Shown: positions 1-64,000 of the stretch, one piece after another | Layout: every line of letters starts with the position of its first letter | Position numbering within the stretch: position 1 is the first letter of the stretch | From: an uncultured Methanomassiliicoccales archaeon | Lineage (GTDB): Archaea > Thermoplasmatota > Thermoplasmata > Methanomassiliicoccales > Methanomethylophilaceae | NCBI GenBank assembly: GCA_949292635.1 | Contig: CASEZY010000007.1 | Coordinates: 1-64,000 of the forward strand | Length of the DNA: 64,000 nt | Direction: 5' to 3' | The notes under the pieces: generated by a model | Database searches by the model: none | Told to the model about the DNA's origin: nothing | Seen by the model: only the letters and a program-made list of their open reading frames with translations | Program-made: the position numbers and the translations under genes

Positions 1-83
1 GAGCCAGGAAGTTCGATAACATGGTGAGGGAGGTCGAGCGCAAGCTCGCCCTCTTCAACATGCTGAAGAGGTGCACGAACTAA
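1..83 (+). CDS. C-terminal end of an unidentified gene
   Basis: Only the last 26 codons are inside the window; reading begins in the frame of base 3 and ends at TAA. The tail is charged and helical (AxKFDNMVREVERKLALFN...). No family can be named from so little. It is followed by about 130 bases with no convincing gene. Confidence 0.55.
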   Translation, partial: ARKFDNMVREVERKLALFNMLKRCTN

Positions 84-216
84 TTATTCGACAAAGCCTT
101 TCCCCCGCCGGATCGCCATGCGCAGGATTATGGTGCTGCAGAGGCATCAGGCATCATGACCGGGGCAGGGCAGTCGGAAGGCCGATCGGACCGCGGGCGG
201 CGCGTCACCGCCGGGA

Positions 217-740
217 GTGGTCGGCCGGACGCTATCGATCCCGGGGACCGTCAGGGACATGCATCTGGAGGCGCTGGTGGGTTCCGTTGGTCTGGAGAGG
301 GTGCCTACGACGGCGATATCGCTGTTATCAGCGGATTCAGACTGGTCATCGAGCACGACTGCATCCTGGAGTGCACCTGGTCCGAGAGACCGTACTCATT
401 CACGTTCCTCAAGGGATGCGGGATGTCCTTCCCGGAGTTCGACGCTTCGGTGCTGTGCTCTGCGATCACGCTGAGGCCGGAGATCGCGGTGGCAAGGCTC
501 TCTGCCCCGGCGCTCCTGAGCGAGGAGCATCGTTCGGGATACGAGAGGTATCTTTCGGACCGTATCGTCCCCAGGGCGGAGCAGGCGGTGGTCAACGGAG
601 ACGCTTGCACATTGGAAGAGCTGTTCACCACGGGTATGCTCGGCCGCGACATATTGGACCAACTGCTGCAGAGGTCCCTGAGGTCCGGCAAGACCACCAT
701 GACCTCGGTGATAATGTCCATGATCAGGAAGGGTTCCTGA
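217..740 (+). pseudogene. hypothetical ORF with an apparent frameshift near base 300-330
   Basis: Coding-like codon use (G/C in third positions) runs in one frame from a GTG (VVGRTLSIPGTV...) to about base 320, then moves to another frame (GDIAVISGFRLVIEHDC...) that stays open to a TGA at the end. No single frame gives a sensible protein over the whole length. This looks like one gene of about 170 codons broken by a one-base indel, either a real pseudogene or a sequencing error. The downstream half has no recognisable domain. A complete alternative would be a shorter gene beginning at an internal ATG near 423 in the second frame. Confidence 0.4.
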
Positions 741-741
741 C

Positions 742-1101
742 TCACGGCAGACTCAGTGTGACGGTGACGTCGCCGTCGCCCAGGATGGATCTGAGCCCAT
801 CCTTGCCCACGTCCTTGATCCTCCCCAACCCGGTGAGGCTCCAGCTGTTCCTGTCGTAACAGATCACCAGGTAGCTGCCCTGATAGAGGATCACATCGCC
901 GGCATCGGTGTCCATGCGCCTATCGTTGGTCGGAAGCCTTCTTCCCAGGCTGCCCACCTTCTCCATGTTCCCGTAGTCGTTCATGCGGACCTTGATCGGA
1001 CCTTCCCTCAACATCTCCGCCAGGGCATCGGCGGATGAGTTGTCCGCAAGCTCCGCGGTCATGGTCCTGCCGTTGGCCTCGATGGATATCGTGCGAGTCA
1101 T
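742..1101 (-). CDS. cyclophilin-like fold protein
   Basis: A 119-residue protein opening with MTRTISIEANG and the pattern AELxDNSSADALAEML, followed by a Gly-rich loop (GSLGRRLP) and a strand pair around GDVILYQGSYLVICYD. This matches the small cyclophilin-like domain family found alone in many bacteria and archaea. The usual residues of proline isomerase activity cannot be judged from the sequence, so the biochemical role is open. It ends two bases from the frameshifted ORF that converges on it, and stands alone in its own direction. Confidence 0.75.
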   Translation of the reverse strand: MTRTISIEANGRTMTAELADNSSADALAEMLREGPIKVRMNDYGNMEKVGSLGRRLPTNDRRMDTDAGDVILYQGSYLVICYDRNSWSLTGLGRIKDVGKDGLRSILGDGDVTVTLSLP

Positions 1102-1194
1102 GTTCTAACCCATGTGAATTGATTGAATACATTCGTGAATCAACGGCAAAGCGGATAAACGGGTTTCCCCGCAACCCCGTATCCTTGAGCGCTG

Positions 1195-2349
1195 TCAGGC
1201 GGCTCCCGCTCTCGCCTTCGCCTTGCGGGAGTTGATCCTCTCCGCCAGGAAGTCCACCAGGAAGAACACTCCCAGGAACACCACTATGCAAAGTACCAGG
1301 TTCAGCGTCTGCGGGACGATCTGGATCAGTATCGACAGCACCACGAAGTGCAGCACGTAGATCCAGGTGATGTTCCTGCTCCATCTGTACAGCGGCGACA
1401 GGTATCTGTCGGAGACCCTCTGCACGATCCAGTACCACAGATCGACCCACAATATGGCCGCCAACGTGCACCAGATGGTGCCGATGAAGTCCATGTGATA
1501 GGACAGGGGTTCGGCGAAGTGGGTGGTGAAGAATCCTGTGTATATTCCCGCGACGGTGAAGGGTATAATGGCGATGAACGACCAAAGAGCCAGATTGCGG
1601 TAGAAGCGGCGTTTGTCGGTGGTCCTGACCATGTAGCTGGCAAGCACGTATCCCGCCACCGGGAACAGGATCCAGTTGAAGAACGGGTATCTGGAGGTGG
1701 TCATGGTGTCGTCGAAGACGGTGGTGCCCCAGAAGTATCCGCAGAAGATGTCCACGGCGTCGTTCCCGGTGTGCATGCCCATGAGGAACTCGTTGGCGAT
1801 CATCATCACCGCAACAAGTGCCAGTATGCCCCACAACGGTACATTGAACCTCTGCATCAGACCGATGAAGACCATGGACATCCCCGCGAATATCAGGATA
1901 TCCTGCCAGAACAGCGTGATGATCATCAGCTGCTGCGGTTCCGCATACGACACCTCCGGATAGAAGCTGACGAAGTCCCCCGTCAACAGGAAGTTCACCA
2001 GCCCGGGGAGCAGTCTGATGACCTCCACCCCGAATCCCGCCACTATGAGCATGAGTCCCCTGCTGATGAAGTGCTTGTAGGTGGCGGTGGTGGAGAACAG
2101 CATCACCATTCCCATGACGAACATGAAGCAATTGGCGCCGCCGGGGAAGGCGCCGGTGACCGTGGTGGCGATGAAGTCCAATATGCCCCCGTCCCCGTCG
2201 CCGGTGTCTCCGATGGGTTGGAACTGGTTCATCACATGCGCTCCCACCATCAGGAACACGGAAAGCCCGCGAACGGCGTCCAGCTCCCTCTGCCTGCCGC
2301 TGATGGTGCGCTCTTCGGAGAACAGGCCTTCGACGCCGTACTCGCCCAT
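1195..2349 (-). CDS. multi-pass membrane acyltransferase-like protein (acyltransferase 3 / DUF1624 type)
   Basis: A 384-residue membrane protein with about ten hydrophobic segments. After a short cytoplasmic start comes RELDAVRGLSVFLMVGAHV, the RxxxxDxxRGxxxxxMxxxH type opening shared by acyltransferase 3 and heparan-glucosaminide acetyltransferase-like families. The C-terminus ends in a basic, alanine-rich tail. Such proteins move acyl groups onto surface sugars or lipids across the membrane; the substrate here is unknown. The gene is divergent from the downstream flavoprotein, sharing a short promoter region. Confidence 0.7.
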   Translation of the reverse strand: MGEYGVEGLFSEERTISGRQRELDAVRGLSVFLMVGAHVMNQFQPIGDTGDGDGGILDFIATTVTGAFPGGANCFMFVMGMVMLFSTTATYKHFISRGLMLIVAGFGVEVIRLLPGLVNFLLTGDFVSFYPEVSYAEPQQLMIITLFWQDILIFAGMSMVFIGLMQRFNVPLWGILALVAVMMIANEFLMGMHTGNDAVDIFCGYFWGTTVFDDTMTTSRYPFFNWILFPVAGYVLASYMVRTTDKRRFYRNLALWSFIAIIPFTVAGIYTGFFTTHFAEPLSYHMDFIGTIWCTLAAILWVDLWYWIVQRVSDRYLSPLYRWSRNITWIYVLHFVVLSILIQIVPQTLNLVLCIVVFLGVFFLVDFLAERINSRKAKARAGAA

Positions 2350-2426
2350 GCCTCAGGAACCTTCCCCGGGATATAATACGATGGCGGTCGGCTCCTTTGA
2401 AATACGCTCATCCCCATTCCCGGTGC

Positions 2427-2834
2427 ATGGTGAAGATCACACCCGAGATGAAGGAGGTGTTCTCCAAGGTCAAGCCCTACTACCTGGCCACCGCATCCAA
2501 GGACGGCACGCCCAACGTTGCCCCCATGGGCATGGTGATCCTGCAGGACGACATGGAGACGGTTTGGATCGTCGACAACTACATGTGCAAGACCCTGGCG
2601 AACCTGAGGGAGAACCCCAAGGCCGCAATGGACATCTGGGACCCGGAGACTCCGGAATCCTATCAGCTGAAGTTCTCCGCCGTGGTCGAGGACAGCGGCG
2701 CCGACTACGAGAAGGCGGTGGCGTTCGCCCACTCCAAGAGCGAGAAGTACCCCGCCAAATCGCTGGTCAAGCTGAAGGTGGAGGAGGTCTACTCCGTCAC
2801 CCCCGGACCCAACGCCGGCAAGAAACTGCTTTAA
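2427..2834 (+). CDS. pyridoxamine 5'-phosphate oxidase-family (split-barrel flavin-binding) protein
   Basis: About 135 residues from MVKITPEMKE, with the split-barrel pattern YYLATASKDGTPNVAPMGMV, then LANLRENPKAAMDIWD, typical of small FMN- or F420-binding reductases and storage proteins. The start was set at the ATG before VKITPEM rather than the upstream in-frame ATG, because the family begins near KVKPYYLATAS and the ten added residues look like leader sequence. A TATA-like stretch (GATATAATA) lies about 50 bases upstream. The substrate cannot be predicted. The stop overlaps the convergent gene by four bases (TTAA read both ways). Confidence 0.8.
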   Translation: MVKITPEMKEVFSKVKPYYLATASKDGTPNVAPMGMVILQDDMETVWIVDNYMCKTLANLRENPKAAMDIWDPETPESYQLKFSAVVEDSGADYEKAVAFAHSKSEKYPAKSLVKLKVEEVYSVTPGPNAGKKLL

Positions 2835-3019
2835 TCCTCTTCTTCGGGGGGCCTGGCCGTCATCATGGTCTGGGCCCCTCCCAGAAGGGCCGCCAGCGGG
2901 ATCATCAGGAACGACCACAGGCCCACATCCATCGCCCAGAACACCAGGGAGAGGAAGAATCCGATAATGGCGCCGATGACCGCGCCGGCCACGAACCTCC
3001 CCTTGCGGACGGGATCCAT
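2831..3019 (-). CDS. small two-helix membrane protein behind purB
   Basis: 62 residues: a basic start (MDPVRKGRF), a glycine/alanine helix (VAGAVIGAIIGFFLSLVFWAM), a second helix (LWSFLMIPLAALLGGA) and an acidic end (PPEEED). The ATG lies two bases after the purB stop, so the two are almost certainly cotranscribed. I do not recognise a family. It is on the strand opposite the flavoprotein and shares its stop codon bases. Confidence 0.7.
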   Translation of the reverse strand: MDPVRKGRFVAGAVIGAIIGFFLSLVFWAMDVGLWSFLMIPLAALLGGAQTMMTARPPEEED

Positions 3020-3021
3020 GC

Positions 3022-4389
3022 TCACACCTTCTGACCGAGGGCCTTCTCGGCATCCGCCACCACGCGGTCCACGATCTCCGCGGCGCCGCCGGTGTAGTTG
3101 GCCGGGTCCATGGCCTTCCTCACTTCCTCTGGGGTCATGACGGCCATCAGGTCCTTCCTCTCTAGCAGCACATCCAGCAGCTGGCGGTCCTCGTCCTCTG
3201 CAATCATGGACGACGACCTGACGATCTCGTGGGCGTCCTGCCTGCCGATGCCCTTCTTGGTCATGGCCATCATGACGGACTCCGCCATCACCAGGCCTCT
3301 GGAGGACTCGATGTTCTTCAGCATCCTCTCCTTGTTGACGGTGAGGCCGGAGAACACGGTGCCCATCTTCATGAACATCTCGTCCAGCAGCACGAATGCG
3401 TGCGGGAGTATGAACCTCTCGGAGCTGGAGTTGGTCAGGTCCCTCTCGTGCCAGAGCACCTGGCTCTCGAACATTGGGGTGACCATGGAGCGCACGATCC
3501 TGGCGAGCCCGCAGACGTTCTCGGACATCATGGGGTTGCGCTTCTGGGCCATGGTGGAGCTGCCTACCTGCTTCTTGGTGTCGAAGGGCTCGGCGGCCTC
3601 CCCGATCTCGGACCTCTGCAGGTTGCGGACCTCGGTGCCGTATCTCTCCAGGGATGTGGCTATGTTGGCGATCAGGCAGACGGTCTCGGTGTACCTGTCC
3701 CTTCCAACCACCTGGGTGGCGGCGGGCTCGTAGGTAAGACCCAGACCCTCCATGACACGCTCCTGTACCTGGAAGAAGTTGGCTCCCAATGCGGCTCCCG
3801 TGCCCACGGCTCCCGCCATCTTGCCGGCGCAAGCCCTGGGCATTACCTGCTGGAGACGCTCCCTGTGCCTGAGCATCTCCGCCACGTATCCGGATATCTT
3901 GAAGCCGAAGGTGATGGGGATGGCGAACTGGGCGTGGGTCCTGCCGATCTCCAGGGTGTCCCTCTCCCTCTTGGCGAGACGTGCCAGTATGAGGATGAAG
4001 TCGTCCACGTCCTTGGCGATCAGCGTCAGCGCCGCCTTCAGCTGGAGGGCGGTGGCGGTGTCTACGATGTCGTTGGAGGTGGCCCCGTAATGCACGAACT
4101 TGCCTGCTTCTCCCTTGCACTGCTCGGTCATGGCCTTCACCATGGCCATCACGTCGTGGCGGGTGTCCATCTCGATCTCCTTGACCCTGTCGATGCTCAC
4201 AACGTCGAGATTCGCCACCCTGGCGATCTCCGCGGCATCTTCCTCGGAGATGGTCCCGAGGGATGCGTGGGCCTTGGCCAGTGCGGCCTCCACCTGCATC
4301 TGGTACATGAGCCGGCTCTCCTCGGAGAAGATGTCCTTCATCTCCTTGCGGCCGTATCTGTAGTCGAGTGGGCACAGGTTGTCCGTCAT
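3022..4389 (-). CDS. purB: adenylosuccinate lyase
   Basis: A 455-residue enzyme of the fumarase/aspartase superfamily that cleaves SAICAR and adenylosuccinate in purine synthesis. The superfamily signature GSSTMAQKRNP is at about residues 276-286; HYGATSNDIVDTA (100-112) and GRTHAQFAIP (149-158) supply the catalytic His regions. Start taken at MTDNLCPLDYRYG, which matches the family N-terminus; the open frame continues 33 codons upstream but without family character. A TATA-like element (CTTTATAATC) lies about 30 bases before the ATG. The small membrane protein follows directly. Confidence 0.95.
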   Translation of the reverse strand: MTDNLCPLDYRYGRKEMKDIFSEESRLMYQMQVEAALAKAHASLGTISEEDAAEIARVANLDVVSIDRVKEIEMDTRHDVMAMVKAMTEQCKGEAGKFVHYGATSNDIVDTATALQLKAALTLIAKDVDDFILILARLAKRERDTLEIGRTHAQFAIPITFGFKISGYVAEMLRHRERLQQVMPRACAGKMAGAVGTGAALGANFFQVQERVMEGLGLTYEPAATQVVGRDRYTETVCLIANIATSLERYGTEVRNLQRSEIGEAAEPFDTKKQVGSSTMAQKRNPMMSENVCGLARIVRSMVTPMFESQVLWHERDLTNSSSERFILPHAFVLLDEMFMKMGTVFSGLTVNKERMLKNIESSRGLVMAESVMMAMTKKGIGRQDAHEIVRSSSMIAEDEDRQLLDVLLERKDLMAVMTPEEVRKAMDPANYTGGAAEIVDRVVADAEKALGQKV

Positions 4390-4580
4390 TTGAATCGAGC
4401 GCTCCGATTGAATGTGATTATAAAGTATCTTCGGGAGAAATCCGATAACTGGATGATCCTCACTCGCGTTCCGTGTTCGGTAGCGCACCCCATCTCCGAT
4501 TTCGGGGCATCCCCTCCCTTATTGCGCGTGCATTAAGATACATACACAAAAGAGTACACACGCGTGTTGTAACGCATAAC

Positions 4581-4590
4581 CTTTATATCA
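4581..4590 (+). promoter_or_regulatory. TATA box for the coiled-coil protein gene
   Basis: CTTTATATCA, an archaeal TATA element, 70 bases before the start codon of the next gene. A second candidate (CCTTATAGT) follows at about 4608. The 270-base gap between purB and this gene also holds a perfect palindrome ACACGCGTGT near 4558 and nothing that looks coding. Confidence 0.5.
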
Positions 4591-4659
4591 GATGCCGTGA
4601 TGCAGACCCTTATAGTGTGCCGAGACTAGACTTCGGCGTATACGAACGAGTGGTTTATT

Positions 4660-5700
4660 ATGGAAGAGTTCACGGAGGAGAGAATCGAACAGCTGGAGTC
4701 TGTAGAGGCGCCTGCGGCGGATGCCCCCGTCGAGGCCCCTGCGGAGTCTGTGGAGACCGAGACGGCGGAGGTTCCCGAGGAGGAATCCGAGGAGATGACC
4801 GAGGAGGAGGCCGCAGCGGTGTCCGAGAACCTGGAGAAGCTCGAGCAGAAGCGCAGCGTCATCAACAACGACGCCGAGAAGCACAAGCGTCTCAGAGACG
4901 ACCTCAACAAGCAGACCAAGGAATGGGTCGCCAAGAGGGACGCACTGAACGCAGAGGTGCGCAAGCTGGTCGAGGAGGCAGGCAAGCACAGGGAGGAGCG
5001 CGACGCCCTGAACCAGAAGGTCAGGGAGTCCAAGGTCTTCAGGGACGAGTGCAACCACAAGGTCACCGAGCTGACCGAGGAGTACCACGCACTCAGGAAG
5101 GACCTCCCCCAGGGCGAGAAGGACAAGGACAGGCCCTCTATCAAACAGCTGAGGAAGGAATTCTCCGATCTGGAGCTCAGGCAGCAGACCCAGGTCCTCA
5201 AGAAGAAGGAAGAGGAGAACCTCATCAAGAGGCTCAAGGAGATCGACGCCCTGATCAAGGAGATGGAGGGCGAGCAGGAGGTCTCCGGTGACCTGCGCGA
5301 GAAGCAGATCGCTCTCAGGGAGGCCAAGGCCGAGGCTGAGAAGTACCACAAGATGGTCTCCGAGTACGCCGAGCAGGCTCAGAAGGAGCATGACACCATG
5401 ATCTCCCTCTACGAGCAGGCCGACGCTCTGAGGAAGCAGGCGGACGAGGCCCAGGCCAAGTTCATCGAGTGCAAGAAGGCCGCCGACGAGGAGCACCGCA
5501 AGCACATCGAGCAGATCAAGAGCGTCCACGAGACCGACCGGGACGTCAACGCCATCAAGAACAGGCAGAAGAACGCCAAGAAGAAGAAGGTCGACGCCGA
5601 GTCCAAGAAGGCCGCCGACGACATCTTCGCCAGGTTCAAGAACGGCGAGAAGCTCAGCACCGAGGACCTTATGGCCCTCCAGAAATCCGGTCTCCTGTGA
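4660..5700 (+). CDS. archaeal coiled-coil protein (COG1340 type)
   Basis: 346 residues, almost wholly charged heptad-like sequence. Residues 1-65 are acidic and Pro/Ala/Glu-rich (low complexity); from about 65 to 300 the chain is continuous coiled coil rich in K, E, R and Q; the end is basic, then FKNGEKLSTEDLMALQKSGLL. This fits the conserved archaeal coiled-coil family COG1340, which has no firm function. No membrane segment or signal. It is transcribed alone, with its own TATA box and a strong terminator directly after the stop. Confidence 0.8.
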   Translation: MEEFTEERIEQLESVEAPAADAPVEAPAESVETETAEVPEEESEEMTEEEAAAVSENLEKLEQKRSVINNDAEKHKRLRDDLNKQTKEWVAKRDALNAEVRKLVEEAGKHREERDALNQKVRESKVFRDECNHKVTELTEEYHALRKDLPQGEKDKDRPSIKQLRKEFSDLELRQQTQVLKKKEEENLIKRLKEIDALIKEMEGEQEVSGDLREKQIALREAKAEAEKYHKMVSEYAEQAQKEHDTMISLYEQADALRKQADEAQAKFIECKKAADEEHRKHIEQIKSVHETDRDVNAIKNRQKNAKKKKVDAESKKAADDIFARFKNGEKLSTEDLMALQKSGLL

Positions 5701-5708
5701 GACCGTCT

Positions 5709-5729
5709 AGGGGCGGGACCCCCGCCCCT
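5709..5729 (+). terminator. stem-loop terminator after the coiled-coil gene
   Basis: Nine-base perfect stem AGGGGCGGG/CCCGCCCCT with a three-base loop, followed by CCTTCTATT. It begins nine bases after the stop codon. Confidence 0.75.
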
Positions 5730-5779
5730 CCTTCTATTCAACTACAGAGATGAGAAGCGGCCGTAAGGCCGCGTTTGTA

Positions 5780-5995
5780 TCAGGAGCGCATCCTGAGGAA
5801 AAGCATCGCACCGATCAGCACCATTACGGCTGCTGCGCTTCCGCTGTTGAAGGTGCCGACCCAGGAGCGACTCAGGTGATGCTGGCACTTCCATCAGCCG
5901 CAGTAATTGTAAGATTCGGCGGCGGCATCAGCGTTCTGCTGGCACACTCCCGTCCACGGACGATGGATCAGGTGAATCCGAGATGGTAGCAGGGA
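5780..5995 (-). pseudogene. remnant of a membrane-anchored Cys-containing protein, interrupted by TGA
   Basis: One minus-strand frame reads PWTGVCQQNADAAAESYNYCG, a TGA, then WKCQHHLSRSWVGTFNSGS and a hydrophobic tail AAAVMVLIGAMLFLRMRS before its stop. The tail looks like a C-terminal membrane anchor with a basic stop-transfer end, and third-codon positions are G/C-rich. No start codon with a full gene lies upstream: another stop closes the frame. I read it as the decayed 3' end of a surface protein gene. It could also be chance. Confidence 0.3.
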
Positions 5996-6031
5996 TCAAC
6001 GAACACAAAGAACGGATCGAAACCGTTTGGG

Positions 6032-6049
6032 AGGGGGCACAAGCCCCCT
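6032..6049 (-). terminator. stem-loop terminator after the acyl-CoA synthetase
   Basis: Seven-base perfect stem (AGGGGGC/GCCCCCT) with a four-base loop, directly downstream of the minus-strand gene's stop. Confidence 0.7.
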
Positions 6050-6055
6050 TCGGAC

Positions 6056-7765
6056 TCACTCGTCCCCGCCGATGGCCTCGGCCTCGAGCTTGCGGTAGTC
6101 CACCTTGCCCACCTTGGTCCTGGGCATGGAGTCGATGAACACGTACTCCCTGGGCTTGGCGAACCTGGCCACGTGGTCGCGCACATGGGTCTTGATCTTC
6201 TCCAGCATGGCATCGTCGCCCTGGAAACCCTTCTCCAGAACGATGTACGCCTTGATCTTGGCGCCCCTGAGCTCGTCCGGCACGCCGATGACGCAGGCAT
6301 CCATGACCTCGGGCAGCTGGGTCAGTATGTTCTCCACCTGGCTGGGGTACACGTTGTACCCGGAGGTGATGATGACCCTCTTGAGCCTCTGCTTGAAGTA
6401 GATGTAACCCTCCTCGTCCATGTAGCCGATGTCGCCGGTATGCAGCCAGGTGAGACCGTCATCCTTGTGCACCTTCAGCACGTTGGCGGTCTCTTCCGGC
6501 TCGTTATAGTATCCTTTCATCAGAACAGGGCCGGAGGCGCAGATCTCCCCGTCCTCGCCGTAGGGCATCCTCTCATCGGTGCCGGGCTTGACGATCTTGT
6601 AGTAGATGTCCGGCATGGGGATTCCCACGCTGCCCCTCTTCTGCCTGTTCTTGGGGTTGATGGTGTTGGCGGTCACCGACTCGGTGAGGCCGAATCCCTC
6701 TCTCACCGTGGTCCCGCAGTTGTGCTCGATGAGGAACTTGTCCAACTTGTCCTTGGTCTCCGGGGTGAGGGTGTCCCCTCCGCAGAATATCCCCTTGAGA
6801 TGGGACAGGTCCGCCTTCTGCAGCCACTTGCTGCGGATCATGTGCTCGTACAAAGTGGGCACTCCGGCGATGAAGTTGGGCTTCTCCTTCACGATCAGCT
6901 TGGCGTAGGAATCCGGGGTGAATCTGGGCACCAGGATCTCCTTCTTCCCCACGATCAGCGGGATGTGCACGCAGGCGCAGAGTCCGAAGCCGTGGAAGAT
7001 GGGCATGACGGCCATCATCAGGTCTCCATCGTTCAGCACCTGGGACAGCTCGATCATGCCCAGGGCGCAGCTGTTGAAGGCGTTGCTGGAGAGCATGGCG
7101 CCCTTGGTGGGTCCGGTGGTGCCTCCGGTGAACAGGATGGCGGCCACGGCCTCCGGGTCGTTCTCGGAGGGCGGCGGTGCGGGATGTCCCGCTGTCATCA
7201 TATCCTTCCACATGGTCACGTTGGGGGCGTTGGCGGGGACCTTGGGGTCCTTCCTGCCCACCACGTGCCTGTACATGAACGACTTGAACGAGGACAGGGC
7301 GTCGGCGATGGATGATACGACATATCCCTTGCACTTCCCGCCGGGAGCGGTGAGGGGGAAGTTGTTGTAGAACATGTCCAGGGTGAACACCAGCTTTGAG
7401 TCGGAGTAGTCCAGGAGGTGCTCCAGCTCCGCCTTGGAGGACAGGGGGTGCACCATCACGGCCACGGCGTCGATCCTGCTGCAGGCGTAGAACGCTATCA
7501 CCGCCTGGGGGCAGTTGGGCATGCAGATCATCACGTGATCGCCCTTGCGGATGCCCAGGGCGTACATGCCGGCTGCGCATCTCTCGATGCTGTCCATGAA
7601 CTCGCGGTAGGTGGTCTTCTTGCCCATGAAGATCAGGGCGGTCTCGTCCATGGCGGTCTGGGCGGCGTGGGCCACTATTCCGTACATGTTGCGCCGAGGG
7701 AGCTCGATGTGCTTCGGGACGTTGTCGTAGAACTCGAGCCATGGTGTGTATTGGGGGTCGATCAA
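6056..7765 (-). CDS. AMP-forming acyl-CoA synthetase (long-chain fatty-acid ligase type)
   Basis: 569 residues of the ANL adenylating superfamily; activates a carboxylic acid to an acyl-adenylate and transfers it to CoA. Visible motifs: A3 loop ILFTGGTTGPTKGAML at about 213-228, the GFGLTES motif near residue 365, LHTGDIGYMDEEGYIYFKQRLKRVI (hinge, given as LHTGDIGYMDEEG) and the C-terminal catalytic lysine in PRTKVGKVDY. Length and motif set fit medium/long-chain acid ligases; the substrate is not deducible. Transcribed alone with its own terminator. Confidence 0.88.
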   Translation of the reverse strand: MIDPQYTPWLEFYDNVPKHIELPRRNMYGIVAHAAQTAMDETALIFMGKKTTYREFMDSIERCAAGMYALGIRKGDHVMICMPNCPQAVIAFYACSRIDAVAVMVHPLSSKAELEHLLDYSDSKLVFTLDMFYNNFPLTAPGGKCKGYVVSSIADALSSFKSFMYRHVVGRKDPKVPANAPNVTMWKDMMTAGHPAPPPSENDPEAVAAILFTGGTTGPTKGAMLSSNAFNSCALGMIELSQVLNDGDLMMAVMPIFHGFGLCACVHIPLIVGKKEILVPRFTPDSYAKLIVKEKPNFIAGVPTLYEHMIRSKWLQKADLSHLKGIFCGGDTLTPETKDKLDKFLIEHNCGTTVREGFGLTESVTANTINPKNRQKRGSVGIPMPDIYYKIVKPGTDERMPYGEDGEICASGPVLMKGYYNEPEETANVLKVHKDDGLTWLHTGDIGYMDEEGYIYFKQRLKRVIITSGYNVYPSQVENILTQLPEVMDACVIGVPDELRGAKIKAYIVLEKGFQGDDAMLEKIKTHVRDHVARFAKPREYVFIDSMPRTKVGKVDYRKLEAEAIGGDE

Positions 7766-8150
7766 AGCCGTTGCCTCGTTACGGCTGAAGTTGAACCCAT
7801 TGATAAATGCACGGGCAAACGAGACCTATATCGGTCCATGAACGGGGCATGGATGTGCGATTATGGTTCCTCGGAGCGGCCGTTCGGGTTCGTTTAAGAG
7901 ATCTATGACAGAATCAATCTTGTTTGAGATTCTTGAGCAGAATCAGTCGGGAATCGATGATTTCCGCGGACCGTGAAAACCGTCGATTTTTGACTTAACA
8001 CCGATGAAAAAGATGTTTTTAAGTTCTGTTTCATTCAAAACATGCGGGGAAGTGTTAAATAGCCCCCCGTCGGTAGTGTGTTCAGGAAGAACAGACCGGT
8101 TCTGTAGAGTGCATCCCATCCCTTCTGACTGACCGGTCTGTTCTCCATAA
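7766..8150. other. 385-base gap without a gene
   Basis: No convincing protein gene. It holds AT-rich, TATA-like stretches (TTTTTAAGTT near 8015, GTTAAATAG near 8053), a 19-codon open frame (MNGAWMCDYGSS...) that is probably chance, and a 13-base perfect inverted repeat listed separately. Confidence 0.6.
8088..8144. repeat. 13-base perfect inverted repeat with 31-base loop
   Basis: Arms AGAACAGACCGGT and ACCGGTCTGTTCT flank 31 bases. It lies seven bases beyond the stop of the ACT-metallo-hydrolase gene and about 30 bases after a TATA-like GTTAAATAG on the + strand. It may be that gene's transcription end, an operator pair, or part of a small RNA. Confidence 0.6.
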
Positions 8151-9569
8151 TCAGCTATTCTCGATTCTCATCCATCCGCCGTGCCCCGGGCATGCGGTCC
8201 ATCCCTCGAAGTTCTCGTTGATGTACAGCCTGCATTCCTTGGCCTTGGCGGAGTCCATGTTCACGCTGCGCATCAGGTGCGGCGCCAGGAGATTGAAGTT
8301 GTATTGGCTCTCCGATGAACCCTGCGGATTGATCAGGTCGTCCCCGGTGAACACGATGTTCAGCTCCTCGCATGCGAAGATGGTGTCTCCCGGCACGTGG
8401 CCTCCGTTGCCTTCGTAGGCGTCGAAGGACAGGCCGCATGCCGTCACCGAGCCTATGTGCTCGTAGACCCCGCCCCATCTCCTCCTGCCGATGACCTCCA
8501 CCCTCTCGGGGTCCGGGGGATCGTGCGCCACTATTATCGTGCCCAGCTTGTAGTAGGGGGCGTGGCGGGGGTCGGATTCCCTGAAGGAAGGTTCGCCCGC
8601 CCTCTGCTTGCGTATGTCATCTGCGGCGGTGCCGCTGGTCAGGATGCGGTCGAAGTGCTTCCAGATGCCGATGTGGTCGATGTCCGCGTGGGTGAGTAGC
8701 ATTGTCCTCCTGCGGCCTCCGGCGGGGCATGTGGTGTCTATGACGTCCATCATCCTATCGGAAAGACGGGAGTATCCCCCGTCCACGAACAGCTGCTCCT
8801 CATCCGACTCCAGGACGTAGGTGGTGCTGCCGCAGGGGGGCTCGAACATCGTCAGCCTTCTGTTCCCGGGAAGGTCCACGGTGCGTATCACTGGGGCGAA
8901 CTCTCCAGACGCGGCCTCCGCCACCGCCTCCGCGAACCTGCGGATGTAGGTGAACGTGCTCTGAGGCGACTCCCCCGCGGAGTCCAGTTGCTGCATGGCC
9001 ATGTTGGAGGCGATCATCATTTCATCGGCCTGCTCGTCGTCCAGGGACAGCAGCCTCTTCATGTCGTTGGCGAAGGTGATGTAGAACACGGTGTTGTCCA
9101 GCTCCCGCTCGGTGCCCTCGTAGTCTCTGACCTCCACCTGGCAGATCGACGCGATCTCGTCCAGTACCGCCTTCATGGTCTCAGTATCCTCGAGATAGAT
9201 GCCCATGCGGAACGTCTGGTACCTTCCGCCGTCGTCCCTGGCGTTCATGTAGGAGATGTTCACGTTGTGACGGTCCAGGACCTCCAGCACCGGCAATATC
9301 GCGCCGGGCACGTCCCTCAGCCTCAGGTCGATGAGGATGACCCTGTCGTCCTCCCCGCCTTCCAGATAGCCCAGGGCGCCCAGGCCCTCTGCGATCCTGT
9401 CCAACGCCTCCTTGGAATCGGCGGTGACGTCCAGGAACATGGTGCGGCTGTCCACGGTGCGGTTGTAGCTGGTCCTGGCTATGTTGCCTCCGCAGGAGCC
9501 GATCACACGGGCAGCCTTGAGGAAAGAGCCTGCCCGGTCCTCCACCCTGGTGACGAACGTCCGCCTCAT
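8151..9569 (-). CDS. tandem ACT domains fused to a metallo-beta-lactamase-fold hydrolase
   Basis: 472 residues in three parts. Residues 1-75 and about 80-155 are ACT-like modules (RVEDRAGSFLKAARVIGSCGGNI; LRDVPGAILPVLEVLDRHNVNI), which normally bind amino acids. After a helical linker, about 215-472 form a metallo-beta-lactamase domain with the metal motif LLTHADIDHIG, GGHVPGDT, a metal-bridging Asp in VFTGDDLINP and a last His in CPGHGGW. An amino-acid-gated hydrolase is the natural inference; the substrate is unknown. It is a single-gene unit, divergent from srp54. Confidence 0.8.
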   Translation of the reverse strand: MRRTFVTRVEDRAGSFLKAARVIGSCGGNIARTSYNRTVDSRTMFLDVTADSKEALDRIAEGLGALGYLEGGEDDRVILIDLRLRDVPGAILPVLEVLDRHNVNISYMNARDDGGRYQTFRMGIYLEDTETMKAVLDEIASICQVEVRDYEGTERELDNTVFYITFANDMKRLLSLDDEQADEMMIASNMAMQQLDSAGESPQSTFTYIRRFAEAVAEAASGEFAPVIRTVDLPGNRRLTMFEPPCGSTTYVLESDEEQLFVDGGYSRLSDRMMDVIDTTCPAGGRRRTMLLTHADIDHIGIWKHFDRILTSGTAADDIRKQRAGEPSFRESDPRHAPYYKLGTIIVAHDPPDPERVEVIGRRRWGGVYEHIGSVTACGLSFDAYEGNGGHVPGDTIFACEELNIVFTGDDLINPQGSSESQYNFNLLAPHLMRSVNMDSAKAKECRLYINENFEGWTACPGHGGWMRIENS

Positions 9570-9723
9570 ACGCGGTGAATCCGCGGGATTTGGAAAAAGG
9601 TTACCGTCGACCTCCGCCGAAGGGTCTTCCGATATGATTGAATTTTAATTAACTTTAAATACAAGTATGACGTAATACCATTTAGCGAATCAGTAATACT
9701 CTGATCCATGCCTCCGTTATCAC

Positions 9724-9743
9724 CCGGGGGATCCCTCCCCCGG
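9724..9743. repeat. GC-rich hairpin between divergent genes
   Basis: Perfect eight-base stem CCGGGGGA/TCCCCCGG with TCCC loop, between the ACT-hydrolase gene and srp54. No gene ends here on either strand, so it is not an ordinary terminator. Confidence 0.5.
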
Positions 9744-9800
9744 CACCCTTGCATCTGGCTCTTCTTCATGGACGCGATGATGGTTTCCTTTCCGAGAAGG

Positions 9801-9810
9801 TATAAAATAA
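9801..9810 (+). promoter_or_regulatory. TATA box of the srp54 operon
   Basis: TATAAAATAA, 37 bases before the ATG. Expected initiation about 25 bases downstream leaves a leader of only about ten bases and no Shine-Dalgarno is visible, so the srp54 message is nearly leaderless. Confidence 0.7.
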
Positions 9811-9837
9811 GATGGGCCAATCACCCGTGCGATAGTA

Positions 9838-11193
9838 ATGGTTCTGGAAGGATTGGGAAAGTCCCTCAGGAACGCCTTGGGGCGCATCAGCGGTGCCACC
9901 TCCGTGGACGATCAGTTGATCAAGGATGTGGTCAAGGACCTCCAGCGTGCGCTTCTGCAGGCTGATGTCAACGTCCAGCTGGTGCTGGACCTCACCAAGC
10001 GCATCGAGACCCGCGCCCTGGAGGAGAAGCCTCCCGCGGGCAAGAGCCCCAAGGAGCACGTCATCAACATCATCTACGAGGAGCTGGTGGCCCTGCTGGA
10101 CAACGGCGAGGGCCTGATCATGAAGCCCCAGACCATCATGATGGTGGGCCTCTACGGTCAGGGTAAGACCACCACCACCGGCAAGCTCGCCAACCTGTTC
10201 AACAAGAAGGGCTTCCGCGTGGGCCTCATCGCCGCCGACGTCTACCGTCCCGCCGCCTACGACCAGCTGCGCCAGCTGGGAGAGAAGGTGAACGTGGAGG
10301 TGTACGGCGAGCCCAGTGAGAAGGACGCCGCCGCCATCGTCCAGCGCGGATTGGAGCATTTCAAGGACCGCAAGGTCATCATCATCGATACCTCCGGACG
10401 CCACGCCCTGGAGGACGACCTGATCCAGGAGATCAAGGACATCGCCGCCGTGGCCCATCCCGACGAGAGGTTCCTGGTGCTGGATTCTCAGGTAGGACAG
10501 CAGGCCGGACCTCAGGCGGAGGCATTCCACAACGCCGTCGGTGTCACCGGTGTGGTGCTCACCAAGATGGACGGTACCGCCAAGGGAGGGGGTGCCATCA
10601 GCGCCGTGGCCAAGACCCACGCCAGGATCGTCTGTCTGGGAGTGGGCGAGCACATCCGCGACCTGGAGCCGTTCAACGCGGACAAGTTCATCTCCCGTCT
10701 GCTGGGAATGGGTGACATCACCGCCCTGGTGGACATGGCCAAGGAGGGCTACGAGGGCCGCGAGGACGAGCTGGAGGACGTTGGCAAGAAGATGATGTCC
10801 GGGAAGTTCACCCTCCGTGACATGTACCAGCAGATGGAGGCCATGAACAAGATGGGCCCCCTGAAGAAGATCATGCAGATGATCCCGGGCATGTCCAAGG
10901 TGGAGGACAAGGTGGACTTCGAGGAATCCCAGAAGAGATTGGCCAAGTACCGCCATATCATGGACTCCATGACCATCGAGGAGCAGGAGGACCCCTCCAT
11001 AATCAAGGCCTCCAGGGTCCAGAGGATCGCCGCCGGCTCCGGTACCAGCGTCCAGGACGTGAGGGAGCTGCTGAAGCAGTTCAACCAGAGCAAGAAGGCC
11101 ATCAAGGGCATGATGGGCAACCGCAGGATGCGGAAGCAGATGATGAAGCAGATGGGGATGTCCGACTTCGACCCGGAATCCCTGAAGGAGTGA
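9838..11193 (+). CDS. srp54: signal recognition particle 54 kDa subunit
   Basis: 451-residue SRP GTPase that binds signal peptides and SRP RNA and delivers ribosomes to the membrane receptor. N domain helices 1-90; G domain with P-loop LYGQGKTTTT (105-114), DTSGRHALE near 183 (family usually DTAGRH) and TKMDG; C-terminal methionine-rich M domain from about 300, ending MMKQMGMSDFDPESLKE. The partner RNA is encoded at 44.7 kb. First gene of a run that continues with trmY four bases later. Confidence 0.97.
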   Translation: MVLEGLGKSLRNALGRISGATSVDDQLIKDVVKDLQRALLQADVNVQLVLDLTKRIETRALEEKPPAGKSPKEHVINIIYEELVALLDNGEGLIMKPQTIMMVGLYGQGKTTTTGKLANLFNKKGFRVGLIAADVYRPAAYDQLRQLGEKVNVEVYGEPSEKDAAAIVQRGLEHFKDRKVIIIDTSGRHALEDDLIQEIKDIAAVAHPDERFLVLDSQVGQQAGPQAEAFHNAVGVTGVVLTKMDGTAKGGGAISAVAKTHARIVCLGVGEHIRDLEPFNADKFISRLLGMGDITALVDMAKEGYEGREDELEDVGKKMMSGKFTLRDMYQQMEAMNKMGPLKKIMQMIPGMSKVEDKVDFEESQKRLAKYRHIMDSMTIEEQEDPSIIKASRVQRIAAGSGTSVQDVRELLKQFNQSKKAIKGMMGNRRMRKQMMKQMGMSDFDPESLKE

Positions 11194-11197
11194 TCCC

Positions 11198-11794
11198 GTG
11201 ATCAGGTTCCTGGTGATCGGCCACAGGGCCCACACCACCGCCGACTTCAAGCTGGAGGACATCTGCGGAGGAGCCGGGAGATTGGACATCCTCTGCAGAT
11301 GCGTGAACTCGGCCTTCTTCCTCAGCCACGACCTCAGGAAGGACGTTGAGCTTTATCTGGTGCTGGAGGGCGGGGAGGACGCTCCCAAGACCGTGCGCTT
11401 CAAGGGGGACGAGCTCAGGTATCTGAATCCAGACGAGCGCAGCACCGCATCGTTGATCAGGAACGCATTGATCAAGTCGGAGGGGAAGGACGGAGAGGTA
11501 AGGTCCACCCCCGGCGTATACATATCACGCATGTCCTTCGCGGACGTGCTGGAATCTCTGAAGGACGAGTGCACCTTCGTCTACATGAGGGAGGACGGGC
11601 AGGACGTTCGCGAATACGAATTCCCGGACGAGCCCTGCTTCATCATGGGGGACGACAGGGACCCTGACGAGGAGGAGGACCAGCTCATCGCCGCGGTGGG
11701 TGCCGACCGCATCTGCCTGGGGCCGGTGAGCCTGCACGCCAATCACTGCATGGTGATCGTGCACAACGAGATGGACAGGAGGAGAACATCGTGA
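11198..11794 (+). CDS. trmY: tRNA (pseudouridine-54-N1)-methyltransferase
   Basis: 198 residues of the archaeal SPOUT family TrmY (DUF358), which methylates pseudouridine at position 54 in the T-loop of tRNA using S-adenosylmethionine. Visible: start MIRFLVIGHRAHTTADFKLED, the conserved RLDILCRCVNSAFFLSH, and the C-terminal knot region MGDDRDPDEEE...ICLGPVSLHANHC. The GTG start comes four bases after the srp54 stop, so the two are cotranscribed. Its own stop overlaps the next start (GTGA). Confidence 0.92.
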   Translation: MIRFLVIGHRAHTTADFKLEDICGGAGRLDILCRCVNSAFFLSHDLRKDVELYLVLEGGEDAPKTVRFKGDELRYLNPDERSTASLIRNALIKSEGKDGEVRSTPGVYISRMSFADVLESLKDECTFVYMREDGQDVREYEFPDEPCFIMGDDRDPDEEEDQLIAAVGADRICLGPVSLHANHCMVIVHNEMDRRRTS

Positions 11795-11997
11795 GCGACC
11801 AGGTTGAGAGGATCCCCCAGCACAGGCACTGTGCGAATTGCAAGAAAGCCTTCGTCGGGGACGGCCTCTATTGCAGTCCCGCCTGCGAGAAGGGCAGGAC
11901 GGAGGAGCTGAAGTCCAAGAAGAACAAGCTGGTGATCGTCTGGGTCGGAGCGGTCGTCCTCATGCTGATCGGCATATGGCTGATGCTCGGTCTCTGA
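11791..11997 (+). CDS. small zinc-ribbon membrane protein (DUF2116 type)
   Basis: 68 residues: HRHCANCKKAFVGDGLYCSPACE (two cysteine pairs, a treble-clef-like zinc site, at about 13-35), a basic linker, and one C-terminal transmembrane helix (LVIVWVGAVVLMLIGIWLMLG). This layout matches the archaeal DUF2116 family of unknown function. GTG start overlaps the trmY stop by four bases. Its end overlaps the next gene's start. Confidence 0.82.
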   Translation: MSDQVERIPQHRHCANCKKAFVGDGLYCSPACEKGRTEELKSKKNKLVIVWVGAVVLMLIGIWLMLGL

Positions 11998-12926
11998 AGG
12001 CAGCCGTGGCGGGCACCTTCAACGTGCTCCATGACGGCCACCGTGCCCTCCTGGACAGGGCGATGGGGGAAGGCGAGTGCCTTGTCGTAGGCATCACCTC
12101 CGACGCCATGGCATCCCTCGAGAGGGAGGACGTGCTCCCTTTCTACATGCGCCGCAGGGCGGTGGAGGAGTATCTCGCTTCCAAGGGGCGCACCGCGACA
12201 TTCGAGAGTATCGACGACATCTACGGTCCCGAGGGGATGCTGGATGACGTGGACGTTCTGGTGGTCTCGGAGGAATCCGAGGCCAACGGGAAACTTGTGG
12301 TCGAGAGGATAGTCTGCAGGGGCGGGAACATCCGTCTTTCCGTGGTGCCGATGAAGAGGTCCGAGGACGGCATCCGTATCAGCGCCACCGGCGTCCTGCA
12401 TGGTGAGTATTCAACCCACGGCAACAAGGGCGTCAGGATCGCGGTGGGTTCCGCCAACCACGTGAAGGTGGAGGCTGTGCGCTCGGTGATGGAGCGCATC
12501 TACGGCGATGTGACCATCGTTCCCAGAGATGTACCCTCCGGGGTGCCGGAGCAGCCCTTCGGCGACGAGACATATCAGGGCGCCAGGAACCGTGCGGAGC
12601 GTGCATTGGGCGACTGCGACATGTCCGTGGGCATCGAGGCCGGCGTGTTCGAGATGTACGGCGAACTCATCGACATACAGCACTGCGTGATCGTCGACAA
12701 GGAGGGACGCATCACCGTGGGTACAGGCTCCGGGTTTGCCTATCCGCCTGAGATCGCAAGCGAGGTCCGCGGAGGAAGGACCGTGGGTCAGGCCGTCGAC
12801 TCGTTATACTCGAAGACCGGGGTCGGTCACTCCGAAGGTGCTATCGGCCTTCTCAGCAAGGGCCTTCTGGACCGGAAGGGACTGACAGAACAGGCGGTGC
12901 TGGCCGCCATGATACCGAGGCTGTGA
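11976..12926 (+). CDS. fused pantetheine-phosphate adenylyltransferase and inosine/xanthosine triphosphatase (DUF84)
   Basis: About 316 residues. Part one (to about residue 145) is the archaeal CoaD nucleotidyltransferase: AVAGTFNVLHDGHRALLD holds the HxGH-type site and RISATGVLHGEY the end; it makes dephospho-CoA from 4'-phosphopantetheine. Part two starts VRIAVGSANHVKVEAVRSVM, the NTPase_I-T (DUF84) fold that removes ITP/XTP, with ARNRAERAL and VGIEAGV motifs. Start taken at ATG giving MADARSLKAAVAGT, overlapping the previous gene by 22 bases; a GTG nine residues later is the alternative. Confidence 0.87.
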   Translation: MADARSLKAAVAGTFNVLHDGHRALLDRAMGEGECLVVGITSDAMASLEREDVLPFYMRRRAVEEYLASKGRTATFESIDDIYGPEGMLDDVDVLVVSEESEANGKLVVERIVCRGGNIRLSVVPMKRSEDGIRISATGVLHGEYSTHGNKGVRIAVGSANHVKVEAVRSVMERIYGDVTIVPRDVPSGVPEQPFGDETYQGARNRAERALGDCDMSVGIEAGVFEMYGELIDIQHCVIVDKEGRITVGTGSGFAYPPEIASEVRGGRTVGQAVDSLYSKTGVGHSEGAIGLLSKGLLDRKGLTEQAVLAAMIPRL

Positions 12927-12927
12927 C

Positions 12928-14454
12928 ATGCGCACCATAGTTCCGGACAAGGAATCGCCGTACACCATCGATGAATGCAAGATCAGGGGCACCGCGGAGC
13001 TGGTGCTCTTCCCCCGGGATGCGGATGAGATTGCTCAGGTCCTCAGGGACGCTGCCGAGAAGGGTGTGCAGGTCACCGTCAGCGCCAACCGCACCGGCCT
13101 GTGCGGCGGTGGGGTCCCCGACGGGGGATGGGTGATGTCCCTGGAGGACATGCCCGGCATCATCGGCATGGGGTACGATGACGGCTACTACGTACGTACG
13201 GGGCCCTGCGTCTCCGTGCGCAATCTCACCGATACAATGCAGATGAAGCGCACCGAAGGCCTCATCGACCTCACGCCTGAGGCGTGCGCACAATTCAAAC
13301 AGGATGCCCGCAGGTTCTTCTATCCGGTGGACCCCACCGAGATGGACGGTTCCATCGGCGGGAACATCGCCGCCAACGCATCCGGTCCCAGGACCTTCAG
13401 GTACGGCCCCACCAGGGATTGGGTGAGATGGATCAAGGTGGTCCTCCCCGATGGAAGGATCATCGGTATACAGAGAGGTGAACACTTCGCCTCCTTGAGA
13501 TCGTTCGACTGCACCGTGGACGGTGTGCACCTACAATTCGACGCTCCCTCATACGAATTCAACTCGGATGTGAAGAACGCCGCCGGGTTGTACGTCAAGG
13601 ACGGCATGGATCTGATAGACCTGTTCATCGGTTCCGAGGGGATTTTGGGAGTCATCGCCGAGGCGGAGGTCAGACTGGCGGAATGGCATCCGCTGCTGTC
13701 ATGCATCATGTTCATGCCCGACGACCGTTCCGCCTTGGATCTCATCAACGACATCAGGGAGATGGAGGACCGTCCGGAGTTCCTGGAGTACTTCGACTGC
13801 GGCTCCATCGATCTCATACGCAGAGCGGCTGCTGCCGATCCCACACTTCTGATGCCTCCCGAGGGGAGGTCCGCCGCGGTGTTTGCCGACTTCCCGCTGG
13901 ACACCGGCATAGACGGCATACTGTCAGAATTGTTCCCACTCATAACCAAGAACGGCGGCTCCCCCGAACGCACATGGGCGGGCCACGACGCCGACGACCG
14001 CAGACGCATGTTCGAGTTCCGTCATTGCGTCCCCAAATCCATATTCGACTACGTTGCCACGCTGAAGGAGGAGATGCCCGCCATCAATAAGATGGGCACC
14101 GACATGTCCGTCCCCCGGGACCAGTCCGACGGGATGATGGACTTCTACAAAGAGAAACTGGACGCCTCAGGGCTGGAGTATGTGGTCTTCGGCCACATGG
14201 GCAACTGCCATCCCCACGTGGAGATAATCCTGAAGGACATGGCCGATCTCGAGAGAGCAAGGGAGGTCTATGACGTCTTCGCCGCCGAGGCGGTGAGGAG
14301 GGGAGGCTCCCCCAGTGCGGAGCACGGCATCGGCAAGCTCAAGCGGAAGTACATTCGCCTGATGTACGGCGACAGCGGCGTGGAGGAGATCGGGAGGGTG
14401 AAGGCGTACTTCGACCCCCAAGGAATACTCAACAGGGGTGATATGGTTGAGTAG
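12928..14454 (+). CDS. FAD-binding 2-hydroxyacid dehydrogenase (GlcD / D-lactate dehydrogenase family)
   Basis: 508 residues of the VAO/PCMH flavoprotein superfamily. FAD-binding domain with RxTGLCGGGVPDGGWV, the Gly-rich GSIGGNIAANASGPRTFRYG at about 146-165 and GSEGILGVIAEAEVRL; C-terminal cap with FGHMGNCHPHVEI and SAEHGIGKLKRKY, both hallmarks of the GlcD/Dld group. The stop is TAG and lies inside the start of etfB, so electrons from the oxidised 2-hydroxyacid very probably go to the Etf. Substrate (D-lactate, glycolate, other) is not determined by the sequence. Confidence 0.88.
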   Translation: MRTIVPDKESPYTIDECKIRGTAELVLFPRDADEIAQVLRDAAEKGVQVTVSANRTGLCGGGVPDGGWVMSLEDMPGIIGMGYDDGYYVRTGPCVSVRNLTDTMQMKRTEGLIDLTPEACAQFKQDARRFFYPVDPTEMDGSIGGNIAANASGPRTFRYGPTRDWVRWIKVVLPDGRIIGIQRGEHFASLRSFDCTVDGVHLQFDAPSYEFNSDVKNAAGLYVKDGMDLIDLFIGSEGILGVIAEAEVRLAEWHPLLSCIMFMPDDRSALDLINDIREMEDRPEFLEYFDCGSIDLIRRAAAADPTLLMPPEGRSAAVFADFPLDTGIDGILSELFPLITKNGGSPERTWAGHDADDRRRMFEFRHCVPKSIFDYVATLKEEMPAINKMGTDMSVPRDQSDGMMDFYKEKLDASGLEYVVFGHMGNCHPHVEIILKDMADLERAREVYDVFAAEAVRRGGSPSAEHGIGKLKRKYIRLMYGDSGVEEIGRVKAYFDPQGILNRGDMVE

Positions 14455-15220
14455 GATCGCCGTGCTTGTCAAGCAGGTGCCCGACCCGTCGTTGGTGACG
14501 GTGTCCCCCCAGGGCACACTGCTGAGGGAGGGCGTGCCTTCCATGCTGGATCCCTTCGGACGCATGGCACTGATGCTCGCTCTGAAGATGAGGGACGAGA
14601 TCGGCGGCACCGTCACCGCGATCTCCATGGGTCCGAAGCAGGCGGAGGAGGTGCTCCGCAAATGCCTGGAGTTCGGTGCGGATGACGCAGTCCTGATGAC
14701 AGACCGCAGGTTCGCCGGCTCGGACACCATGGCCACCGCCAGGGCATTGGCCGCTTTGATCTCCAATGAGGGGTACGATCTGGTGCTCTGCGGCATGCAG
14801 GCAACCGACGGTGACACCGCACAGGTGCCTCCGGAGCTGGCCACCCTTCTCGGATATCGCATATACTCGTACGTATCCGAAGCGAGATTCGGGGATTCGA
14901 TAACACTCATACAGACATACGAGCGCTACGAGCAGGACTCTTTGTTGGAGACGCCCGCAGTGTTATCGGTGTGCCGCACCCCGGAGGGCAGCCCCCAGCT
15001 GCCAAGTCTGAAGGATTTCGTCCGTGCATCCAAGGCGGAGATACGCACGGTGACGCTGGATGACCTGCAATTGCCGGAGAGGATGACCGGGCTGAAGGGT
15101 TCCGAGACAAAGGTCACCAAGGTGGAGACGTACGTGCGCGAGACGATACGGACGGAGCGTATCGACGGTTCCGACCCGTCTCAAGCAGCAGACATCATAC
15201 TAAGGGAGGTGAAGGGTTGA
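14447..15220 (+). CDS. etfB: electron transfer flavoprotein beta subunit
   Basis: About 257 residues. SRIAVLVKQVPDPS is the standard EtfB opening, followed by DPFGRMALMLALKMRDE, TAISMGPKQAEEVLRKCLEFGADDAVLMTDR, GSDTMATARALA and the AMP/FAD-loop region GMQATDGDTAQVPPELA. TTG start chosen because it follows AGGGGTGAT at good spacing and gives the family N-terminus; GTG nine bases upstream is possible. Overlaps the GlcD stop and, with TTGA, the etfA start, so the three are translationally coupled. Confidence 0.9.
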   Translation: MSRIAVLVKQVPDPSLVTVSPQGTLLREGVPSMLDPFGRMALMLALKMRDEIGGTVTAISMGPKQAEEVLRKCLEFGADDAVLMTDRRFAGSDTMATARALAALISNEGYDLVLCGMQATDGDTAQVPPELATLLGYRIYSYVSEARFGDSITLIQTYERYEQDSLLETPAVLSVCRTPEGSPQLPSLKDFVRASKAEIRTVTLDDLQLPERMTGLKGSETKVTKVETYVRETIRTERIDGSDPSQAADIILREVKG

Positions 15221-16284
15221 GCGACTGCAACGGTTCATGCTCCACATGCAGCAACGGCGAATGCAAGGACCGTCTTCCCCCGGGGATGCTCACCGCCTAC
15301 GACCTGGAGCAGGATGTGGCCGAGGGCATCATGGTCTTCGCCGAGGTGTACGAGCACGATGGGGTTTGGATGCTCCACCCCGCTGTGCCTGGTCTGATAG
15401 GGAAGGCCGCCGAACTGTCATCTGGAAGGGTGTTCGCGGTGATGTTCGGGCCGTCGGACCTGAAACCGCTGAGCGAGCAGCTGTTCTCCATGGGTGTGGA
15501 CACCCTGTATCACATGCGCTGCCCCTCGGTGAAGGGATTCGCCCCCAACGCCTACGCTGATGCGTTGGCGGAGCTGTGCGACCGTACATGCCCCGCTTCG
15601 TTCCTGATCCCGGCCACGCCTCAGGGCCGTGAGCTTGCACCGCTGACCGCCGCACGTCTCGGTGTGGGGCTCACCGCCGACTGCACCATATTGGAATCCG
15701 ACGGCCGCAGGCTGCTGATGACCCGTCCCGCCCTGGGGGGCAACATCCTGGCGACGATAGAATCTTCCAAGTTCCCCCAGATGGCCACCGTCCGCCCGGG
15801 TACCTTCCCGTCCCCGTCGTTGGAGGAGGGGAGGAAGGGAACATTCATCGTCCGTCCGTTCAGGCCTTCCGACAAGGACCCCGAGGTCACCGATACCAGG
15901 GTCAGCACCGGGAACGCAGACATCACGGAAGCGAAGATCCTCATCTCGTTGGGCAACGGTGTGCGCAAGCGGGAATCCGTCGACATCGCACTGAAGATAG
16001 CGGAGCTGATCGGCGCCTCGGTATCCTGTTCGAGGGCCATGGCGGACCGCGGATGGCTGCCCCATTCCCGCCAGGTCGGTCAATCGGGGAAGGCGGTGTC
16101 TCCCGACCTGTACATAGCATTCGGGATATCCGGTTCGGTGCAGCATATGGCGGGCGTCCGGGCATCCCGCATAATAACGGTGAACCGGGATGCGGATGCA
16201 CCCATCAACTCCTACGCCGAGAAGGCCATCGTCGCCGATGCGGATGCGGTGCTGAAGGCGATGCTCAGGTCACTTCAGCAGTGA
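15217..16284 (+). CDS. etfA: electron transfer flavoprotein alpha subunit with N-terminal cysteine cluster
   Basis: 355 residues. The C-terminal FAD domain is typical (GNGVRKRESVDIALKIAELIG, CSRAMADRGWLPHSRQVGQSGK, YIAFGISGSVQHMAGV, INRD-type VNRDADAPI). The N-terminus is unusual: four or five cysteines within 16 residues (DCNGSCSTCSNGECKDR, spacing C-x3-C-x2-C-x4-C), which could hold an iron-sulfur cluster or zinc. TTG start with a strong GGGAGGTGA five bases upstream. With GlcD and EtfB it resembles the bifurcating lactate dehydrogenase/Etf sets of anaerobes. Confidence 0.9.
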   Translation: MSDCNGSCSTCSNGECKDRLPPGMLTAYDLEQDVAEGIMVFAEVYEHDGVWMLHPAVPGLIGKAAELSSGRVFAVMFGPSDLKPLSEQLFSMGVDTLYHMRCPSVKGFAPNAYADALAELCDRTCPASFLIPATPQGRELAPLTAARLGVGLTADCTILESDGRRLLMTRPALGGNILATIESSKFPQMATVRPGTFPSPSLEEGRKGTFIVRPFRPSDKDPEVTDTRVSTGNADITEAKILISLGNGVRKRESVDIALKIAELIGASVSCSRAMADRGWLPHSRQVGQSGKAVSPDLYIAFGISGSVQHMAGVRASRIITVNRDADAPINSYAEKAIVADADAVLKAMLRSLQQ

Positions 16285-16674
16285 CTTGGTGGCCTGATAC
16301 ACATTCTCTGCCACCGTGGTCCCCTCGAACCTGTCGTGCACGGAGTTGGTGCGATCGATGATGCAGGCGACAGGCTTCCCCTTCCCGTCGACCTGCTTGT
16401 ATATCGACAGCGAGGCGTCGGCCAGCAGCTTGATCCTGAGGCCCAGCTTCTCCCTCAGGGCGATCAGCTCGTCGGAGGATCCAGGCACCACCGCGAGCAC
16501 GGGGATGTTGCGGACCATCAGCTTCTGGTAGATCGCATCCATGGATGCCAGGCATTCCTGGGACATCTCGTCCATATCGGGTACGGCGCACAGCACGTAC
16601 GTCATCCCCTCAAGGAACTTGGAGTCCAGCAGCTCCCCGTTCTCGTCCCCCAGTCTGAATGAAGGAGCTTCCAT
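16270..16674 (-). CDS. peroxiredoxin-like protein without the normal catalytic cysteine
   Basis: About 134 residues with an AhpC/TSA thioredoxin fold: MEAPSFRLGDENGELLDS, LCAVPDMDEMSQECLASMDAIYQKL, IPVLAVVPGSSDELIALREKLGL, LLADASLSIYKQVD. In active members the helix start reads PxxxTxxC; here the stretch is PDMDEMSQEC, with no Thr and the Cys displaced. It is therefore probably inactive as a peroxidase or uses different chemistry. ATG chosen after GAGTGAT; two starts lie slightly upstream. Follows pheT closely and converges on etfA with 15 bases of overlap. Confidence 0.72.
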   Translation of the reverse strand: MEAPSFRLGDENGELLDSKFLEGMTYVLCAVPDMDEMSQECLASMDAIYQKLMVRNIPVLAVVPGSSDELIALREKLGLRIKLLADASLSIYKQVDGKGKPVACIIDRTNSVHDRFEGTTVAENVYQATKSLLK

Positions 16675-16683
16675 GCCCATCAC

Positions 16684-18345
16684 TCAGAAGATGGAGCCGG
16701 AGCGGGAGGCCGCGAATCCGGACAGGTCGATCTCGAAGGCCATCACGGGGTGGTTGATCTCGAAGTTCGCCAGCACCTCCGGGGAGACCTCACCGAAGTA
16801 ACCGACGGTCTCTCCGTCCACGACCACCTCGGCGCCCCTTCCGGGGATGAAGGTGGCGATGTCCGACGCCCTGATCTCATACTCCGCCCTCAGTTCCCTG
16901 AGCAGGGACTCGGTGTACGATTTGATGGACGTGAACGACGTCTTGGAAGCCATCACCGCCGCGGCGGCATGGGTCCTGCGCTTGGTGTCCTCTATCACAT
17001 CGCCCACCTCGAAGATCATCTGGGGCAGGTCCCTGCGCTTGTTGCGTAGCAGGATCCTTAGCAGACTGGGGATCAGATAGGCACGAAGGCAGGTGTGGTC
17101 CTCGGTGATCGGGTTCAACACGCGGACAACGTCCTTCTCTGGCAGCCCGGACATGACGAACTCGTCCCTCTGGCTGCTGAGCGTTAGCGTCGTGACCTCC
17201 GTGAATCCCAGTCCCACCATCACGTCCCTGACGGAATCCGATACCAAGGTGGTGGGCTTCAGACCGCCGGTGGTCTGGGAGAGGGTGTGCTTCTTCACGC
17301 CGAACCTCTCGAACCCGTATCCGGTGGCCACATCCTCGAAGAGATCCACCTTGTGCATGATGTCCAATCTGGTGGATGGAACCTCCACGTAGACTGTATC
17401 ACCGTCGGCCATGGCGTCCAGGCCCATGCGCCTCAGGGCCTCCACGGTGTCCTCCGGCGTAAGGTCGGCGCCTAGGAACTTGGAACACTCGGAAGCGGAG
17501 ATGCTCCAGCTGGTGGACGAGAGGTCCGGGGACCTCCACTCCTTGCCGTCGGCGTGCATGACCACGGAGCCGATGGAGCCTCCCCTCTCCGCCAGAGAGG
17601 TGCAGATGATGTCCAGGGCACCCTTCACCATCTTCTCGTCGTACCCGGTGACGTCGATGAAGAGGTTGTGCGTCTCGGTGGTGACGGTGGTGAGGGCGCC
17701 GTTGATGATGGGCGGGAATGAGAGCACGTCCCCGTTCGCGTCGGTGATCACGGGGTACCTGTCGTACTTCTCCACCAGATGCCTGTATCCCACGCCCTTC
17801 TCGTGCTTTTCCAAAATCTCCTCCAGGTCCCACTCCTCGGTCTTCGCCAGGGGGACGAACCTGATGCTGTGGGGGTCCACCGCCTTGTAGGTGAACGGAG
17901 GGGTGACCTTGTCCAGGTCGTGTATGCCTATGGCCAGCTTGGAGCGCTTGCGCCCGATGGTTATGTGTAGCTTCTCCTGCATCTCCATGATGGACCTGAG
18001 CATGGCGTCGTCGATGTCCACATCGAACACCGCCGCGCAGAGAAAGATCGGCCTGACGTCCTTCACGCTGTCGTCGATGTAGACGTCGATGTCGGTGTCC
18101 TCCACCTCATATTCCATCATCCCGGGCTCGATGTCCAGGAAGGCCCGCATGCCTCTGGCGAGACCCTCCACGCTGTAGAGGTCGGGACGGTCGGGGAAGA
18201 ACTCCACGGACATCTCTTCCACCTCCCCCTCGGTGTCGTGCATGTCCGCACCGATCATGGGGATCCTCTCCAGCAGGCGCTCCCGCGGGACCTCCTCGCC
18301 GATCAGCGAGCACAGGTCGCGGTAGCCGAAGTTAATCACAGGCAT
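16684..18345 (-). CDS. pheT: phenylalanyl-tRNA synthetase beta subunit
   Basis: 553 residues, the archaeal/eukaryotic-length beta chain that assembles with PheS (not in this window) and contributes the B3/B4 editing and B5 domains. Visible: MPVINFGYRDLCSLIGEEVP, FPDRPDLYSVEGLARGMRAF (B3), the B5 region around DIMHKVDLFEDVATGYGFERF, and the catalytic-like core SDSVRDVMVGLGFTEVTTLTLSS. A TATA-like CTTAATAGC lies about 30 bases before the ATG and a perfect palindrome GCGCGTACGCGC sits between them. The peroxiredoxin-like gene follows in the same operon. Confidence 0.95.
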   Translation of the reverse strand: MPVINFGYRDLCSLIGEEVPRERLLERIPMIGADMHDTEGEVEEMSVEFFPDRPDLYSVEGLARGMRAFLDIEPGMMEYEVEDTDIDVYIDDSVKDVRPIFLCAAVFDVDIDDAMLRSIMEMQEKLHITIGRKRSKLAIGIHDLDKVTPPFTYKAVDPHSIRFVPLAKTEEWDLEEILEKHEKGVGYRHLVEKYDRYPVITDANGDVLSFPPIINGALTTVTTETHNLFIDVTGYDEKMVKGALDIICTSLAERGGSIGSVVMHADGKEWRSPDLSSTSWSISASECSKFLGADLTPEDTVEALRRMGLDAMADGDTVYVEVPSTRLDIMHKVDLFEDVATGYGFERFGVKKHTLSQTTGGLKPTTLVSDSVRDVMVGLGFTEVTTLTLSSQRDEFVMSGLPEKDVVRVLNPITEDHTCLRAYLIPSLLRILLRNKRRDLPQMIFEVGDVIEDTKRRTHAAAAVMASKTSFTSIKSYTESLLRELRAEYEIRASDIATFIPGRGAEVVVDGETVGYFGEVSPEVLANFEINHPVMAFEIDLSGFAASRSGSIF

Positions 18346-18349
18346 GCGT

Positions 18350-18361
18350 GCGCGTACGCGC
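18350..18361. repeat. 12-base palindrome over the pheT transcription start region
   Basis: GCGCGTACGCGC, a perfect palindrome between the pheT TATA box and ATG. A GCGTACGC core recurs near 37165 in another promoter region. Possible operator; nothing proves it. Confidence 0.35.
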
Positions 18362-18437
18362 GTTTGCTATTAAGGGATTGCGACAACCTTCGCCGGGATG
18401 ATTACCCGTAAATAGGGGAACCGTCGGTGAGGGGCTG

Positions 18438-19814
18438 ATGGAGCGGGAGAGCAGGGACCTGGAGAGGATGCTTGGTGACCCCAAGGCGGCGATACGTTCC
18501 ATGTTCGTTCCCTTGGCGGTCTCGTTCCTGGTGGTGCAGATCAACCTGTTCGTGGACACCTCCTGGTGCTCCGGACTGGGTTCCGATGCAAGTTCCGCCG
18601 TCTCGTCGATTTCCCCGGTCTATTGGATCGTCTCCGGTCTGGGCACCGGCATAGGCATCGGCGCGGCCACGGCCATAGCCCGTTATCTGGGAAGAGGTGA
18701 CAAGGCCAGTGCCGACAGGATCGCCTCGCAGACCATCGTGCTCTCGCTGATCATCGGCGTGATATCCACACCCATATTGTTCCTGCTGATAGATCCGCTG
18801 GTCTTCATGATGGGCGCAGATGACATACTGGCTCTGTGCAGGACGTACATCTACCCCCAGGTGTTGGCGGGGACGCTGATCATTCTCGATGGTACCGTAT
18901 CCGGCATAATCCGTGCGGAGGGCGCCGCCAAGCGTTCGATGGTGGTGCTCCTGCTCTCCGCCGGTGTCAACATGGTACTGGATCCGATATTCATCTACAC
19001 CCTGGATCTCGGCCTGGCGGGAGCGGGTCTCGCCACGGCAGTGGCGGCCACCGCATCCGCGGCGCTGGGTCTTTGGTGGTACCGCCGGGGGAAGCTGTAC
19101 CTGACCCTCAGGAAGAAGGACATGCGCCCCGACATGGCGGATATGAAGGAGATCCTGTACGTCGGGATCCCGAGGTCCTCGGAGACCATCTTGATCAGCC
19201 TGATGTCGATGATCCAGAGGATCTTCGTCATCGCCTGCGGGGGCACCGCGGCGGCCATGTTCTACAACATCCCCTGGAGGTTCGTCTCCATCAGCATGGT
19301 GGTGTCCCAGGCCGTGGGTTCCTCACTGATCCCGGTGAGCTCCGCCGCTTTGGGCAGAAGGGACTACGATAAGGCGGAGACCGCCTACAGATATTCCCTC
19401 GTGGTGAGCGTGGGGGTGATGACGGTGATAGCGATAGTATTGTTCGCCTTCGCCGACTGGCTCATCGTCCCGTTCACCTACGCGCCCACCATGGCCCAAT
19501 ACCGTGACGAGTTCGCCCACGTGCTGAGGATATACGCCCTCCTCATCCCGTTCATGGCGTTGATAGATGTGGCCTCATCCATGCTGCAGGCCCTGCGCAT
19601 GGCGCAGATATCCATGGTCTCATCGTTCCTCCGCAACCTGGTGGTCATCATTCTGCTGTATTTCGCGAGCACGGTATCGCTGGACGCGATATACTGGAGT
19701 CTGGTGGTGGCGGAGGTGTTCGGCGGACTGCTGATGGTGTGGCTGGCACGTTCCGGATTCCGGCATTACAAGGCCGGCGGCAGATTCCTGCATCACCACG
19801 CGAGCAGATCGTAA
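18438..19814 (+). CDS. MATE-family efflux transporter
   Basis: 458 residues with about twelve transmembrane helices in two related halves, the MATE (MOP superfamily) architecture; exports organic cations or drugs against Na+ or H+. The family pattern is seen in PLAVSFLVVQINLFVDTSW, GLGTGIGIGAATAIARYLGRGD (first half) and GRRDYDKAETAYRYSL (second half). It is divergent from pheT and ends at a terminator shared with the convergent HMG-CoA reductase gene. Confidence 0.9.
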   Translation: MERESRDLERMLGDPKAAIRSMFVPLAVSFLVVQINLFVDTSWCSGLGSDASSAVSSISPVYWIVSGLGTGIGIGAATAIARYLGRGDKASADRIASQTIVLSLIIGVISTPILFLLIDPLVFMMGADDILALCRTYIYPQVLAGTLIILDGTVSGIIRAEGAAKRSMVVLLLSAGVNMVLDPIFIYTLDLGLAGAGLATAVAATASAALGLWWYRRGKLYLTLRKKDMRPDMADMKEILYVGIPRSSETILISLMSMIQRIFVIACGGTAAAMFYNIPWRFVSISMVVSQAVGSSLIPVSSAALGRRDYDKAETAYRYSLVVSVGVMTVIAIVLFAFADWLIVPFTYAPTMAQYRDEFAHVLRIYALLIPFMALIDVASSMLQALRMAQISMVSSFLRNLVVIILLYFASTVSLDAIYWSLVVAEVFGGLLMVWLARSGFRHYKAGGRFLHHHASRS

Positions 19815-19823
19815 GAAAGCAGA

Positions 19824-19845
19824 TTGGGCCGCGACAGCGGCCCAA
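19824..19845. terminator. bidirectional terminator between the MATE gene and HMG-CoA reductase gene
   Basis: Nine-base perfect stem TTGGGCCGC/GCGGCCCAA with a GACA loop, followed by AATTTGAT on the + strand. It lies between the two convergent stops. Confidence 0.75.
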
Positions 19846-19859
19846 ATTTGATAAGAAGA

Positions 19860-21014
19860 TCAGCGTCCCAGCTGGCTGTGGGCCTTGCCGAGATGTCCCG
19901 CGGCCTGTGCTCCGACGGTGGACAGCTCTCCCGCGAGGACGGTGACAGCCACGATCTCCGCCAGTTTCCTGGCGTTGCCGGAGCCGTTGCATCCGATGAG
20001 TGCCAGTGCCTCGGATTGTGCGGGAAGCTTGGTGCCTCCGCCCACGGATCCAACCTCCACAGCGGGCATCCTCACGGCCATGTACAGATCGTCCCCGTCC
20101 ACCTCGCAGGTGGTAAGGGTGAGACTGCCTTCGACGACCTGGGCGGGGTCCTGCCCGGTGGCGATGTACAGCGCCGCCACCATGTTGGCCGCATGGGCGT
20201 TGCACCCAAGGCTCCCGGCCAGCGAGCTGCCGATGAGGTTCTTGCGGGTGTTCACCTCCGCCATCAGTGCAGCGGTGCAGTGCAGCTTCTTCTCCACCAC
20301 GTCTTTCGGAACACGTACCTCCGCCACGACCGTCTTCCCCCTTCCGCGGATGGCGTTGATGGCCGCCGGCTTCTTGTCGGTGCACATGTTCCCGGAAACA
20401 GATACCAGAACGGCGCCGGTGTTCTCGCAGATGAGCCTGCACACCGCCTCGGAGGCTATGGTGCACATGTTCATGCCCATGGCGTCGCCGGTGCGGTAGG
20501 ACATCCTCAGATGCAGGTCCCTGCCTGCGGGGAAGACCTCGATCTCCATCAGCTGTCCGTGCTTGGTGGTGGACACCACGGCGGCGTCTATCTCCTCGGT
20601 GTGCTCGGTGATCCAATCGATGACCTTCTGCGCATGATCGATACCGTCCACTCTCAGAACGGGAGCCCTTGTCATGGCATCGGAGAGAACCTTCACCCTG
20701 GCGCCTCCCGCGGCGTTGATGACGGACATCCCCCTGGATACCGAGGCGATGAGTGCGCCCTCGGTGGTGGCCATGGGCACCAGGAAGGAACCTTTGGCAT
20801 GGTCCCCGTTTATGGTGACCGGGCCTGCATACCCCAGCGGCACCTGGATCACGCCGATCATGTTCTCCACGTTGGTGGATGCGGCGGATGCGTCGAAGGG
20901 ATACGACGACACAGCGTCCAATTTGGCGCCGGTGTATTCTTCGGCGGCCCGGCGCCTCTCGTCGGCGTCCTTCTGTTCCTTGCCCCTGTTCTTCAATGCG
21001 GCCTCGATGTCCAT
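19860..21014 (-). CDS. hmgA: hydroxymethylglutaryl-CoA reductase
   Basis: 384 residues. Reduces HMG-CoA to mevalonate with NADPH, the committed step to archaeal isoprenoid lipids. Class I features: ENMIGVIQVPLGYAGP, TTEGALIASVSRG (catalytic Glu), GDAMGMNM, the catalytic Lys in TDKKPAAINA, and GSVGGGTKLPAQ (usually GTVGGGT). The start was set at MDIEAALKNRGK; the frame extends 13 codons upstream without family likeness. A nucleoside deoxyribosyltransferase-like gene lies just upstream in the same direction. Confidence 0.95.
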   Translation of the reverse strand: MDIEAALKNRGKEQKDADERRRAAEEYTGAKLDAVSSYPFDASAASTNVENMIGVIQVPLGYAGPVTINGDHAKGSFLVPMATTEGALIASVSRGMSVINAAGGARVKVLSDAMTRAPVLRVDGIDHAQKVIDWITEHTEEIDAAVVSTTKHGQLMEIEVFPAGRDLHLRMSYRTGDAMGMNMCTIASEAVCRLICENTGAVLVSVSGNMCTDKKPAAINAIRGRGKTVVAEVRVPKDVVEKKLHCTAALMAEVNTRKNLIGSSLAGSLGCNAHAANMVAALYIATGQDPAQVVEGSLTLTTCEVDGDDLYMAVRMPAVEVGSVGGGTKLPAQSEALALIGCNGSGNARKLAEIVAVTVLAGELSTVGAQAAGHLGKAHSQLGR

Positions 21015-21049
21015 CGTCCTCAGGGTACAGGATGCTGGGTAATTAACCT

Positions 21050-21472
21050 TCACATATCCGCGAGGATGCGAAGCAGCTCCTCCTCGGAACGGGCCAGCCT
21101 TCCCCTGAGGGGTACGGACAGCATCAGGTTGTCCCCGCCCTGTTCAGATACGCGAATGTCGGTCTTCAGACCCACAAGCCTCTTCCCCTTGGCGTACGCG
21201 TACCCCAACTCGAAGCACGCCCCCTCGTCGGGGACCCTGCCGTCCATGATCAGCAGCAGGATGTCGCAGGCGTCTATCTCCCTCACATCCTCGGCGAAGG
21301 CATCCGCATCCGCGACCTCCCTCTCGGGAGTGCCTGCCGGCGGCAGCGATATGCCGGCCTCCTGGGGCAGGAACACGTCGTATCCCGCCTCCCTGAGCCT
21401 TCCCGCCAGGCGGGCGTTGAATTCCAGTTCGGCCTTGCAGAACAGCGGTCCGGCGAGGTAGATGCGGGTCAC
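21050..21472 (-). CDS. nucleoside 2-deoxyribosyltransferase-like protein
   Basis: 140 residues with the family opening MTRIYLAGPLF, a middle acidic pair in ADAFAEDVREIDACDILLLIMDG and the conserved DEGACFELGYAYAKGK, which in characterised enzymes holds the nucleophilic Glu. Members transfer deoxyribose between bases or hydrolyse nucleoside monophosphates. The exact activity is unresolved. It lies 35 bases upstream of the HMG-CoA reductase start and may share its message. Confidence 0.85.
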   Translation of the reverse strand: MTRIYLAGPLFCKAELEFNARLAGRLREAGYDVFLPQEAGISLPPAGTPEREVADADAFAEDVREIDACDILLLIMDGRVPDEGACFELGYAYAKGKRLVGLKTDIRVSEQGGDNLMLSVPLRGRLARSEEELLRILADM

Positions 21473-21521
21473 ACGAATCCAACAGCCAACGGATTAATAT
21501 CTGTGACGGAATCGTCGTCCC

Positions 21522-22151
21522 ATGGCGGACCCGGGTTTCGATGCTAGGAGGAAGGCCGAGAACCAGAGAGGCAGCGGCAACATCCAGGGAGCGGTGGATA
21601 CACTTCTGGCAAGGCTGGAGGAGGATCCCCTGGACCACAGGTCCAGGATGCTGCTGGCCAACATCCTCATCAAGGACATGGACAAGGCCGACGACGGCCT
21701 GCGCCATCTGGACGCCATAATAGCCAGCGATCCGGATTTCGACGATGCCCGCAAGGCTCTGGTCACGGTGCTGAAAAAGAAGAAGAGGTACAACGACGAG
21801 ACGTCCGAACATTTTGACTATCTTCTCAGGAAATACCCCAATGACCCGGACCTGCTGCACAGCTACGGCATCTTCTGTCGGGAGCAGCTGCTCGATTTCG
21901 ACAAGGCGGAGGAGTGCTTCCGCAAGTGCGTCCAACTGAAACCGAACTCGGAGATGTATCGCCTGAGCCTCGCAAGCCTGCTGATAAACGATTTCCGCAA
22001 CTACGACGAGGGCAGGGTGCATCTGGAGAAGGCCAACGAGATCAACCCCGGCAATCCCAAGACCACGGCGGCCCTCAAGAGGCTGTCCAAGAAGAAGTAT
22101 TCCGGCAACAAGGGCCCCAGGAAGGGGTTCCTGGAGCGCTTCGCCCACTAG
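21522..22151 (+). CDS. tetratricopeptide-repeat protein
   Basis: 209 residues made of about five TPR-like helical pairs: AVDTLLARLEEDPLDHRSRMLLANIL, GLRHLDAIIASDPDFDDARKAL, HFDYLLRKYPNDPDLLHSYG, KAEECFRKCVQLKPNSEMYRLSLA and EGRVHLEKANEINPGNPKTTAALKRL (quoted in parts), with the usual P at repeat ends. It ends with a basic tail. TPRs bind other proteins; the partner is unknown. Stop codon is TAG. Single gene, divergent from the deoxyribosyltransferase gene. Confidence 0.8.
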   Translation: MADPGFDARRKAENQRGSGNIQGAVDTLLARLEEDPLDHRSRMLLANILIKDMDKADDGLRHLDAIIASDPDFDDARKALVTVLKKKKRYNDETSEHFDYLLRKYPNDPDLLHSYGIFCREQLLDFDKAEECFRKCVQLKPNSEMYRLSLASLLINDFRNYDEGRVHLEKANEINPGNPKTTAALKRLSKKKYSGNKGPRKGFLERFAH

Positions 22152-22217
22152 CATCCGCGGCGTTGTGCAACACCATAATATATGTTCCCAGTGTAGCTTG
22201 ATACGGAGCTGATCAAT

Positions 22218-22760
22218 ATGCCCACACTCAAGGGATCCAAGACCGAGAAGAACCTCCTCGAGGCATTCAGCGGGGAGAGCCAGGCCAGGAACAAGTATAC
22301 CTACTACGCCTCCGCGGCAAAGAAAGAGGGCTACGAGCAGATCGCGGCCATCTTCACCGAGACCGCCGACAACGAGAAGGAGCATGCCAAGCTCTGGTTC
22401 AAGGCGCTCCACGGCGGAGCCGTCCCGGACACCGTCACCAACCTGAAGGACGCCGCCGCCGGCGAGAACTACGAATGGACGGACATGTACGCCAAGTTCG
22501 CCAAGGAGGCCCGCGAGGAGGGCTTCGACGAGATCGCCGCCATGTTCGAGGGTGTCGGAGCCATCGAGAAGGAGCACGAGGAGAGGTATCTGGCACTTCT
22601 GAAGAACATCGAAGAGGGCATCGTCTTCAAGAAGGACAAGGTGGCCGTCTGGAAGTGCAGGAACTGCGGACACATCCACGTGGCCGCCGAGGCACCCGAG
22701 GTCTGCCCCGTCTGCAACCACCCCAAGGCCTACTTCGAGCTCAGGGCCACCAACTGGTGA
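22218..22760 (+). CDS. rubrerythrin
   Basis: 180 residues: an N-terminal ferritin-like four-helix domain with the diiron ligands ([47 protein letters not shown]) and a C-terminal rubredoxin domain with two CxxC knuckles ([19 protein letters not shown]). Reduces hydrogen peroxide in anaerobes with electrons from NADH or rubredoxin systems. A TATA-like ATAATATATG lies about 30-40 bases before the ATG, so the leader is short. Confidence 0.95.
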
Positions 22761-22821
22761 TCACACCCGCCCGGCCACCCGCCGGGCGACATCCTTTTTA
22801 TCACATCGTCCATGCAAGGCC

Positions 22822-23055
22822 ATGGACGAGGATTTCTCTAACGTCAAGGCATCGGAGGCCTACCGCGGTCCCGAGGGCCGCTGCAGGATCAACAATCTCA
22901 TCTGCGACGACGGTGACTGCCGCAGGTGCAACTTCGTGGTAGACGGTTCGCTGATGATCGCGCTGGAGAACGTGTGCCAGCGCATGGAGCACATCATCCA
23001 CCTGGTTGGCGGCGAAGAGGACCACGAGTGCGGCTGCGACTGTCACTGCCACTGA
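22822..23055 (+). CDS. small cysteine- and histidine-rich protein
   Basis: 77 residues: CRINNLICDDGDCRRCNFVV (four cysteines), a hydrophobic-amphipathic stretch SLMIALENVCQRMEHIIHLVGG, and a dense metal-binding-like end HECGCDCHCH. No family recognised. It could bind zinc, iron or copper. Its stop is immediately adjacent to the convergent fttA stop. It follows rubrerythrin by about 60 bases, with a TATA-like TTTTTATCA in between, so it is probably a separate unit in an oxidative-stress neighbourhood. Confidence 0.65.
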   Translation: MDEDFSNVKASEAYRGPEGRCRINNLICDDGDCRRCNFVVDGSLMIALENVCQRMEHIIHLVGGEEDHECGCDCHCH

Positions 23056-24963
23056 TCATCTGAGCCTTACGGTCTCCAGATTCTGCGGGGCCTTCGTCTC
23101 TATCCTGTACTTCTGGTAGACGGAGGATGCGAAGTCCGTGCACTTCCGGTCCTCGCCGTGGCAGACGATCAGCTTGGAGGGCTTGGGCTCCAGGGCGGAG
23201 ATGTAGCGCATCAGCTGCTTCCGGTCGGAGTGTCCCGAGAACCCTTCCACCGTCTCCACGTGGAGATTGATGTCCAGGGTGATCTCCTTACCTCCCCTGC
23301 GGAGGGTTATCTCCTTCCTTCCCCTCTGGATCTGCCTTCCGGCGGAGCCTTCGGACTGGTAACCGACGAACAGCAGCCAGTTCCTCTCGTCGTCCGCCCA
23401 TTCGCGGAAGTATTCCATGACCGGTCCGCCGGTCATCATACCGCTGGTGGCCAGGACGATGCAGGGCTCGGGGGAGTGGCAGATCTCCTCCCTCATGTCG
23501 GAGGTCTCCACCCTCTTGAACACCGGCGACAGGAACGGGTTCTCATTCTGCTGGAAGATCTGGGTCTTCAGCTGGCTGTTGAGGTATTCGGGATAGGCGG
23601 TGTGTATGGCGGTGGCCTCCCAGATCATGCCGTCCAGGTAGACGGGCACCTTGGGCATGGCGCCGGTGCGCATCATCTCCTCGATCACCAGCATCACCTC
23701 CTGGGAACGTCCCACCGCGAAGACGGGGATGAGAACCTTGCCGCCGGAGTTCACCGCCTGTGCCAGGATCTCGGATATCTCCTTGGAGGCATCGGGCCTG
23801 CTGGGTTGCAGGTCGTTCTTGCCGCCGTAGGTGGACTCGATTATCATCGACTCCAGTCTTATGAAGCGGGTGTTGGCCGGGTTGAACAGCCAACTCTTCT
23901 CGTACTTGGTATCGCCGGTGAAAGCGACATTGTGGAACCCGTTGCCGATGTTGAAGTGTGCGATCGAGGATCCCAAGATGTGCCCGGCGTTGTAGAACGT
24001 GAGCCTCACGTCGGGGGAGATATCGGTGGTCTTCTCGTACGCGATGGGTATCACATGCAGGATTTCACTCCTGACGTGGGACGCCTCGAAGGGCGCCCTC
24101 TTGGCCTCGCCGTACATCAGCTTGATGGAATCCAGCTGCAGCAGCGCCATCAGGTCCCTGGTGGGGGGCGTGCAGTACACCGGCCCGTCGTATCCGAATT
24201 TGAAGAGAACGGGCAGCAGGCCGCAGTGGTCCATGTGCGCGTGTGTTATCACAACGGCGTCGATGCCGTCCAGGGGCTGGAGCTCGGGCATGTTGAAGTA
24301 CGGCGTGGCATCCGAACCCGGGTCCAGGCCGCAGTCGATGAGGATCCTGCTCTCCTTGGTCTGGAGCAGCATGCAGGACCTGCCCACCTGGCGGAATCCG
24401 CCCAGTGCGGTCATCCTGACGAACTGTTCGCCGCCCTCCAGTGTGGGGCGGGCGATCTTCCTGCCGATGCGCTCCAGGATGCGGGAGCGCTCCTCCCGAC
24501 TGTATCTCAGGTATCCCCGCACGTCGGAGATGGTCTTGGAGGGTATGGGGGGAGAACGGACGGGCTTCACGTTCCATCCGCACTCCTTCTTGATGTCGTT
24601 GAGGAGCTGTCCGCCCTTGCCCACGATGGCGCCGGGGTTGATGGCCTCGATGGTGACCACGCCGGTGTCGAAGTCGAAGAACAGGTCGGTGATCTCCGCC
24701 TCCTCCGGGACCTTGGCGCGGATCTTCTCCTCCACCTCGTCGGATTCCGACAGGGATTCGGGGTCGGGACGTACGTCCACCCTCTTCCTCAGCTCACCGG
24801 CAAGGGTCTTGGTGATGGCGGAGTTCTCGGAGAACTTGTCGAAGTCCTTGGTGTAGATGACGATGGTGGGGCCTTCGAATGCGATCGAGGTTATGTCCAG
24901 GTCGGAAGGGACTATGCGGCGGACCTGCTCGCGGATGTTGCTGAACAGCCTGTCTGTATTCAT
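23056..24963 (-). CDS. fttA: beta-CASP ribonuclease FttA (aCPSF1)
   Basis: 635 residues. Archaeal CPSF73-like endoribonuclease/exonuclease that ends transcription by cutting nascent RNA. N-terminal KH-type domains to about 145, with GKGG at 115-118; metallo-beta-lactamase domain with THAHMDH at 240-246 and FTGDTKY; beta-CASP insertion with ESTYGGKND and ATSGMMTGGPV; C-terminal SGHSDRKQL and ICHGE histidines. Lies downstream of psmB in the same direction. Confidence 0.96.
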   Translation of the reverse strand: MNTDRLFSNIREQVRRIVPSDLDITSIAFEGPTIVIYTKDFDKFSENSAITKTLAGELRKRVDVRPDPESLSESDEVEEKIRAKVPEEAEITDLFFDFDTGVVTIEAINPGAIVGKGGQLLNDIKKECGWNVKPVRSPPIPSKTISDVRGYLRYSREERSRILERIGRKIARPTLEGGEQFVRMTALGGFRQVGRSCMLLQTKESRILIDCGLDPGSDATPYFNMPELQPLDGIDAVVITHAHMDHCGLLPVLFKFGYDGPVYCTPPTRDLMALLQLDSIKLMYGEAKRAPFEASHVRSEILHVIPIAYEKTTDISPDVRLTFYNAGHILGSSIAHFNIGNGFHNVAFTGDTKYEKSWLFNPANTRFIRLESMIIESTYGGKNDLQPSRPDASKEISEILAQAVNSGGKVLIPVFAVGRSQEVMLVIEEMMRTGAMPKVPVYLDGMIWEATAIHTAYPEYLNSQLKTQIFQQNENPFLSPVFKRVETSDMREEICHSPEPCIVLATSGMMTGGPVMEYFREWADDERNWLLFVGYQSEGSAGRQIQRGRKEITLRRGGKEITLDINLHVETVEGFSGHSDRKQLMRYISALEPKPSKLIVCHGEDRKCTDFASSVYQKYRIETKAPQNLETVRLR

Positions 24964-25019
24964 GACGAATCAACTTTGAAATTGGGTGGGGTTGAAAGGG
25001 GTTTGAAAGATAGGAAGGG

Positions 25020-25652
25020 TCACTTGGGGTAGGTGAAGCCAAGCTCGGCCACCCTGGTGCGGACCTCCTCGTTGGGGATCTCCTGGTAGCCGTTGGCGTC
25101 GATCCAGGCGACGATCATGCCGTCTCCGGAGGCGGAGTCCCTCCTGATGGCGGAGTTGAGTGCGGTGAGCGCCAGGGAGATGCCCTCATCCTTGGTCATG
25201 TCGTCCTTGTAGCCCGCCTCCAGTGCGCCCAGGGCGAAGACCGAACCGGATCCGACGGAGACCACGTTGTCCTCGATGTACCCCCCGGCGCCGTCGATGC
25301 TGAAGACGTGGCCGCCGGTGCTGTCGTAGCCGCCCACGATGAGGCCCAGGTAGAATCCCTGGCGGATGATGTTGGCCACGAGGGTGGCTGCGGCGTTGAC
25401 GGACATGGGTGCGCCCTTCTTGATGGTGTACAGTGCAATCTCGCTCTGCATGTATCTGACCATCAGCTGCGCATCGCCCACCATCCCGGCGATGGTCATG
25501 CCGAGGTTGTCTGCGATGGGGTACACCTTGCGGACGCCCTTGTGGGCGATCATGTTGCTCATGGTGGCCCTCTGATCAGTGGCCAGGACGACTCCGTCCT
25601 TGCACTTGATGCCTATGGTGGTTGTCCCTGTCTTAAGCGCTTCGTCAGCCAT
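25020..25652 (-). CDS. psmB: proteasome beta subunit
   Basis: 210 residues. Start at MADEALKTG, giving a nine-residue propeptide removed between Gly9 and Thr10; the new N-terminal threonine (TTTIGIK) is the catalytic nucleophile. DQRATMSNMIAHKGVRKVYPI carries the supporting Asp and Lys, and GSGSVFALGALEAGYKDDMTKDEGI is family-typical. A good Shine-Dalgarno (GGAAGGTGTGA) precedes the ATG. The alpha subunit is not in this window. A pyrimidine-rich run after the stop may end the transcript before fttA. Confidence 0.96.
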   Translation of the reverse strand: MADEALKTGTTTIGIKCKDGVVLATDQRATMSNMIAHKGVRKVYPIADNLGMTIAGMVGDAQLMVRYMQSEIALYTIKKGAPMSVNAAATLVANIIRQGFYLGLIVGGYDSTGGHVFSIDGAGGYIEDNVVSVGSGSVFALGALEAGYKDDMTKDEGISLALTALNSAIRRDSASGDGMIVAWIDANGYQEIPNEEVRTRVAELGFTYPK

Positions 25653-25758
25653 TTTCACACCTTCCAAAACGGACTAAGGGGCATCGGTCGCTCGACCTTT
25701 GCGATATGACGCCGATACCTTCCTTGTTTATTAACTATTCTGAGCGCCCACGTTTGTG

Positions 25759-26127
25759 TCAGAGGAGCGCGAGGAACCTGCCGCCGACGGCACCCAGGAC
25801 GCAGACCACGGAGTTCAGGATGATGTTCGTCCCGGCCTGTCCGTAGCTCCCGTCCGCCAGCAGGTTGACGGTGTCGATGGAGAATGTGCTCATGGTGGTG
25901 AAGGCGCCGAAGAAGCCGGTGAAGATCATCGCTTTGGCAATCTCGCCGGAGCCAAGACCGTATTTGAACATCAGGAACGAAGCGAGACAGCAGCCCACGA
26001 TGTTGACTATGAAGGTGGCCCACGGGAATCCCGTCTCCACCGCCCGGTAGACGCAGAACCTGGCCAATGCCCCAAGCGCACCGCCGATGGCCACAGCGAT
26101 GAAAGGCGCCGCCGCTCCCGCATCCAT
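25759..26127 (-). CDS. crcB: fluoride ion channel/exporter CrcB (Fluc)
   Basis: 122 residues with four transmembrane helices: FIAVAIGGALGALARFCVYR, ATFIVNIVGCCLASFLMFKYG, AMIFTGFFGAFTTMSTFSID (family TTFSTF region) and ILNSVVCVLGAVGGRFLALL. Forms dual-topology dimers that let fluoride out. A single full-length copy. A TATA-like GCTTATACC is about 25 bases before the start, giving a short leader with no room for a fluoride riboswitch. Confidence 0.93.
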   Translation of the reverse strand: MDAGAAAPFIAVAIGGALGALARFCVYRAVETGFPWATFIVNIVGCCLASFLMFKYGLGSGEIAKAMIFTGFFGAFTTMSTFSIDTVNLLADGSYGQAGTNIILNSVVCVLGAVGGRFLALL

Positions 26128-26173
26128 GGCCCTCGGAATAATTCGCAGGTATAAGCGTTGTCGCAGAATGATG

Positions 26174-26192
26174 GTGGGGGGAGGACCCCCAC
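26174..26192 (-). terminator. terminator of the pilus/secretion operon
   Basis: Seven-base perfect stem GTGGGGG/CCCCCAC, loop of five, directly after the TadC-like gene's stop. Confidence 0.7.
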
Positions 26193-26196
26193 AGGT

Positions 26197-27744
26197 TCAG
26201 AAGGAGAGTTTGGAGCAGACCAGCAGGATCATCATGGCCGCGGGGAGAACCAGGGAGACCTTGTAGGTGACCTCCACGGAGTCGAACCTGTCCGCCAGCA
26301 CGGCGGAGAAGCCGGACATGATGAAAGACAGCTCGCACAGGTAGATCGACACCATGGCGAATGTGCCGGGGATGTCAGCGCCGCCGGTGATGCCGGAGAT
26401 GGGTCCGAGCATCATGATGCTCATGCCCAGGACCAGGGGGGCGAACACGGCAGCGGTGCCGGTCATCATGTCGCTCAGGCTCCTGAGCTTGTTGGCGGTG
26501 GCCTTGCCCACGGCGTCCCTGTCCTGCAGCTGCTGTGCCAATGCGGTGGCCAGCCTTCCGGAGTCGCGGATGTCCCTGAGGGATGCGGAGTGCACGTCGC
26601 AGAGCATCTCGGCGATGGCGCCGGACACCGGGGAGACGCATCTCCTGACCGCTCCGGCCACGTCTCCCCTGCAGAGGACCAGCTCCCTGGAGAGCGCCTC
26701 GGAGATCCCGGTGCACTCCCTCCTGACCGCCAGGGCGGAGGTCAGGGCGGACTCGAAGTTCTCTCCGGCCACCAGCCTGTTGCCCAGGTCGAAGAGGGTG
26801 TCCTTGAGGCAGTTCTCCACCTTCCTCCTCTTCCTCTCGGCGGTGACGGAGGGGAGGACGGATGCCAGCACGATGGCCGCGGCGACGGTCACGGATATTG
26901 CCATGGCGTCGTTGGACCCGATGCCGTAGGAGGTGAGCAGCATGTTCACGGGTATTGCGGAAACGAACAGAGCCAGCCTCCACCAGCCGCCCTTGATCTG
27001 GGAGCCGGAGGATATGGGGTTCCTGCCGCGGATGGACAGCATGACCATCCCGACGCAGACGGGGATGGCGACGAGCACCAGGAACTCCACCAGGGTGTCG
27101 CTGACGGCCACGGAGGCTCCGAAGGTGCCGCCGATGCCCAGCAGGGGGACGATGGACAGCAGGATCATGGGGACCATGATGCCCAGAGCGAAGACGATCA
27201 TGCAGGGGCTCTGGAGCTTGGAGCTGTACTCCTCGCCGGCCTGCCTCAGGCCCTGGAGGGCGGCCTCGGTGGCCTCCTTCAGCATCCTGGACCCCTCGGC
27301 GCCCACGGCGTCGGAGGCGGAGACCACCATGTGCATGGCCCTCCTGTAGGGGGAGAGCTCCTGGGGCATGGAGGAAAGCATCCTGTGGAAGGCGTCCCTC
27401 ATGTCGGGGGAGACGCGGCTGTCCACGGCGGTGACGATGTCCCTGAAGATGGCCGCGCTGCGGGCGGGGCCCTTCTCCGCCACGTATCTGATGGCGGCGT
27501 CCAGGGATCCGCCGGCGGTGAGGACGGTGGACATCATGGACACGACGGACGGAGCCTCGTTGAGCATGGGGCCTACCTTGAAGGGGGATGCCCTCTCCTT
27601 CCCCTTCAGGTAGACGGCCAGGGGAAGCACCGCGAAGGCGGGTGCCGCCAGCCTGACCTTGTCGAGACCCAGGAACGCCGCCAATGCGGCGAAGGCCGCC
27701 GCGGCGATGGCGGCGGTGATGACTGCGGAGATCTTCGCGTTCAT
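26197..27744 (-). CDS. TadC/ArlJ-like membrane platform protein of a type IV pilus-like system
   Basis: 515 residues. Hydrophobic helices at both ends and in the middle (near 10-50, 200-260, 290-330 and 440-515) with two cytoplasmic T2SSF-type helical modules: SMMSTVLTAGGSLDAAIRYVAEKG and NRLVAGENFESALTSALAV each show the G-x-S/N-x-xxAL pattern. In archaeal pili this protein anchors the assembly ATPase, which is encoded immediately upstream. Starts three bases after the ATPase stop. Confidence 0.82.
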   Translation of the reverse strand: MNAKISAVITAAIAAAAFAALAAFLGLDKVRLAAPAFAVLPLAVYLKGKERASPFKVGPMLNEAPSVVSMMSTVLTAGGSLDAAIRYVAEKGPARSAAIFRDIVTAVDSRVSPDMRDAFHRMLSSMPQELSPYRRAMHMVVSASDAVGAEGSRMLKEATEAALQGLRQAGEEYSSKLQSPCMIVFALGIMVPMILLSIVPLLGIGGTFGASVAVSDTLVEFLVLVAIPVCVGMVMLSIRGRNPISSGSQIKGGWWRLALFVSAIPVNMLLTSYGIGSNDAMAISVTVAAAIVLASVLPSVTAERKRRKVENCLKDTLFDLGNRLVAGENFESALTSALAVRRECTGISEALSRELVLCRGDVAGAVRRCVSPVSGAIAEMLCDVHSASLRDIRDSGRLATALAQQLQDRDAVGKATANKLRSLSDMMTGTAAVFAPLVLGMSIMMLGPISGITGGADIPGTFAMVSIYLCELSFIMSGFSAVLADRFDSVEVTYKVSLVLPAAMMILLVCSKLSF

Positions 27745-27747
27745 CTC

Positions 27748-29592
27748 TCACACCCCCGCGGTCTCGGAGACCCTCCTCCTGAAGGACTCCACTATCCTGG
27801 CACTGTCCCTCTCGCCTGCGGCGAGCATGTTGGCCAGGTGGTCGTTTGCCATGACGATCCATCTCGGACCCAGCAGGTCCTCTCCGCGGGTGGCGGACAT
27901 CTCCGCCAGCATCCCGCGCATCTGTCCGCGGATGGAGATCTCGTCCCGCATGTCCTGGGGGGTGAGACCGGAAACGTCCATGATCCTCCTGATGGCGGGG
28001 GACTCGAACAGCCCGTCTCCCAGGACGTCGGCGAATTCTCCGGGGGTGTCGGTGGTGGACACCATCTCGGTGAGGGTGCGGTTCATGGCGAAGCCTCCCC
28101 TCTCCTTTACCATGCCCAAGGTCACCAGGAAGTCGGTGGCCATGAAGGCCTCTGGGCTGATGCCCATGTCGTGGACCACCCTCTCGTACACGCTCCTGGC
28201 GGAGTCTCCGTGCATGGTGCCCATGATGGAGCTGCCGGCCTTGCCGGTCCTCATGCTCTGGTAGAGGGTGCGGGCCTCGTCGCCTCTCACCTCTCCGAGG
28301 ACGATGGCGGACTCTCCCAGCCTCAGGGAGACCCTCAGAGCGTCGTCCGCCCTGGATTTGGCGTCGCCGCTCATCCTGTCGTCGATGAGCATGGTCTGCA
28401 CCTTGTAACCGAGGTCCCTCATGGCCCTGGCGGGGAGTTCCATGGTGTCCTCGATGGTCAGGATCCTCTGTGCCAGCGGGAACTCGAACATCAGTGCGGA
28501 CATCAGGGAGCTCTTCCCTGCGCCCCTGGCGCCGCAGACCATGATGGAGGACCTGTTGTCCACCAGGAAGGACAGCAGTCCGGCGGTGTCGGCGTCGATG
28601 GTGCCGTTGGCGATCAGCCTGGTCAGGGTCCAAGGGTTCACGGAGTGCTTCCTGATGGCAACTGAGTCGCCGTTGGGGCTCATGGGGTATCCAACCACGG
28701 TGGCCCTCGCCCTGCCGTCGTCCATGTCAGTCTCCAGAACGGGGCTGCTCTCGCAGTAGGGCAGGCCGGTGTCCTTCTTCAGACGGCTGATCAGGTTCCT
28801 GATCTCACCGTTCTCGGCGATGAGGTTGGTCCTGCACCTGACGTGGGAGGTGAACCCCTCGATGGTGTTCATGGTGATGTGGATGCGGTTCCTGTCACAG
28901 GGGGCGTCCACGTAGATGTCCTCGATCCTGGGGTCCGAGAGAAGTATGTCGAAGATGCCCAGTCCGAGCACGTACCTGTGCACAGCCTCGCAGAGGTCGT
29001 TGAGGGACCAGTTCACGTCGTCGGACTCCGGCCAGGTCCTGCAGATGCTTTCCCTGGCGGACAGCAGCACGGACTGGCGGTCCATCCTACCCCCGGTCTT
29101 CCTGTACTCGTCCCTCACTGCCTCCACGGTCTTGCCGATCACGTCGGTGAGCTCCGGGCCGTAGGAGTACTCCCTGGGGATCAGGTTGTACTCGATCTCC
29201 CCGTCGTCGGCGACGCCGATGGTGACCCTGCCCCCGGGCATGTCGTAGGTCTCCAGGACCTTCAGCCCGCCTCCGGTGCCCACGGTCCAGCAGTCGGCGA
29301 ACAGGGGTTTCCTCATGCCGATGCTGTCCGTCATGCTGCCGAATGCGGACAGCAGACCGGAGGGTGCGGGAACGTCTTCGTCCCTCTCCCTGTTGGTGAA
29401 CAGTCCGGAGAATCTCTCCTTCACGGAGGGGGTCTCGTCCACCTGGGAGAATGCGGGCGTCTCGTTGACCTGGGAGTAAGCGGGTACCTCGGACACCACA
29501 GGCGCGGATGCGCTTACGGTGACGCAGTCCATGGGCTCGATGCCCCTGGTGGTGGCTCCGCCGACCACGGTCTCGCGGATGATCCTGACCAT
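27748..29592 (-). CDS. type II/IV secretion or pilus assembly ATPase (TadA/ArlI/VirB11 type)
   Basis: 614 residues. A non-conserved N-terminus with a small repeat (PAYSQVNET, PAFSQVDET), a middle domain, then the secretion ATPase core: Walker A CGARGAGKSSLMS at about 354-366, Asp box TIEDTMELP, Walker B AIVLGEVRGDEA and His box GTMHGDSARSVYERV. Powers pilus assembly or secretion at the membrane. ATG follows GGAGGTGAGGAG and overlaps the upstream stop by one base. Its probable pilins are at 32.7-33.6 kb. Confidence 0.9.
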   Translation of the reverse strand: MVRIIRETVVGGATTRGIEPMDCVTVSASAPVVSEVPAYSQVNETPAFSQVDETPSVKERFSGLFTNRERDEDVPAPSGLLSAFGSMTDSIGMRKPLFADCWTVGTGGGLKVLETYDMPGGRVTIGVADDGEIEYNLIPREYSYGPELTDVIGKTVEAVRDEYRKTGGRMDRQSVLLSARESICRTWPESDDVNWSLNDLCEAVHRYVLGLGIFDILLSDPRIEDIYVDAPCDRNRIHITMNTIEGFTSHVRCRTNLIAENGEIRNLISRLKKDTGLPYCESSPVLETDMDDGRARATVVGYPMSPNGDSVAIRKHSVNPWTLTRLIANGTIDADTAGLLSFLVDNRSSIMVCGARGAGKSSLMSALMFEFPLAQRILTIEDTMELPARAMRDLGYKVQTMLIDDRMSGDAKSRADDALRVSLRLGESAIVLGEVRGDEARTLYQSMRTGKAGSSIMGTMHGDSARSVYERVVHDMGISPEAFMATDFLVTLGMVKERGGFAMNRTLTEMVSTTDTPGEFADVLGDGLFESPAIRRIMDVSGLTPQDMRDEISIRGQMRGMLAEMSATRGEDLLGPRWIVMANDHLANMLAAGERDSARIVESFRRRVSETAGV

Positions 29593-30104
29593 CACTCCTC
29601 ACCTCCGGCGAACACGGCCATCCTGGCGGACAGGTCCTCCAGGGCGGTGAGGATGTTCTCGAACATCCTGGCGGAGTCCGAGACGCAGATGCCGCAGACC
29701 TCGCTGCCCACGGGGATCTGGGAGGTCCTCTGCCTGAGGGCGTTGATGTCCAGGTCCGGGAAGGTGGGGATCTGGTCGGCGATGAGGTGGGAGAAGGACT
29801 TCCTGCACATCCTGCATTTCGCGCCCTTCCTGTCACCCAGGTCCGCGGTGACCATGGCGTAGACGGAGGCCAGGTCCCTGATGAGGGAGACTGCCTCGCC
29901 GTGGTAGGCGGTGTCGGTCGATGACCTGAGGAGGATGGAATCGATCTCCCCGGTCCCTTTCACGATGCCGCAGATGCATGCGGCACAGCGCCTGTCGGAG
30001 ATGTCGCTGTTGCCGTCGCATCCCCGGCAGTCTATGGTGAGCCTGCTGCCGTCGGTGACGGAGACGGGCCCTCCTCTCTTTCCGGCTCTCTTTAAGAATG
30101 CCAT
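29592..30104 (-). CDS. four-CxxC zinc-binding protein heading the pilus operon
   Basis: 170 residues with four cysteine knuckles: CRGCDG, CAACICG, CRMCRKSF and CGICVSD, suggesting two zinc sites, plus helices between them (HGEAVSLIRDLASVYAMVTADL). No named family. First gene of the operon and overlapping the ATPase start, so it likely works with the pilus machinery, for example as an adaptor or regulator; this is inferred from position only. Begins MAFLKRAGKRGG. Confidence 0.7.
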   Translation of the reverse strand: MAFLKRAGKRGGPVSVTDGSRLTIDCRGCDGNSDISDRRCAACICGIVKGTGEIDSILLRSSTDTAYHGEAVSLIRDLASVYAMVTADLGDRKGAKCRMCRKSFSHLIADQIPTFPDLDINALRQRTSQIPVGSEVCGICVSDSARMFENILTALEDLSARMAVFAGGEE

Positions 30105-30158
30105 GGAGAAGAGATTCGCGCGGCGCGTGCATATAAGGAGGAAAATAAGGTTAGCGGG

Positions 30159-30618
30159 TTAGCACCCTTCCAACGCCTCTTTCATGCTACGGACGTACTC
30201 GCCCACATGCTTCGGACAGTCCCTTCCGTATTGCGCCACCAGTTTGACGATGGCGGACCCGACGATGGCACCGTCGGAGAATCCGGCCATCCTCCTGGCC
30301 TGCTCCGGGGTGGATATGCCGAACCCGATGGCCGCCGGGATCGTCAGTCTCGAATGTCTCATCGCTGACGGTCATCACGCCGTCGGTGCAGGAGATCCCC
30401 AGCTCGGGGTCGTATCCCAGGAACGTGTAGCGGCCCCACCTGTCCGTCTCCGTCACGGATTCAAGGATGTAGCAGTGGTCGGAGACGTTCTTCAGTATCC
30501 GTAGCGCCTCGATGGGGGTGCAGATATCCGACAGAACCTCGCAGCATACCGGCATGGTCCTGTAGCCTTGGGCGGCGAATCTCTTTGCCTCCTCCAGTGT
30601 GGGCTTGGTATGGAGCAT
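30159..30618 (-). pseudogene. trp operon deletion scar: start of trpE joined to end of trpA
   Basis: Reading from the ATG, about 94 residues are clear anthranilate synthase I N-terminus (MLHTKPTLEEAKRFAAQGYR, CCEVLSDICTPIEALRILKN, DRWGRYTFLGYDPEL). At about base 30340-30350 homology switches, out of frame, to the C-terminus of tryptophan synthase alpha (IPAAIGFGISTPEQARRMAG, SDGAIVGSAIVKLV) ending TAA. Everything between (rest of trpE and intervening trp genes up to most of trpA) is missing, so a single large deletion is the simplest explanation. Neither part can function. Confidence 0.88.
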
Positions 30619-30646
30619 TGTTCCCTCGGCCCCGGTTTCCCCGAAT

Positions 30647-30658
30647 CCATATTTAATC
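30647..30658 (-). promoter_or_regulatory. TATA box of the former trp operon
   Basis: GATTAAATATGG on the minus strand, about 30-40 bases before the trpE remnant ATG, and 10 bases from the nearer operator repeat. The promoter appears intact despite loss of the operon. Confidence 0.55.
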
Positions 30659-30668
30659 GGTGGGGTTA

Positions 30669-30729
30669 TTGATGTACTATACTATACATTATGAAACTAT
30701 CAAAATGATTGATGTACAATAATATACAT
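30669..30729. promoter_or_regulatory. two 21-base direct repeats resembling TRP-box operators
   Basis: Copies at 30669-30689 and 30709-30729 differ at two bases and are exactly 40 bases apart (about four helical turns). Each begins TTGATGTAC and ends TATACAT, so each is a loose dyad of ATGTA...TACAT; the second contains TGTACA, the core recognised by the archaeal trp repressor TrpY in Methanothermobacter. They lie between the trpE remnant promoter and the promoter of the U32 peptidase gene. Confidence 0.6.
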
Positions 30730-30791
30730 GGTATGACCCGCTGTTCAGTACTATCACAGGCCGTGTGACGGTATCGCCGACGGAAGAACCA

Positions 30792-30801
30792 CTTATATAC
30801 G
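30792..30801 (+). promoter_or_regulatory. TATA box of the U32 peptidase gene
   Basis: CTTATATAC about 26 bases before the ATG, which would make the ATG the first transcribed bases: a leaderless message. Confidence 0.65.
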
Positions 30802-30820
30802 GGTCTGCGATGGGAAAGCC

Positions 30821-32710
30821 ATGGAGATACTGGCGCCGGCAGGCTCCCCCGAAGGATTGGTCGCAGCGATCGAGGCGGGAGCGGACGCTGTGTATCTGTC
30901 CGGGAAGACCTTCGGTGCCCGGGCATCCGCCAGGAACTTCTCCGATCAGGAGCTGGAAGGCGCGATATCCTACGCCCACGAACGGGGCGTCAAGGTGCAT
31001 GTGGCCGTCAACACCCTGGTGAAGGACAGCGAGATCGATGATGCCGTTTCCTTCGTGCAGTTCGTGAAGGACGCCGGGGCGGACGCCGTGATCATACAGG
31101 ATCTGGGTCTTCTCGATTCCATACGTCACATACCCATAGCGAAGCACGCCTCCACCCAGATGCAGATACACTCGCTGGAGGGTGTCAGGTGGTGTGCGGA
31201 GCACGGTCTCTCCAGGGCCATCCTCGCAAGGGAGCTGACCTTGGAGGAGATACGCGCGATAGCCTCGGAATCGCCCATAGAATTGGAGATGTTCGTCCAG
31301 GGGGCCATGTGCTACTGCATGTCCGGCGGCTGCCTGTTCTCATCCTTCGCGGGAGGACGCAGCGGCAACCGCGGCGAATGCGCCCAGCCCTGCAGGAAGA
31401 GGTACGACTCTCCCGAGGGCTCAGGATACCTGTTGAGCAACGCGGACCTGTACGCCATCGACCGTCTGAAGGAGCTGCAGGACATGGGCATAGCATCGGT
31501 GAAGATCGAGGGCCGCATGAGGAGCCCCGCCTACGCCTACCTGTCCACCAGGTCCTACGTGCTGGCACTCCGCTATCCAGAGAGTCCAGAGCTGGCACAT
31601 ACCACGGAACTGCTCAAGACGGTGTTCAACCGGGGATACTGCTCCGGATATCTGGACGGTGTCAAGGACCTCATCCAATCACAGTATCCGGACAATCGGG
31701 GCCAGTTCATAGCCAGGGTCAACATGAAGGGGCGCAGGTTCTCCACCGAGGGTCTGGGTCTCAACGTGGGCGACGGCATCTCCTTCTACAACGGCGACGA
31801 GAAGGCGGGAGGGTTCAAGGTCCGCATCATAGGAACGGATACAGTACCGTTCCCCATGGCCGACGGACAGTACGACCTGTACCGTACATACGATCCCAGG
31901 ATCGACGAGGTGAAGAACCTCATCGGCGATGTGCCCAAGCTCACCGGAGGCATAAAGCGCTGTTCCTGGCACAGAGAGATCCCGAAGGTCCCCAGGGCTC
32001 CTGCGAAGACGGAACTGTCGTTCTATGTGTCCTCGATGAAGGTGCTCGATGCGGTGCTTCCCTACGCGGACCGCATCTACTATGACGGTCCGGATTGGAG
32101 CGAGGCGTTGACCAAGGCCGGTGACAAGCTTGTCGTGAACCTTCCCCGCATGACCCCTTCCGAACCGGAGATCCCCGAGGGCGTGCCGGTGATGGTGCAC
32201 AACCCGGGTCAATACCGCAGGTACGACGACGGACGGAAGGTCTACTGCAGCCACGTCTGCAACATGACCAACTCCGCCTTCCCGCTACGCCCGTATCAGG
32301 CTACGGTCTCCGTGGAGTTGTCCAGGGAGGATGTCAGGGGACTGTGCTTCTCCTACCCCGGCAGGCTGGAGTGCATGGTCTTCGGCAGGATCGAGCTGAT
32401 GTACAGCCGCGACCCCAACCTGAAGGCGGGATCCATCACCGACGGCAGGGGATTCACCTTCCCCGTGTACCGCGACAAGGGCGGTTTCGTGCACATTCTG
32501 AACTCGTCGGACACCCTCCTCATCGACCGTGCGGACGAGCTGTCGCGCTGGGGGATGGATTCCTTCGGCATCGACGTGAGGAAGCGCCCCGCTTCGCTGG
32601 CACAGACCGTGGCCAAGGCATTCCGCAACAGGGATCCCAAGGACATCGAGACCGTCCGCAAGATGTGCGGCGGCACCGTCAATACGGGACGCTACCTCCG
32701 CGGACTATAG
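30821..32710 (+). CDS. peptidase U32-family protein (tRNA/rRNA hydroxylation type)
   Basis: 629 residues. Opens MEILAPAGSPEGLVAAIEAGADAVYL, the U32 start, followed by SQMQIHSLEG-type TIM barrel strands, the cysteine motif MCYCMSGGCLFSS, GNRGECAQPCRKRY (Fe-S-binding cysteines) and KIEGRMRSPAYAY. Relatives such as TrhP and RlhA hydroxylate tRNA or rRNA rather than cut proteins, so an RNA-modifying role is likelier than proteolysis. The C-terminal half (from about 380) repeats parts of the barrel and carries CSHVCNMTNS. Ends with TAG. Confidence 0.88.
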   Translation: MEILAPAGSPEGLVAAIEAGADAVYLSGKTFGARASARNFSDQELEGAISYAHERGVKVHVAVNTLVKDSEIDDAVSFVQFVKDAGADAVIIQDLGLLDSIRHIPIAKHASTQMQIHSLEGVRWCAEHGLSRAILARELTLEEIRAIASESPIELEMFVQGAMCYCMSGGCLFSSFAGGRSGNRGECAQPCRKRYDSPEGSGYLLSNADLYAIDRLKELQDMGIASVKIEGRMRSPAYAYLSTRSYVLALRYPESPELAHTTELLKTVFNRGYCSGYLDGVKDLIQSQYPDNRGQFIARVNMKGRRFSTEGLGLNVGDGISFYNGDEKAGGFKVRIIGTDTVPFPMADGQYDLYRTYDPRIDEVKNLIGDVPKLTGGIKRCSWHREIPKVPRAPAKTELSFYVSSMKVLDAVLPYADRIYYDGPDWSEALTKAGDKLVVNLPRMTPSEPEIPEGVPVMVHNPGQYRRYDDGRKVYCSHVCNMTNSAFPLRPYQATVSVELSREDVRGLCFSYPGRLECMVFGRIELMYSRDPNLKAGSITDGRGFTFPVYRDKGGFVHILNSSDTLLIDRADELSRWGMDSFGIDVRKRPASLAQTVAKAFRNRDPKDIETVRKMCGGTVNTGRYLRGL

Positions 32711-32761
32711 GCTAACCGTAGCTCTCCCCTTATAACGGGCCTGCGCACGCATTCCTTATAC

Positions 32762-33160
32762 ATGAGGCTCGACAAGAGAGGCGAGGCAGGCATCATGGAG
32801 GCGATGGTCGCCATGATGGTGGCCACCATAGCATTGACGGCTTTCCTCGGCGTGATGGTACTGACCGCCGCAGAGGAGAACGAACCCCAGATCTCCGTCT
32901 CATTCCTGGATGCCCTGAGCATCGAGGGCGGGGAGGTCGTGGGAATCGACGAGATCACCCTTCAGAACGAGTGCGCCAGGCGCGGATACCAGTCCATGGC
33001 GGTGAAGATCACCGCAAGGCTTCCCGCAGGTCCGGTGACTCTCGATGTTGGGGAGGCCATAGGCGACGGACCCATGGGATTCGCATCCGGGACAATGAAC
33101 ATCGTCTGCGACGACGGCACCACCGTGGTCGCCACCTATGAGGTGGTAGCATTCGCATGA
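32762..33160 (+). CDS. pilin-like secreted protein 1
   Basis: 132 residues. Basic start with RGEAGIMEAMVAMMVATIALTAFLGVMVL: a short charged leader, a Gly, then a Glu at the head of a long hydrophobic helix, resembling a class III/IV prepilin. The rest (about 35-132) is a small beta-rich head. ATG start; ends overlapping the next gene (ATGA). Probably a subunit or pseudopilin of the system whose ATPase and platform are encoded at 26-30 kb, though cleavage by a prepilin peptidase is not proven. Confidence 0.65.
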   Translation: MRLDKRGEAGIMEAMVAMMVATIALTAFLGVMVLTAAEENEPQISVSFLDALSIEGGEVVGIDEITLQNECARRGYQSMAVKITARLPAGPVTLDVGEAIGDGPMGFASGTMNIVCDDGTTVVATYEVVAFA

Positions 33161-33594
33161 ACCGCAAGGGCATGGTGTCCACCTTGGATGCGGTGATATT
33201 CGTCACCGTGCTATCGGTGGTGGCGTGTCTGGTTATCGGGGTCCCGCAGATACAGGACCACGGACCGGACGCAGGGGAGATATGCGATTCGATCTTCGAC
33301 TCCAAGCTCAGGGCGGGAGAGGTGATCGAGGGCGGGGGAGAGGCCGTCTACCCTATGCCCGAACTTGCGGCCATGGCGGTGAACTCCGGTCAGGACTCGT
33401 TCATCCGCGGATACATCGACGGCGTGATGTCCGATGTGCTCGGCGACCGCTATGTGTACCGCTTGGAGATGACCTATCTGGATTCCGGATTGGTGCTCGG
33501 AACCGACGCGGGATACGAGCCCGTGTCATCCTGCACCCGGGAATACGTTATCGTCGGGGACGGGGTGCTGACGGTCACCCTGACCGTCATGTGA
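33157..33594 (+). CDS. pilin-like secreted protein 2
   Basis: 145 residues. MNRKGMVSTLDAVIFVTVLSVVACLVIGV is a prepilin-like N-terminus (KG, then a hydrophobic helix), followed by a soluble domain with two later cysteines (ICDSIFDSK, SSCTREYVIV). Translationally coupled to the gene before it, so the two likely form a heteromeric pair. Its stop abuts the stop of the convergent phosphoglycerate mutase gene. Confidence 0.65.
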   Translation: MNRKGMVSTLDAVIFVTVLSVVACLVIGVPQIQDHGPDAGEICDSIFDSKLRAGEVIEGGGEAVYPMPELAAMAVNSGQDSFIRGYIDGVMSDVLGDRYVYRLEMTYLDSGLVLGTDAGYEPVSSCTREYVIVGDGVLTVTLTVM

Positions 33595-34830
33595 TCATGC
33601 GCCGAACTTCTCGGTGCGGTTGGCCATGTCCATCATTATGGGCAGTATGTCATGGCCGCGGATCCTTCCAAGGCGCCCCTTGGCACAGCCGGTCTCGCTG
33701 TACTCCTCGGCATCGTCGATGACGGTGCCGGGGGTGTATATGGTCAGCGGAACGGGGTCGGCGGAGTGGTCCCCGGTCTGACAGGGGGTGCTGTGGTCCG
33801 CCGTGAATGCGGTGACGGTATCCTCCGGAAGGTTCTCGCGGAAGTAGCCCGCCATCTCGTCCAGCTTCTTGACGATCTCGCTCTTGAGGATGGCATCCCC
33901 GTCGTGTCCGCAGACATCGGGGGCCTTGCAGTTCATCAGGACGAAGTCGTAGCTCTCCAGGGTCTTCAACGCCATCTTCGCCTTCATCATGAAGTCGGAG
34001 GTGACGCCTCCGTTGCACTCGGCGGGGAGGTCTATCACATCCAGTCCGCAGACCCCGCAGATGCCCTTGATCATGCCCACGCCTGCGACACAGGCGGCGG
34101 TGACGCCGTTGAGCTCGGTGAACGGCACGATGTCCGGGAACTTGCCGGCTCCTCTGGGAAGGAGCACGTTTGCCTCATGCAGTCCCTGCTCCCTCCTCCT
34201 GACGTTGACCGGGTGGTCCTTCAGGACCTCGTAGCTCTTCCTGACGAACTTGTTGACGATGTCGGCGGTCTTCTCCGCCTCCGGTATCTTGCCCTTGCAA
34301 ACGTGCACGGGTCCGAGGTCGTGGGGGTCGGCGTCGGTGACCTCGGAACTGAGTCCGGGGCCTCTGAGGATCAGGGCGGCCCTGTGCTCGGTGCCCTCCT
34401 TCACGATGCACTCGATGCCGTCGATGGTCAGTCCCTGCAATGCTTTTACGAGCTCGCAGGTGTCCGGCTCACCGATCCTGCCGGCGCGACGGTCGGTGAC
34501 GTTGAGGTTCCCGTCCACGGTGGAGAAGTTGCACCTGAAGGCCACGTCCCCCTGCTTGCCGATGAGCCCGATGCCGGCGGCTTCGAAAGGTCCTCTGCCG
34601 GTGTAGACCTCCAAGGGATCGTACCCGAGGATGGACAGGTGGGCGGTGTCGCTGCCTGGCCTCACGCCGGGGCGGATCACATCCACCACCCCGGCGGTGC
34701 CGTTGGCGGTGAACCAGTCCAGGTTGGGGGTGTCGGTGTGCTGCAGAGGGGTCCTCCCTCCGAGCTCCGCGCATCCTCTGTCTCCCAGTCCGTCCATGAC
34801 CACGATGATCATCTTCTTCTTGTCCACCAT
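33595..34830 (-). CDS. apgM: cofactor-independent phosphoglycerate mutase, archaeal type
   Basis: 411 residues of the alkaline phosphatase superfamily; interconverts 3- and 2-phosphoglycerate in glycolysis and gluconeogenesis. MIIVVMDGLGDRG supplies the first metal Asp, RPGSDTAHLSILGYDP the catalytic Ser, and VNCKAPD-type NCKAPDVCGHDGDA plus FTADHSTPC the remaining metal ligands. Full family length. Single gene between the pilin pair and an acyl-CoA ligase in the same orientation. Confidence 0.95.
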   Translation of the reverse strand: MVDKKKMIIVVMDGLGDRGCAELGGRTPLQHTDTPNLDWFTANGTAGVVDVIRPGVRPGSDTAHLSILGYDPLEVYTGRGPFEAAGIGLIGKQGDVAFRCNFSTVDGNLNVTDRRAGRIGEPDTCELVKALQGLTIDGIECIVKEGTEHRAALILRGPGLSSEVTDADPHDLGPVHVCKGKIPEAEKTADIVNKFVRKSYEVLKDHPVNVRRREQGLHEANVLLPRGAGKFPDIVPFTELNGVTAACVAGVGMIKGICGVCGLDVIDLPAECNGGVTSDFMMKAKMALKTLESYDFVLMNCKAPDVCGHDGDAILKSEIVKKLDEMAGYFRENLPEDTVTAFTADHSTPCQTGDHSADPVPLTIYTPGTVIDDAEEYSETGCAKGRLGRIRGHDILPIMMDMANRTEKFGA

Positions 34831-34873
34831 ATGTCCTTCTCCTCTGTCTTGTGGAATCTGTTGGTAAGGGGTT

Positions 34874-36535
34874 TCAGGCGTCCGGCCACAGTTCCGCTGC
34901 CTGTTCTCTGAGCTTGTACTTCATGATCTTCCCCGCAGCGTTGAGGGGGAATCCGTCCACGAAGGCCACGTACTTGGGGGTCTTGTACCAGGCGATCTTG
35001 CCCTTGCAGTAGTCCATGACGTCCTGCTCGGTAAGGTCGGCGCCCTCCTTCTTGATGATGAATGCACCGGGCTGCTCCCCGTACTTCTTGCTGGGGACTC
35101 CGACCACCTGCACATCGCTGATGCCCGGGCAGTTGTAAAGGAAGTCCTCCACCTCCTTGGGGTAGATGTTCTCTCCGCCGCGGATGATCATGTCCTTGAT
35201 TCTGCCGGTGACGTAGAAGTAGCCGTCCTCGTCCATGTATCCCAGGTCCCCGCTGTGCAGGTATCCGTTCTTATCGATTACTTTGGCGGTCTCCTCGGGC
35301 ATCTTGTAGTAGCCCTTCATCACGTTGAATCCCTTGCAGCAGAATTCCCCCACCTTGCCGGGCGGGCAGAGCTCGTAGGTCTCCGGGTCCAGGATCACGG
35401 TGTCCACACCGGGGAGCTTCTTGCCCACGGAGGAGCACTTCTTCTCCAGGGAGGGCTCGTCGTAGCGGGTCTGGGTCATCCCGGGTGAAGCTTCCGTCAG
35501 ACCGTAGACGATGGTGATCTCCTTCATGTTCATCTTGTCCACCACCTCCTCCATGGTCTTCACGGGGCAGGGGGAGCCGGCCATGATGCCGGTCCTCAGG
35601 GTGGAGAAGTCGAACTTGTTGAACAGCTTGTGCTCCAGGATGGCGATGAACATGGTGGGCACGCCGTACACGGCGGTGCATCTCTCCGTTTCTATGGATG
35701 TCATCACCTTCACGGGGTCGAAGACCTCGCAGAACACCATGGTCACGCAGTGGTTGATGCAGGCCATCACGCCGAGCACGCATCCGAAGCAGTGGAACAG
35801 CGGAACGTTGAGACAGAGCCTGTCCTCGGCGCCGTAATTCATGTTCGCACCGAGCCAATATCCGTCGTTGGCGATGTTGTAGTGGGTCAGCATCACACCC
35901 TTGGGGAAGCCGGTGGTACCGGATGTGTACTGCATCATGGTGACGTCGTGGACGTCAACGGAGTCCTTGCGCTCCTGGTATTCGGTGTCGTCGATCTGCA
36001 CGGAAAGTGAGCGCACCTCCGCCATGGAGTACATGCCGCGGCGCTTCTCCGGTCCCAGGAAGCAGACCTTCCTCAGGTAGGGGTACTTCTCGCTGTGGAA
36101 CTTGTCCCTGGGCTGCGTCAGCAGCTCCGGAACGAGGTCATAGACTATCTTCACGTAATCGGTGGTCCTGACGCCGTCGATGAGGAACAGGTAGTTCATG
36201 TCCGACTGTTTCAGGACGTAGTCCAGCTCCGCCTCCTGGTAGTTTGTGTTGATCGTGAGCAATATGGCACCGATCTTGGCGGTGGCGAACATGAGGGTGA
36301 TCCAGTCAGGCACGTTGGTGGCCCAGACGGCCACCTTGTCGCCCTTCTGGACGCCCATGGCCATCAGTCCCTTGGCCAGCTGGTCCACGGACTCGCCCCA
36401 TTCCCTCCAGGAGAGCCTCAGATCCCTGTCCACGTAAACGATGGCGTCGTTGTCCGGGTGCTCCCGGACGCACTTGTCCAAAAGATCCCCCAGCCTTTCG
36501 TCGCTGGTGAACTCCTTGCGGGGTATGCACGGCAT
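34874..36535 (-). CDS. AMP-forming acyl-CoA synthetase paired with an HTH-cupin regulator
   Basis: 553 residues of the ANL family. MQYTSGTTGFPKGVMLTHYN (A3), YGLTEASPGMTQTRYDEPS (A5), LHSGDLGYMDEDGYFYVTGR (A7/A8) and the C-terminal lysine in PLNAAGKIMKYKL are all present, so the enzyme should be active. Sequence resembles medium-chain/short-chain acyl-CoA ligases; the substrate is not known. Starts ten bases after the regulator's stop, so regulator and ligase are cotranscribed, as is common for this pair in methanogens and syntrophic bacteria. Confidence 0.9.
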   Translation of the reverse strand: MPCIPRKEFTSDERLGDLLDKCVREHPDNDAIVYVDRDLRLSWREWGESVDQLAKGLMAMGVQKGDKVAVWATNVPDWITLMFATAKIGAILLTINTNYQEAELDYVLKQSDMNYLFLIDGVRTTDYVKIVYDLVPELLTQPRDKFHSEKYPYLRKVCFLGPEKRRGMYSMAEVRSLSVQIDDTEYQERKDSVDVHDVTMMQYTSGTTGFPKGVMLTHYNIANDGYWLGANMNYGAEDRLCLNVPLFHCFGCVLGVMACINHCVTMVFCEVFDPVKVMTSIETERCTAVYGVPTMFIAILEHKLFNKFDFSTLRTGIMAGSPCPVKTMEEVVDKMNMKEITIVYGLTEASPGMTQTRYDEPSLEKKCSSVGKKLPGVDTVILDPETYELCPPGKVGEFCCKGFNVMKGYYKMPEETAKVIDKNGYLHSGDLGYMDEDGYFYVTGRIKDMIIRGGENIYPKEVEDFLYNCPGISDVQVVGVPSKKYGEQPGAFIIKKEGADLTEQDVMDYCKGKIAWYKTPKYVAFVDGFPLNAAGKIMKYKLREQAAELWPDA

Positions 36536-36544
36536 GGGGGCACC

Positions 36545-37102
36545 TCAGAAGGGGACGTACAGGACGGCGTAGATCTCTGCGGGGCCGTTGACGGCTCCGA
36601 TGTAGTGGGGGACCACGGAGTTGTAGTACACGGTGTCACCTGCCTCCAGGACCTCCTCGGTCTTGCCGTATCTCAGCAGCAGTTTGCCGGAGATCACGAT
36701 GATGAACTCCTCTCCCTCGTGGGAGGACAGCTCCTTCTCATCGTCCTCCTCGATCCTGATGAACAGGGGCTCCATGTGCCTGTCCGTCTTACCCTTCCCG
36801 AGGGGGAAGTAGTGGTAGTGTCCCTTGGCTCCCCTCTGGGAGTCGGTCTCCTCGGAGACCTTGCCGGCCTTGGTGATGAGGGGGTCGGGGTGGAACTGGT
36901 CGTCCATGAAGGTCCCTACCCTCTGTCCGAGCGCCCTGGAAAGCTTGATGATGGTGCCGATGGGAGGGTATATGCGGTCAGCCTCCACGTCCGCAAGGAA
37001 TCCTACGTCGAGTCCCGCGTTGACTGCAAGCTGCTCCTGGGTCAAACCCAGCTGTTCCCTGTACTTCCTTATCCTGGTTCCGAGCTTTCCTTCGGTGGGC
37101 AT
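36545..37102 (-). CDS. HTH-cupin transcription regulator
   Basis: 185 residues. Residues 8-65 form an XRE-type helix-turn-helix (IRKYREQLGLTQEQLAVNAG); residues about 105-180 form a cupin barrel (HEGEEFIIVISGKLLLRYG, GDTVYYNSVVPHYIGAVNG). Such proteins sense a small molecule through the cupin and control adjacent metabolism; here most likely the acyl-CoA ligase gene directly downstream. A TATA element (ATTTTATAGG) lies about 45 bases upstream. Confidence 0.9.
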   Translation of the reverse strand: MPTEGKLGTRIRKYREQLGLTQEQLAVNAGLDVGFLADVEADRIYPPIGTIIKLSRALGQRVGTFMDDQFHPDPLITKAGKVSEETDSQRGAKGHYHYFPLGKGKTDRHMEPLFIRIEEDDEKELSSHEGEEFIIVISGKLLLRYGKTEEVLEAGDTVYYNSVVPHYIGAVNGPAEIYAVLYVPF

Positions 37103-37259
37103 TCCTATTACCTCTGCGTCTTGCGCGACCGCACCTAAGCTGGCGTCCTATAAAATACATGCCTGCGTACGCGCCCGCGCGGATGTCATTTCCCCTAAAA
37201 TCGGGGGTTTTTGCCGATTCTGTGCAACTTTTAAGTAAGAAACCATCATCACGAGAATC

Positions 37260-38039
37260 ATGCCTTTCGCGGAGATCAACGGCATCAGACTGCACTACGA
37301 GGAACAGGGTCAGGGTACCCCGGTGGTCCTCGTGGGAGGATTCAGCGGCAACACCGACTTCTTCAAGCAGTTGATACCCATGGTGGCGGAGAACCACCGC
37401 ACCGTCTATTACGACAACCGCGGAGCCGGCATAACCGAGTACCCCCGCCAGGGGATCAAGGCACAGGACTTCGTGGACGACCTCCGCGCTTTGTTCGATC
37501 ACCTGGGAATAGAGAAGGCCCACCTGCTCGGATGGTCCATGGGCGGTCACATCGCCCAGGAGTTCGCCCTGCAGTTCCCGGAGCTGCTGAGGAGTCTGAC
37601 CCTGGTGTCCGCATACCCCTACCGTCCCGCCCGTTCCTCATACTTCATGAACGGCATCGTGGACTGCGCCCTGGAGGGCGGGAAGCCGGAGTACATCAGC
37701 ATGATGACCAACGCCTTCTGCTTCACCGAGGACTTTTTCTCCGCCCAGGAGGCCAAGGGCCACAAGCTCCACTCTTTGCACGACCTGGACCCCAAGGGCC
37801 TGAAGGACCAGATGAACGCCCTGGACGAGTTCGACACCAGGGGGAAGGTCCACCTGATCTCGGTGCCCACCCTCTCCGTCCACGGATTGGACGACATCAT
37901 GGTGGAGCCCCGTCTCGGTGACTTCATATCTGACAGGATCCCGGGATGCAAGGTGCTGAGGGTGCCCAAGGCCGGGCACATCATCAAGCCGTCGCTGTAC
38001 CAGGATGCGTTCCTGGCTCATATCGACGAGAACGAGTGA
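37260..38039 (+). CDS. alpha/beta-fold hydrolase
   Basis: 259 residues. Oxyanion region VVLVGGFSGNTDFF, DNRGAGITEYP, nucleophile elbow LLGWSMGGHIAQEF (Ser at about 94), acid in VHGLDDIMVEP and the catalytic His in KAGHIIKPSLY. Typical esterase/lipase or carboxy-lyase-like member of unknown substrate. It is divergent from the HTH-cupin operon and close to it, so it may belong to the same acyl-metabolism regulon. Ends overlapping the convergent cysteine-cluster gene by 22 bases. Confidence 0.88.
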   Translation: MPFAEINGIRLHYEEQGQGTPVVLVGGFSGNTDFFKQLIPMVAENHRTVYYDNRGAGITEYPRQGIKAQDFVDDLRALFDHLGIEKAHLLGWSMGGHIAQEFALQFPELLRSLTLVSAYPYRPARSSYFMNGIVDCALEGGKPEYISMMTNAFCFTEDFFSAQEAKGHKLHSLHDLDPKGLKDQMNALDEFDTRGKVHLISVPTLSVHGLDDIMVEPRLGDFISDRIPGCKVLRVPKAGHIIKPSLYQDAFLAHIDENE

Positions 38040-38545
38040 CGCCTCTCCCTGGCGTCGTCCACCATCCCGCGGATGCGGGTCTTGATTATGGGGGTGCAGG
38101 GCCAGGTGTCGTCCATGTATTCCAGATCCCCCATTATATCGTGGTCGGGGTTCACTATCGCCAGGTACACACGGCTCATGAACATGGAGACCATGTAGGG
38201 GAAGTCGTCGCAGATCTCCGGACGGTCCTTCCAGATCCTGCATCTGTTATCATCCCTGAGGAAGTAGCAGGGATCCGTTTTGGTAAAGAGCCAGCGTCCC
38301 CCGTCCCTGTAGATGTATTCGGTGGCGAAGGTGTACGGGTCGATGCCCGCGGCCTCCGCCACACGCTCCACCTCGGAATCCCTTACGGTTATGAAGGGCT
38401 GGTGGCAGCAGCATCCGCACATCTCGCAGGGCGAGGTGTCCTTCAGCTCCTTGCAGATGTCATATGCCAGGTCCAGGTCCCGCTCCATCTCCGGGGGGAT
38501 GGAGTCCAGGCCTTCCAGGATGTACTTTCCGCGGTAGACGGCCAT
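38018..38545 (-). CDS. YkgJ-family cysteine-cluster protein
   Basis: About 175 residues. Cysteine pattern CEMCGCCCHQPFITV near 40 and CYFLRDDNRCRIWKDRPEICDDFPY near 95-115 match the putative zinc- or iron-binding CxxCxxCC family, where RxxxCxxFP is diagnostic. Start placed at MAVYRGKYILEG because a TTG four codons earlier lies within the previous gene's end. The family is thought to bind metal or act in protein methylation-like roles; not established. Confidence 0.85.
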   Translation of the reverse strand: MAVYRGKYILEGLDSIPPEMERDLDLAYDICKELKDTSPCEMCGCCCHQPFITVRDSEVERVAEAAGIDPYTFATEYIYRDGGRWLFTKTDPCYFLRDDNRCRIWKDRPEICDDFPYMVSMFMSRVYLAIVNPDHDIMGDLEYMDDTWPCTPIIKTRIRGMVDDARERRHSFSSI

Positions 38546-38549
38546 CCTA

Positions 38550-38906
38550 TCACGCAAACGCCACGGATATCCCGTAGATGAATCCGATGACGGCCAGCAC
38601 GAGACCGACGCTCGCCATAATCATGAGCTTCTGCCTGACGTCACCCTGGATACCGGTGAGCCTGACCAGGGACTGGGTGTATCCTCCCAGGAACATACCC
38701 AGAGCTCCGCAGATTATGGCGGCGATGCCGATGTGGAGGAAAGCCGTGGCGATGGCGGCGATGCCAAGCACCACCGAGGCGATGGCGAGGTAGACGGAGT
38801 TCACGGCCATGCTCTCGCCCTTGTAGGCGAGGTTCAGCTTCCAGTCGCACTCCTCGCAGAACACCGTTCCGTCGGGGTTGTCGTAGCCGCACTTGGGGCA
38901 CTTCAT
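38550..38906 (-). CDS. zinc-ribbon membrane protein
   Basis: 118 residues from MKCPKCGYDNPDGTVFCEECDWKLN, a four-cysteine ribbon, followed by three or four transmembrane helices (VYLAIASVVLGIAAIATAFL, IGIAAIICGALGMFLGGY, LMIMASVGLVLAVIGFIYG). A start ten residues upstream is not supported by the family pattern. Function unknown. Sits between the methyltransferase and the cysteine-cluster gene in a three-gene run with overlapping or touching ends. Confidence 0.8.
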   Translation of the reverse strand: MKCPKCGYDNPDGTVFCEECDWKLNLAYKGESMAVNSVYLAIASVVLGIAAIATAFLHIGIAAIICGALGMFLGGYTQSLVRLTGIQGDVRQKLMIMASVGLVLAVIGFIYGISVAFA

Positions 38907-38932
38907 GGGACGGTGCACCGAGTCCACCGATA

Positions 38933-39550
38933 TCAACTTTCGGTGTCGGGGAATCTGAACACCGCCTCCCCGCGACGCCTGCGGCCACCGAAGCGGGTGT
39001 CCTCCTCGCTCACAGAGAAGGAGATGAGTTCTCCGTCGGGGAACATCGCTTTGAAGGAATTCTCGTCGCGGTAGACATAGCGGATGCCGTTGCCCCGGAT
39101 CACGGAGCCTTCGGCACCGGGTTCCCCCTTCTCCGACTTGAGGTCCCCCGACAGGAACGATCTGACGATCGCGGAGCAGCCGGGTCTGAGGACCCTTGCG
39201 ATCTCCCTGGACACAACGGGCAGCTCCGACGGAAGGATGTGCTCCATCACGTGGAAAAGCACAGCCCCGTCGAAGGTGCCGTCATCGAACGGTAAATCTG
39301 AAACCGAGGCCTTCACGCACTCCGCCTCCGGAGCGTAGAGCCTACAGGCCTCCAAGGCTCCCGAGGATATGTCGACGGCGGTGACCTCATACCCCAATGA
39401 CAGAAGTGCCAGCGCGGTCTTACCGTTGCCGCACCCCACCTCCAGGATCCTGCCGCCCTGTGGGAACGGAGGATCCTCCATGGAGGTCATCCCCCGCCAT
39501 CTCCTGCCGTCGCTGCGGTACAGCCGGTCCCAGCATCCCTCTTGGTCCAC
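38933..39550 (-). CDS. class I SAM-dependent methyltransferase
   Basis: 205 residues. Motif I ILEVGCGNGKTALALL at about 34-49, motif II VTAVDIS, motif III KASVSDLPFDDGTFDGAV and post-motif HVMEHILPSEL are all present, typical of small-molecule methyltransferases. The acceptor is unknown. First of three genes in a row; the next two are zinc- or iron-binding. Divergent from a helix-hairpin-helix protein gene. Confidence 0.88.
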   Translation of the reverse strand: MDQEGCWDRLYRSDGRRWRGMTSMEDPPFPQGGRILEVGCGNGKTALALLSLGYEVTAVDISSGALEACRLYAPEAECVKASVSDLPFDDGTFDGAVLFHVMEHILPSELPVVSREIARVLRPGCSAIVRSFLSGDLKSEKGEPGAEGSVIRGNGIRYVYRDENSFKAMFPDGELISFSVSEEDTRFGGRRRRGEAVFRFPDTES

Positions 39551-39600
39551 GGATTCGGGACGTTCCCACCATTATATACGTGTGTGCGCATGATAGATGC

Positions 39601-39879
39601 ATGGCAGAAGCAGCATGCGGGCTCGGAGGCCCGGAAGGAGAGATGAGCGAGGAGGAGAAGGCGGTCGTGGCGGAGCTGAGGAAGCTCCCGTCGGTCAGCG
39701 AGAAGTGCTGCCGCGGACTGTATCTCCTGGGCATCAGGAGCATCGAAGATCTGAAAGGAAAGGACCCGGACGAGCTGTTCGGCGCACTCACCGTCAGGAA
39801 GGATTTCTACGCGGAACCCTGCATGCAGAAGATGATCAAGATCGCCGTGGGCATGGCCAACAAAGGCTTCACCAAGTGA
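39601..39879 (+). CDS. helix-hairpin-helix protein of the pathogenicity-locus (Cdd1-like) family
   Basis: 92 residues. KAVVAELRKLPSVSEKCCRGLYLLGIRSIEDLKGKDPDELFG contains helix-hairpin-helix turns (LPSVSEK, LGIRSIEDLKG) and the end fits the Cdd1/mitomycin-resistance type domain (DFYAEPCMQKMIKIAVGMA). Suggests nucleic-acid contact; no precise role. A TATA box (CATTATATAC) about 30 bases before the ATG implies a leaderless or almost leaderless message. Confidence 0.78.
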   Translation: MAEAACGLGGPEGEMSEEEKAVVAELRKLPSVSEKCCRGLYLLGIRSIEDLKGKDPDELFGALTVRKDFYAEPCMQKMIKIAVGMANKGFTK

Positions 39880-39940
39880 GGCCGGCTGTCAATTAAAATA
39901 AAGGATAGTCATCTCGGCAACCATTCGGGTGAGACAGACC

Positions 39941-41239
39941 ATGTTCTGGAACGAAGAGATAGAGTGCATGCCCCGGGAGGAGCTGAGGAAGCTCCAGTAC
40001 AAGATGCTCCGGGAGCTGATCGAGAACCTCTACGCCAACAACACATTCTACCGCAAGCGCATGGACGAGAAGGGCGTGAAGCCCGAGGACATAAAGTGCC
40101 TCGAGGACATCGCCAAACTGCCCTTCATGTATAAGGACGACCTGAGGGACAACTACCCCACCGGTCTCTTCACACTGCCCAATGACCAGATCGTCAGGTA
40201 TCACGTATCTTCCGGTACCACCGGTAAGCCCACCCTGGTGGGATACACCAGGCACGACATCGACTACTGGTCCGAGGCGCTGGCCAGGTCCCTGACGTCC
40301 ATCGACGTGAACGAGAACGACATCATCCAGGTGTCCTACGGCTACGGCCTGTTCACCGGCGGTCTCGGCCTGCACTACGGCGCCGAGGTCGTTGGTGCGA
40401 CGGTCCTCCCCTCCGGTACCGGAGGAACCGAGAGGCAGTTGGAGCTCATGAAGGATCTCGGTGTCACGGCCATCGCATGCACACCGTCCTACCTGATCCA
40501 CATGTCCACCATCGCCAAGCAGATGGGAGTGGACTTCCGCAGGGACACCAAGCTCAGGACAGCCATCCTGGGCGCCGAGCCCTGGACCGAGGGCATGAGG
40601 AGGCACATCGAGGAGGACATGGGCGTCACCGCCTACGACATCTACGGCACTTCCGAGCAGGCAGGGCCCATGTTCACCGAGTGCAAGGAGAGGGACGGCA
40701 TCCACATCCCCGCGGACATCATGTACGTAGAGGTCATCGATCCGGAGACCGAGGAGGTGCTCCCGCCGGGAGAGAGGGGAGAATTGGTCGTAACCATGCT
40801 ACAGAAGGAGGCCTTCCCCCTGGTCAGGTACAGGATCAAGGACCTGACCTACATCATCGACGAGCCCTGCAAGTGCGGACGCACCTCGCCCCGCATCGGC
40901 AGGATCACCGGAAGGTCCGACGACATGCTCATCATCCGCGGCATCAACGTGTTCCCCTCCCAGGTGGAGCACACCCTGATGCAGATCCCGGAGGTGGGCG
41001 ACCAGTACATGATCATCGTGGACCGCGAGGGCGCTCTCGACCACATGACCGTCCAGGTGGAGCTGAAGCCCGAGGCCTTCAGCGACAAGATGGAGGACAT
41101 GATGGCGCTGAAGAAGCGCATCGAGCACGAGATGAAGAAATACCTGAACATCGCGGTGGAGGTGGACCTGAAGGCCCACGGCACTCTGCCCAGGTTCCAG
41201 GGCAAAGCAAAGAGAGTCATAGACAACAGGGTGTTATAA
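39941..41239 (+). CDS. phenylacetate-CoA ligase (PaaK type), copy 1
   Basis: 432 residues. Activates an aryl acid to its CoA thioester. N-terminus FWNEEIECMPREEL, A3 loop VSSGTTGKPTLVGY at about 86-99, DIYGTSEQAGPMFTEC, RTSPRIGRITGRSDDMLIIRG and the lysine-bearing end PRFQGKAKRV. ATG chosen after GGGTGAG; an upstream GTG is possible. Next gene (ACT protein) starts at the base after the stop. Shares about half its residues by eye with copy 2 at 43.4 kb. Confidence 0.92.
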   Translation: MFWNEEIECMPREELRKLQYKMLRELIENLYANNTFYRKRMDEKGVKPEDIKCLEDIAKLPFMYKDDLRDNYPTGLFTLPNDQIVRYHVSSGTTGKPTLVGYTRHDIDYWSEALARSLTSIDVNENDIIQVSYGYGLFTGGLGLHYGAEVVGATVLPSGTGGTERQLELMKDLGVTAIACTPSYLIHMSTIAKQMGVDFRRDTKLRTAILGAEPWTEGMRRHIEEDMGVTAYDIYGTSEQAGPMFTECKERDGIHIPADIMYVEVIDPETEEVLPPGERGELVVTMLQKEAFPLVRYRIKDLTYIIDEPCKCGRTSPRIGRITGRSDDMLIIRGINVFPSQVEHTLMQIPEVGDQYMIIVDREGALDHMTVQVELKPEAFSDKMEDMMALKKRIEHEMKKYLNIAVEVDLKAHGTLPRFQGKAKRVIDNRVL

Positions 41240-41659
41240 ATGCCTATAATCACACAGCTTTCAATATTCGTCAAGAACGAACCGGGAGCCTTCGCTTCCA
41301 TATCCGGCACCCTCAAGGAGTGCGGCATCAACCTCAAGGCGTTCAACATCGCCGAGTCCTCCGGATTCGGTGTGCTCAGGGCCATCGCCGATGAGCCCAA
41401 GGCGGCATACGAGACGCTGAAGGAGAAGGGGATCATCGTCAAACTCACCGACGTCATCGCGGTGCCTATGCAGGACCAGCCCGGAGGGCTGTACGACGTG
41501 GGAAAGGTGTTCGGCGACGCCAACATCAACATCGAGTATGCCTACGCCTACGCCGGCGTCCGCGGACCCGCCGTGTTCTTCAGGTTGGACGATCCCCAGC
41601 ACGCCATCGACGCTCTGGAGAAGGCGGGATTCAGGACCCTCTCCGAGAAGGACCTCTGA
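41240..41659 (+). CDS. double ACT-domain protein linked to PaaK
   Basis: 139 residues made of two ACT domains: ITQLSIFVKNEPGAFASISGTL and VIAVPMQDQPGGLYDVGKVF each show the beta-alpha pattern with a ligand-loop Gly. ACT pairs next to aryl-CoA ligases are widespread in methanogens and other anaerobes and probably sense an aromatic amino acid or aryl acid. Starts immediately after the copy 1 stop, so translation is coupled. Confidence 0.9.
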   Translation: MPIITQLSIFVKNEPGAFASISGTLKECGINLKAFNIAESSGFGVLRAIADEPKAAYETLKEKGIIVKLTDVIAVPMQDQPGGLYDVGKVFGDANINIEYAYAYAGVRGPAVFFRLDDPQHAIDALEKAGFRTLSEKDL

Positions 41660-41668
41660 GGTGTCCGT

Positions 41669-42631
41669 ATGGGAAACCTGAACGTGGCCGTCCTGGGAGC
41701 CAAGGGGTTCGCCGGCGAGGTGGGGAAGAAGGGCACCGTCACCGACATGACCTTCTTCGAGCTGAAGAAGGGGAACGACTCGGTCACACTGATCGAGCCG
41801 TCCAAGTATCCGGAGAAGCTGTCCTCACTGTTCTACACCGCGGCCATGTCGGAGTACGCCATCCTGGTGGTGGACTCCATAGACGCCTTCCTGGGGGAGA
41901 CCATAGTCATGGCGGACGCCATGGGTCTCTCCAAGGGCTGGGTCATCCTGCGCAACTACATACAGCCGGAGCAGCTGAAGCCCCTGGTGGCCGGAACCTG
42001 CCTTGAGGGATACGAACCCATCGAGGACGATGCGGTGGCGGTCAGGGAGATGCTGCTGGACCTCGCCTGCAACACCGAGCGTGTGGCGGGTCAGGGCACC
42101 TGCGGCTCCTGCCCGGTGGACAGCCACTTCAACGTGAAGGGCGTCGGCACCGTGGTCCTCGGGTCCGTCATAGACGGCTGGTTCCTCAAGCACGACAAGA
42201 TGCGCGTCTTGCCGCTGAACCGCGAGGTGGTGTTGAAGTCCATCCAGAAGCACGACGTGGACGCCAACGACGGCGTGAAGGGCGACCATGTGGGTCTGGC
42301 ACTTCGCGGCATAGAGTCCGATGAGCTGGACCGCGGGTATGTCCTTACGACCGATCCCTCGGTCACCATGACCCGTTCCGTCTCCGGCAAGGCAGAGCTG
42401 ATCCGCTATTGGAAGGCTCCCCTCAAGGAGGGCATGGTCATGCATCTGGGTCATTGGATGCAGATGGTTCCCTGCAGGGTGAAGGCGGTGAGCGACGAGG
42501 GTGATTTCCACCTGCCCACCCTTGACCTCGAACTCGAGTCGGACATGATCTACAAGCCCGGCGACACCGGCCTCATGATGTATCTCGAGGGCGGCAAGCT
42601 GAGGGTTGTCGGTCGCATCACCATCGGGTGA
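41669..42631 (+). CDS. EF-Tu/SelB-like protein with a degenerate GTPase domain
   Basis: 320 residues. The second half carries an EF-Tu domain II (FNVKGVGTVVLGSVIDGWFL, HVGLALRGIESDELDRGYVL) and a domain III-like end. The first 125 residues align with a G domain but lack its motifs: the P-loop is GAKGFAGEVGKK, the DxPGH box is replaced by EPSKY and the NKxD box is missing. It should not hydrolyse GTP. A family of methanogen EF-1A paralogues of unknown role is the likely home. Ten bases after the ACT gene, in the same operon. Confidence 0.78.
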   Translation: MGNLNVAVLGAKGFAGEVGKKGTVTDMTFFELKKGNDSVTLIEPSKYPEKLSSLFYTAAMSEYAILVVDSIDAFLGETIVMADAMGLSKGWVILRNYIQPEQLKPLVAGTCLEGYEPIEDDAVAVREMLLDLACNTERVAGQGTCGSCPVDSHFNVKGVGTVVLGSVIDGWFLKHDKMRVLPLNREVVLKSIQKHDVDANDGVKGDHVGLALRGIESDELDRGYVLTTDPSVTMTRSVSGKAELIRYWKAPLKEGMVMHLGHWMQMVPCRVKAVSDEGDFHLPTLDLELESDMIYKPGDTGLMMYLEGGKLRVVGRITIG

Positions 42632-42634
42632 ACC

Positions 42635-43282
42635 ATGGCCGACATGGAGCAGGAGCTAAGGCGCCTCTACGGCTATCCGGAGGATGTGACGTACGACCAG
42701 TACGCCCAATCCCGGAGGGAGGAGGCATCCCGTCTCCAGGAAGAGGGGAAGGCCTCCGAGGCCGCCGAGATCCTCCGCTTCCTGGCCAACAGCATAAAGG
42801 GTGACCGGGAGGCCTGCGAGAGGCTCGGGGCCATGTATCTAGACGGCTCCCTGCCCAAGGATCCCTGGAAGTCCATGCTGTACTATACCGCCGCCCTCTC
42901 GCCGGAGGGCGACAGGATCAGCGGCGAGTTATGGGGGAGGCTCCGTGATTTCCGCATGATGCTGTTGCGCTCCCGCCCGGTGGGTGCGCTCCGTCTCAAT
43001 CACGACGATGCGGAGAGCGCCTGCTGCGGAAGGATGATGGACGCCCTGATCGAGGGTTCGGTCTCCCTGGCGGACGTTCCCGAGGGATCTGAGCCGGAGT
43101 TCTCCATGACCATGTCCCGTGAGGACCTCAAGGCCCTGAAGCTCAAGGGTCATGAGATCATGCCCACCCCCGGAGGGGTGAGCGTGATGGACCTGAGGAC
43201 CTGTCCGTTCTGCGGCGCCAAGCTCACGGTGTCCGAGCGTTCCAAGGACTGGGGCGCGTTCATCGCCACCCTCAGGCTGTAG
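42635..43282 (+). CDS. hypothetical Sel1/TPR-like protein with C-terminal zinc knuckle
   Basis: 215 residues. Helical repeats near 40-100 (SEAAEILRFLANSIKGDREACERLGAMYLDG) resemble Sel1 repeats, with LGAMYLDG the diagnostic turn. Residues 195-205 hold CPFCGAKL, a single knuckle, preceded by a cysteine pair (SACCGRM). Function unknown. Starts three bases after the EF-Tu-like gene's stop, so it is in the same operon. Ends with TAG. Confidence 0.68.
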   Translation: MADMEQELRRLYGYPEDVTYDQYAQSRREEASRLQEEGKASEAAEILRFLANSIKGDREACERLGAMYLDGSLPKDPWKSMLYYTAALSPEGDRISGELWGRLRDFRMMLLRSRPVGALRLNHDDAESACCGRMMDALIEGSVSLADVPEGSEPEFSMTMSREDLKALKLKGHEIMPTPGGVSVMDLRTCPFCGAKLTVSERSKDWGAFIATLRL

Positions 43283-43392
43283 ACGTACCCGTATACGCCT
43301 CTCCTCGGTAAGCTGGGGTGGCAATCATTATATGCACGTCCGTATTAGGCGGCTATGCGTGCTAAATGTTGGCACGGAGCACACGAGGAGAT

Positions 43393-44697
43393 ATGATGGC
43401 ATTCTGGAACGAGGACATCGAGACCATGCCCGTCGAGGAACTCAAGGCAATGCAGCTCAGGCTTCTGCAGCAGCTGGTCGAGAGGACCTATCGGGATTCC
43501 CCGTTCTACCGCACCAAGATGGACGAGAAGGGCGTCAAGCCCGAGGACATCAAGACGCTGGATGACATCCGCAAGCTCCCCTTCATGAAGAAGACCGACC
43601 TGAGGGACAACTACCCGGACAAGCTGTTCGTGAGGCCCTACGAGGAACTGGTCAGGGTACACGTGTCGTCCGGTACCACCGGCAAGCCCACCGTGGTGGG
43701 GTACACGCAGAAGGACCTGGACAACTGGGCGGAGTCCCTGGACAGGGGTATGACCTCCTTCGGCATGACCAAGGAGGACATGCTGGAGAACAGCCACGGA
43801 TACGGATTGTTCACCGGAGGCCTCGGTGTTCACGACGCGGCCACCAAGCTCGGCGCCACCGTCCTGCCCACCAGCACCGGCAACACCAACCGTCAGATCG
43901 ACCTGATGTGTGATCTCCCCGTCACCGTGATGGCGGGAACCCCGTCGTACCTCTTCCACATAGCCGATGTCTGTGACCAGCGTGGCGTGGACATCCGCAG
44001 GGACACCAAGCTCCGCAAGGCCATCGCCGGCGGGGAGCCCTGGTCCGAGTCCATGCGCAGGAAGCTGGAGGACCGTACCGGCATCAAGGTGTACAACTGC
44101 TACGGGGCCAGCGAGTTCAGCGGACCCATGTTCCTGGAATGCGAGGAGCAGGCGGGATTCCACGTTTGGGCGGACCTGTGTCTGATAGAGGTCCTGGACG
44201 AGAACGACGAGCCCGTTCCCGAGGGGGAGAGGGGCGCCATCGTGGTCACCATGCTGCAGAAGGAGGCCTTCCCGCTGATCCGCTACAGGATCGGTGACAT
44301 ATCCTCCCTGGAGTGGGGGGTCTGCAAGTGCGGAAGGACGCACCCCAGGTTGCAGAGGCTGTCCGGCAGGACCGACGACATGCTGGTGGTCCGCGGAATC
44401 AACGTGTTCCCGTCGCAGATCGAGGCGGTCATCGGCGAGATGCCCTTCCTCAGTCCGTTCTATCACCTCACCCTTGACAACGACAAGTACATGGACCGTC
44501 TGGTGGTGGAGGCGGAGCTCAACGAGGAGAGCCTCACCGAGGATATGGTCGAATTGACCAAGATGGCCAACACCCTGGACCGCCGTCTGAAGGAGATCCT
44601 CAACATCAAGGCGGAAGTGAAATTGGTGCTTCCCGGGACCCTTGAGCGCTTCGAGGGCAAGTCCAAGCATGTGACGGATAACAGGAAGTACGACTGA
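43393..44697 (+). CDS. phenylacetate-CoA ligase (PaaK type), copy 2
   Basis: 434 residues. FWNEDIETMPVEELKAMQLRLL, the A3 loop VHVSSGTTGKPTVVGYTQKD, YNCYGASEFSGPMFLEC, GRTDDMLVVRGINVFPSQIEA and the C-terminal lysine in LERFEGKSKHVTDNR. Full length and intact. Start at the first of two adjacent ATGs, after GAGGAGAT. About 110 bases from the previous gene, so it may have its own promoter. Likely arose by duplication of copy 1, with divergence of substrate specificity. Confidence 0.92.
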   Translation: MMAFWNEDIETMPVEELKAMQLRLLQQLVERTYRDSPFYRTKMDEKGVKPEDIKTLDDIRKLPFMKKTDLRDNYPDKLFVRPYEELVRVHVSSGTTGKPTVVGYTQKDLDNWAESLDRGMTSFGMTKEDMLENSHGYGLFTGGLGVHDAATKLGATVLPTSTGNTNRQIDLMCDLPVTVMAGTPSYLFHIADVCDQRGVDIRRDTKLRKAIAGGEPWSESMRRKLEDRTGIKVYNCYGASEFSGPMFLECEEQAGFHVWADLCLIEVLDENDEPVPEGERGAIVVTMLQKEAFPLIRYRIGDISSLEWGVCKCGRTHPRLQRLSGRTDDMLVVRGINVFPSQIEAVIGEMPFLSPFYHLTLDNDKYMDRLVVEAELNEESLTEDMVELTKMANTLDRRLKEILNIKAEVKLVLPGTLERFEGKSKHVTDNRKYD

Positions 44698-44712
44698 GCC
44701 CGTCTACGATAC

Positions 44713-44722
44713 ATTAAATATA
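44713..44722 (+). promoter_or_regulatory. TATA box of the SRP RNA gene
   Basis: ATTAAATATA about 26-30 bases upstream of the first conserved base of the SRP RNA. Confidence 0.65.
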
Positions 44723-44747
44723 GAGGACTGTATCGGCGGTCCTTGTC

Positions 44748-45043
44748 GGGCTAGACCGGGATGTTTGGCGTATCCTTGTATACCGAAACCGTCAATATGC
44801 GGAGGTGACAGCAAGGGACGGTGCTTACAGAAGCCGCGGGCCCACGGAGTGACTATGAGATCCTGTCTTGCGGGGTCCGCGTTCACGTTCGGTGACTGCC
44901 GGAGGGCAGTCAAAGTCGTGTTAATCGCGGGGACCGGGTCAGGCCCTGACGGGAGCAGCCTTACCGCGGGCTACGGACGCTCGCAGGGTAGCGGGGTCGA
45001 GAAGCGAAGTGGCAAACTCGTGACGGAAGTGGCATCAACCCTT
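44748..45043 (+). ncRNA. ffs: signal recognition particle RNA (7S RNA)
   Basis: About 296 bases. Starts GGGCTAGACCGGG and continues with the archaeal domain I pattern (CCGAAACCGTCAATATGCGG). Near 44935-44970 is the helix 8 core, GTCAGGCCCTGACGGGAGCAGCC read in parts: GTCAGG on one side and GGGAGCAGC on the other, the SRP54-binding internal loop. The tip is a UGAC tetraloop instead of the usual GGAA. The 3' end ATCAACCC can pair with the 5' GGG. Ends are estimated to within about ten bases. Confidence 0.9.
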
Positions 45044-45057
45044 GTGGCTCGGCACTC

Positions 45058-46038
45058 TCATCTCTTCTTGGGCTTGCAGCCGGTGATGAGGTCCTTCTCG
45101 AAGTCGAACAATACCGCCTCTTGATCGCCGGATCTTAGAATGAGTCTGTCGGTGTCCTCCACCTTGCCAACAACGGCTCCGGCGCAGCCCACCTTCGAGA
45201 ATATCTCGATGATCCTGGCGGAGTTCTCCGGCGGACAGGCGAAGACGAAGCCGCATCCCTGATATGCCAGCACCCACTGGATGAAGTTCTTGCAGCCCTC
45301 GGGGACGGGTATCCTGTCCACATCCACCCATCCGCCCATACCGGAGGTCTCCAGCATCATGCCCAGGGTTCCCACACATCCGGGGTTGCTCATGTCCTTG
45401 GCGGAATGAGCCAGATGTTCCTTCCCCACGGTGCACATGGCGGCCATCTGCGCCTGGACTATCTCGTCACCCTTGCGGGTGGTGGTGTCCCATACCGCCG
45501 GCAGATTCTCCGGATAGTAGCCGTCGAGATCCATCACGAAGACCACATCGTCCCCGGGTGCCGCCTCGGTGCTTCTGATGAGGTCGGTCTTCGGCACGGT
45601 GCCGATGATGGAGATGTCGATGGCCTGATACTGACAATCGGGGTGGGTGTGACCGCCCACGATGGGCACGTTGAACTTGCGCACCGCGGTCTCCATGCCC
45701 CTGAGGATCTGGGAGCAGATCCTCTCCTCCTTGATGGACATAACATCCACCATGGCCAAGGGCTTCCCTCCCATGGCGGCGATATCGTTGACGTTGACCA
45801 GCACCGCGTAGTATCCGGCGCTGAAGGGGTCGGTCTTCACAAGGGACTCCATGATGCCGTCGGTGGCGAAGAGGATGTAATCGTTGCCGTACTCTATCGC
45901 CGCGGCATCCTCGCCTTCGGATGCGGCCACGTTGACGAAGGAACCGGTGGGAAGCAGGCGCACTATCTCGTGGATGGCGTTCTTCCTGGTGACGCCGGGG
46001 AAGTTCCTTATGGCATCTACGATAGGCTGGAGGTCCAT
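45058..46038 (-). CDS. methanogenesis marker protein 2 (AIR-synthase-related)
   Basis: 326 residues of the PurM/selenophosphate synthetase fold: N-terminal FPGVTRKNAIHEIVRLLPTGSF, ATDGIMESLVKTDPFSAGYY, GGHTHPDCQYQAIDI and a C-terminal GMGGWVDVDRIPVP. It matches the AIR synthase-like protein found in methanogens as marker 2, whose function is unknown. It ends 15 bases from the SRP RNA 3' end and reads toward it. Good evidence that the organism is a methanogen. Confidence 0.88.
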   Translation of the reverse strand: MDLQPIVDAIRNFPGVTRKNAIHEIVRLLPTGSFVNVAASEGEDAAAIEYGNDYILFATDGIMESLVKTDPFSAGYYAVLVNVNDIAAMGGKPLAMVDVMSIKEERICSQILRGMETAVRKFNVPIVGGHTHPDCQYQAIDISIIGTVPKTDLIRSTEAAPGDDVVFVMDLDGYYPENLPAVWDTTTRKGDEIVQAQMAAMCTVGKEHLAHSAKDMSNPGCVGTLGMMLETSGMGGWVDVDRIPVPEGCKNFIQWVLAYQGCGFVFACPPENSARIIEIFSKVGCAGAVVGKVEDTDRLILRSGDQEAVLFDFEKDLITGCKPKKR

Positions 46039-46149
46039 TGTCTCGGTCTATGCAATCATGTGACTTATAGTTAGCTAGGTCACATCGACGAATGTCCCGC
46101 AACTGGCTATCGTTATATATCGCCCAAGGGATGGCGGCACGGTGGCACA

Positions 46150-47697
46150 TTGAGTACGGTCGTCCTCGCCCTGCTTATCCTGTTGGTGATCTACATCGCC
46201 ATCTTCGCCTACATCCGCAGCCACCCGGAGCTGGAGAAGAAGGGGCTGGTGACCATGGGGCCGATCATCATGCTCAGGACCCCCTGGGGTCTGAGGCTGA
46301 TGGACCGTCTCGCCAAGCACCGTCGCATCTGGATGGTCATGGGCAAGGTGTCCATGGCGGTGTCCTTCGCGCTGATGGCCATCATCTCCATCATCCTGAT
46401 CATAGACATCATCTACCTGCCTCAGGCCATGCAGTCCGAGGGGCTGGGCATCGAGTACGCGTTGGCGATACCCGGTCTGAACCCCATGCTCCCGCTGGTC
46501 TACGGGATAATCGGATTGGTGGTGGCCATGGTGATCCACGAACTGTCCCACGGCATCCAGAGCCGGGCCAACGACGTGGGCGTGGAGCACTCCGGGATAC
46601 AGTACTGCGTGGTCCCGCTGGGAGCCTTCGTGGAGCTCAGCACCGAGGACATCGAGAAGGCTCCGAGAAGAGCCAGGATGGATATCTTCGCCGCAGGGAT
46701 AACCACCAATTTCCTTGCCGCGGTGGTGCTCTTCACGGTGATGTTCGCCGCACTTATGGCAGGCGTCAGCACCCAGTACGGGGACTCTCCCGCCGTGTAC
46801 GCGGTGAGCGAGGGCTCCGAAGCATACGATTCCGGGATACCCACCTCTGCGATAATCGTGGCGATAGACGGACATGAGGTCACCGATTACAATTCCATAG
46901 AGGAGATCCTCCGCGGATACACCGCCCCGGAGGTCATCAACGCCACGGTCACATACGTGTATCACGACGAGCAGCGCACCGCGAACATGATCCTGGGGGC
47001 GCAGATAGAGGCCGTCACTTCGTTGTCGCCGGCCTATTCCATCGGATTGGAGAAGGGGATGTACATAGTCGGTCTCTCGGTGAACGGAGGGGCGGAGACG
47101 GCGATACACCTGCCGTCGCAGTTCACATCCTTCATGCAGAGCACCTCGCCCGGTGATGTCATCACTGTGCGCTACTACGACGGTTCGACATATCATGTAC
47201 GTTCTGCGGTATTGTCAGCCAACGGGGACATAGGGTTCCTGGGGATATCCACCTCGCTGTCGGGATTCACCTTCACCACCCCCAACCTGGTGATGGAGGA
47301 AGGCATCAATCCGTTGAACGGTGCCACAAACCTGTCACAGGGTGCCCTGTCGCTGCTGTCATATATCAGCGCCCCCTTCAACGGATTCTCCCCCATTCCC
47401 GAGGACGTGACCTGGTGGTACGACTGCTCCTTCCTGCCGGATGATGTGTTCTGGGTGCTGATCTACGTGATATACTGGACCTTCTGGCTAAACATCGTTC
47501 TGGGGATATCCAACGCCCTGCCCAGCCTGCCCTTCGACGGAGGTCATCTGTTCAGGGGCGGCGTGGACTGGATTCTGGAGCGCATGGGTAAGAAGACCCA
47601 GGAGGAGAGGAACCGCATCGCCGATCCACTCTGCTCGATGGTCACTTACACCATGCTGGGTGTGATGCTGCTGGTGATATTCGCCATCATATTCTGA
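46150..47697 (+). CDS. site-2 protease-like membrane metalloprotease (M50)
   Basis: 515 residues with about six to eight membrane helices. Zinc motif HELSH at 130-134 in the third helix and the third ligand motif PSLPFDGGHLF near 460, as in S2P/M50 proteases. Between them a PDZ-like module (YDSGIPTSAIIVAIDGHEVTDYNSIEEIL in parts). Would cleave substrates inside the membrane. TTG start; a TATA box GTTATATATC is about 35-40 bases upstream. Divergent from marker 2; overlaps mptE at its end. Confidence 0.88.
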   Translation: MSTVVLALLILLVIYIAIFAYIRSHPELEKKGLVTMGPIIMLRTPWGLRLMDRLAKHRRIWMVMGKVSMAVSFALMAIISIILIIDIIYLPQAMQSEGLGIEYALAIPGLNPMLPLVYGIIGLVVAMVIHELSHGIQSRANDVGVEHSGIQYCVVPLGAFVELSTEDIEKAPRRARMDIFAAGITTNFLAAVVLFTVMFAALMAGVSTQYGDSPAVYAVSEGSEAYDSGIPTSAIIVAIDGHEVTDYNSIEEILRGYTAPEVINATVTYVYHDEQRTANMILGAQIEAVTSLSPAYSIGLEKGMYIVGLSVNGGAETAIHLPSQFTSFMQSTSPGDVITVRYYDGSTYHVRSAVLSANGDIGFLGISTSLSGFTFTTPNLVMEEGINPLNGATNLSQGALSLLSYISAPFNGFSPIPEDVTWWYDCSFLPDDVFWVLIYVIYWTFWLNIVLGISNALPSLPFDGGHLFRGGVDWILERMGKKTQEERNRIADPLCSMVTYTMLGVMLLVIFAIIF

Positions 47698-48322
47698 CGA
47701 TATCCGGGGAATCCGGGCGGATGATGCGTTCCGCCCAGCGGAGCTTCCGCATCTTCACCTCGGGATCGGAACTGTCCTTGGTGCAGGGGTGTTGGAAATC
47801 GAATCCTCTGAGCTCGATGGTGCATCCGTGCTCCCTGGCGATGCAGACGGCCCGGTCACCGTCGGTGAACCCTCCGAAGTTCTGGATAACCCTATCGGGG
47901 ACGGATTGTGTGGTAAGCACCACCGGCCCGGTGAACTCCTTGGCATAGCGCATCACCAGTTCCATGTTATCGCCGTGTGCGTGGATGAAGGTCACCGCAC
48001 CCTTCCGTGACATGGCTATCTGGCACTCCGTGTCGCCGTCCAGGTCCGTGACAACAATGTCGGGCACTATGTGCTCCCTGCAGAGTATCTCTGTGGCGGA
48101 TCCGGCGGATATGACGGTCTTCCCATCCAGATCACTCAGATCCGGATCGGCGGGACCGATGACCGCCACGGTGTCCTTGAACTCTATGTCATCGGGATCG
48201 ATCAGATCGGCGTTAGTCATCAGTGCCTTCAGAAGTCTGGCACATGCCTCGTCCTCCGAACGCGAATAGCCCATGTCCTCCAGGATCTCCCGGTAGACGG
48301 GCTCCCATTCACCGTGAATCAT
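47687..48322 (-). CDS. mptE: 6-hydroxymethyl-7,8-dihydropterin pyrophosphokinase (MptE-like)
   Basis: About 211 residues (DUF115). Makes the diphosphate precursor of methanopterin or related pterins. VAVIGPADPDLSDLDGKTVISAGSA, DIVVTDLDGD (metal-binding acidic pair) and FIHAHGDNMELVMRY are the visible motifs. ATG set after GGTGAAACAG; the gene overlaps the end of the DUF373 gene by 14 bases and the M50 gene by 11 bases on the other strand. Confidence 0.87.
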   Translation of the reverse strand: MIHGEWEPVYREILEDMGYSRSEDEACARLLKALMTNADLIDPDDIEFKDTVAVIGPADPDLSDLDGKTVISAGSATEILCREHIVPDIVVTDLDGDTECQIAMSRKGAVTFIHAHGDNMELVMRYAKEFTGPVVLTTQSVPDRVIQNFGGFTDGDRAVCIAREHGCTIELRGFDFQHPCTKDSSDPEVKMRKLRWAERIIRPDSPDIVRI

Positions 48323-49454
48323 CTGTTTCACCGCGATGGGCCCTGAAGTAGCGGCTGAAGGTGGTCTGCAGCACGGAGGTGATCACCAGGAACACTATGC
48401 CGACGATTATCTCCAACAGGATCAGCAAGTTCTCCATCTCCCCGTAACCCAGCATCATCTTCGTCAGGTCCAGGGCTCCCTGGGCGATGAAGGCGATGCC
48501 GATGATGGCGATGGTGCCCACCATGAAGCTGCGGTTGACCTTCTTCATGGACAGGTAGTTCTTCAGCTCCTTGCCGGTGTCCCTGAACACAACCGCCAGG
48601 GCGATCGGCCACATGGCGTTGGATACGAATTGGACGATCAGGTACAGCGTGTCCCCGGTCTGCAGGTTCCATATGGAGTTCAGCCCCATGGCCACGCCCG
48701 CCACCAGCATGCCGAAGGCGATTATCGAGAAGGTGATCGTGATGTCGCCGCTGCGTATGTTCTTGCCCAGATTCTCTAAGCTTTGGATGAATCTATCCAT
48801 CAGGTTGTAGCCGTACATCAGCAGCATGATGCCCAGGACTGTCGCGATGATGGACCAGGTCTGGTTGTAGATGTACATCCCGGACCCGGTGATCATGTAC
48901 GCGTAGAATCCCTCGGCAAGGAAAATAAGACCTATCAGCAGCAGAAGTCCGCCTATGGGTACAAGGAACCTCTTCCTCTTGTCGGCGTCCTTCATCATCC
49001 TGGAGATGATGTACAGTGTGCCTTCCACCCCCGGGGCCTGCTTCACATAGACCTTCCTCACGGAGTCTATCGGCACCCTGGAGCTGATGATCGGGTAGAC
49101 ATACTCGTCCTCGGCCCCGTCCCCCACCAGGATGACCCTGTCCGGGGATACGACTGAGATGACCTCCTCCAGCTGCTCGATGACAGCATAATCCGAACGG
49201 TGGCCCACCTTGCGGTCGCCGCAGATGAGGGCGATCTCCGCCTTCCTGCCGGGCCTGCCGCGGAAGCTCTCCATCAGTTCCTTGTAGGTCTGGATGGCGG
49301 CGAACAGTCCGTTGACATCGGAATCCTCGGGATCGGCCACGCCGAGGCTCATCACGGCCTCCACGCATCCTTCGATGCCGATCACGGGGGTCGCCACCCC
49401 CGCCTTCTCGCCGAAGTCGTTGTCCCTGTCGATGGCCAGGACCAGAGTCTTCAT
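48309..49454 (-). CDS. DUF373 membrane protein
   Basis: 381 residues. Soluble N-terminal domain (MKTLVLAIDRDNDFGEKAGV, IALICGDRKVGHRSDYAVIEQL, VILVGDGAEDEYVYPIISSRVPID), then seven or so membrane helices from about residue 165. The N-terminal part resembles nucleotide- or metal-binding hydrolase-like folds with acidic residues, but DUF373 has no known function. Start at MKTLVLAID, the family beginning. Upstream of and overlapping mptE, so the pair is cotranscribed. Confidence 0.85.
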   Translation of the reverse strand: MKTLVLAIDRDNDFGEKAGVATPVIGIEGCVEAVMSLGVADPEDSDVNGLFAAIQTYKELMESFRGRPGRKAEIALICGDRKVGHRSDYAVIEQLEEVISVVSPDRVILVGDGAEDEYVYPIISSRVPIDSVRKVYVKQAPGVEGTLYIISRMMKDADKRKRFLVPIGGLLLLIGLIFLAEGFYAYMITGSGMYIYNQTWSIIATVLGIMLLMYGYNLMDRFIQSLENLGKNIRSGDITITFSIIAFGMLVAGVAMGLNSIWNLQTGDTLYLIVQFVSNAMWPIALAVVFRDTGKELKNYLSMKKVNRSFMVGTIAIIGIAFIAQGALDLTKMMLGYGEMENLLILLEIIVGIVFLVITSVLQTTFSRYFRAHRGETDDSR

Positions 49455-49571
49455 CGGGCACGTGTACCCCTTAGGCATTAATTAACTTGCCCGCGACTGA
49501 GTGCGTTTTCGGCGGATGTGCGCGGGTGTACGCGCGATACTATGAAACGGGGGTAAGCCGTTCCGCCGTCC

Positions 49572-50216
49572 ATGCGCATCAAGTGGCACGGACACTCCTG
49601 TTTCGAGATAACCACCGGGGATACCACCATCGTCATCGATCCCCACGACGGCAAGTCCCTGGGGATCAAGGTGCCTTCGGCCACCGCGGATCTCGTACTG
49701 ATGACCCACGACCACTACGACCACAACGCCTCCAGGACCATCAACGGCAACTTCAAGCCGGTGCTGGCCAAGAACGGCAGGTTCGAGTTCAGGGGCATCC
49801 CCTTCTACGGTCTGTCCACCTACCACGACGACGTGAACGGCGCAAAAAGGGGATTCAACACCATGTACCGCTTCACCGTGGAGGGGATGACCCTCTGCCA
49901 CTGCGGGGATCTCGGGACGGTGCCTAACAACAAGGTGATCAACGCCATCTGCGGTGCGGACTTCCTCTTCGTGCCCATAGGCGGCGTGTTCACCATGGAG
50001 CTGCCGGAGGTGCGCAGGTTCATAGAGGCGGTCAATCCCCACATCGTCATCCCCATGCATTACCGCGTCGGGGGTCTGACGCTCCCGGTGGCGGACATAG
50101 ACGGGTTCCTGGAGATGATACCTCCGGACTTCGTGGAATATGTGGGCAACTCAATCGACATAACGAAGGACGAACTGCCCGAACTCAAGGAATGCTGGGT
50201 CTTCGACCGCAGTTAG
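49572..50216 (+). CDS. metallo-beta-lactamase-fold hydrolase (UPF0173/UlaG-like)
   Basis: 214 residues. MRIKWHGHSCFEITT, MTHDHYDHNA (HxHxDH), CHCGDLG and IPMHYRVGG are the ordered motifs of the small L-ascorbate-6-phosphate lactonase-like group. Substrate unknown; probably a cytosolic phosphoesterase or lactonase. Divergent from the DUF373 gene. Stop is TAG and overlaps the aIF6 stop by four bases. Confidence 0.9.
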   Translation: MRIKWHGHSCFEITTGDTTIVIDPHDGKSLGIKVPSATADLVLMTHDHYDHNASRTINGNFKPVLAKNGRFEFRGIPFYGLSTYHDDVNGAKRGFNTMYRFTVEGMTLCHCGDLGTVPNNKVINAICGADFLFVPIGGVFTMELPEVRRFIEAVNPHIVIPMHYRVGGLTLPVADIDGFLEMIPPDFVEYVGNSIDITKDELPELKECWVFDRS

Positions 50217-50872
50217 AACAGGTCCAGGGCGTCCTCCAGCTTTCCCATCTCGATGGGGGTGGTGAGGTCGCCGACCAGTGCGCCCTTGGAATTCGCCAGG
50301 GCGCAGGCGGATACGGTACGGACGCCATGGTTCAAGGTGGTGCGGATCGCATCCACCTTCAGGACGTCCTTGATAAGTGCCAGATCCTCGGAGGTGGCAC
50401 CGGGGTGCACCGCCGCCCCCTTGTTGGTGGCGAGGCAGACGGCCCCCACGGTGGGAATCTCCGCGATGGTGCCGCGCACGCACTCCACGCCCAGGGCGTC
50501 GGAGATGAGCTTGATCTCCGTGTCGCTGAGCTCGGGGTTGACGATGGCACCGAAATCGTTGACAAGGATGTTGTTCCCTGCCGCATTGAACCTGTCCTCC
50601 AGGGTGGCCACATTCAGGACCTTGCCGATTCTGTCCAGTTCGGTCTGCTCGGCCAGGCCGGAGACCACGGCGCCGTTGGAGTTGGCCGCCATCAGGGACC
50701 CGACCACGAAGGATCCGGCCACGGATGTGCGGACGCACTCCACCCCCAGGGCCAGGGCGACCTCGTCGGCGAAGCCGCCGTCGAGGTCGGAGGCGATGAA
50801 GGCGTAGCTCTCGCTGACCCTGGAATACACACCGATGCTGGGGGTTCCGGACCTGCGGGAGATACGCATCAT
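50213..50872 (-). CDS. eif6: translation initiation factor aIF6
   Basis: 219 residues of the five-fold eIF6 pentein fold; binds the large ribosomal subunit and stops early joining with the small one. Repeated motifs: GVECVRTSVAGSFVVGSLMAANS, NNILVNDFGAIVNPELSD, GTIAEIPTVGAVCLATNKGAAVHP. The two Met codons at the start fit ATG ATG CGT; a start further upstream would overlap L31e. Last gene of the S19e operon. Confidence 0.95.
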   Translation of the reverse strand: MMRISRRSGTPSIGVYSRVSESYAFIASDLDGGFADEVALALGVECVRTSVAGSFVVGSLMAANSNGAVVSGLAEQTELDRIGKVLNVATLEDRFNAAGNNILVNDFGAIVNPELSDTEIKLISDALGVECVRGTIAEIPTVGAVCLATNKGAAVHPGATSEDLALIKDVLKVDAIRTTLNHGVRTVSACALANSKGALVGDLTTPIEMGKLEDALDLF

Positions 50873-50876
50873 GCTC

Positions 50877-51140
50877 TCACTCGGCCAGGGTGACCTCGAC
50901 AAGGCCGTCCTCGAACTTGACTGCCTTGACGATGATCTTGTTGGGAGGGTTCTGGATTCCTCTGGACCAGATCTTCTCGTTGACGGAGGTGTCGATCCAG
51001 ACCTTGCCCTCTTCGGCCTTCATGTGCCTCTTGACGAAGTCCCTGACCTCCTTGACGGCGCGGTTGGCCCTGCGGGTCCTGGGCGCCATCTTGGTGGCCC
51101 TCAGAGGGACGGTCATGACTCTCTCGATCTCTTCTGCCAT
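50877..51140 (-). CDS. rpl31e: large ribosomal subunit protein L31e
   Basis: 87 residues: ERVMTVPLRATKMAPRTRRANRAVKEVRDFV and VWIDTSVNEKIWSRGIQNPP (in parts), which match archaeal L31e. Sits near the tunnel exit. Four bases upstream of aIF6 and four bases downstream of L39e. Confidence 0.96.
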   Translation of the reverse strand: MAEEIERVMTVPLRATKMAPRTRRANRAVKEVRDFVKRHMKAEEGKVWIDTSVNEKIWSRGIQNPPNKIIVKAVKFEDGLVEVTLAE

Positions 51141-51144
51141 AGGA

Positions 51145-51300
51145 TCACTCCTTGAGTTTGCTCATGCGCCATGACCTTCTCTTGGGGTGGCGCAGGAACT
51201 GCCTGTTCGTCCTCATCATGACCCAGGCGGGCACACGGCGGTTCTGCTTGGTGGCCTTGTTCAGCCTGGTCTTCATTGCCGGCGGTTTGGTTGAACTCAT
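51145..51300 (-). CDS. rpl39e: large ribosomal subunit protein L39e
   Basis: 51 residues, too short for simple ORF screens: [20 protein letters not shown] then [31 protein letters not shown] (in parts). The conserved RxVPxW and the basic tail make it L39e, a tunnel-lining protein. Ends with TGA four bases from L31e. Completes the usual archaeal S19e-PDCD5-L39e-L31e-aIF6 order. Confidence 0.95.
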
Positions 51301-51305
51301 TACAA

Positions 51306-51647
51306 TCATCTCCTCTCGATGGTTATCTCCCTGTGCTGGGGAGACACCTGCCTCAGGATGTTGCGGAGCATGTCGTCGTTCACGACACCCTGGAGCCTTC
51401 CCGACTGTGCCAGCTGGATCAGCTGCATCTCTACGGCGTTGCAGAGTTCGGGGTTGGCGACTCTTACGTTGGACAGTCTGTCCCTGGCGTCCGGGGTGAG
51501 GATCTGACGGAGGATCATCTGCTTCTGGATCTCCATCTGCTGTCTCTGCTGCTCGGCCGCCTGCTGCTGTGCCATGGCCTGTTGCTGGTTGTTCTGCAGC
51601 TCCGCCATACGCTTCTGTCTCAACGCTTCCAATTCAGGGTCTTCCAT
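51306..51647 (-). CDS. PDCD5-like DNA-binding protein
   Basis: 113 residues. Helix-rich N-terminus with Q/M-rich repeats ([19 protein letters not shown]), then the compact core [28 protein letters not shown] and the C-terminal [15 protein letters not shown]. This is the archaeal homologue of PDCD5, usually found in this ribosomal operon. Function remains unclear; DNA binding is reported for relatives. Confidence 0.92.
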
Positions 51648-51661
51648 GCTCTCACTCCCGA

Positions 51662-52090
51662 TCAGGCCTTCATCTCGTCGGACACCTCTTTGGCGGCGTT
51701 GTCCAGGAGGGACATTCCGCTGGGGCTGATGGCGCGGCCCTGCTTGTTCACGGAGACGAGATATCCCGCCTTCTCAAGCTGGATCATGCATTTCCTGGCG
51801 ATGTTGCGGCTTCCCTTGACGGCCTTGTTGGGCATGGAACCCTTGTCGGCGTATCCGCCGTACTCGGCCGCGAGCTTGGAGGAGCCCATGGGGCCCTTCA
51901 CGTAGATCTTCCTCAGGATGGCTGCGGACCTGGTGTACCACCAGTCCTCCTGGGTGGGTGCCTTCTCGGTGTGCCTGCCGGTCTTAGCGAACTCGGCCCA
52001 TGCAGGGGGCTCGATGGCGTCGTTGCCCTTGAGCTTCTCTGCGACCTTGAGAATCAGCTTCTCCGCAGGAACGTCATAGACGGTTACCAT
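51662..52090 (-). CDS. rps19e: small ribosomal subunit protein S19e
   Basis: 142 residues from MVTVYDVPAEKLI. PPAWAEFAKTGRHTEKAPTQ, WWYTRSAAILRKIYVKGPMG and AVKGSRNIARKCMIQLEKAG are S19e hallmarks. First gene of the operon; a TATA box (CTTATATACC) lies about 65 bases upstream. The frame stays open 14 codons further but without family similarity. Confidence 0.96.
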   Translation of the reverse strand: MVTVYDVPAEKLILKVAEKLKGNDAIEPPAWAEFAKTGRHTEKAPTQEDWWYTRSAAILRKIYVKGPMGSSKLAAEYGGYADKGSMPNKAVKGSRNIARKCMIQLEKAGYLVSVNKQGRAISPSGMSLLDNAAKEVSDEMKA

Positions 52091-52154
52091 TTTCTTACCT
52101 CTTCGGATGCGCACGCACGGATACGTGTGCATCGATGGCTGTCGGCATCAGTGA

Positions 52155-52168
52155 TATGGTATATAAGC
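52155..52168 (-). promoter_or_regulatory. TATA box of the rps19e operon
   Basis: CTTATATACCATA on the minus strand, about 65-70 bases before the start codon, giving a leader of about 40 bases. Confidence 0.6.
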
Positions 52169-52246
52169 GTTGCTAGAAAGAATAGAATACACAAAGTGTT
52201 CAGAATCGAATCCCGCACGTTCGGTCCGGCGACCCCCGTACGGCCT

Positions 52247-52369
52247 GCGGACGTAATGTCCGCCACGGAGGATGTTCGCACATCCTGTGTCCGTGATTGG
52301 GTGGATATCTTGGTGGTATTTATATGTCACCGCCGGGGACGGTGACGCGAGAGGAGCGGGATCACCCGC
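52247..52369. other. run of perfect hairpins in an intergenic island
   Basis: Four stems in 123 bases: GCGGAC/GTCCGC (52247-52263); CACGGA pairing with TCCGTG (52264-52295) enclosing GGATGT-TCGC-ACATCC; GTCACCG/CGGTGAC (52326-52346); GCGGG/CCCGC (52356-52369). TATTTATAT at about 52317 separates the second from the third. There is no gene here. It may be a structured RNA on either strand, or terminator and operator pieces. The last hairpin could end transcription of the neighbouring pseudogene. Confidence 0.55.
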
Positions 52370-52376
52370 CGCACCC

Positions 52377-52865
52377 TCACTGATTGACCTTGTGTCCCGG
52401 CTTGGCGGAGTGGTACTTGCCGGTCCTGGACTCGGGGACAATCTCGAAGATGCCGGTGGGCGGGACCTTCTTTGCGTGCGTCGATCTCGTCGATCTTCCT
52501 CTCGGGGGGGAGCTTGTCCACCGTGGCCCTGAGGATCCTCATCTTGAGGTCGTTGTCCTCGATCACGACGACCTTGCCGCGGATGATCACCGACTCGTAC
52601 AGGGAGGTGGTGTCGCAGGTGCCGTCGCCGCATCTCTCGAATCCCTTCTCCTCGACGACGGTGAAGTAGCATCTCGGATCCCCCTTCAGGTTGGAGACCT
52701 TCTCGCCGATCTTCCTCCCATGGAAGAGGACGCGGCCGCCATGAACACGAAGTTCACCGGGGTGCCGTAGTGGTAGCCGTCCTCGCCGACGGTGGAGATC
52801 ACTCCCATCCTGGCCTTCTGCAGGAGGGCGTCCATCGGCTCTTCGGTCAGCGGGAATTTCTGCAT
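52377..52865 (-). pseudogene. frameshifted pyridoxamine-phosphate-oxidase-family protein
   Basis: Translates cleanly as three pieces in different frames: MQKFPLTEEPMDALLQKARM...YGTPVNFVF, then GRVLFHGRKIGEKVSNLKGD...KIDEIDA, then KVPPTGIFEIVPESRTGKY...KVNQ and TGA. A base is missing near 52740 and one is extra near 52477, which cancel. The order and sequence match the intact neighbour at 52.9-53.4 kb, so this was a full paralogue. Two indels with otherwise preserved sequence suggest recent inactivation or sequencing error. Confidence 0.75.
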
Positions 52866-52933
52866 GTGGGCTGCATGTTATCGCGTGCGTGGTTTCTTAT
52901 GTATATTAACCGGAATCGTTGGAAATCCAACGG

Positions 52934-53434
52934 TCATCTTTGGGACTTGACGGGATACCTGACGCTCTCCGGGTTGGGGGCCCGGTACTTCCCGGTGATC
53001 TCTTTGATGATGACTTCGTACACACCGGTGCGGACCACCCTCTCCGGGTCCACCGGAAGGGAGGCACGCTCGGGGGTGAGGCGGTCGATCAGCGCCCTCA
53101 GGACCTTGGTCTTGACATAATTGTCGTCAATCTGGCACATCGTACCCTTCACGATCACGGAGGCGAACAGGGTGTCGGTATCGCAGGCGTTATCCCCGTA
53201 TCCCTGATAGCCCCGTTCGTCGGTGACGGTGAGGCTGCATCTCGGATCCCGCAGCATGTTCGAGACCCTGGTTCCACGCATCCTCCCGTGGAAGAAGATA
53301 CGGTCCTCCAGGACCACATAGTTCACCGGCGTTCCGTAGGGGAAACCGTCATCACCGTTGGTGCAGAGCACCCCGCATTCGCATCCCTTCAGAAGGTCCA
53401 TGGATTCTTGCTCGGAGAGGTGGTACTTCTGCAT
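52934..53434 (-). CDS. pyridoxamine 5'-phosphate-oxidase-family flavoprotein
   Basis: About 166 residues from MQKYHLSEQESMDLL. GVLCTNGDDGFPYGTPVNYVVLEDRIFFHG is the split-barrel start (flavin-binding), and SVIVKGTMCQIDDNYVKTKVLRALIDRLTPER completes the second half (quoted in parts); the group includes 5-nitroimidazole reductases. Start chosen by alignment with its paralogue and a nearby GGAG; an ATG four codons upstream is possible. No pathway is indicated. Confidence 0.82.
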   Translation of the reverse strand: MQKYHLSEQESMDLLKGCECGVLCTNGDDGFPYGTPVNYVVLEDRIFFHGRMRGTRVSNMLRDPRCSLTVTDERGYQGYGDNACDTDTLFASVIVKGTMCQIDDNYVKTKVLRALIDRLTPERASLPVDPERVVRTGVYEVIIKEITGKYRAPNPESVRYPVKSQR

Positions 53435-53471
53435 CCTGGGCTCCATGCGCGAGCTATCGCTCACATCCTTC

Positions 53472-54407
53472 TTATGATGTCGCCGAGAGCCTCTGCGTCA
53501 GATCGTCGAAGAAGGCTTGCGTGGACGTGTCGTCATGTTGATTGAACACCATCACGCCCCCATATGCCAAATGCAGCACTATGCAGTACCCGGATGTCTT
53601 GTTCACCGCCAGCCTGTACGATCCGAACTCGTCGTTCCTGAAGTTGCCGCTGAGCACTTCCGATCCCCCGTACCCCCAGGTCCTGATGCCGTAGTCCATG
53701 CCGTACCTCAGTTCGGCATCGGTGATGTTCTCGTACGTCGTCTCGAAGGACATCATGGTGGCATCGACCCTCACGCCGTCGTCATCCATGTATGCATTGG
53801 CGTGACCTGCGAACAGTGCCAGCACCACCACGGCGATCATGACGGCAATACCGAGTACGGTGCCCATCAGCATAATATTCCTGTGGCTGATGCGGCGTTT
53901 GCCGTTCACCGTACCCATCGCACCGCAGTCCGTATTCTCCTTTATCTGGGAGAACACGCGGAACGTGGTGTCCGCATCGGTGTCGTTGAAAACGACGGTC
54001 CTGTCGCCGTATCTCACGATCTCGAACAGCGGGATGGTGGTGTCCCCGGCGAAATAATACGGGCCGAATTCCCGGTTGGAGAACCTCCCGGACCCTGTGT
54101 TGATGCCGCCGTAGCCGATGACCCTCACCCCGGGGTCGAAGGTCTGCCTGCATTCCACCCCGGTTATGGAGTCAAGACGGATGTTCAGATTCATGAAGAA
54201 CGCCCTGATGAACAGGTATCCGTCGGACACCTCCGCCTTGGGTCCGTTCAGTCTCACCTGCGGTACGAGCAGCAGTAACATGGATGCGGCCAATATGACC
54301 CAGAATGCCCACATGGGCAGCGAGGTGGCCATCAGCAGAACGATGTCCGCCGCTATGAGGAGCATGGAGATGGCAAAGTACAGCCAGAACCTGACACCGT
54401 CGCGCAT
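53472..54407 (-). CDS. membrane protein with two PH-like (bPH) domains
   Basis: About 311 residues. Two membrane helices at the N-terminus, an extracytoplasmic or cytoplasmic PH-like domain (DGYLFIRAFFMNLNIRLDSITGVEC, YGGINTGSGRFSNREFGPYYFAG), a second membrane helix near 190, and a second copy of the domain (MDYGIRTWGYGGSEVLSGNFRNDEFG). YGG-x5-GxFxNxEFGxY is shared by both copies, so it is an internal duplication. Function unknown. ATG chosen because a TATA-like TTTATCTA is 24 bases upstream. Confidence 0.72.
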   Translation of the reverse strand: MRDGVRFWLYFAISMLLIAADIVLLMATSLPMWAFWVILAASMLLLLVPQVRLNGPKAEVSDGYLFIRAFFMNLNIRLDSITGVECRQTFDPGVRVIGYGGINTGSGRFSNREFGPYYFAGDTTIPLFEIVRYGDRTVVFNDTDADTTFRVFSQIKENTDCGAMGTVNGKRRISHRNIMLMGTVLGIAVMIAVVVLALFAGHANAYMDDDGVRVDATMMSFETTYENITDAELRYGMDYGIRTWGYGGSEVLSGNFRNDEFGSYRLAVNKTSGYCIVLHLAYGGVMVFNQHDDTSTQAFFDDLTQRLSATS

Positions 54408-54477
54408 GAACACCGGAACGATTCCGCATAGATAAACGGACCCACCCATTAAACCGTTTGAATGCATAGGGCGGGCC

Positions 54478-55020
54478 GTGAGGTTCGTAGTAGCGATCAC
54501 CGGCGCATCCGGATCCGCTTACGGGATCAGGCTGTTGAAGGAGCTTCCCGGGGAGAAGGTGCTGGTGATGTCCGAGATGGCCGAGAGGATCATCCCCCAC
54601 GAGACGGGGATGTCATTGGACGAGGTCAGAGAACTGGCGGACGAGGTCTACGAGGACGACGACATGTTCGCCCCCATAGCCTCGGGCAGCCATCGCTTCG
54701 ACGCCATGATCGTGGTCCCTTGCAGCGCATCGTCACTGGGCAAGATCGCCAACGGCCTGGCGGACACGCTGATCACAAGGGCCGCCGCGGTGGCGTTGAA
54801 GGAGTCCCGCAAGCTCATCCTGGTGGTGAGGGAGACCCCGAAGAGCGCCGTGATGCTGGAGAACGAGCTGAAGCTGGCAAGGTGCGGCACATGCATATTG
54901 GATGCCAACCCGGGATTCTATTCGAAGCCGCAGACGGTGGACGACATCGTGGCCTTCGTCGTCGGGAGATGCATGGACCAGTTGGGTCTGGAGCATTCCC
55001 TCTACCGCCGGTGGGAGTGA
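54478..55020 (+). CDS. ubiX: flavin prenyltransferase (UbiX)
   Basis: 180 residues. Joins dimethylallyl monophosphate to FMN to make prenylated FMN for UbiD-type decarboxylases. ITGASGSAYGIRLL (phosphate loop) at 7-20, SGSHRFDAMIVVPCSASSLGKIANGLADTLITRAA, LILVVRETP, and DDIVAFVVGRCMDQLGL are all standard. GTG start. No ubiD is in this window. It is followed by an unrelated surface-protein gene. Confidence 0.93.
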   Translation: MRFVVAITGASGSAYGIRLLKELPGEKVLVMSEMAERIIPHETGMSLDEVRELADEVYEDDDMFAPIASGSHRFDAMIVVPCSASSLGKIANGLADTLITRAAAVALKESRKLILVVRETPKSAVMLENELKLARCGTCILDANPGFYSKPQTVDDIVAFVVGRCMDQLGLEHSLYRRWE

Positions 55021-55060
55021 CCTTTTTACACACGTAAGTTCTGTTGACCTCGGTGCGCCG

Positions 55061-57043
55061 ATGCCGGGACGACTCCTGTACATCGCCGCGGTGTTCCTGA
55101 TCACCGCAGCGGCTGCCGCCCTGTTCCTGGGCACACCCGCCGAGTGTCCGGTGGGTAACGTTGACAGTCAGAGCGCCACTTATTCTGAGGGCACTGATAT
55201 CTGTCTTACAGAGACGCTAACAAACAGCGATAGTGCCATATCATTAACATTTAGAGATAGAACTGGCACAGTCTTTGGGACATATAGCGTGTCGGCCAGT
55301 GAAGTCATTCGCCTCCCGACAATTGAGGACTTGGGAGTTTCTCCAATTGAAGGCTACTATGTACGAACATGGATTGATTCTCGTGAGCCTCATAGTGAAT
55401 ACCCCGTCTCATCTGTTTTTACTCCTGTTGATGGGATCAACGAGTATGTTTTTGAAGCAAAATGGGAAGAAACATACATGTTGAGGTACCACACACACGC
55501 CTATTCTAGCATGGTACTTCCAGATGAAGATCATTTCAACTTAGATGGAATCACCTTACAGTCTGTAACCGTGAATGAGGGGTTGACATTCAAAGGGTGG
55601 TACAGAGTTGATAATGGGATAACTTACTCTCCGAATCAAATATTTGTAATGCCCAGTTATGATGTAGATCTACACATCGTGTTAGAAGAAAAGTCATCAT
55701 TTACCTACTCCTACTCATCACCATTTCTAGCAGGGCAGGCGTTTACAGAACATTTTGATGCATTTTCTTCATCATCTATATCCGACATGGAATTGAGCCG
55801 TCTGCACTACAAACATAATGGGTGGTACGACTCTCGTGAGGGTATTACATACAATATCGGTCAGCAAATCTTGGCTGTCTCTGATCTTGAATTGACGCCT
55901 GTGTGGCAGCCGAACGAATACACGATCACATATGAGGACACCCTGTCCGGCATTTCCGAGGATGTGAAGGTGACCTACGGAACAGAACATCAGATTCGCG
56001 GCATATCCGACACCGACGGCAAGGTGCTGATCCGTTGGGAGCGCACCGATGACGGTTCGCTTACAAGATTCCGGATCGGCGACCCGTATGGTCCGACGGA
56101 GGACATCACGCTGAGGTCCGTGTGGGCGCCGCAGAACGTCACCGTCACCATGGAGTCGGAGCATCATGGGGATCTCGTAGGCAACGTACCGGGAGGTCAT
56201 GTGCTCACCCTACCTACCGGTGCCGATCCGAATTTCGACACCGGCGGGGAGTTCACCCTTATGAGGTGGATGTCCGGCGATACCGAATACGAATGCGGTT
56301 CCCAGGTCGAACTGCTGGACCACACGACCTTCACGGCGGTGTGGAAGCGCACCAAGGCGATGACACCCGAGATCGTCGCGGACATCCCGTCGTCATTGAG
56401 CATCGGTCGCGGCGAGGAGGTGCTCTTCGACATCAGGTACGAGGATGTGATAGGTACCGAGACGGTCGCATGGTATCTGAACGGAGTTCCCTCCGGGGAG
56501 GGGACGTCCTTCAGGCTCCGTCCGGACCTCACAACGGAAACCGGCACGTTCCTGGTACAGGCACGGGTGACCAACGTCGACACCGCCGCCATTACCACAG
56601 AGACCGTCGAGGACAGCAGCGTCTGCACCGTGACCGTTGGCGATGTCTGGCACCTGTACATCCACGGCATCCCCGGTCCTGTGGCACATTACCAAAGGGG
56701 TTCCTCCACGGTCACCTTGGATACGGGTGGTGTGGACACAGACCTCCCCATCACCGGTCTTCGCCATCCCGACGGCGGAACCCTCACAGATGTGTGGGGA
56801 GGGACGGTGGTGATCGATGTCGGAGAACACGACACCGTGCTTTGCCCGATCCTCTCGGACGGAATGTGCCAGATAATGTATGTGTCCCATGTCACGGACG
56901 TGGTGACGGCGTCGGTGGGCGATGTGATAACATTGTCACAAACACCGGAAGGGAAGGAAGGATGGGATGCCGGGGACGGATTCCTCCTCCCCGGCGGTTC
57001 CCGGCTGGCGATATCCGGAGATATCACCCTCATTGCGGTGTGA
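55061..57043 (+). CDS. InlB-type B-repeat surface protein with an AT-rich middle
   Basis: 660 residues. A short N-terminal membrane or signal helix (LLYIAAVFLITAAAAALFLG) then beta-rich repeats of the Listeria-Bacteroides (Flg_new) kind: FKGWYRVDNGITYSPNQIF, HNGWYDSREGITYNIGQQIL, LMRWMSGDTEYECGSQVEL. No C-terminal membrane anchor is visible. Codons for about residues 33-285 (roughly 55.15-55.92 kb) are A/T-rich, unlike both flanks, as if a foreign segment was recombined in frame. Likely exported and involved in adhesion. Confidence 0.75.
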   Translation: MPGRLLYIAAVFLITAAAAALFLGTPAECPVGNVDSQSATYSEGTDICLTETLTNSDSAISLTFRDRTGTVFGTYSVSASEVIRLPTIEDLGVSPIEGYYVRTWIDSREPHSEYPVSSVFTPVDGINEYVFEAKWEETYMLRYHTHAYSSMVLPDEDHFNLDGITLQSVTVNEGLTFKGWYRVDNGITYSPNQIFVMPSYDVDLHIVLEEKSSFTYSYSSPFLAGQAFTEHFDAFSSSSISDMELSRLHYKHNGWYDSREGITYNIGQQILAVSDLELTPVWQPNEYTITYEDTLSGISEDVKVTYGTEHQIRGISDTDGKVLIRWERTDDGSLTRFRIGDPYGPTEDITLRSVWAPQNVTVTMESEHHGDLVGNVPGGHVLTLPTGADPNFDTGGEFTLMRWMSGDTEYECGSQVELLDHTTFTAVWKRTKAMTPEIVADIPSSLSIGRGEEVLFDIRYEDVIGTETVAWYLNGVPSGEGTSFRLRPDLTTETGTFLVQARVTNVDTAAITTETVEDSSVCTVTVGDVWHLYIHGIPGPVAHYQRGSSTVTLDTGGVDTDLPITGLRHPDGGTLTDVWGGTVVIDVGEHDTVLCPILSDGMCQIMYVSHVTDVVTASVGDVITLSQTPEGKEGWDAGDGFLLPGGSRLAISGDITLIAV

Positions 57044-59281
57044 TCACTCGCACTTGGTCCATCCGCAGGACTTGCAGATGTTGCAGCCGCCCTCGAAGCG
57101 GAGCTCGTCGCCGCAGACCGGGCAGGGGTTGACCGCCTTGGCGGGGGCCAGCTCCTTCTTCTCCACGATGCCGAGTTCCTTCTTCATCTCCTTCTCCATG
57201 TCCACCAGGGCGTATCCGACGGCCATGGGGCAGCAGGATCCCCTGCTGGTGTCCTTCTTGGTGGCGGATCTGACAGCGTAGGAAGGGCAGGCGCCGCAGC
57301 TCATGAGCTGGTCCACGATGTCTTGCACTTCGCATCCGCTCCTGGCGGCCAGGGAGATCATCCTGGACAGTCCGATCATGAAGTTGTTGCATCCGCCGGT
57401 GGATCCCTTGTTCAGGTAGGCCTCCATGAGACGGCCGGTCTTGGGGTTGAAGAACGCCGTGCAGTGCAGGCTGCCGCAGCCGGTCATCAGCTTGCGCTTC
57501 TTGCCGACAACGTTGTCCTCAACCTCCTCGACGATTCCTCTCTCTCCCTCTTCCACGGCCTTCTTGCGTGCCTCCGCCTCCTTGGCCTCCTTCTCCTTGT
57601 CCTGGGTGGACAGGATGCCGAGGCGCTTGCAGCCATCCCTGAAGACGGTGACTCCCTTGCATCCGATCTGCCAGGCGTACATGTACAGTCCGTACACGTC
57701 CTCCTGGGGGAACTCGTAGGGCAGGTTCACGGTGCTGCTGATGGATGCGTCGATGTGCATCTGCCAGGTGCCCTGCATGTTGAGCCTCTGCTTGTAATCG
57801 AGGTTCTGGGCGGTGACGAAGAACTCCGGCAGGTTGGTATCGTCCGCCAGGCCGTGGGCGTCCATGTACGCCTTCACGCAGGCGGTGTACACCTTGTAGT
57901 ACTCGTCGTGGTCCGACAGGGATGTGGTCCTGCGGGTGTAGCTTGTGGCGAATATAGGCTCGATGCCTCCGGAGATGCCCAGCATGGTGGACAGCGTGCC
58001 GGTGGGGGCGATGGTCAGCAGCTGGGAGTTCCTCAGACCGTACTGCTCCACCAGCTCCCTGGTCTCGGGGGTGGTGTTGTGCTGCAGGTACGGCGATTTG
58101 AGCAGGTTGTCGATGTTGCACTTGGGGAAGGCGCCCTGCTCCTTGGCCATGAGGGCGGATTCCCTGATGGCGGCGTCCGCCATGATGAATCCTATGCGGT
58201 CACAGACGTCCTGCGCTTCCTTTGATCCGTAGGTCAGGCCCATGCCGATGAGCATGTCCGCCAGACCCATGATGCCGAGTCCGATCTGCCTCCAGTCGGT
58301 GACGGAGTCCCTCTGCTCCTGCAGGGGGTGCAGCGGCAGTCCCTCGTCCAGGACCTCGTTCAATCCCCTGACGCAGATCCCGACAGCTTCCCTGAAGTCC
58401 TCCTCGTCGAACTTGCCGTCCTTGACGAAGGCGGCCAGGTTCATGGACCCCAGGAGACAGCTTCCTCCTGCGGGGAGGGGCTCCTCGGCGCAGGGGTTGG
58501 TGCCGGCGTAGGAGAAGTCGGGGAACTCGGACAGCAGGTTCCAGCTGGAGATCCTGTCCCAGAACAGGCATCCGGGCTCGCCGAAGTCCCAGTTGGCGTA
58601 GCAGAGCTTCTGGAAGAACTCGTAGGCGTCCAGGTTCTTGCGGATGACCTCGTTGGTCTCCGGTCTGGTGAAGGACTGGGGGTACACCTTCTTGTCCCTG
58701 ACGGCGTTCATGAAGTCGTCGGAGACCCTGATGGACATGTTGGCCTTGGTGACCCTCTCCAGGTCGGTCTTCACGGACATGAACTCCTCCAGGTCTGGGT
58801 GGTCGCAGGACATGGAGAGCATGAGTGCGCCTCTCCTTCCGTGCTGTCCGATGAGGCCGGTTACGAGTGAATAGAGATCGGTGAAGGACACCGCGCCGGA
58901 TGTGACGGATGCGGTGTTGTTGATCTTGGCTCCTCTGGGTGAGAGCTTGGAGATGTCGATGCCCACCCCTCCGCCGTAGGAGGATGTGCGGGCAAGCTTC
59001 TTGGCGCATTCGAAGATGGATTCGATGTTATCCTCGGGAGGTTCGACCACGTAGCAGTTGGACAGCGTGACCTTCACGCCGTACTTGGGCAGCCCCCTGT
59101 TGGCCAGGATCCTGCCTCCGTACAGGAACTTCTGGGAGAGCATCATCTCCCTGATGGCGATGTTCCCCGCGGTGACCCTGTCCAGCCACTCGTCGAAGGA
59201 TTCGCCGTTGAAGCAGTACTTCTTGTTCCAAATGTCGATTCCGAGCTTGTTGTCCTCGCCGAGCCAATTCTCTATCTTCAA
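57044..59281 (-). CDS. nrdJ: adenosylcobalamin-dependent (class II) ribonucleotide reductase
   Basis: About 745 residues. Makes deoxynucleotides using coenzyme B12. LSNCYVVEPPEDNIESIF (active-site Cys), AGTNPCAEEPLPAGGSCLLGSMNL (NxCxE, catalytic Cys/Glu), IAPTGTLSTMLGISGGIEP and a C-terminal zinc ribbon (CPVCGDEL, CNICKSCGWTKC). Start uncertain: a TTG after CAGGTGAAGGAC is preferred, a GTG three codons earlier is possible; no family-like ATG is nearby. No B12 riboswitch was recognised in the leader. Confidence 0.92.
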   Translation of the reverse strand: MKIENWLGEDNKLGIDIWNKKYCFNGESFDEWLDRVTAGNIAIREMMLSQKFLYGGRILANRGLPKYGVKVTLSNCYVVEPPEDNIESIFECAKKLARTSSYGGGVGIDISKLSPRGAKINNTASVTSGAVSFTDLYSLVTGLIGQHGRRGALMLSMSCDHPDLEEFMSVKTDLERVTKANMSIRVSDDFMNAVRDKKVYPQSFTRPETNEVIRKNLDAYEFFQKLCYANWDFGEPGCLFWDRISSWNLLSEFPDFSYAGTNPCAEEPLPAGGSCLLGSMNLAAFVKDGKFDEEDFREAVGICVRGLNEVLDEGLPLHPLQEQRDSVTDWRQIGLGIMGLADMLIGMGLTYGSKEAQDVCDRIGFIMADAAIRESALMAKEQGAFPKCNIDNLLKSPYLQHNTTPETRELVEQYGLRNSQLLTIAPTGTLSTMLGISGGIEPIFATSYTRRTTSLSDHDEYYKVYTACVKAYMDAHGLADDTNLPEFFVTAQNLDYKQRLNMQGTWQMHIDASISSTVNLPYEFPQEDVYGLYMYAWQIGCKGVTVFRDGCKRLGILSTQDKEKEAKEAEARKKAVEEGERGIVEEVEDNVVGKKRKLMTGCGSLHCTAFFNPKTGRLMEAYLNKGSTGGCNNFMIGLSRMISLAARSGCEVQDIVDQLMSCGACPSYAVRSATKKDTSRGSCCPMAVGYALVDMEKEMKKELGIVEKKELAPAKAVNPCPVCGDELRFEGGCNICKSCGWTKCE

Positions 59282-59512
59282 GTCCTTCACCTGAGCCTTG
59301 GTGCTGCATGGTGTGGACCGTATTAACCTTATGGAGACGGTAGGGAAGAAGGTCGTTCTGAGGCCCTCCGCCCCCTGTGGCGGATGTCGGAGAGGGTCCC
59401 TGCCCGGACCCCCTCCGGGTCCGTTGAAGCCGTTTGAGGTATAGGTGTCGAGATCCGGGATGACGGTGCATCCCATGTCGGCCCACAGCCGATGTTACCA
59501 CATGCATCCCTT

Positions 59513-59559
59513 GGTATTTAAACAGTTGGATGTACCATCCAACAACCATCCAATATAAG
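59513..59559 (-). promoter_or_regulatory. nrdJ promoter region with palindrome and repeat
   Basis: GTTTAAATACC (59513-59523) is a good TATA box. Next to it is TTGGATG-TAC-CATCCAA (59526-59542), a perfect seven-base dyad, and a further CATCCAA 11 bases on (59547-59553), next to a second TATA-like TTATATTGG. The half-site repeats suggest a regulator binding in front of the nrdJ promoter. Confidence 0.5.
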
Positions 59560-59570
59560 AGAGAAGAGCA

Positions 59571-59586
59571 GACCGCGGGTGCGGTC
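59571..59586 (-). terminator. terminator of leuS
   Basis: Six-base perfect stem GACCGC/GCGGTC with a four-base loop, followed on the minus strand by CTGCTCTTCTCTCTTA, pyrimidine-rich. About 20 bases after the leuS stop. Confidence 0.75.
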
Positions 59587-59605
59587 ATGTGTTTGTCTGG
59601 CTCTC

Positions 59606-62509
59606 TCACTCCAGCAGGATTGCGGGCCTGCCGGGGACGGCGGCCTTGGACTTGCCTGCGGGGTCGTAGATGCCCTCGGCGTCGGTGTCGATGACCTGCA
59701 CCTCGGTACCCAGGTCCGCACCGATGAATCCGGCTGCCGATGTCAGCAGGGTGTTCTCGTCGGTGTCCGCTATCGATCTCACCTTCTCGGGGGTGCTGCG
59801 CATGTGGTCCGCGGCCACCTTCTTGCACAGCTCCGACACGGCCTTCCCGCGGCTCCTGAGCTCCGGGTCCGCCATGCACGTCTTGGTGAGCCCGGGCACG
59901 TCGAGCCTGCCCTCGGACAGCAGGTCCGCGGCGTTGGACACCACCTTCCGCTTCCAGGCGGGGGCGGTGTACAGGATCACCTTGGCGGGCTGCATGCCGG
60001 TGACCTTCACGATCTGCGCGGCATCCGACATCACGTATCTGATCAGGTCCTCGCCGTATTCCGCCTCCGGGCAGTCCAGGGCGGGGTCGTACTCAGGGAA
60101 CTGGGCTTCTGACGCAAGGCCTTCGAAGCCCTCCCTCTCCCAAAGCTCCTCCACGGTGTGGGGGGTCACGGGCATCATGGCGGTGAACCATCTGCGGTAC
60201 ACCTCCCTCAGCGCGGAGCGGCAGTGGCCTCCCCTGCGGGTGTACCACTTCAGGTCGTTGAACATCTCGAAGTAGGCGGTGGAGGCCATCATCCTCAGGT
60301 CAAGGCGGTCCATGGCGTCCCTGATGGTCTTGACATGACCGTTGAATCTGGAGACCAGCCACCTGTCGATCTTCCCCATGGGGATGTCCTCTGCGGAATC
60401 GTCCAGTTCGCCGACGAACGCCTGTATGCGGTCCAGCCTCTGCCTGTAGGAGAGCACGTTCTCCTCGTCCCACTCCACATCCGCGAAGGGCGATGCCACG
60501 TGCGCATAGTACAGCCTGAGGGCGTCCACGCCGTAGGTGTCCGCCGCGCCGGGGATGGGCTGTGCACCACCCTTGGACTTGGAGATCTTGTCCCCCTTGC
60601 CGGTGGTCTTGTTCTTCTTGCCCGTCACATACCAATTGACCATGATGCCCCTGGGCCACTTCTCCTCCGGCAGGATGGCGACGTGGTTCTTCAGGAAGGC
60701 GGGGAAGTGCACGGTCATGTGCTCCTTTCCGCCAAGGTTGAGGTCCAGGGGGTACCAGTAGTTCACGTCCTTGGCTATCTGTTCCAGAAGCTCCGCGGAT
60801 ATGCCGGTCTCCTTGGACACGGCATCCCTGTCGCCGATGCCCAGGATCACGTGGTCGAAGAAGGCCTCGGTCATCTGTTCCGGCTTCAGCCTTCCGTCGT
60901 TGGCGTACATGGATATGCAGTAGTAGATCGGGTAGAGGGTGGAGTCGGAGATGGCCTCGATGATCCACTTGTCGTCGTACGGGAATCTAGTTCCCAGCCA
61001 GTTGCCCAGGCGCACGCAGGCCCTCTCCCTGAACCAGGAGAGCACGCCCTGCACGTTGTTGTAGTACTCTGTGGGCATGATGTCCATGCTCTTGCAGTGC
61101 CTTTGCGTCTCCTCGGTGAGCTGCTTGTCGGCGTAGTTGATGAACCACTGGTCGTCGATCCTGCGGATGAAGACTCTGCGTCCGCACCTGCAGACGACCT
61201 CTTCCGTAAGATCGTAGAACACGTCCGCTTCGCCGGCGTCCAGCATGGCCTGCTTCATGCGGTCCTTGGCCACGTCCACCTTCAGGCCGGCGTACTCGCC
61301 GCAGATGGCGTTCATGCGGCCCATGTGGTAGCCGTCCTTGTAGACCTGCTTCTTCGCCTCAACCAGCTTGGGGTCCCCGGGGGCGGTGATGCCCATGCGG
61401 TCGATGATATCCTTGGCGGGGAACTGTCCGTAGCCCTCCATGTCAATGATCGCTATCGGCACCACGGAATCCAGTAGCTCCTTGGAGAGGTTGAACTCCT
61501 GCTGCATGGCGGTGTCCTTCTTCAGGGCCTCCAGGGAGATCCAGTCGTCGGGCGCGTCCGAGGGGACGGAGGTGACGAGACCGGTACCGACGTCCGGGTC
61601 GCAGAACCTGGCGGGCAGCACCGGGATGTCCCTGTGGATCATGGGGGCGGTGCACATCCATCCGATGAGCTCCCTGCCGGGGATGGCGCCGATGTCCTCG
61701 ATGCCGTCCTTCTGGTGGGACAGCTTCTCCGCGGCCTGGGGCGAGACGATCCATGTCTCGTCGCCGACCTTCACCCTGCGGTACTCCACGTCCGGGTTCA
61801 CCCAGAAGCACACCTGACCGTAGACGGTCTCCGGCCTGAGGGTCGCTGCAATCAGATATTCGTCGCCGTGGCGGAACTTCAGCAGGGTGTATTCCTGCGT
61901 TTCGGCGTTGCCGCCCTTGGAGATGTCGGTTTCGGAAGCATCAACGGCCACCGGTCCGCAGGAGGGGCAGGCCGGAGCGAAGTAGGGTTTCTGTATCAGG
62001 AGGTTCTTGTCGTGGAGCTTGCGGAACTGCCACTGTATGAACTTGGCGTAATCGGGGTAGAGGGTGCAGGTGAATCTGCGCCAGTCGGCCAGGAAGCCGA
62101 AGCGCCTCCAGTACTCGTTCACATACACGCCGTTGAAGAACTCCACCACGTTCATGGGCTCGGTGAGCTCGGCAACCTTCTCCTTGGGGCATCCGTTCCT
62201 GAGGAGGTAGTCGATGGTGTTCTCGTCGCCCTTGCGGATCTTCTCCGCCAGGGAGATGGACCCGTTGCCGGTGGCGTGGGTGCCCACGGGGAACAGGACG
62301 TTGTATCCCGTCATGCGCTTGTAGCGTCCGATGGCGTCCACGTAGCTGAAGCCGCGCATGTGCCCCACATGGAGGTACCCGGTCACCCCGGGGTAGGCGA
62401 ATATCAGCATGTACTTCGGGCGGCCGTCGACCCTGTCGGACCTGTCCAGCCCCTTCTCTGCCCATCTCTTCTGCCACTTCCTCTCCATCTCAGCGTATGC
62501 GGATGCCAT
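59606..62509 (-). CDS. leuS: leucyl-tRNA synthetase, archaeal type
   Basis: 967 residues. HIGH-like YLHVGHMRG near residue 41-49, GDKISKSKGGAQ (KMSKS) near 650, editing domain inserted at about 170-480 with GTGLVTSVPSDAPDDW, and a long C-terminal extension with the anticodon-binding domain and tail (ALRFxGELxx-like). Charges tRNA-Leu. The ATG is the first of its frame; TATA-like TTATAATAAAG lies about 50 bases upstream. Single gene with its own terminator. Confidence 0.97.
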   Translation of the reverse strand: MASAYAEMERKWQKRWAEKGLDRSDRVDGRPKYMLIFAYPGVTGYLHVGHMRGFSYVDAIGRYKRMTGYNVLFPVGTHATGNGSISLAEKIRKGDENTIDYLLRNGCPKEKVAELTEPMNVVEFFNGVYVNEYWRRFGFLADWRRFTCTLYPDYAKFIQWQFRKLHDKNLLIQKPYFAPACPSCGPVAVDASETDISKGGNAETQEYTLLKFRHGDEYLIAATLRPETVYGQVCFWVNPDVEYRRVKVGDETWIVSPQAAEKLSHQKDGIEDIGAIPGRELIGWMCTAPMIHRDIPVLPARFCDPDVGTGLVTSVPSDAPDDWISLEALKKDTAMQQEFNLSKELLDSVVPIAIIDMEGYGQFPAKDIIDRMGITAPGDPKLVEAKKQVYKDGYHMGRMNAICGEYAGLKVDVAKDRMKQAMLDAGEADVFYDLTEEVVCRCGRRVFIRRIDDQWFINYADKQLTEETQRHCKSMDIMPTEYYNNVQGVLSWFRERACVRLGNWLGTRFPYDDKWIIEAISDSTLYPIYYCISMYANDGRLKPEQMTEAFFDHVILGIGDRDAVSKETGISAELLEQIAKDVNYWYPLDLNLGGKEHMTVHFPAFLKNHVAILPEEKWPRGIMVNWYVTGKKNKTTGKGDKISKSKGGAQPIPGAADTYGVDALRLYYAHVASPFADVEWDEENVLSYRQRLDRIQAFVGELDDSAEDIPMGKIDRWLVSRFNGHVKTIRDAMDRLDLRMMASTAYFEMFNDLKWYTRRGGHCRSALREVYRRWFTAMMPVTPHTVEELWEREGFEGLASEAQFPEYDPALDCPEAEYGEDLIRYVMSDAAQIVKVTGMQPAKVILYTAPAWKRKVVSNAADLLSEGRLDVPGLTKTCMADPELRSRGKAVSELCKKVAADHMRSTPEKVRSIADTDENTLLTSAAGFIGADLGTEVQVIDTDAEGIYDPAGKSKAAVPGRPAILLE

Positions 62510-62594
62510 GATCGCCAGCTCCTAGCTTGTATTGCGGCGGGTTAGGCCAAGGTCTTTATTATAATTCGCGATAGGGTAAGCACTATAGAAAGCG

Positions 62595-62631
62595 GGCTCG
62601 GGGACAAATCTTCGTCGTTCCCCCGAAAGCC
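62595..62631. repeat. hairpin near the RHH-ftsZ promoter
   Basis: GGCTCGGGGAC pairs with GTTCCCCCGAAAGCC with a bulge, about 12-base stem-loop. Lies between the leuS promoter and the operator repeats. Confidence 0.4.
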
Positions 62632-62632
62632 T

Positions 62633-62672
62633 GTAGGACATTGTCATACTACTTGTCCTGCAAAGTAGGACA
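62633..62672. promoter_or_regulatory. three copies of a GTAGGACA motif before the RHH-FtsZ operon
   Basis: GTAGGACA at 62633-62640 and 62665-62672 on the + strand and its near-complement TGTCCTGC at 62654-62661. The last copy abuts a TATA box (TTTAAATACC, 62675-62684). Ribbon-helix-helix proteins bind short repeated sites, so these are plausible operators for the regulator encoded next. Confidence 0.6.
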
Positions 62673-62752
62673 TGTTTAAATACCACCTCGCTGATGGAGA
62701 TTATGCTCTGAAAGGGATGGGAACTCTACAGGAGCAAACGCAGGTGAACGAC

Positions 62753-63109
62753 ATGGACGACGAGAAGATCTCACTGAGGATCGGCGGGGACGAGCTTCGC
62801 GAAATCGACGCTTATCTTGCCGAGCACCCCGAGCTCGGAAGCCGTTCTTTGTTCATCAGGACAGCTGTCCGCGAGTACATCGGAAGGGATGCAGATGTAT
62901 CCGCGGGACCGGAACCCGCCGGCAACGGCGTCTTCGTCAGGCTGACGGAGGCGCAGATGGCGGCGCTGGACGCACTGGTCGGCACCATCTACTTCGACCG
63001 CGAAGCGGTGATGTGGTCCCTGGTGTCGAAGCTAATCGGGGCTGAGGGGATGGCCGAGAGCGAGGCCCGCAAGGCCTTCCAGATGGCGACATCCAACATA
63101 CCTCAGTGA
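62753..63109 (+). CDS. tandem ribbon-helix-helix (CopG-like) regulator
   Basis: 118 residues from MDDEKISLRIGGDELREIDAYLAEHPELGSRSLFIRTAVREYI, a ribbon-helix-helix fold, followed by a linker (DADVSAGPEPAGNG) and a second copy-like unit VFVRLTEAQMAALDALVGTIYFDREAVMWSLVSKLI. ATG chosen after CAGGTGA; an in-frame ATG 12 codons earlier is possible. The gene overlaps the FtsZ-like gene's first possible start, so they are one operon, as RHH-FtsZ pairs are in other archaea. Confidence 0.8.
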   Translation: MDDEKISLRIGGDELREIDAYLAEHPELGSRSLFIRTAVREYIGRDADVSAGPEPAGNGVFVRLTEAQMAALDALVGTIYFDREAVMWSLVSKLIGAEGMAESEARKAFQMATSNIPQ

Positions 63110-63120
63110 AAACAGAAGGG

Positions 63121-63882
63121 ATGGCAGAGGCGGGGAGACCCGCCGATGCACTCAAACCGCTTAAGGAAAGGATTGGCATGGACAGCAGCAACGTCGAGAT
63201 CGAGCCCAGGGTGGCAGTGGTCGGGGTCGGCGGAGCCGGATGCAACGCGGTGTCCTTCGTGTACCGCGGCTTCCCGGAGGCCGACGCGGTTGCCATAAAC
63301 ACCGACAGGGATGCACTACACGCCACGCAGGCGGACAGGAAGCTCTACATCTGTAGGTCCGTGACCAAGGGCGAAGGCACCAAGGGGGACAGCCTCCTCG
63401 GACGCAGGTGCGCACAGGCGCATCTGGAGGAGATCGAGGCTGTGCTCTCCGGGTACGACGCGGTGTTCATCGTCGCAGGGATGGGCGGCGGTACCGGCAC
63501 CGGGGCCGCACCTATAGTCGCCGAGATTGCCCAGAGGATGGGACTCATCACCCTCGCCATACCGATAATGCCGTTCTCCTTCGAGACCGCCAGGTCGGAG
63601 AGCGCCGCGTCGGGCCTGGCAAGGCTCAGGTCCGTCTGCAACATGACCCTGCCCGTGAGCAACGATGCTGCCGCATCTTCCATGCCGGACGCCACCGTGC
63701 CCGAGATGTTCAGGGCCGTGAACAAGAGCATAGCGGACTACATCCGCAGGACATCCGCCAAGTTGTCCGACGCATTCGCGGAGGAGCTGGAGGACGTGAT
63801 CGCCCAGGAGGAGGAGAGGCTCCATCCCGGATTCGGCGGGGGTTCTCCCGAGATGCCCCTGGACCAGTCCGCAGACAACTGA
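63121..63882 (+). CDS. short FtsZ-like protein with only the GTPase domain
   Basis: About 253 residues. RVAVVGVGGAGCNAVSF (T1), AINTDRDALH (T2), GEGTKGDSLLGRR (T3, changed from the usual GxGAGxxP), AGMGGGTGTGAAP (T4, tubulin signature), PFSFETARSES (T5). Ends soon after the T6-H7 region (VPEMFRAVNKSIADYIRRTSAKL) with no T7 loop or C-terminal domain. It should bind GTP but not stimulate a neighbour's hydrolysis the usual way. Start uncertain: GTG (63106), this ATG, or ATG (63178). Confidence 0.78.
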   Translation: MAEAGRPADALKPLKERIGMDSSNVEIEPRVAVVGVGGAGCNAVSFVYRGFPEADAVAINTDRDALHATQADRKLYICRSVTKGEGTKGDSLLGRRCAQAHLEEIEAVLSGYDAVFIVAGMGGGTGTGAAPIVAEIAQRMGLITLAIPIMPFSFETARSESAASGLARLRSVCNMTLPVSNDAAASSMPDATVPEMFRAVNKSIADYIRRTSAKLSDAFAEELEDVIAQEEERLHPGFGGGSPEMPLDQSADN

Positions 63883-63899
63883 CGATTAATTCTCTCCCC

Positions 63900-63917
63900 G
63901 CGGGGGGCAACCCCCGC
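63900..63917 (+). terminator. terminator after the FtsZ-like gene
   Basis: Seven-base perfect stem GCGGGGG/CCCCCGC with GCAA loop, then ACAACCCCTTTT. About 18 bases after the stop. The last 80 bases of the window show no gene. Confidence 0.75.
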
Positions 63918-64000
63918 ACAACCCCTTTTCCCGATTCTTGCGAGATCATTACTGGGGACGGGCCGTTATCGTCCCAGGTTATCGCCCCGGATGCGGTCGT

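Follow-up and report, generated by a model that had tools for sequence, protein, structure and literature searches.

We report an ftsZ gene that codes for the N-terminal domain (NTD) of the protein alone, in a 64,000-nucleotide stretch of DNA (the window) from an uncultured Methanomassiliicoccales archaeon. The truncated gene is the sole tubulin-family gene in its genome and, as sampled, the whole GTDB family to which the window belongs appears to be without any FtsZ that carries a T7 loop. Our preferred reading, to which we give a probability of about 0.5, is that the protein acts as a single-domain GTP-binding switch or adaptor, autoregulated by a tandem ribbon-helix-helix (RHH), CdrS-like protein, in a reduced division apparatus.

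An NTD-only derivative of FtsZ2

The gene occupies positions 63178-63882 of the forward strand and encodes 234 amino acids (a GTG at 63106 is an alternative start). Profiles, sequence and an AlphaFold model all agree with the sequence-only reading, which had described an FtsZ-like protein with loops T1 to T6 that ends before T7. Pfam Tubulin (PF00091) matches residues 12-166 at 122 bits (cut-off 33). The TIGR00065 FtsZ equivalog covers residues 5-189, corresponding to model positions 13-199 of 353, with a score of 175.9 bits that lies below its curated equivalog cut-off of 295.2. The C-terminus is reached about 50 residues past the start of helix H7, and neither an NxDxxD T7 loop nor an FtsZ_C domain follows. 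The predicted structure (pLDDT 91.5) consists of a single FtsZ NTD and an extended H7 of 42 residues (residues 174-215 in the AlphaFold secondary structure; codons at 63697-63822, forward strand), after which comes a low-confidence tail of approximately 19 residues. Foldseek aligns the model to FtsZ crystal structures over some 185-190 columns, with an rmsd that is mostly 1.2-1.5 A.

The same architecture is found in 38 distinct relatives from the window's family. Sequence comparison shows that the T7 loop is absent in all of them, and the distance from N182, at the start of H7, to the C-terminus is 47-62 residues; in complete full-length FtsZs of sister families it is approximately 136-189 residues. 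The residues of the GTP pocket (GGAGC, NTD, GGGTGTG, PF, E136 and N162) are near-invariant, so that GTP is probably still bound. The H7 aspartate of FtsZ is replaced by asparagine in 37 of the 38, which is the tubulin state. In three species pairs dN/dS is 0.13-0.20, which indicates purifying selection on the gene; values are lower for the core, and the tail evolves faster.

In our tree, which includes an uncultured Methanomassiliicoccaceae (Thermoplasmatota) record (L131) from among the matches listed, the NTD-only proteins are monophyletic (100/100, and 100/99 with wider sampling). They fall on the FtsZ2 side of a split from FtsZ1-type sequences that is supported by 98/98, and their nearest neighbours are the RHH-linked FtsZ2 proteins of sister families. 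On this phylogeny the NTD-only FtsZ descends from archaeal FtsZ2 with a single origin. The stem branch of the clade is long, at approximately 1.04-1.07 changes per column. Order membership, together with L131, makes Methanomethylophilaceae the probable name of the window's family.

The RHH gene and its promoter

Directly upstream, at 62753-63109 on the forward strand, lies a gene for a putative tandem-RHH regulator of 118 amino acids, whose stop codon is 68 bp upstream of the FtsZ ATG. Its protein gives weak profile matches to RHH_1, CdrS and aCcr1; the haloarchaeal CdrS model NF058555 scores 16.9 bits, below the curated cut-off of 100. Two beta-alpha-alpha units are predicted (E4-9/H12-24/H31-43 and E59-64/H66-78/H83-94), in a low-confidence model with a pLDDT of 62. 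The coupling of ftsZ to this gene, noted previously, is borne out across the family: in every locus with upstream flank the RHH gene stands directly 5' of the NTD-only ftsZ and in the same direction. The divergent neighbour is leuS (leucyl-tRNA synthetase; 59606-62509, reverse strand), which is found on the far side of the RHH gene in 36 of 41 family locus records, so that the order leuS, RHH, ftsZ is conserved. Together iorB and leuS form a stable neighbourhood of the NTD-only ftsZ in the family.

The sequence-only reading also listed three sites in the promoter. Two of these are exact copies of GTAGGACA (at 62633 and 62665), but the third, at 62654, is inverted and carries one mismatch (TGTCCTGC). 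With an additional degenerate site they make up a candidate operator array of four at 62632-62672: TGTAGGACA at 62632, TGTCATACT (the degenerate site) at 62642, TGTCCTGCA at 62654 and AGTAGGACA at 62664, spaced by 10, 12 and 10 bp. A TATA box, TTTAAATA, follows at 62675-62682 on the forward strand, 2 bp past the last operator-like site. In 36 related promoters we counted 47 copies of the palindrome TGT-VNB-ACA upstream of the RHH gene, where dinucleotide shuffles predict 1.1, and 31 of the 36 relatives have it. The sites are typically located 8-11 bp 5' of the TATA box and are often 10-11 bp apart. Such numbers are not produced by chance, and the conserved operator-like array is consistent with autoregulation; to this extent the proposed self-regulated operon is supported by the promoter sequences. 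The RHH-FtsZ2 promoters of sister families contain the same palindrome, but just downstream of the TATA box. Across the window's assembly the pattern AGGACA-N0-6-TTTAWATA has one match, the window promoter; the pattern is strict and a wider regulon is possible.

Operons of this type are already known, since cdrS-ftsZ2 with its RHH division regulator is established in haloarchaea, in Halobacterium and Haloferax (PMC7439475, PMC8406309), and ftsZ2 is frequently found with parD (PMC8178401). The window resembles cdrS-ftsZ2 in having an RHH gene directly 5' of an FtsZ2-type gene (98/98 in the tree) on the same strand, and palindromic operators of the same type are present in sister-family promoters. 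It differs in that the FtsZ has no T7 loop or C-terminal domain, that the RHH protein has two predicted units instead of one, and that the genome holds a single FtsZ-family gene. The suggestion that a self-regulated operon for a truncated tubulin relative would be new thus stands in part: the operon is of the known cdrS-ftsZ2 type, and the new elements are the truncation and the family-wide disappearance of all T7-bearing FtsZs. We found no published description in Methanomassiliicoccales of an NTD-only FtsZ or of the loss of all T7-bearing FtsZs (subscription papers were outside our coverage). A GTPase domain of the tubulin superfamily that lacks both the canonical T7 region and the canonical C-terminal domain has been described as FtsZl1, for which filaments are doubtful (PMC2875224, Makarova and Koonin 2010). 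FtsZl1 shares these absences with the window protein, but its domain is very diverged, is followed by coiled-coil and helical domains and occurs in another genomic context (PMC2875224). The window FtsZ is a close FtsZ2 derivative that keeps T6 and H7, has no extra domain and ends after H7.

Loss of T7-bearing FtsZ in the family

A separate full-length ftsZ was looked for in the 1.48-Mb, 99.9%-complete assembly that contains the window (G000). The tubulin profile identifies the NTD-only ftsZ as the sole tubulin-family gene, a profile built on the second type of FtsZ in relatives again matches this gene only, and the FtsZ_C profile (PF12327) has no match at E <= 1 over the whole assembly; the same profile matches 13 of 14 control genomes. 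A split gene with its C-terminal domain encoded elsewhere is thereby ruled out.

The NTD-only ftsZ is found in 96 of the 102 genomes of the window's GTDB family and in 43 of the 45 good ones, with no match in the other two (G033 and G117). In all family members examined this locus holds the truncated gene, and in none a full-length FtsZ. FtsZ_C is detected in 2 of the 102 genomes, both of which carry a T7-less paralog, and in 45/45 genomes of other Methanomassiliicoccales families, which have several full-length FtsZs each. Where sister-family FtsZ sequences cover the region, the T7 loop reads NLDFNDL or similar. In the canonical FtsZ cycle subunits stack, and each contributes its T7 loop to complete its neighbour's GTPase site. 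With no T7 loop left in the family, as its sequences appear to indicate, the canonical GTPase and treadmilling cycle could not run. As a side observation, sister-family genomes have 3 to 10 tubulin-family genes each (L093, L112, L113, L116), unlike those of the window's family, and include tandem FtsZ1-type duplicates beside nusG/L11.

Many members of the family keep a second, degenerate FtsZ2, which has a C-terminal domain. An RHH gene of its own accompanies it, and it lies beside ribosomal-protein genes (L11/L1/L10 region). It clusters with the RHH-linked FtsZ2 of sister families (95/81). The T7 loop is missing from 14/14 of these paralogs examined, and the T4 glycine loop is decaying in several members (several genera); in one pair we see purifying selection, with a dN/dS of 0.08. 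In the copies of relatives (L078-L088, L095, L096) the RHH gene overlaps each ftsZ. At the syntenic site no FtsZ frame is present in G000, G005, G002, G029, G115 or G116. There G000 and G002 show an RHH frame beside a methyltransferase gene on direct reading; for the other four, antisense frames imply one. In G000 this orphan is a CdrS-like tandem-RHH gene (L213, G000:C10 around 30303; minus-strand frame 2192-2497 of the locus) with a TTGTCCGACA / TGTCCGACA site just upstream of its start codon, and it may cross-regulate the window operon.

A simple history would account for these patterns. The cdrS-ftsZ2 unit would have been duplicated in the common ancestor of the window's family. The first FtsZ2 copy would have shed all that follows H7, leaving a GTP-binding domain that stands by itself, with H7 as a long handle; the second would have kept its C-terminal domain, lost its T7 loop and been deleted in the window species. 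Every T7-bearing FtsZ would also have been lost in the family, making the canonical cycle inoperable.

In the SepF-FtsZ system of archaeal division, SepF binds the FtsZ C-terminal region (PMC8178401). The window genome still encodes a SepF-like protein; unlike that system, the FtsZ C-terminal region is absent and the SepF of the family is strongly diverged or undetected. As the window FtsZ has no C-terminal domain, it offers no C-terminal region to SepF. With the SepF profile, E-values are approximately 1e-12 to 1e-15 in sister families and range from 3e-13 to undetected in the window's family. The frame in G000 (L041, G000:C5:35432-35632) is recognisable by eye, very diverged, and has a profile E of 0.02. 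The decay of SepF in the family apparently parallels the loss of the FtsZ C-terminal region. In several closed family genomes that keep the NTD-only ftsZ, SepF is undetected by profile, which indicates that the two need not work together. For ESCRT-III, the Snf7 profile gave no match above cut-off in 147 genomes; this profile is insensitive for archaeal CdvB, and it matched Sulfolobus only below the cut-off.

Possible roles of the NTD-only protein

We give two readings almost no weight. The gene could be a full-length ftsZ that has become a pseudogene or was misassembled; its shortness speaks for this and nothing further. Across independent assemblies, closed genomes included, 38 distinct sequences have the same end point, and the gene is under purifying selection, so the chance of this is negligible. 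A frameshift or missing 3' end that would restore a T7 loop was looked for and is ruled out, because the 38 relatives end alike. It had also been proposed that the protein caps or poisons FtsZ filaments, and an isolated NTD would indeed be expected to dock on a normal FtsZ filament at one of its ends. This proposal fails since G000 has no other FtsZ, and there is nothing to cap; nor does the sampled family have a T7-bearing FtsZ. A second FtsZ as target is ruled out by the syntenic site in G000, where the RHH gene stands alone beside the methyltransferase gene. Capping can be considered excluded for practical purposes, unless the target were a foreign FtsZ.

Two other readings deserve more weight, though we regard both as unlikely. 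The protein may have left division altogether. It might be a GTP-dependent regulator whose state the RHH protein reads, for example, or have a link, through its leuS and iorB neighbours, with translation or metabolism. The long stem branch, the loss of T7 and the C-terminal domain, the genomes that keep the gene with SepF undetected and the stable leuS and iorB neighbourhood all fit such a departure. However, the CdrS-type operon and the ancestral type of operator are still there, G000 retains a SepF-like protein, and no other division filament system was found (ESCRT-III was not detected, with the insensitive Snf7 profile). On balance we consider a role outside division rather improbable. We are slightly more sceptical still of a division filament formed non-canonically, by NTD-NTD contacts, by the long H7 or by a partner contributing the interface's missing lower half. 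The NTD does have one full face of the longitudinal contact and probably the nucleotide, the model has H7 extended to 42 residues, and many relatives encode a paralog whose C-terminal domain could provide a partner surface. Nonetheless, that paralog is gone from its site in G000 and at least five relatives, which leaves no tubulin-family partner there, and the tail of the NTD-only protein diverges faster than its core. Contacts of a new kind could yet let the protein oligomerise, even into filaments.

We therefore return to the single-domain switch or adaptor. Because of its operon, its ancestry and its uniqueness in the genome, the NTD-only FtsZ probably still takes part in division. It would do so by itself or in small non-canonical oligomers, within a reduced apparatus that in the window species still includes a diverged SepF. 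Its level would be set by the tandem-RHH protein, probably co-transcribed and presumably acting as a repressor on TGTNNNACA sites beside the TATA box. More tentatively, and with doubts that outweigh our confidence, it might be argued that the family divides without a polymerising T7-bearing FtsZ or detectable ESCRT-III, an FtsZ2 relic having replaced the dynamic filament as a GTP-timed switch. Nature would then have parted nucleotide binding from polymer dynamics, with the GTP-binding half of the protein under selection and the other half gone, along with the cycle-competent FtsZs. This raises the questions of what divides these methanogens and what half a tubulin can do. It is also a warning to genome surveys that score FtsZ as present from a match to the GTPase domain.

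A minor observation concerns residues that set the clade apart. C59, V62, D71, C78, H82 and N182 are near-invariant and typical of the NTD-only proteins, and rare or absent in most full-length FtsZs; C78 is common to the NTD-only FtsZ and the RHH-linked FtsZ2 of sister families. Two cysteines and one histidine of this set sit around T3/H3. The set possibly forms a metal site or a partner site, and a metal site might be shared by the clade-typical C59, C78, H82 and C154.
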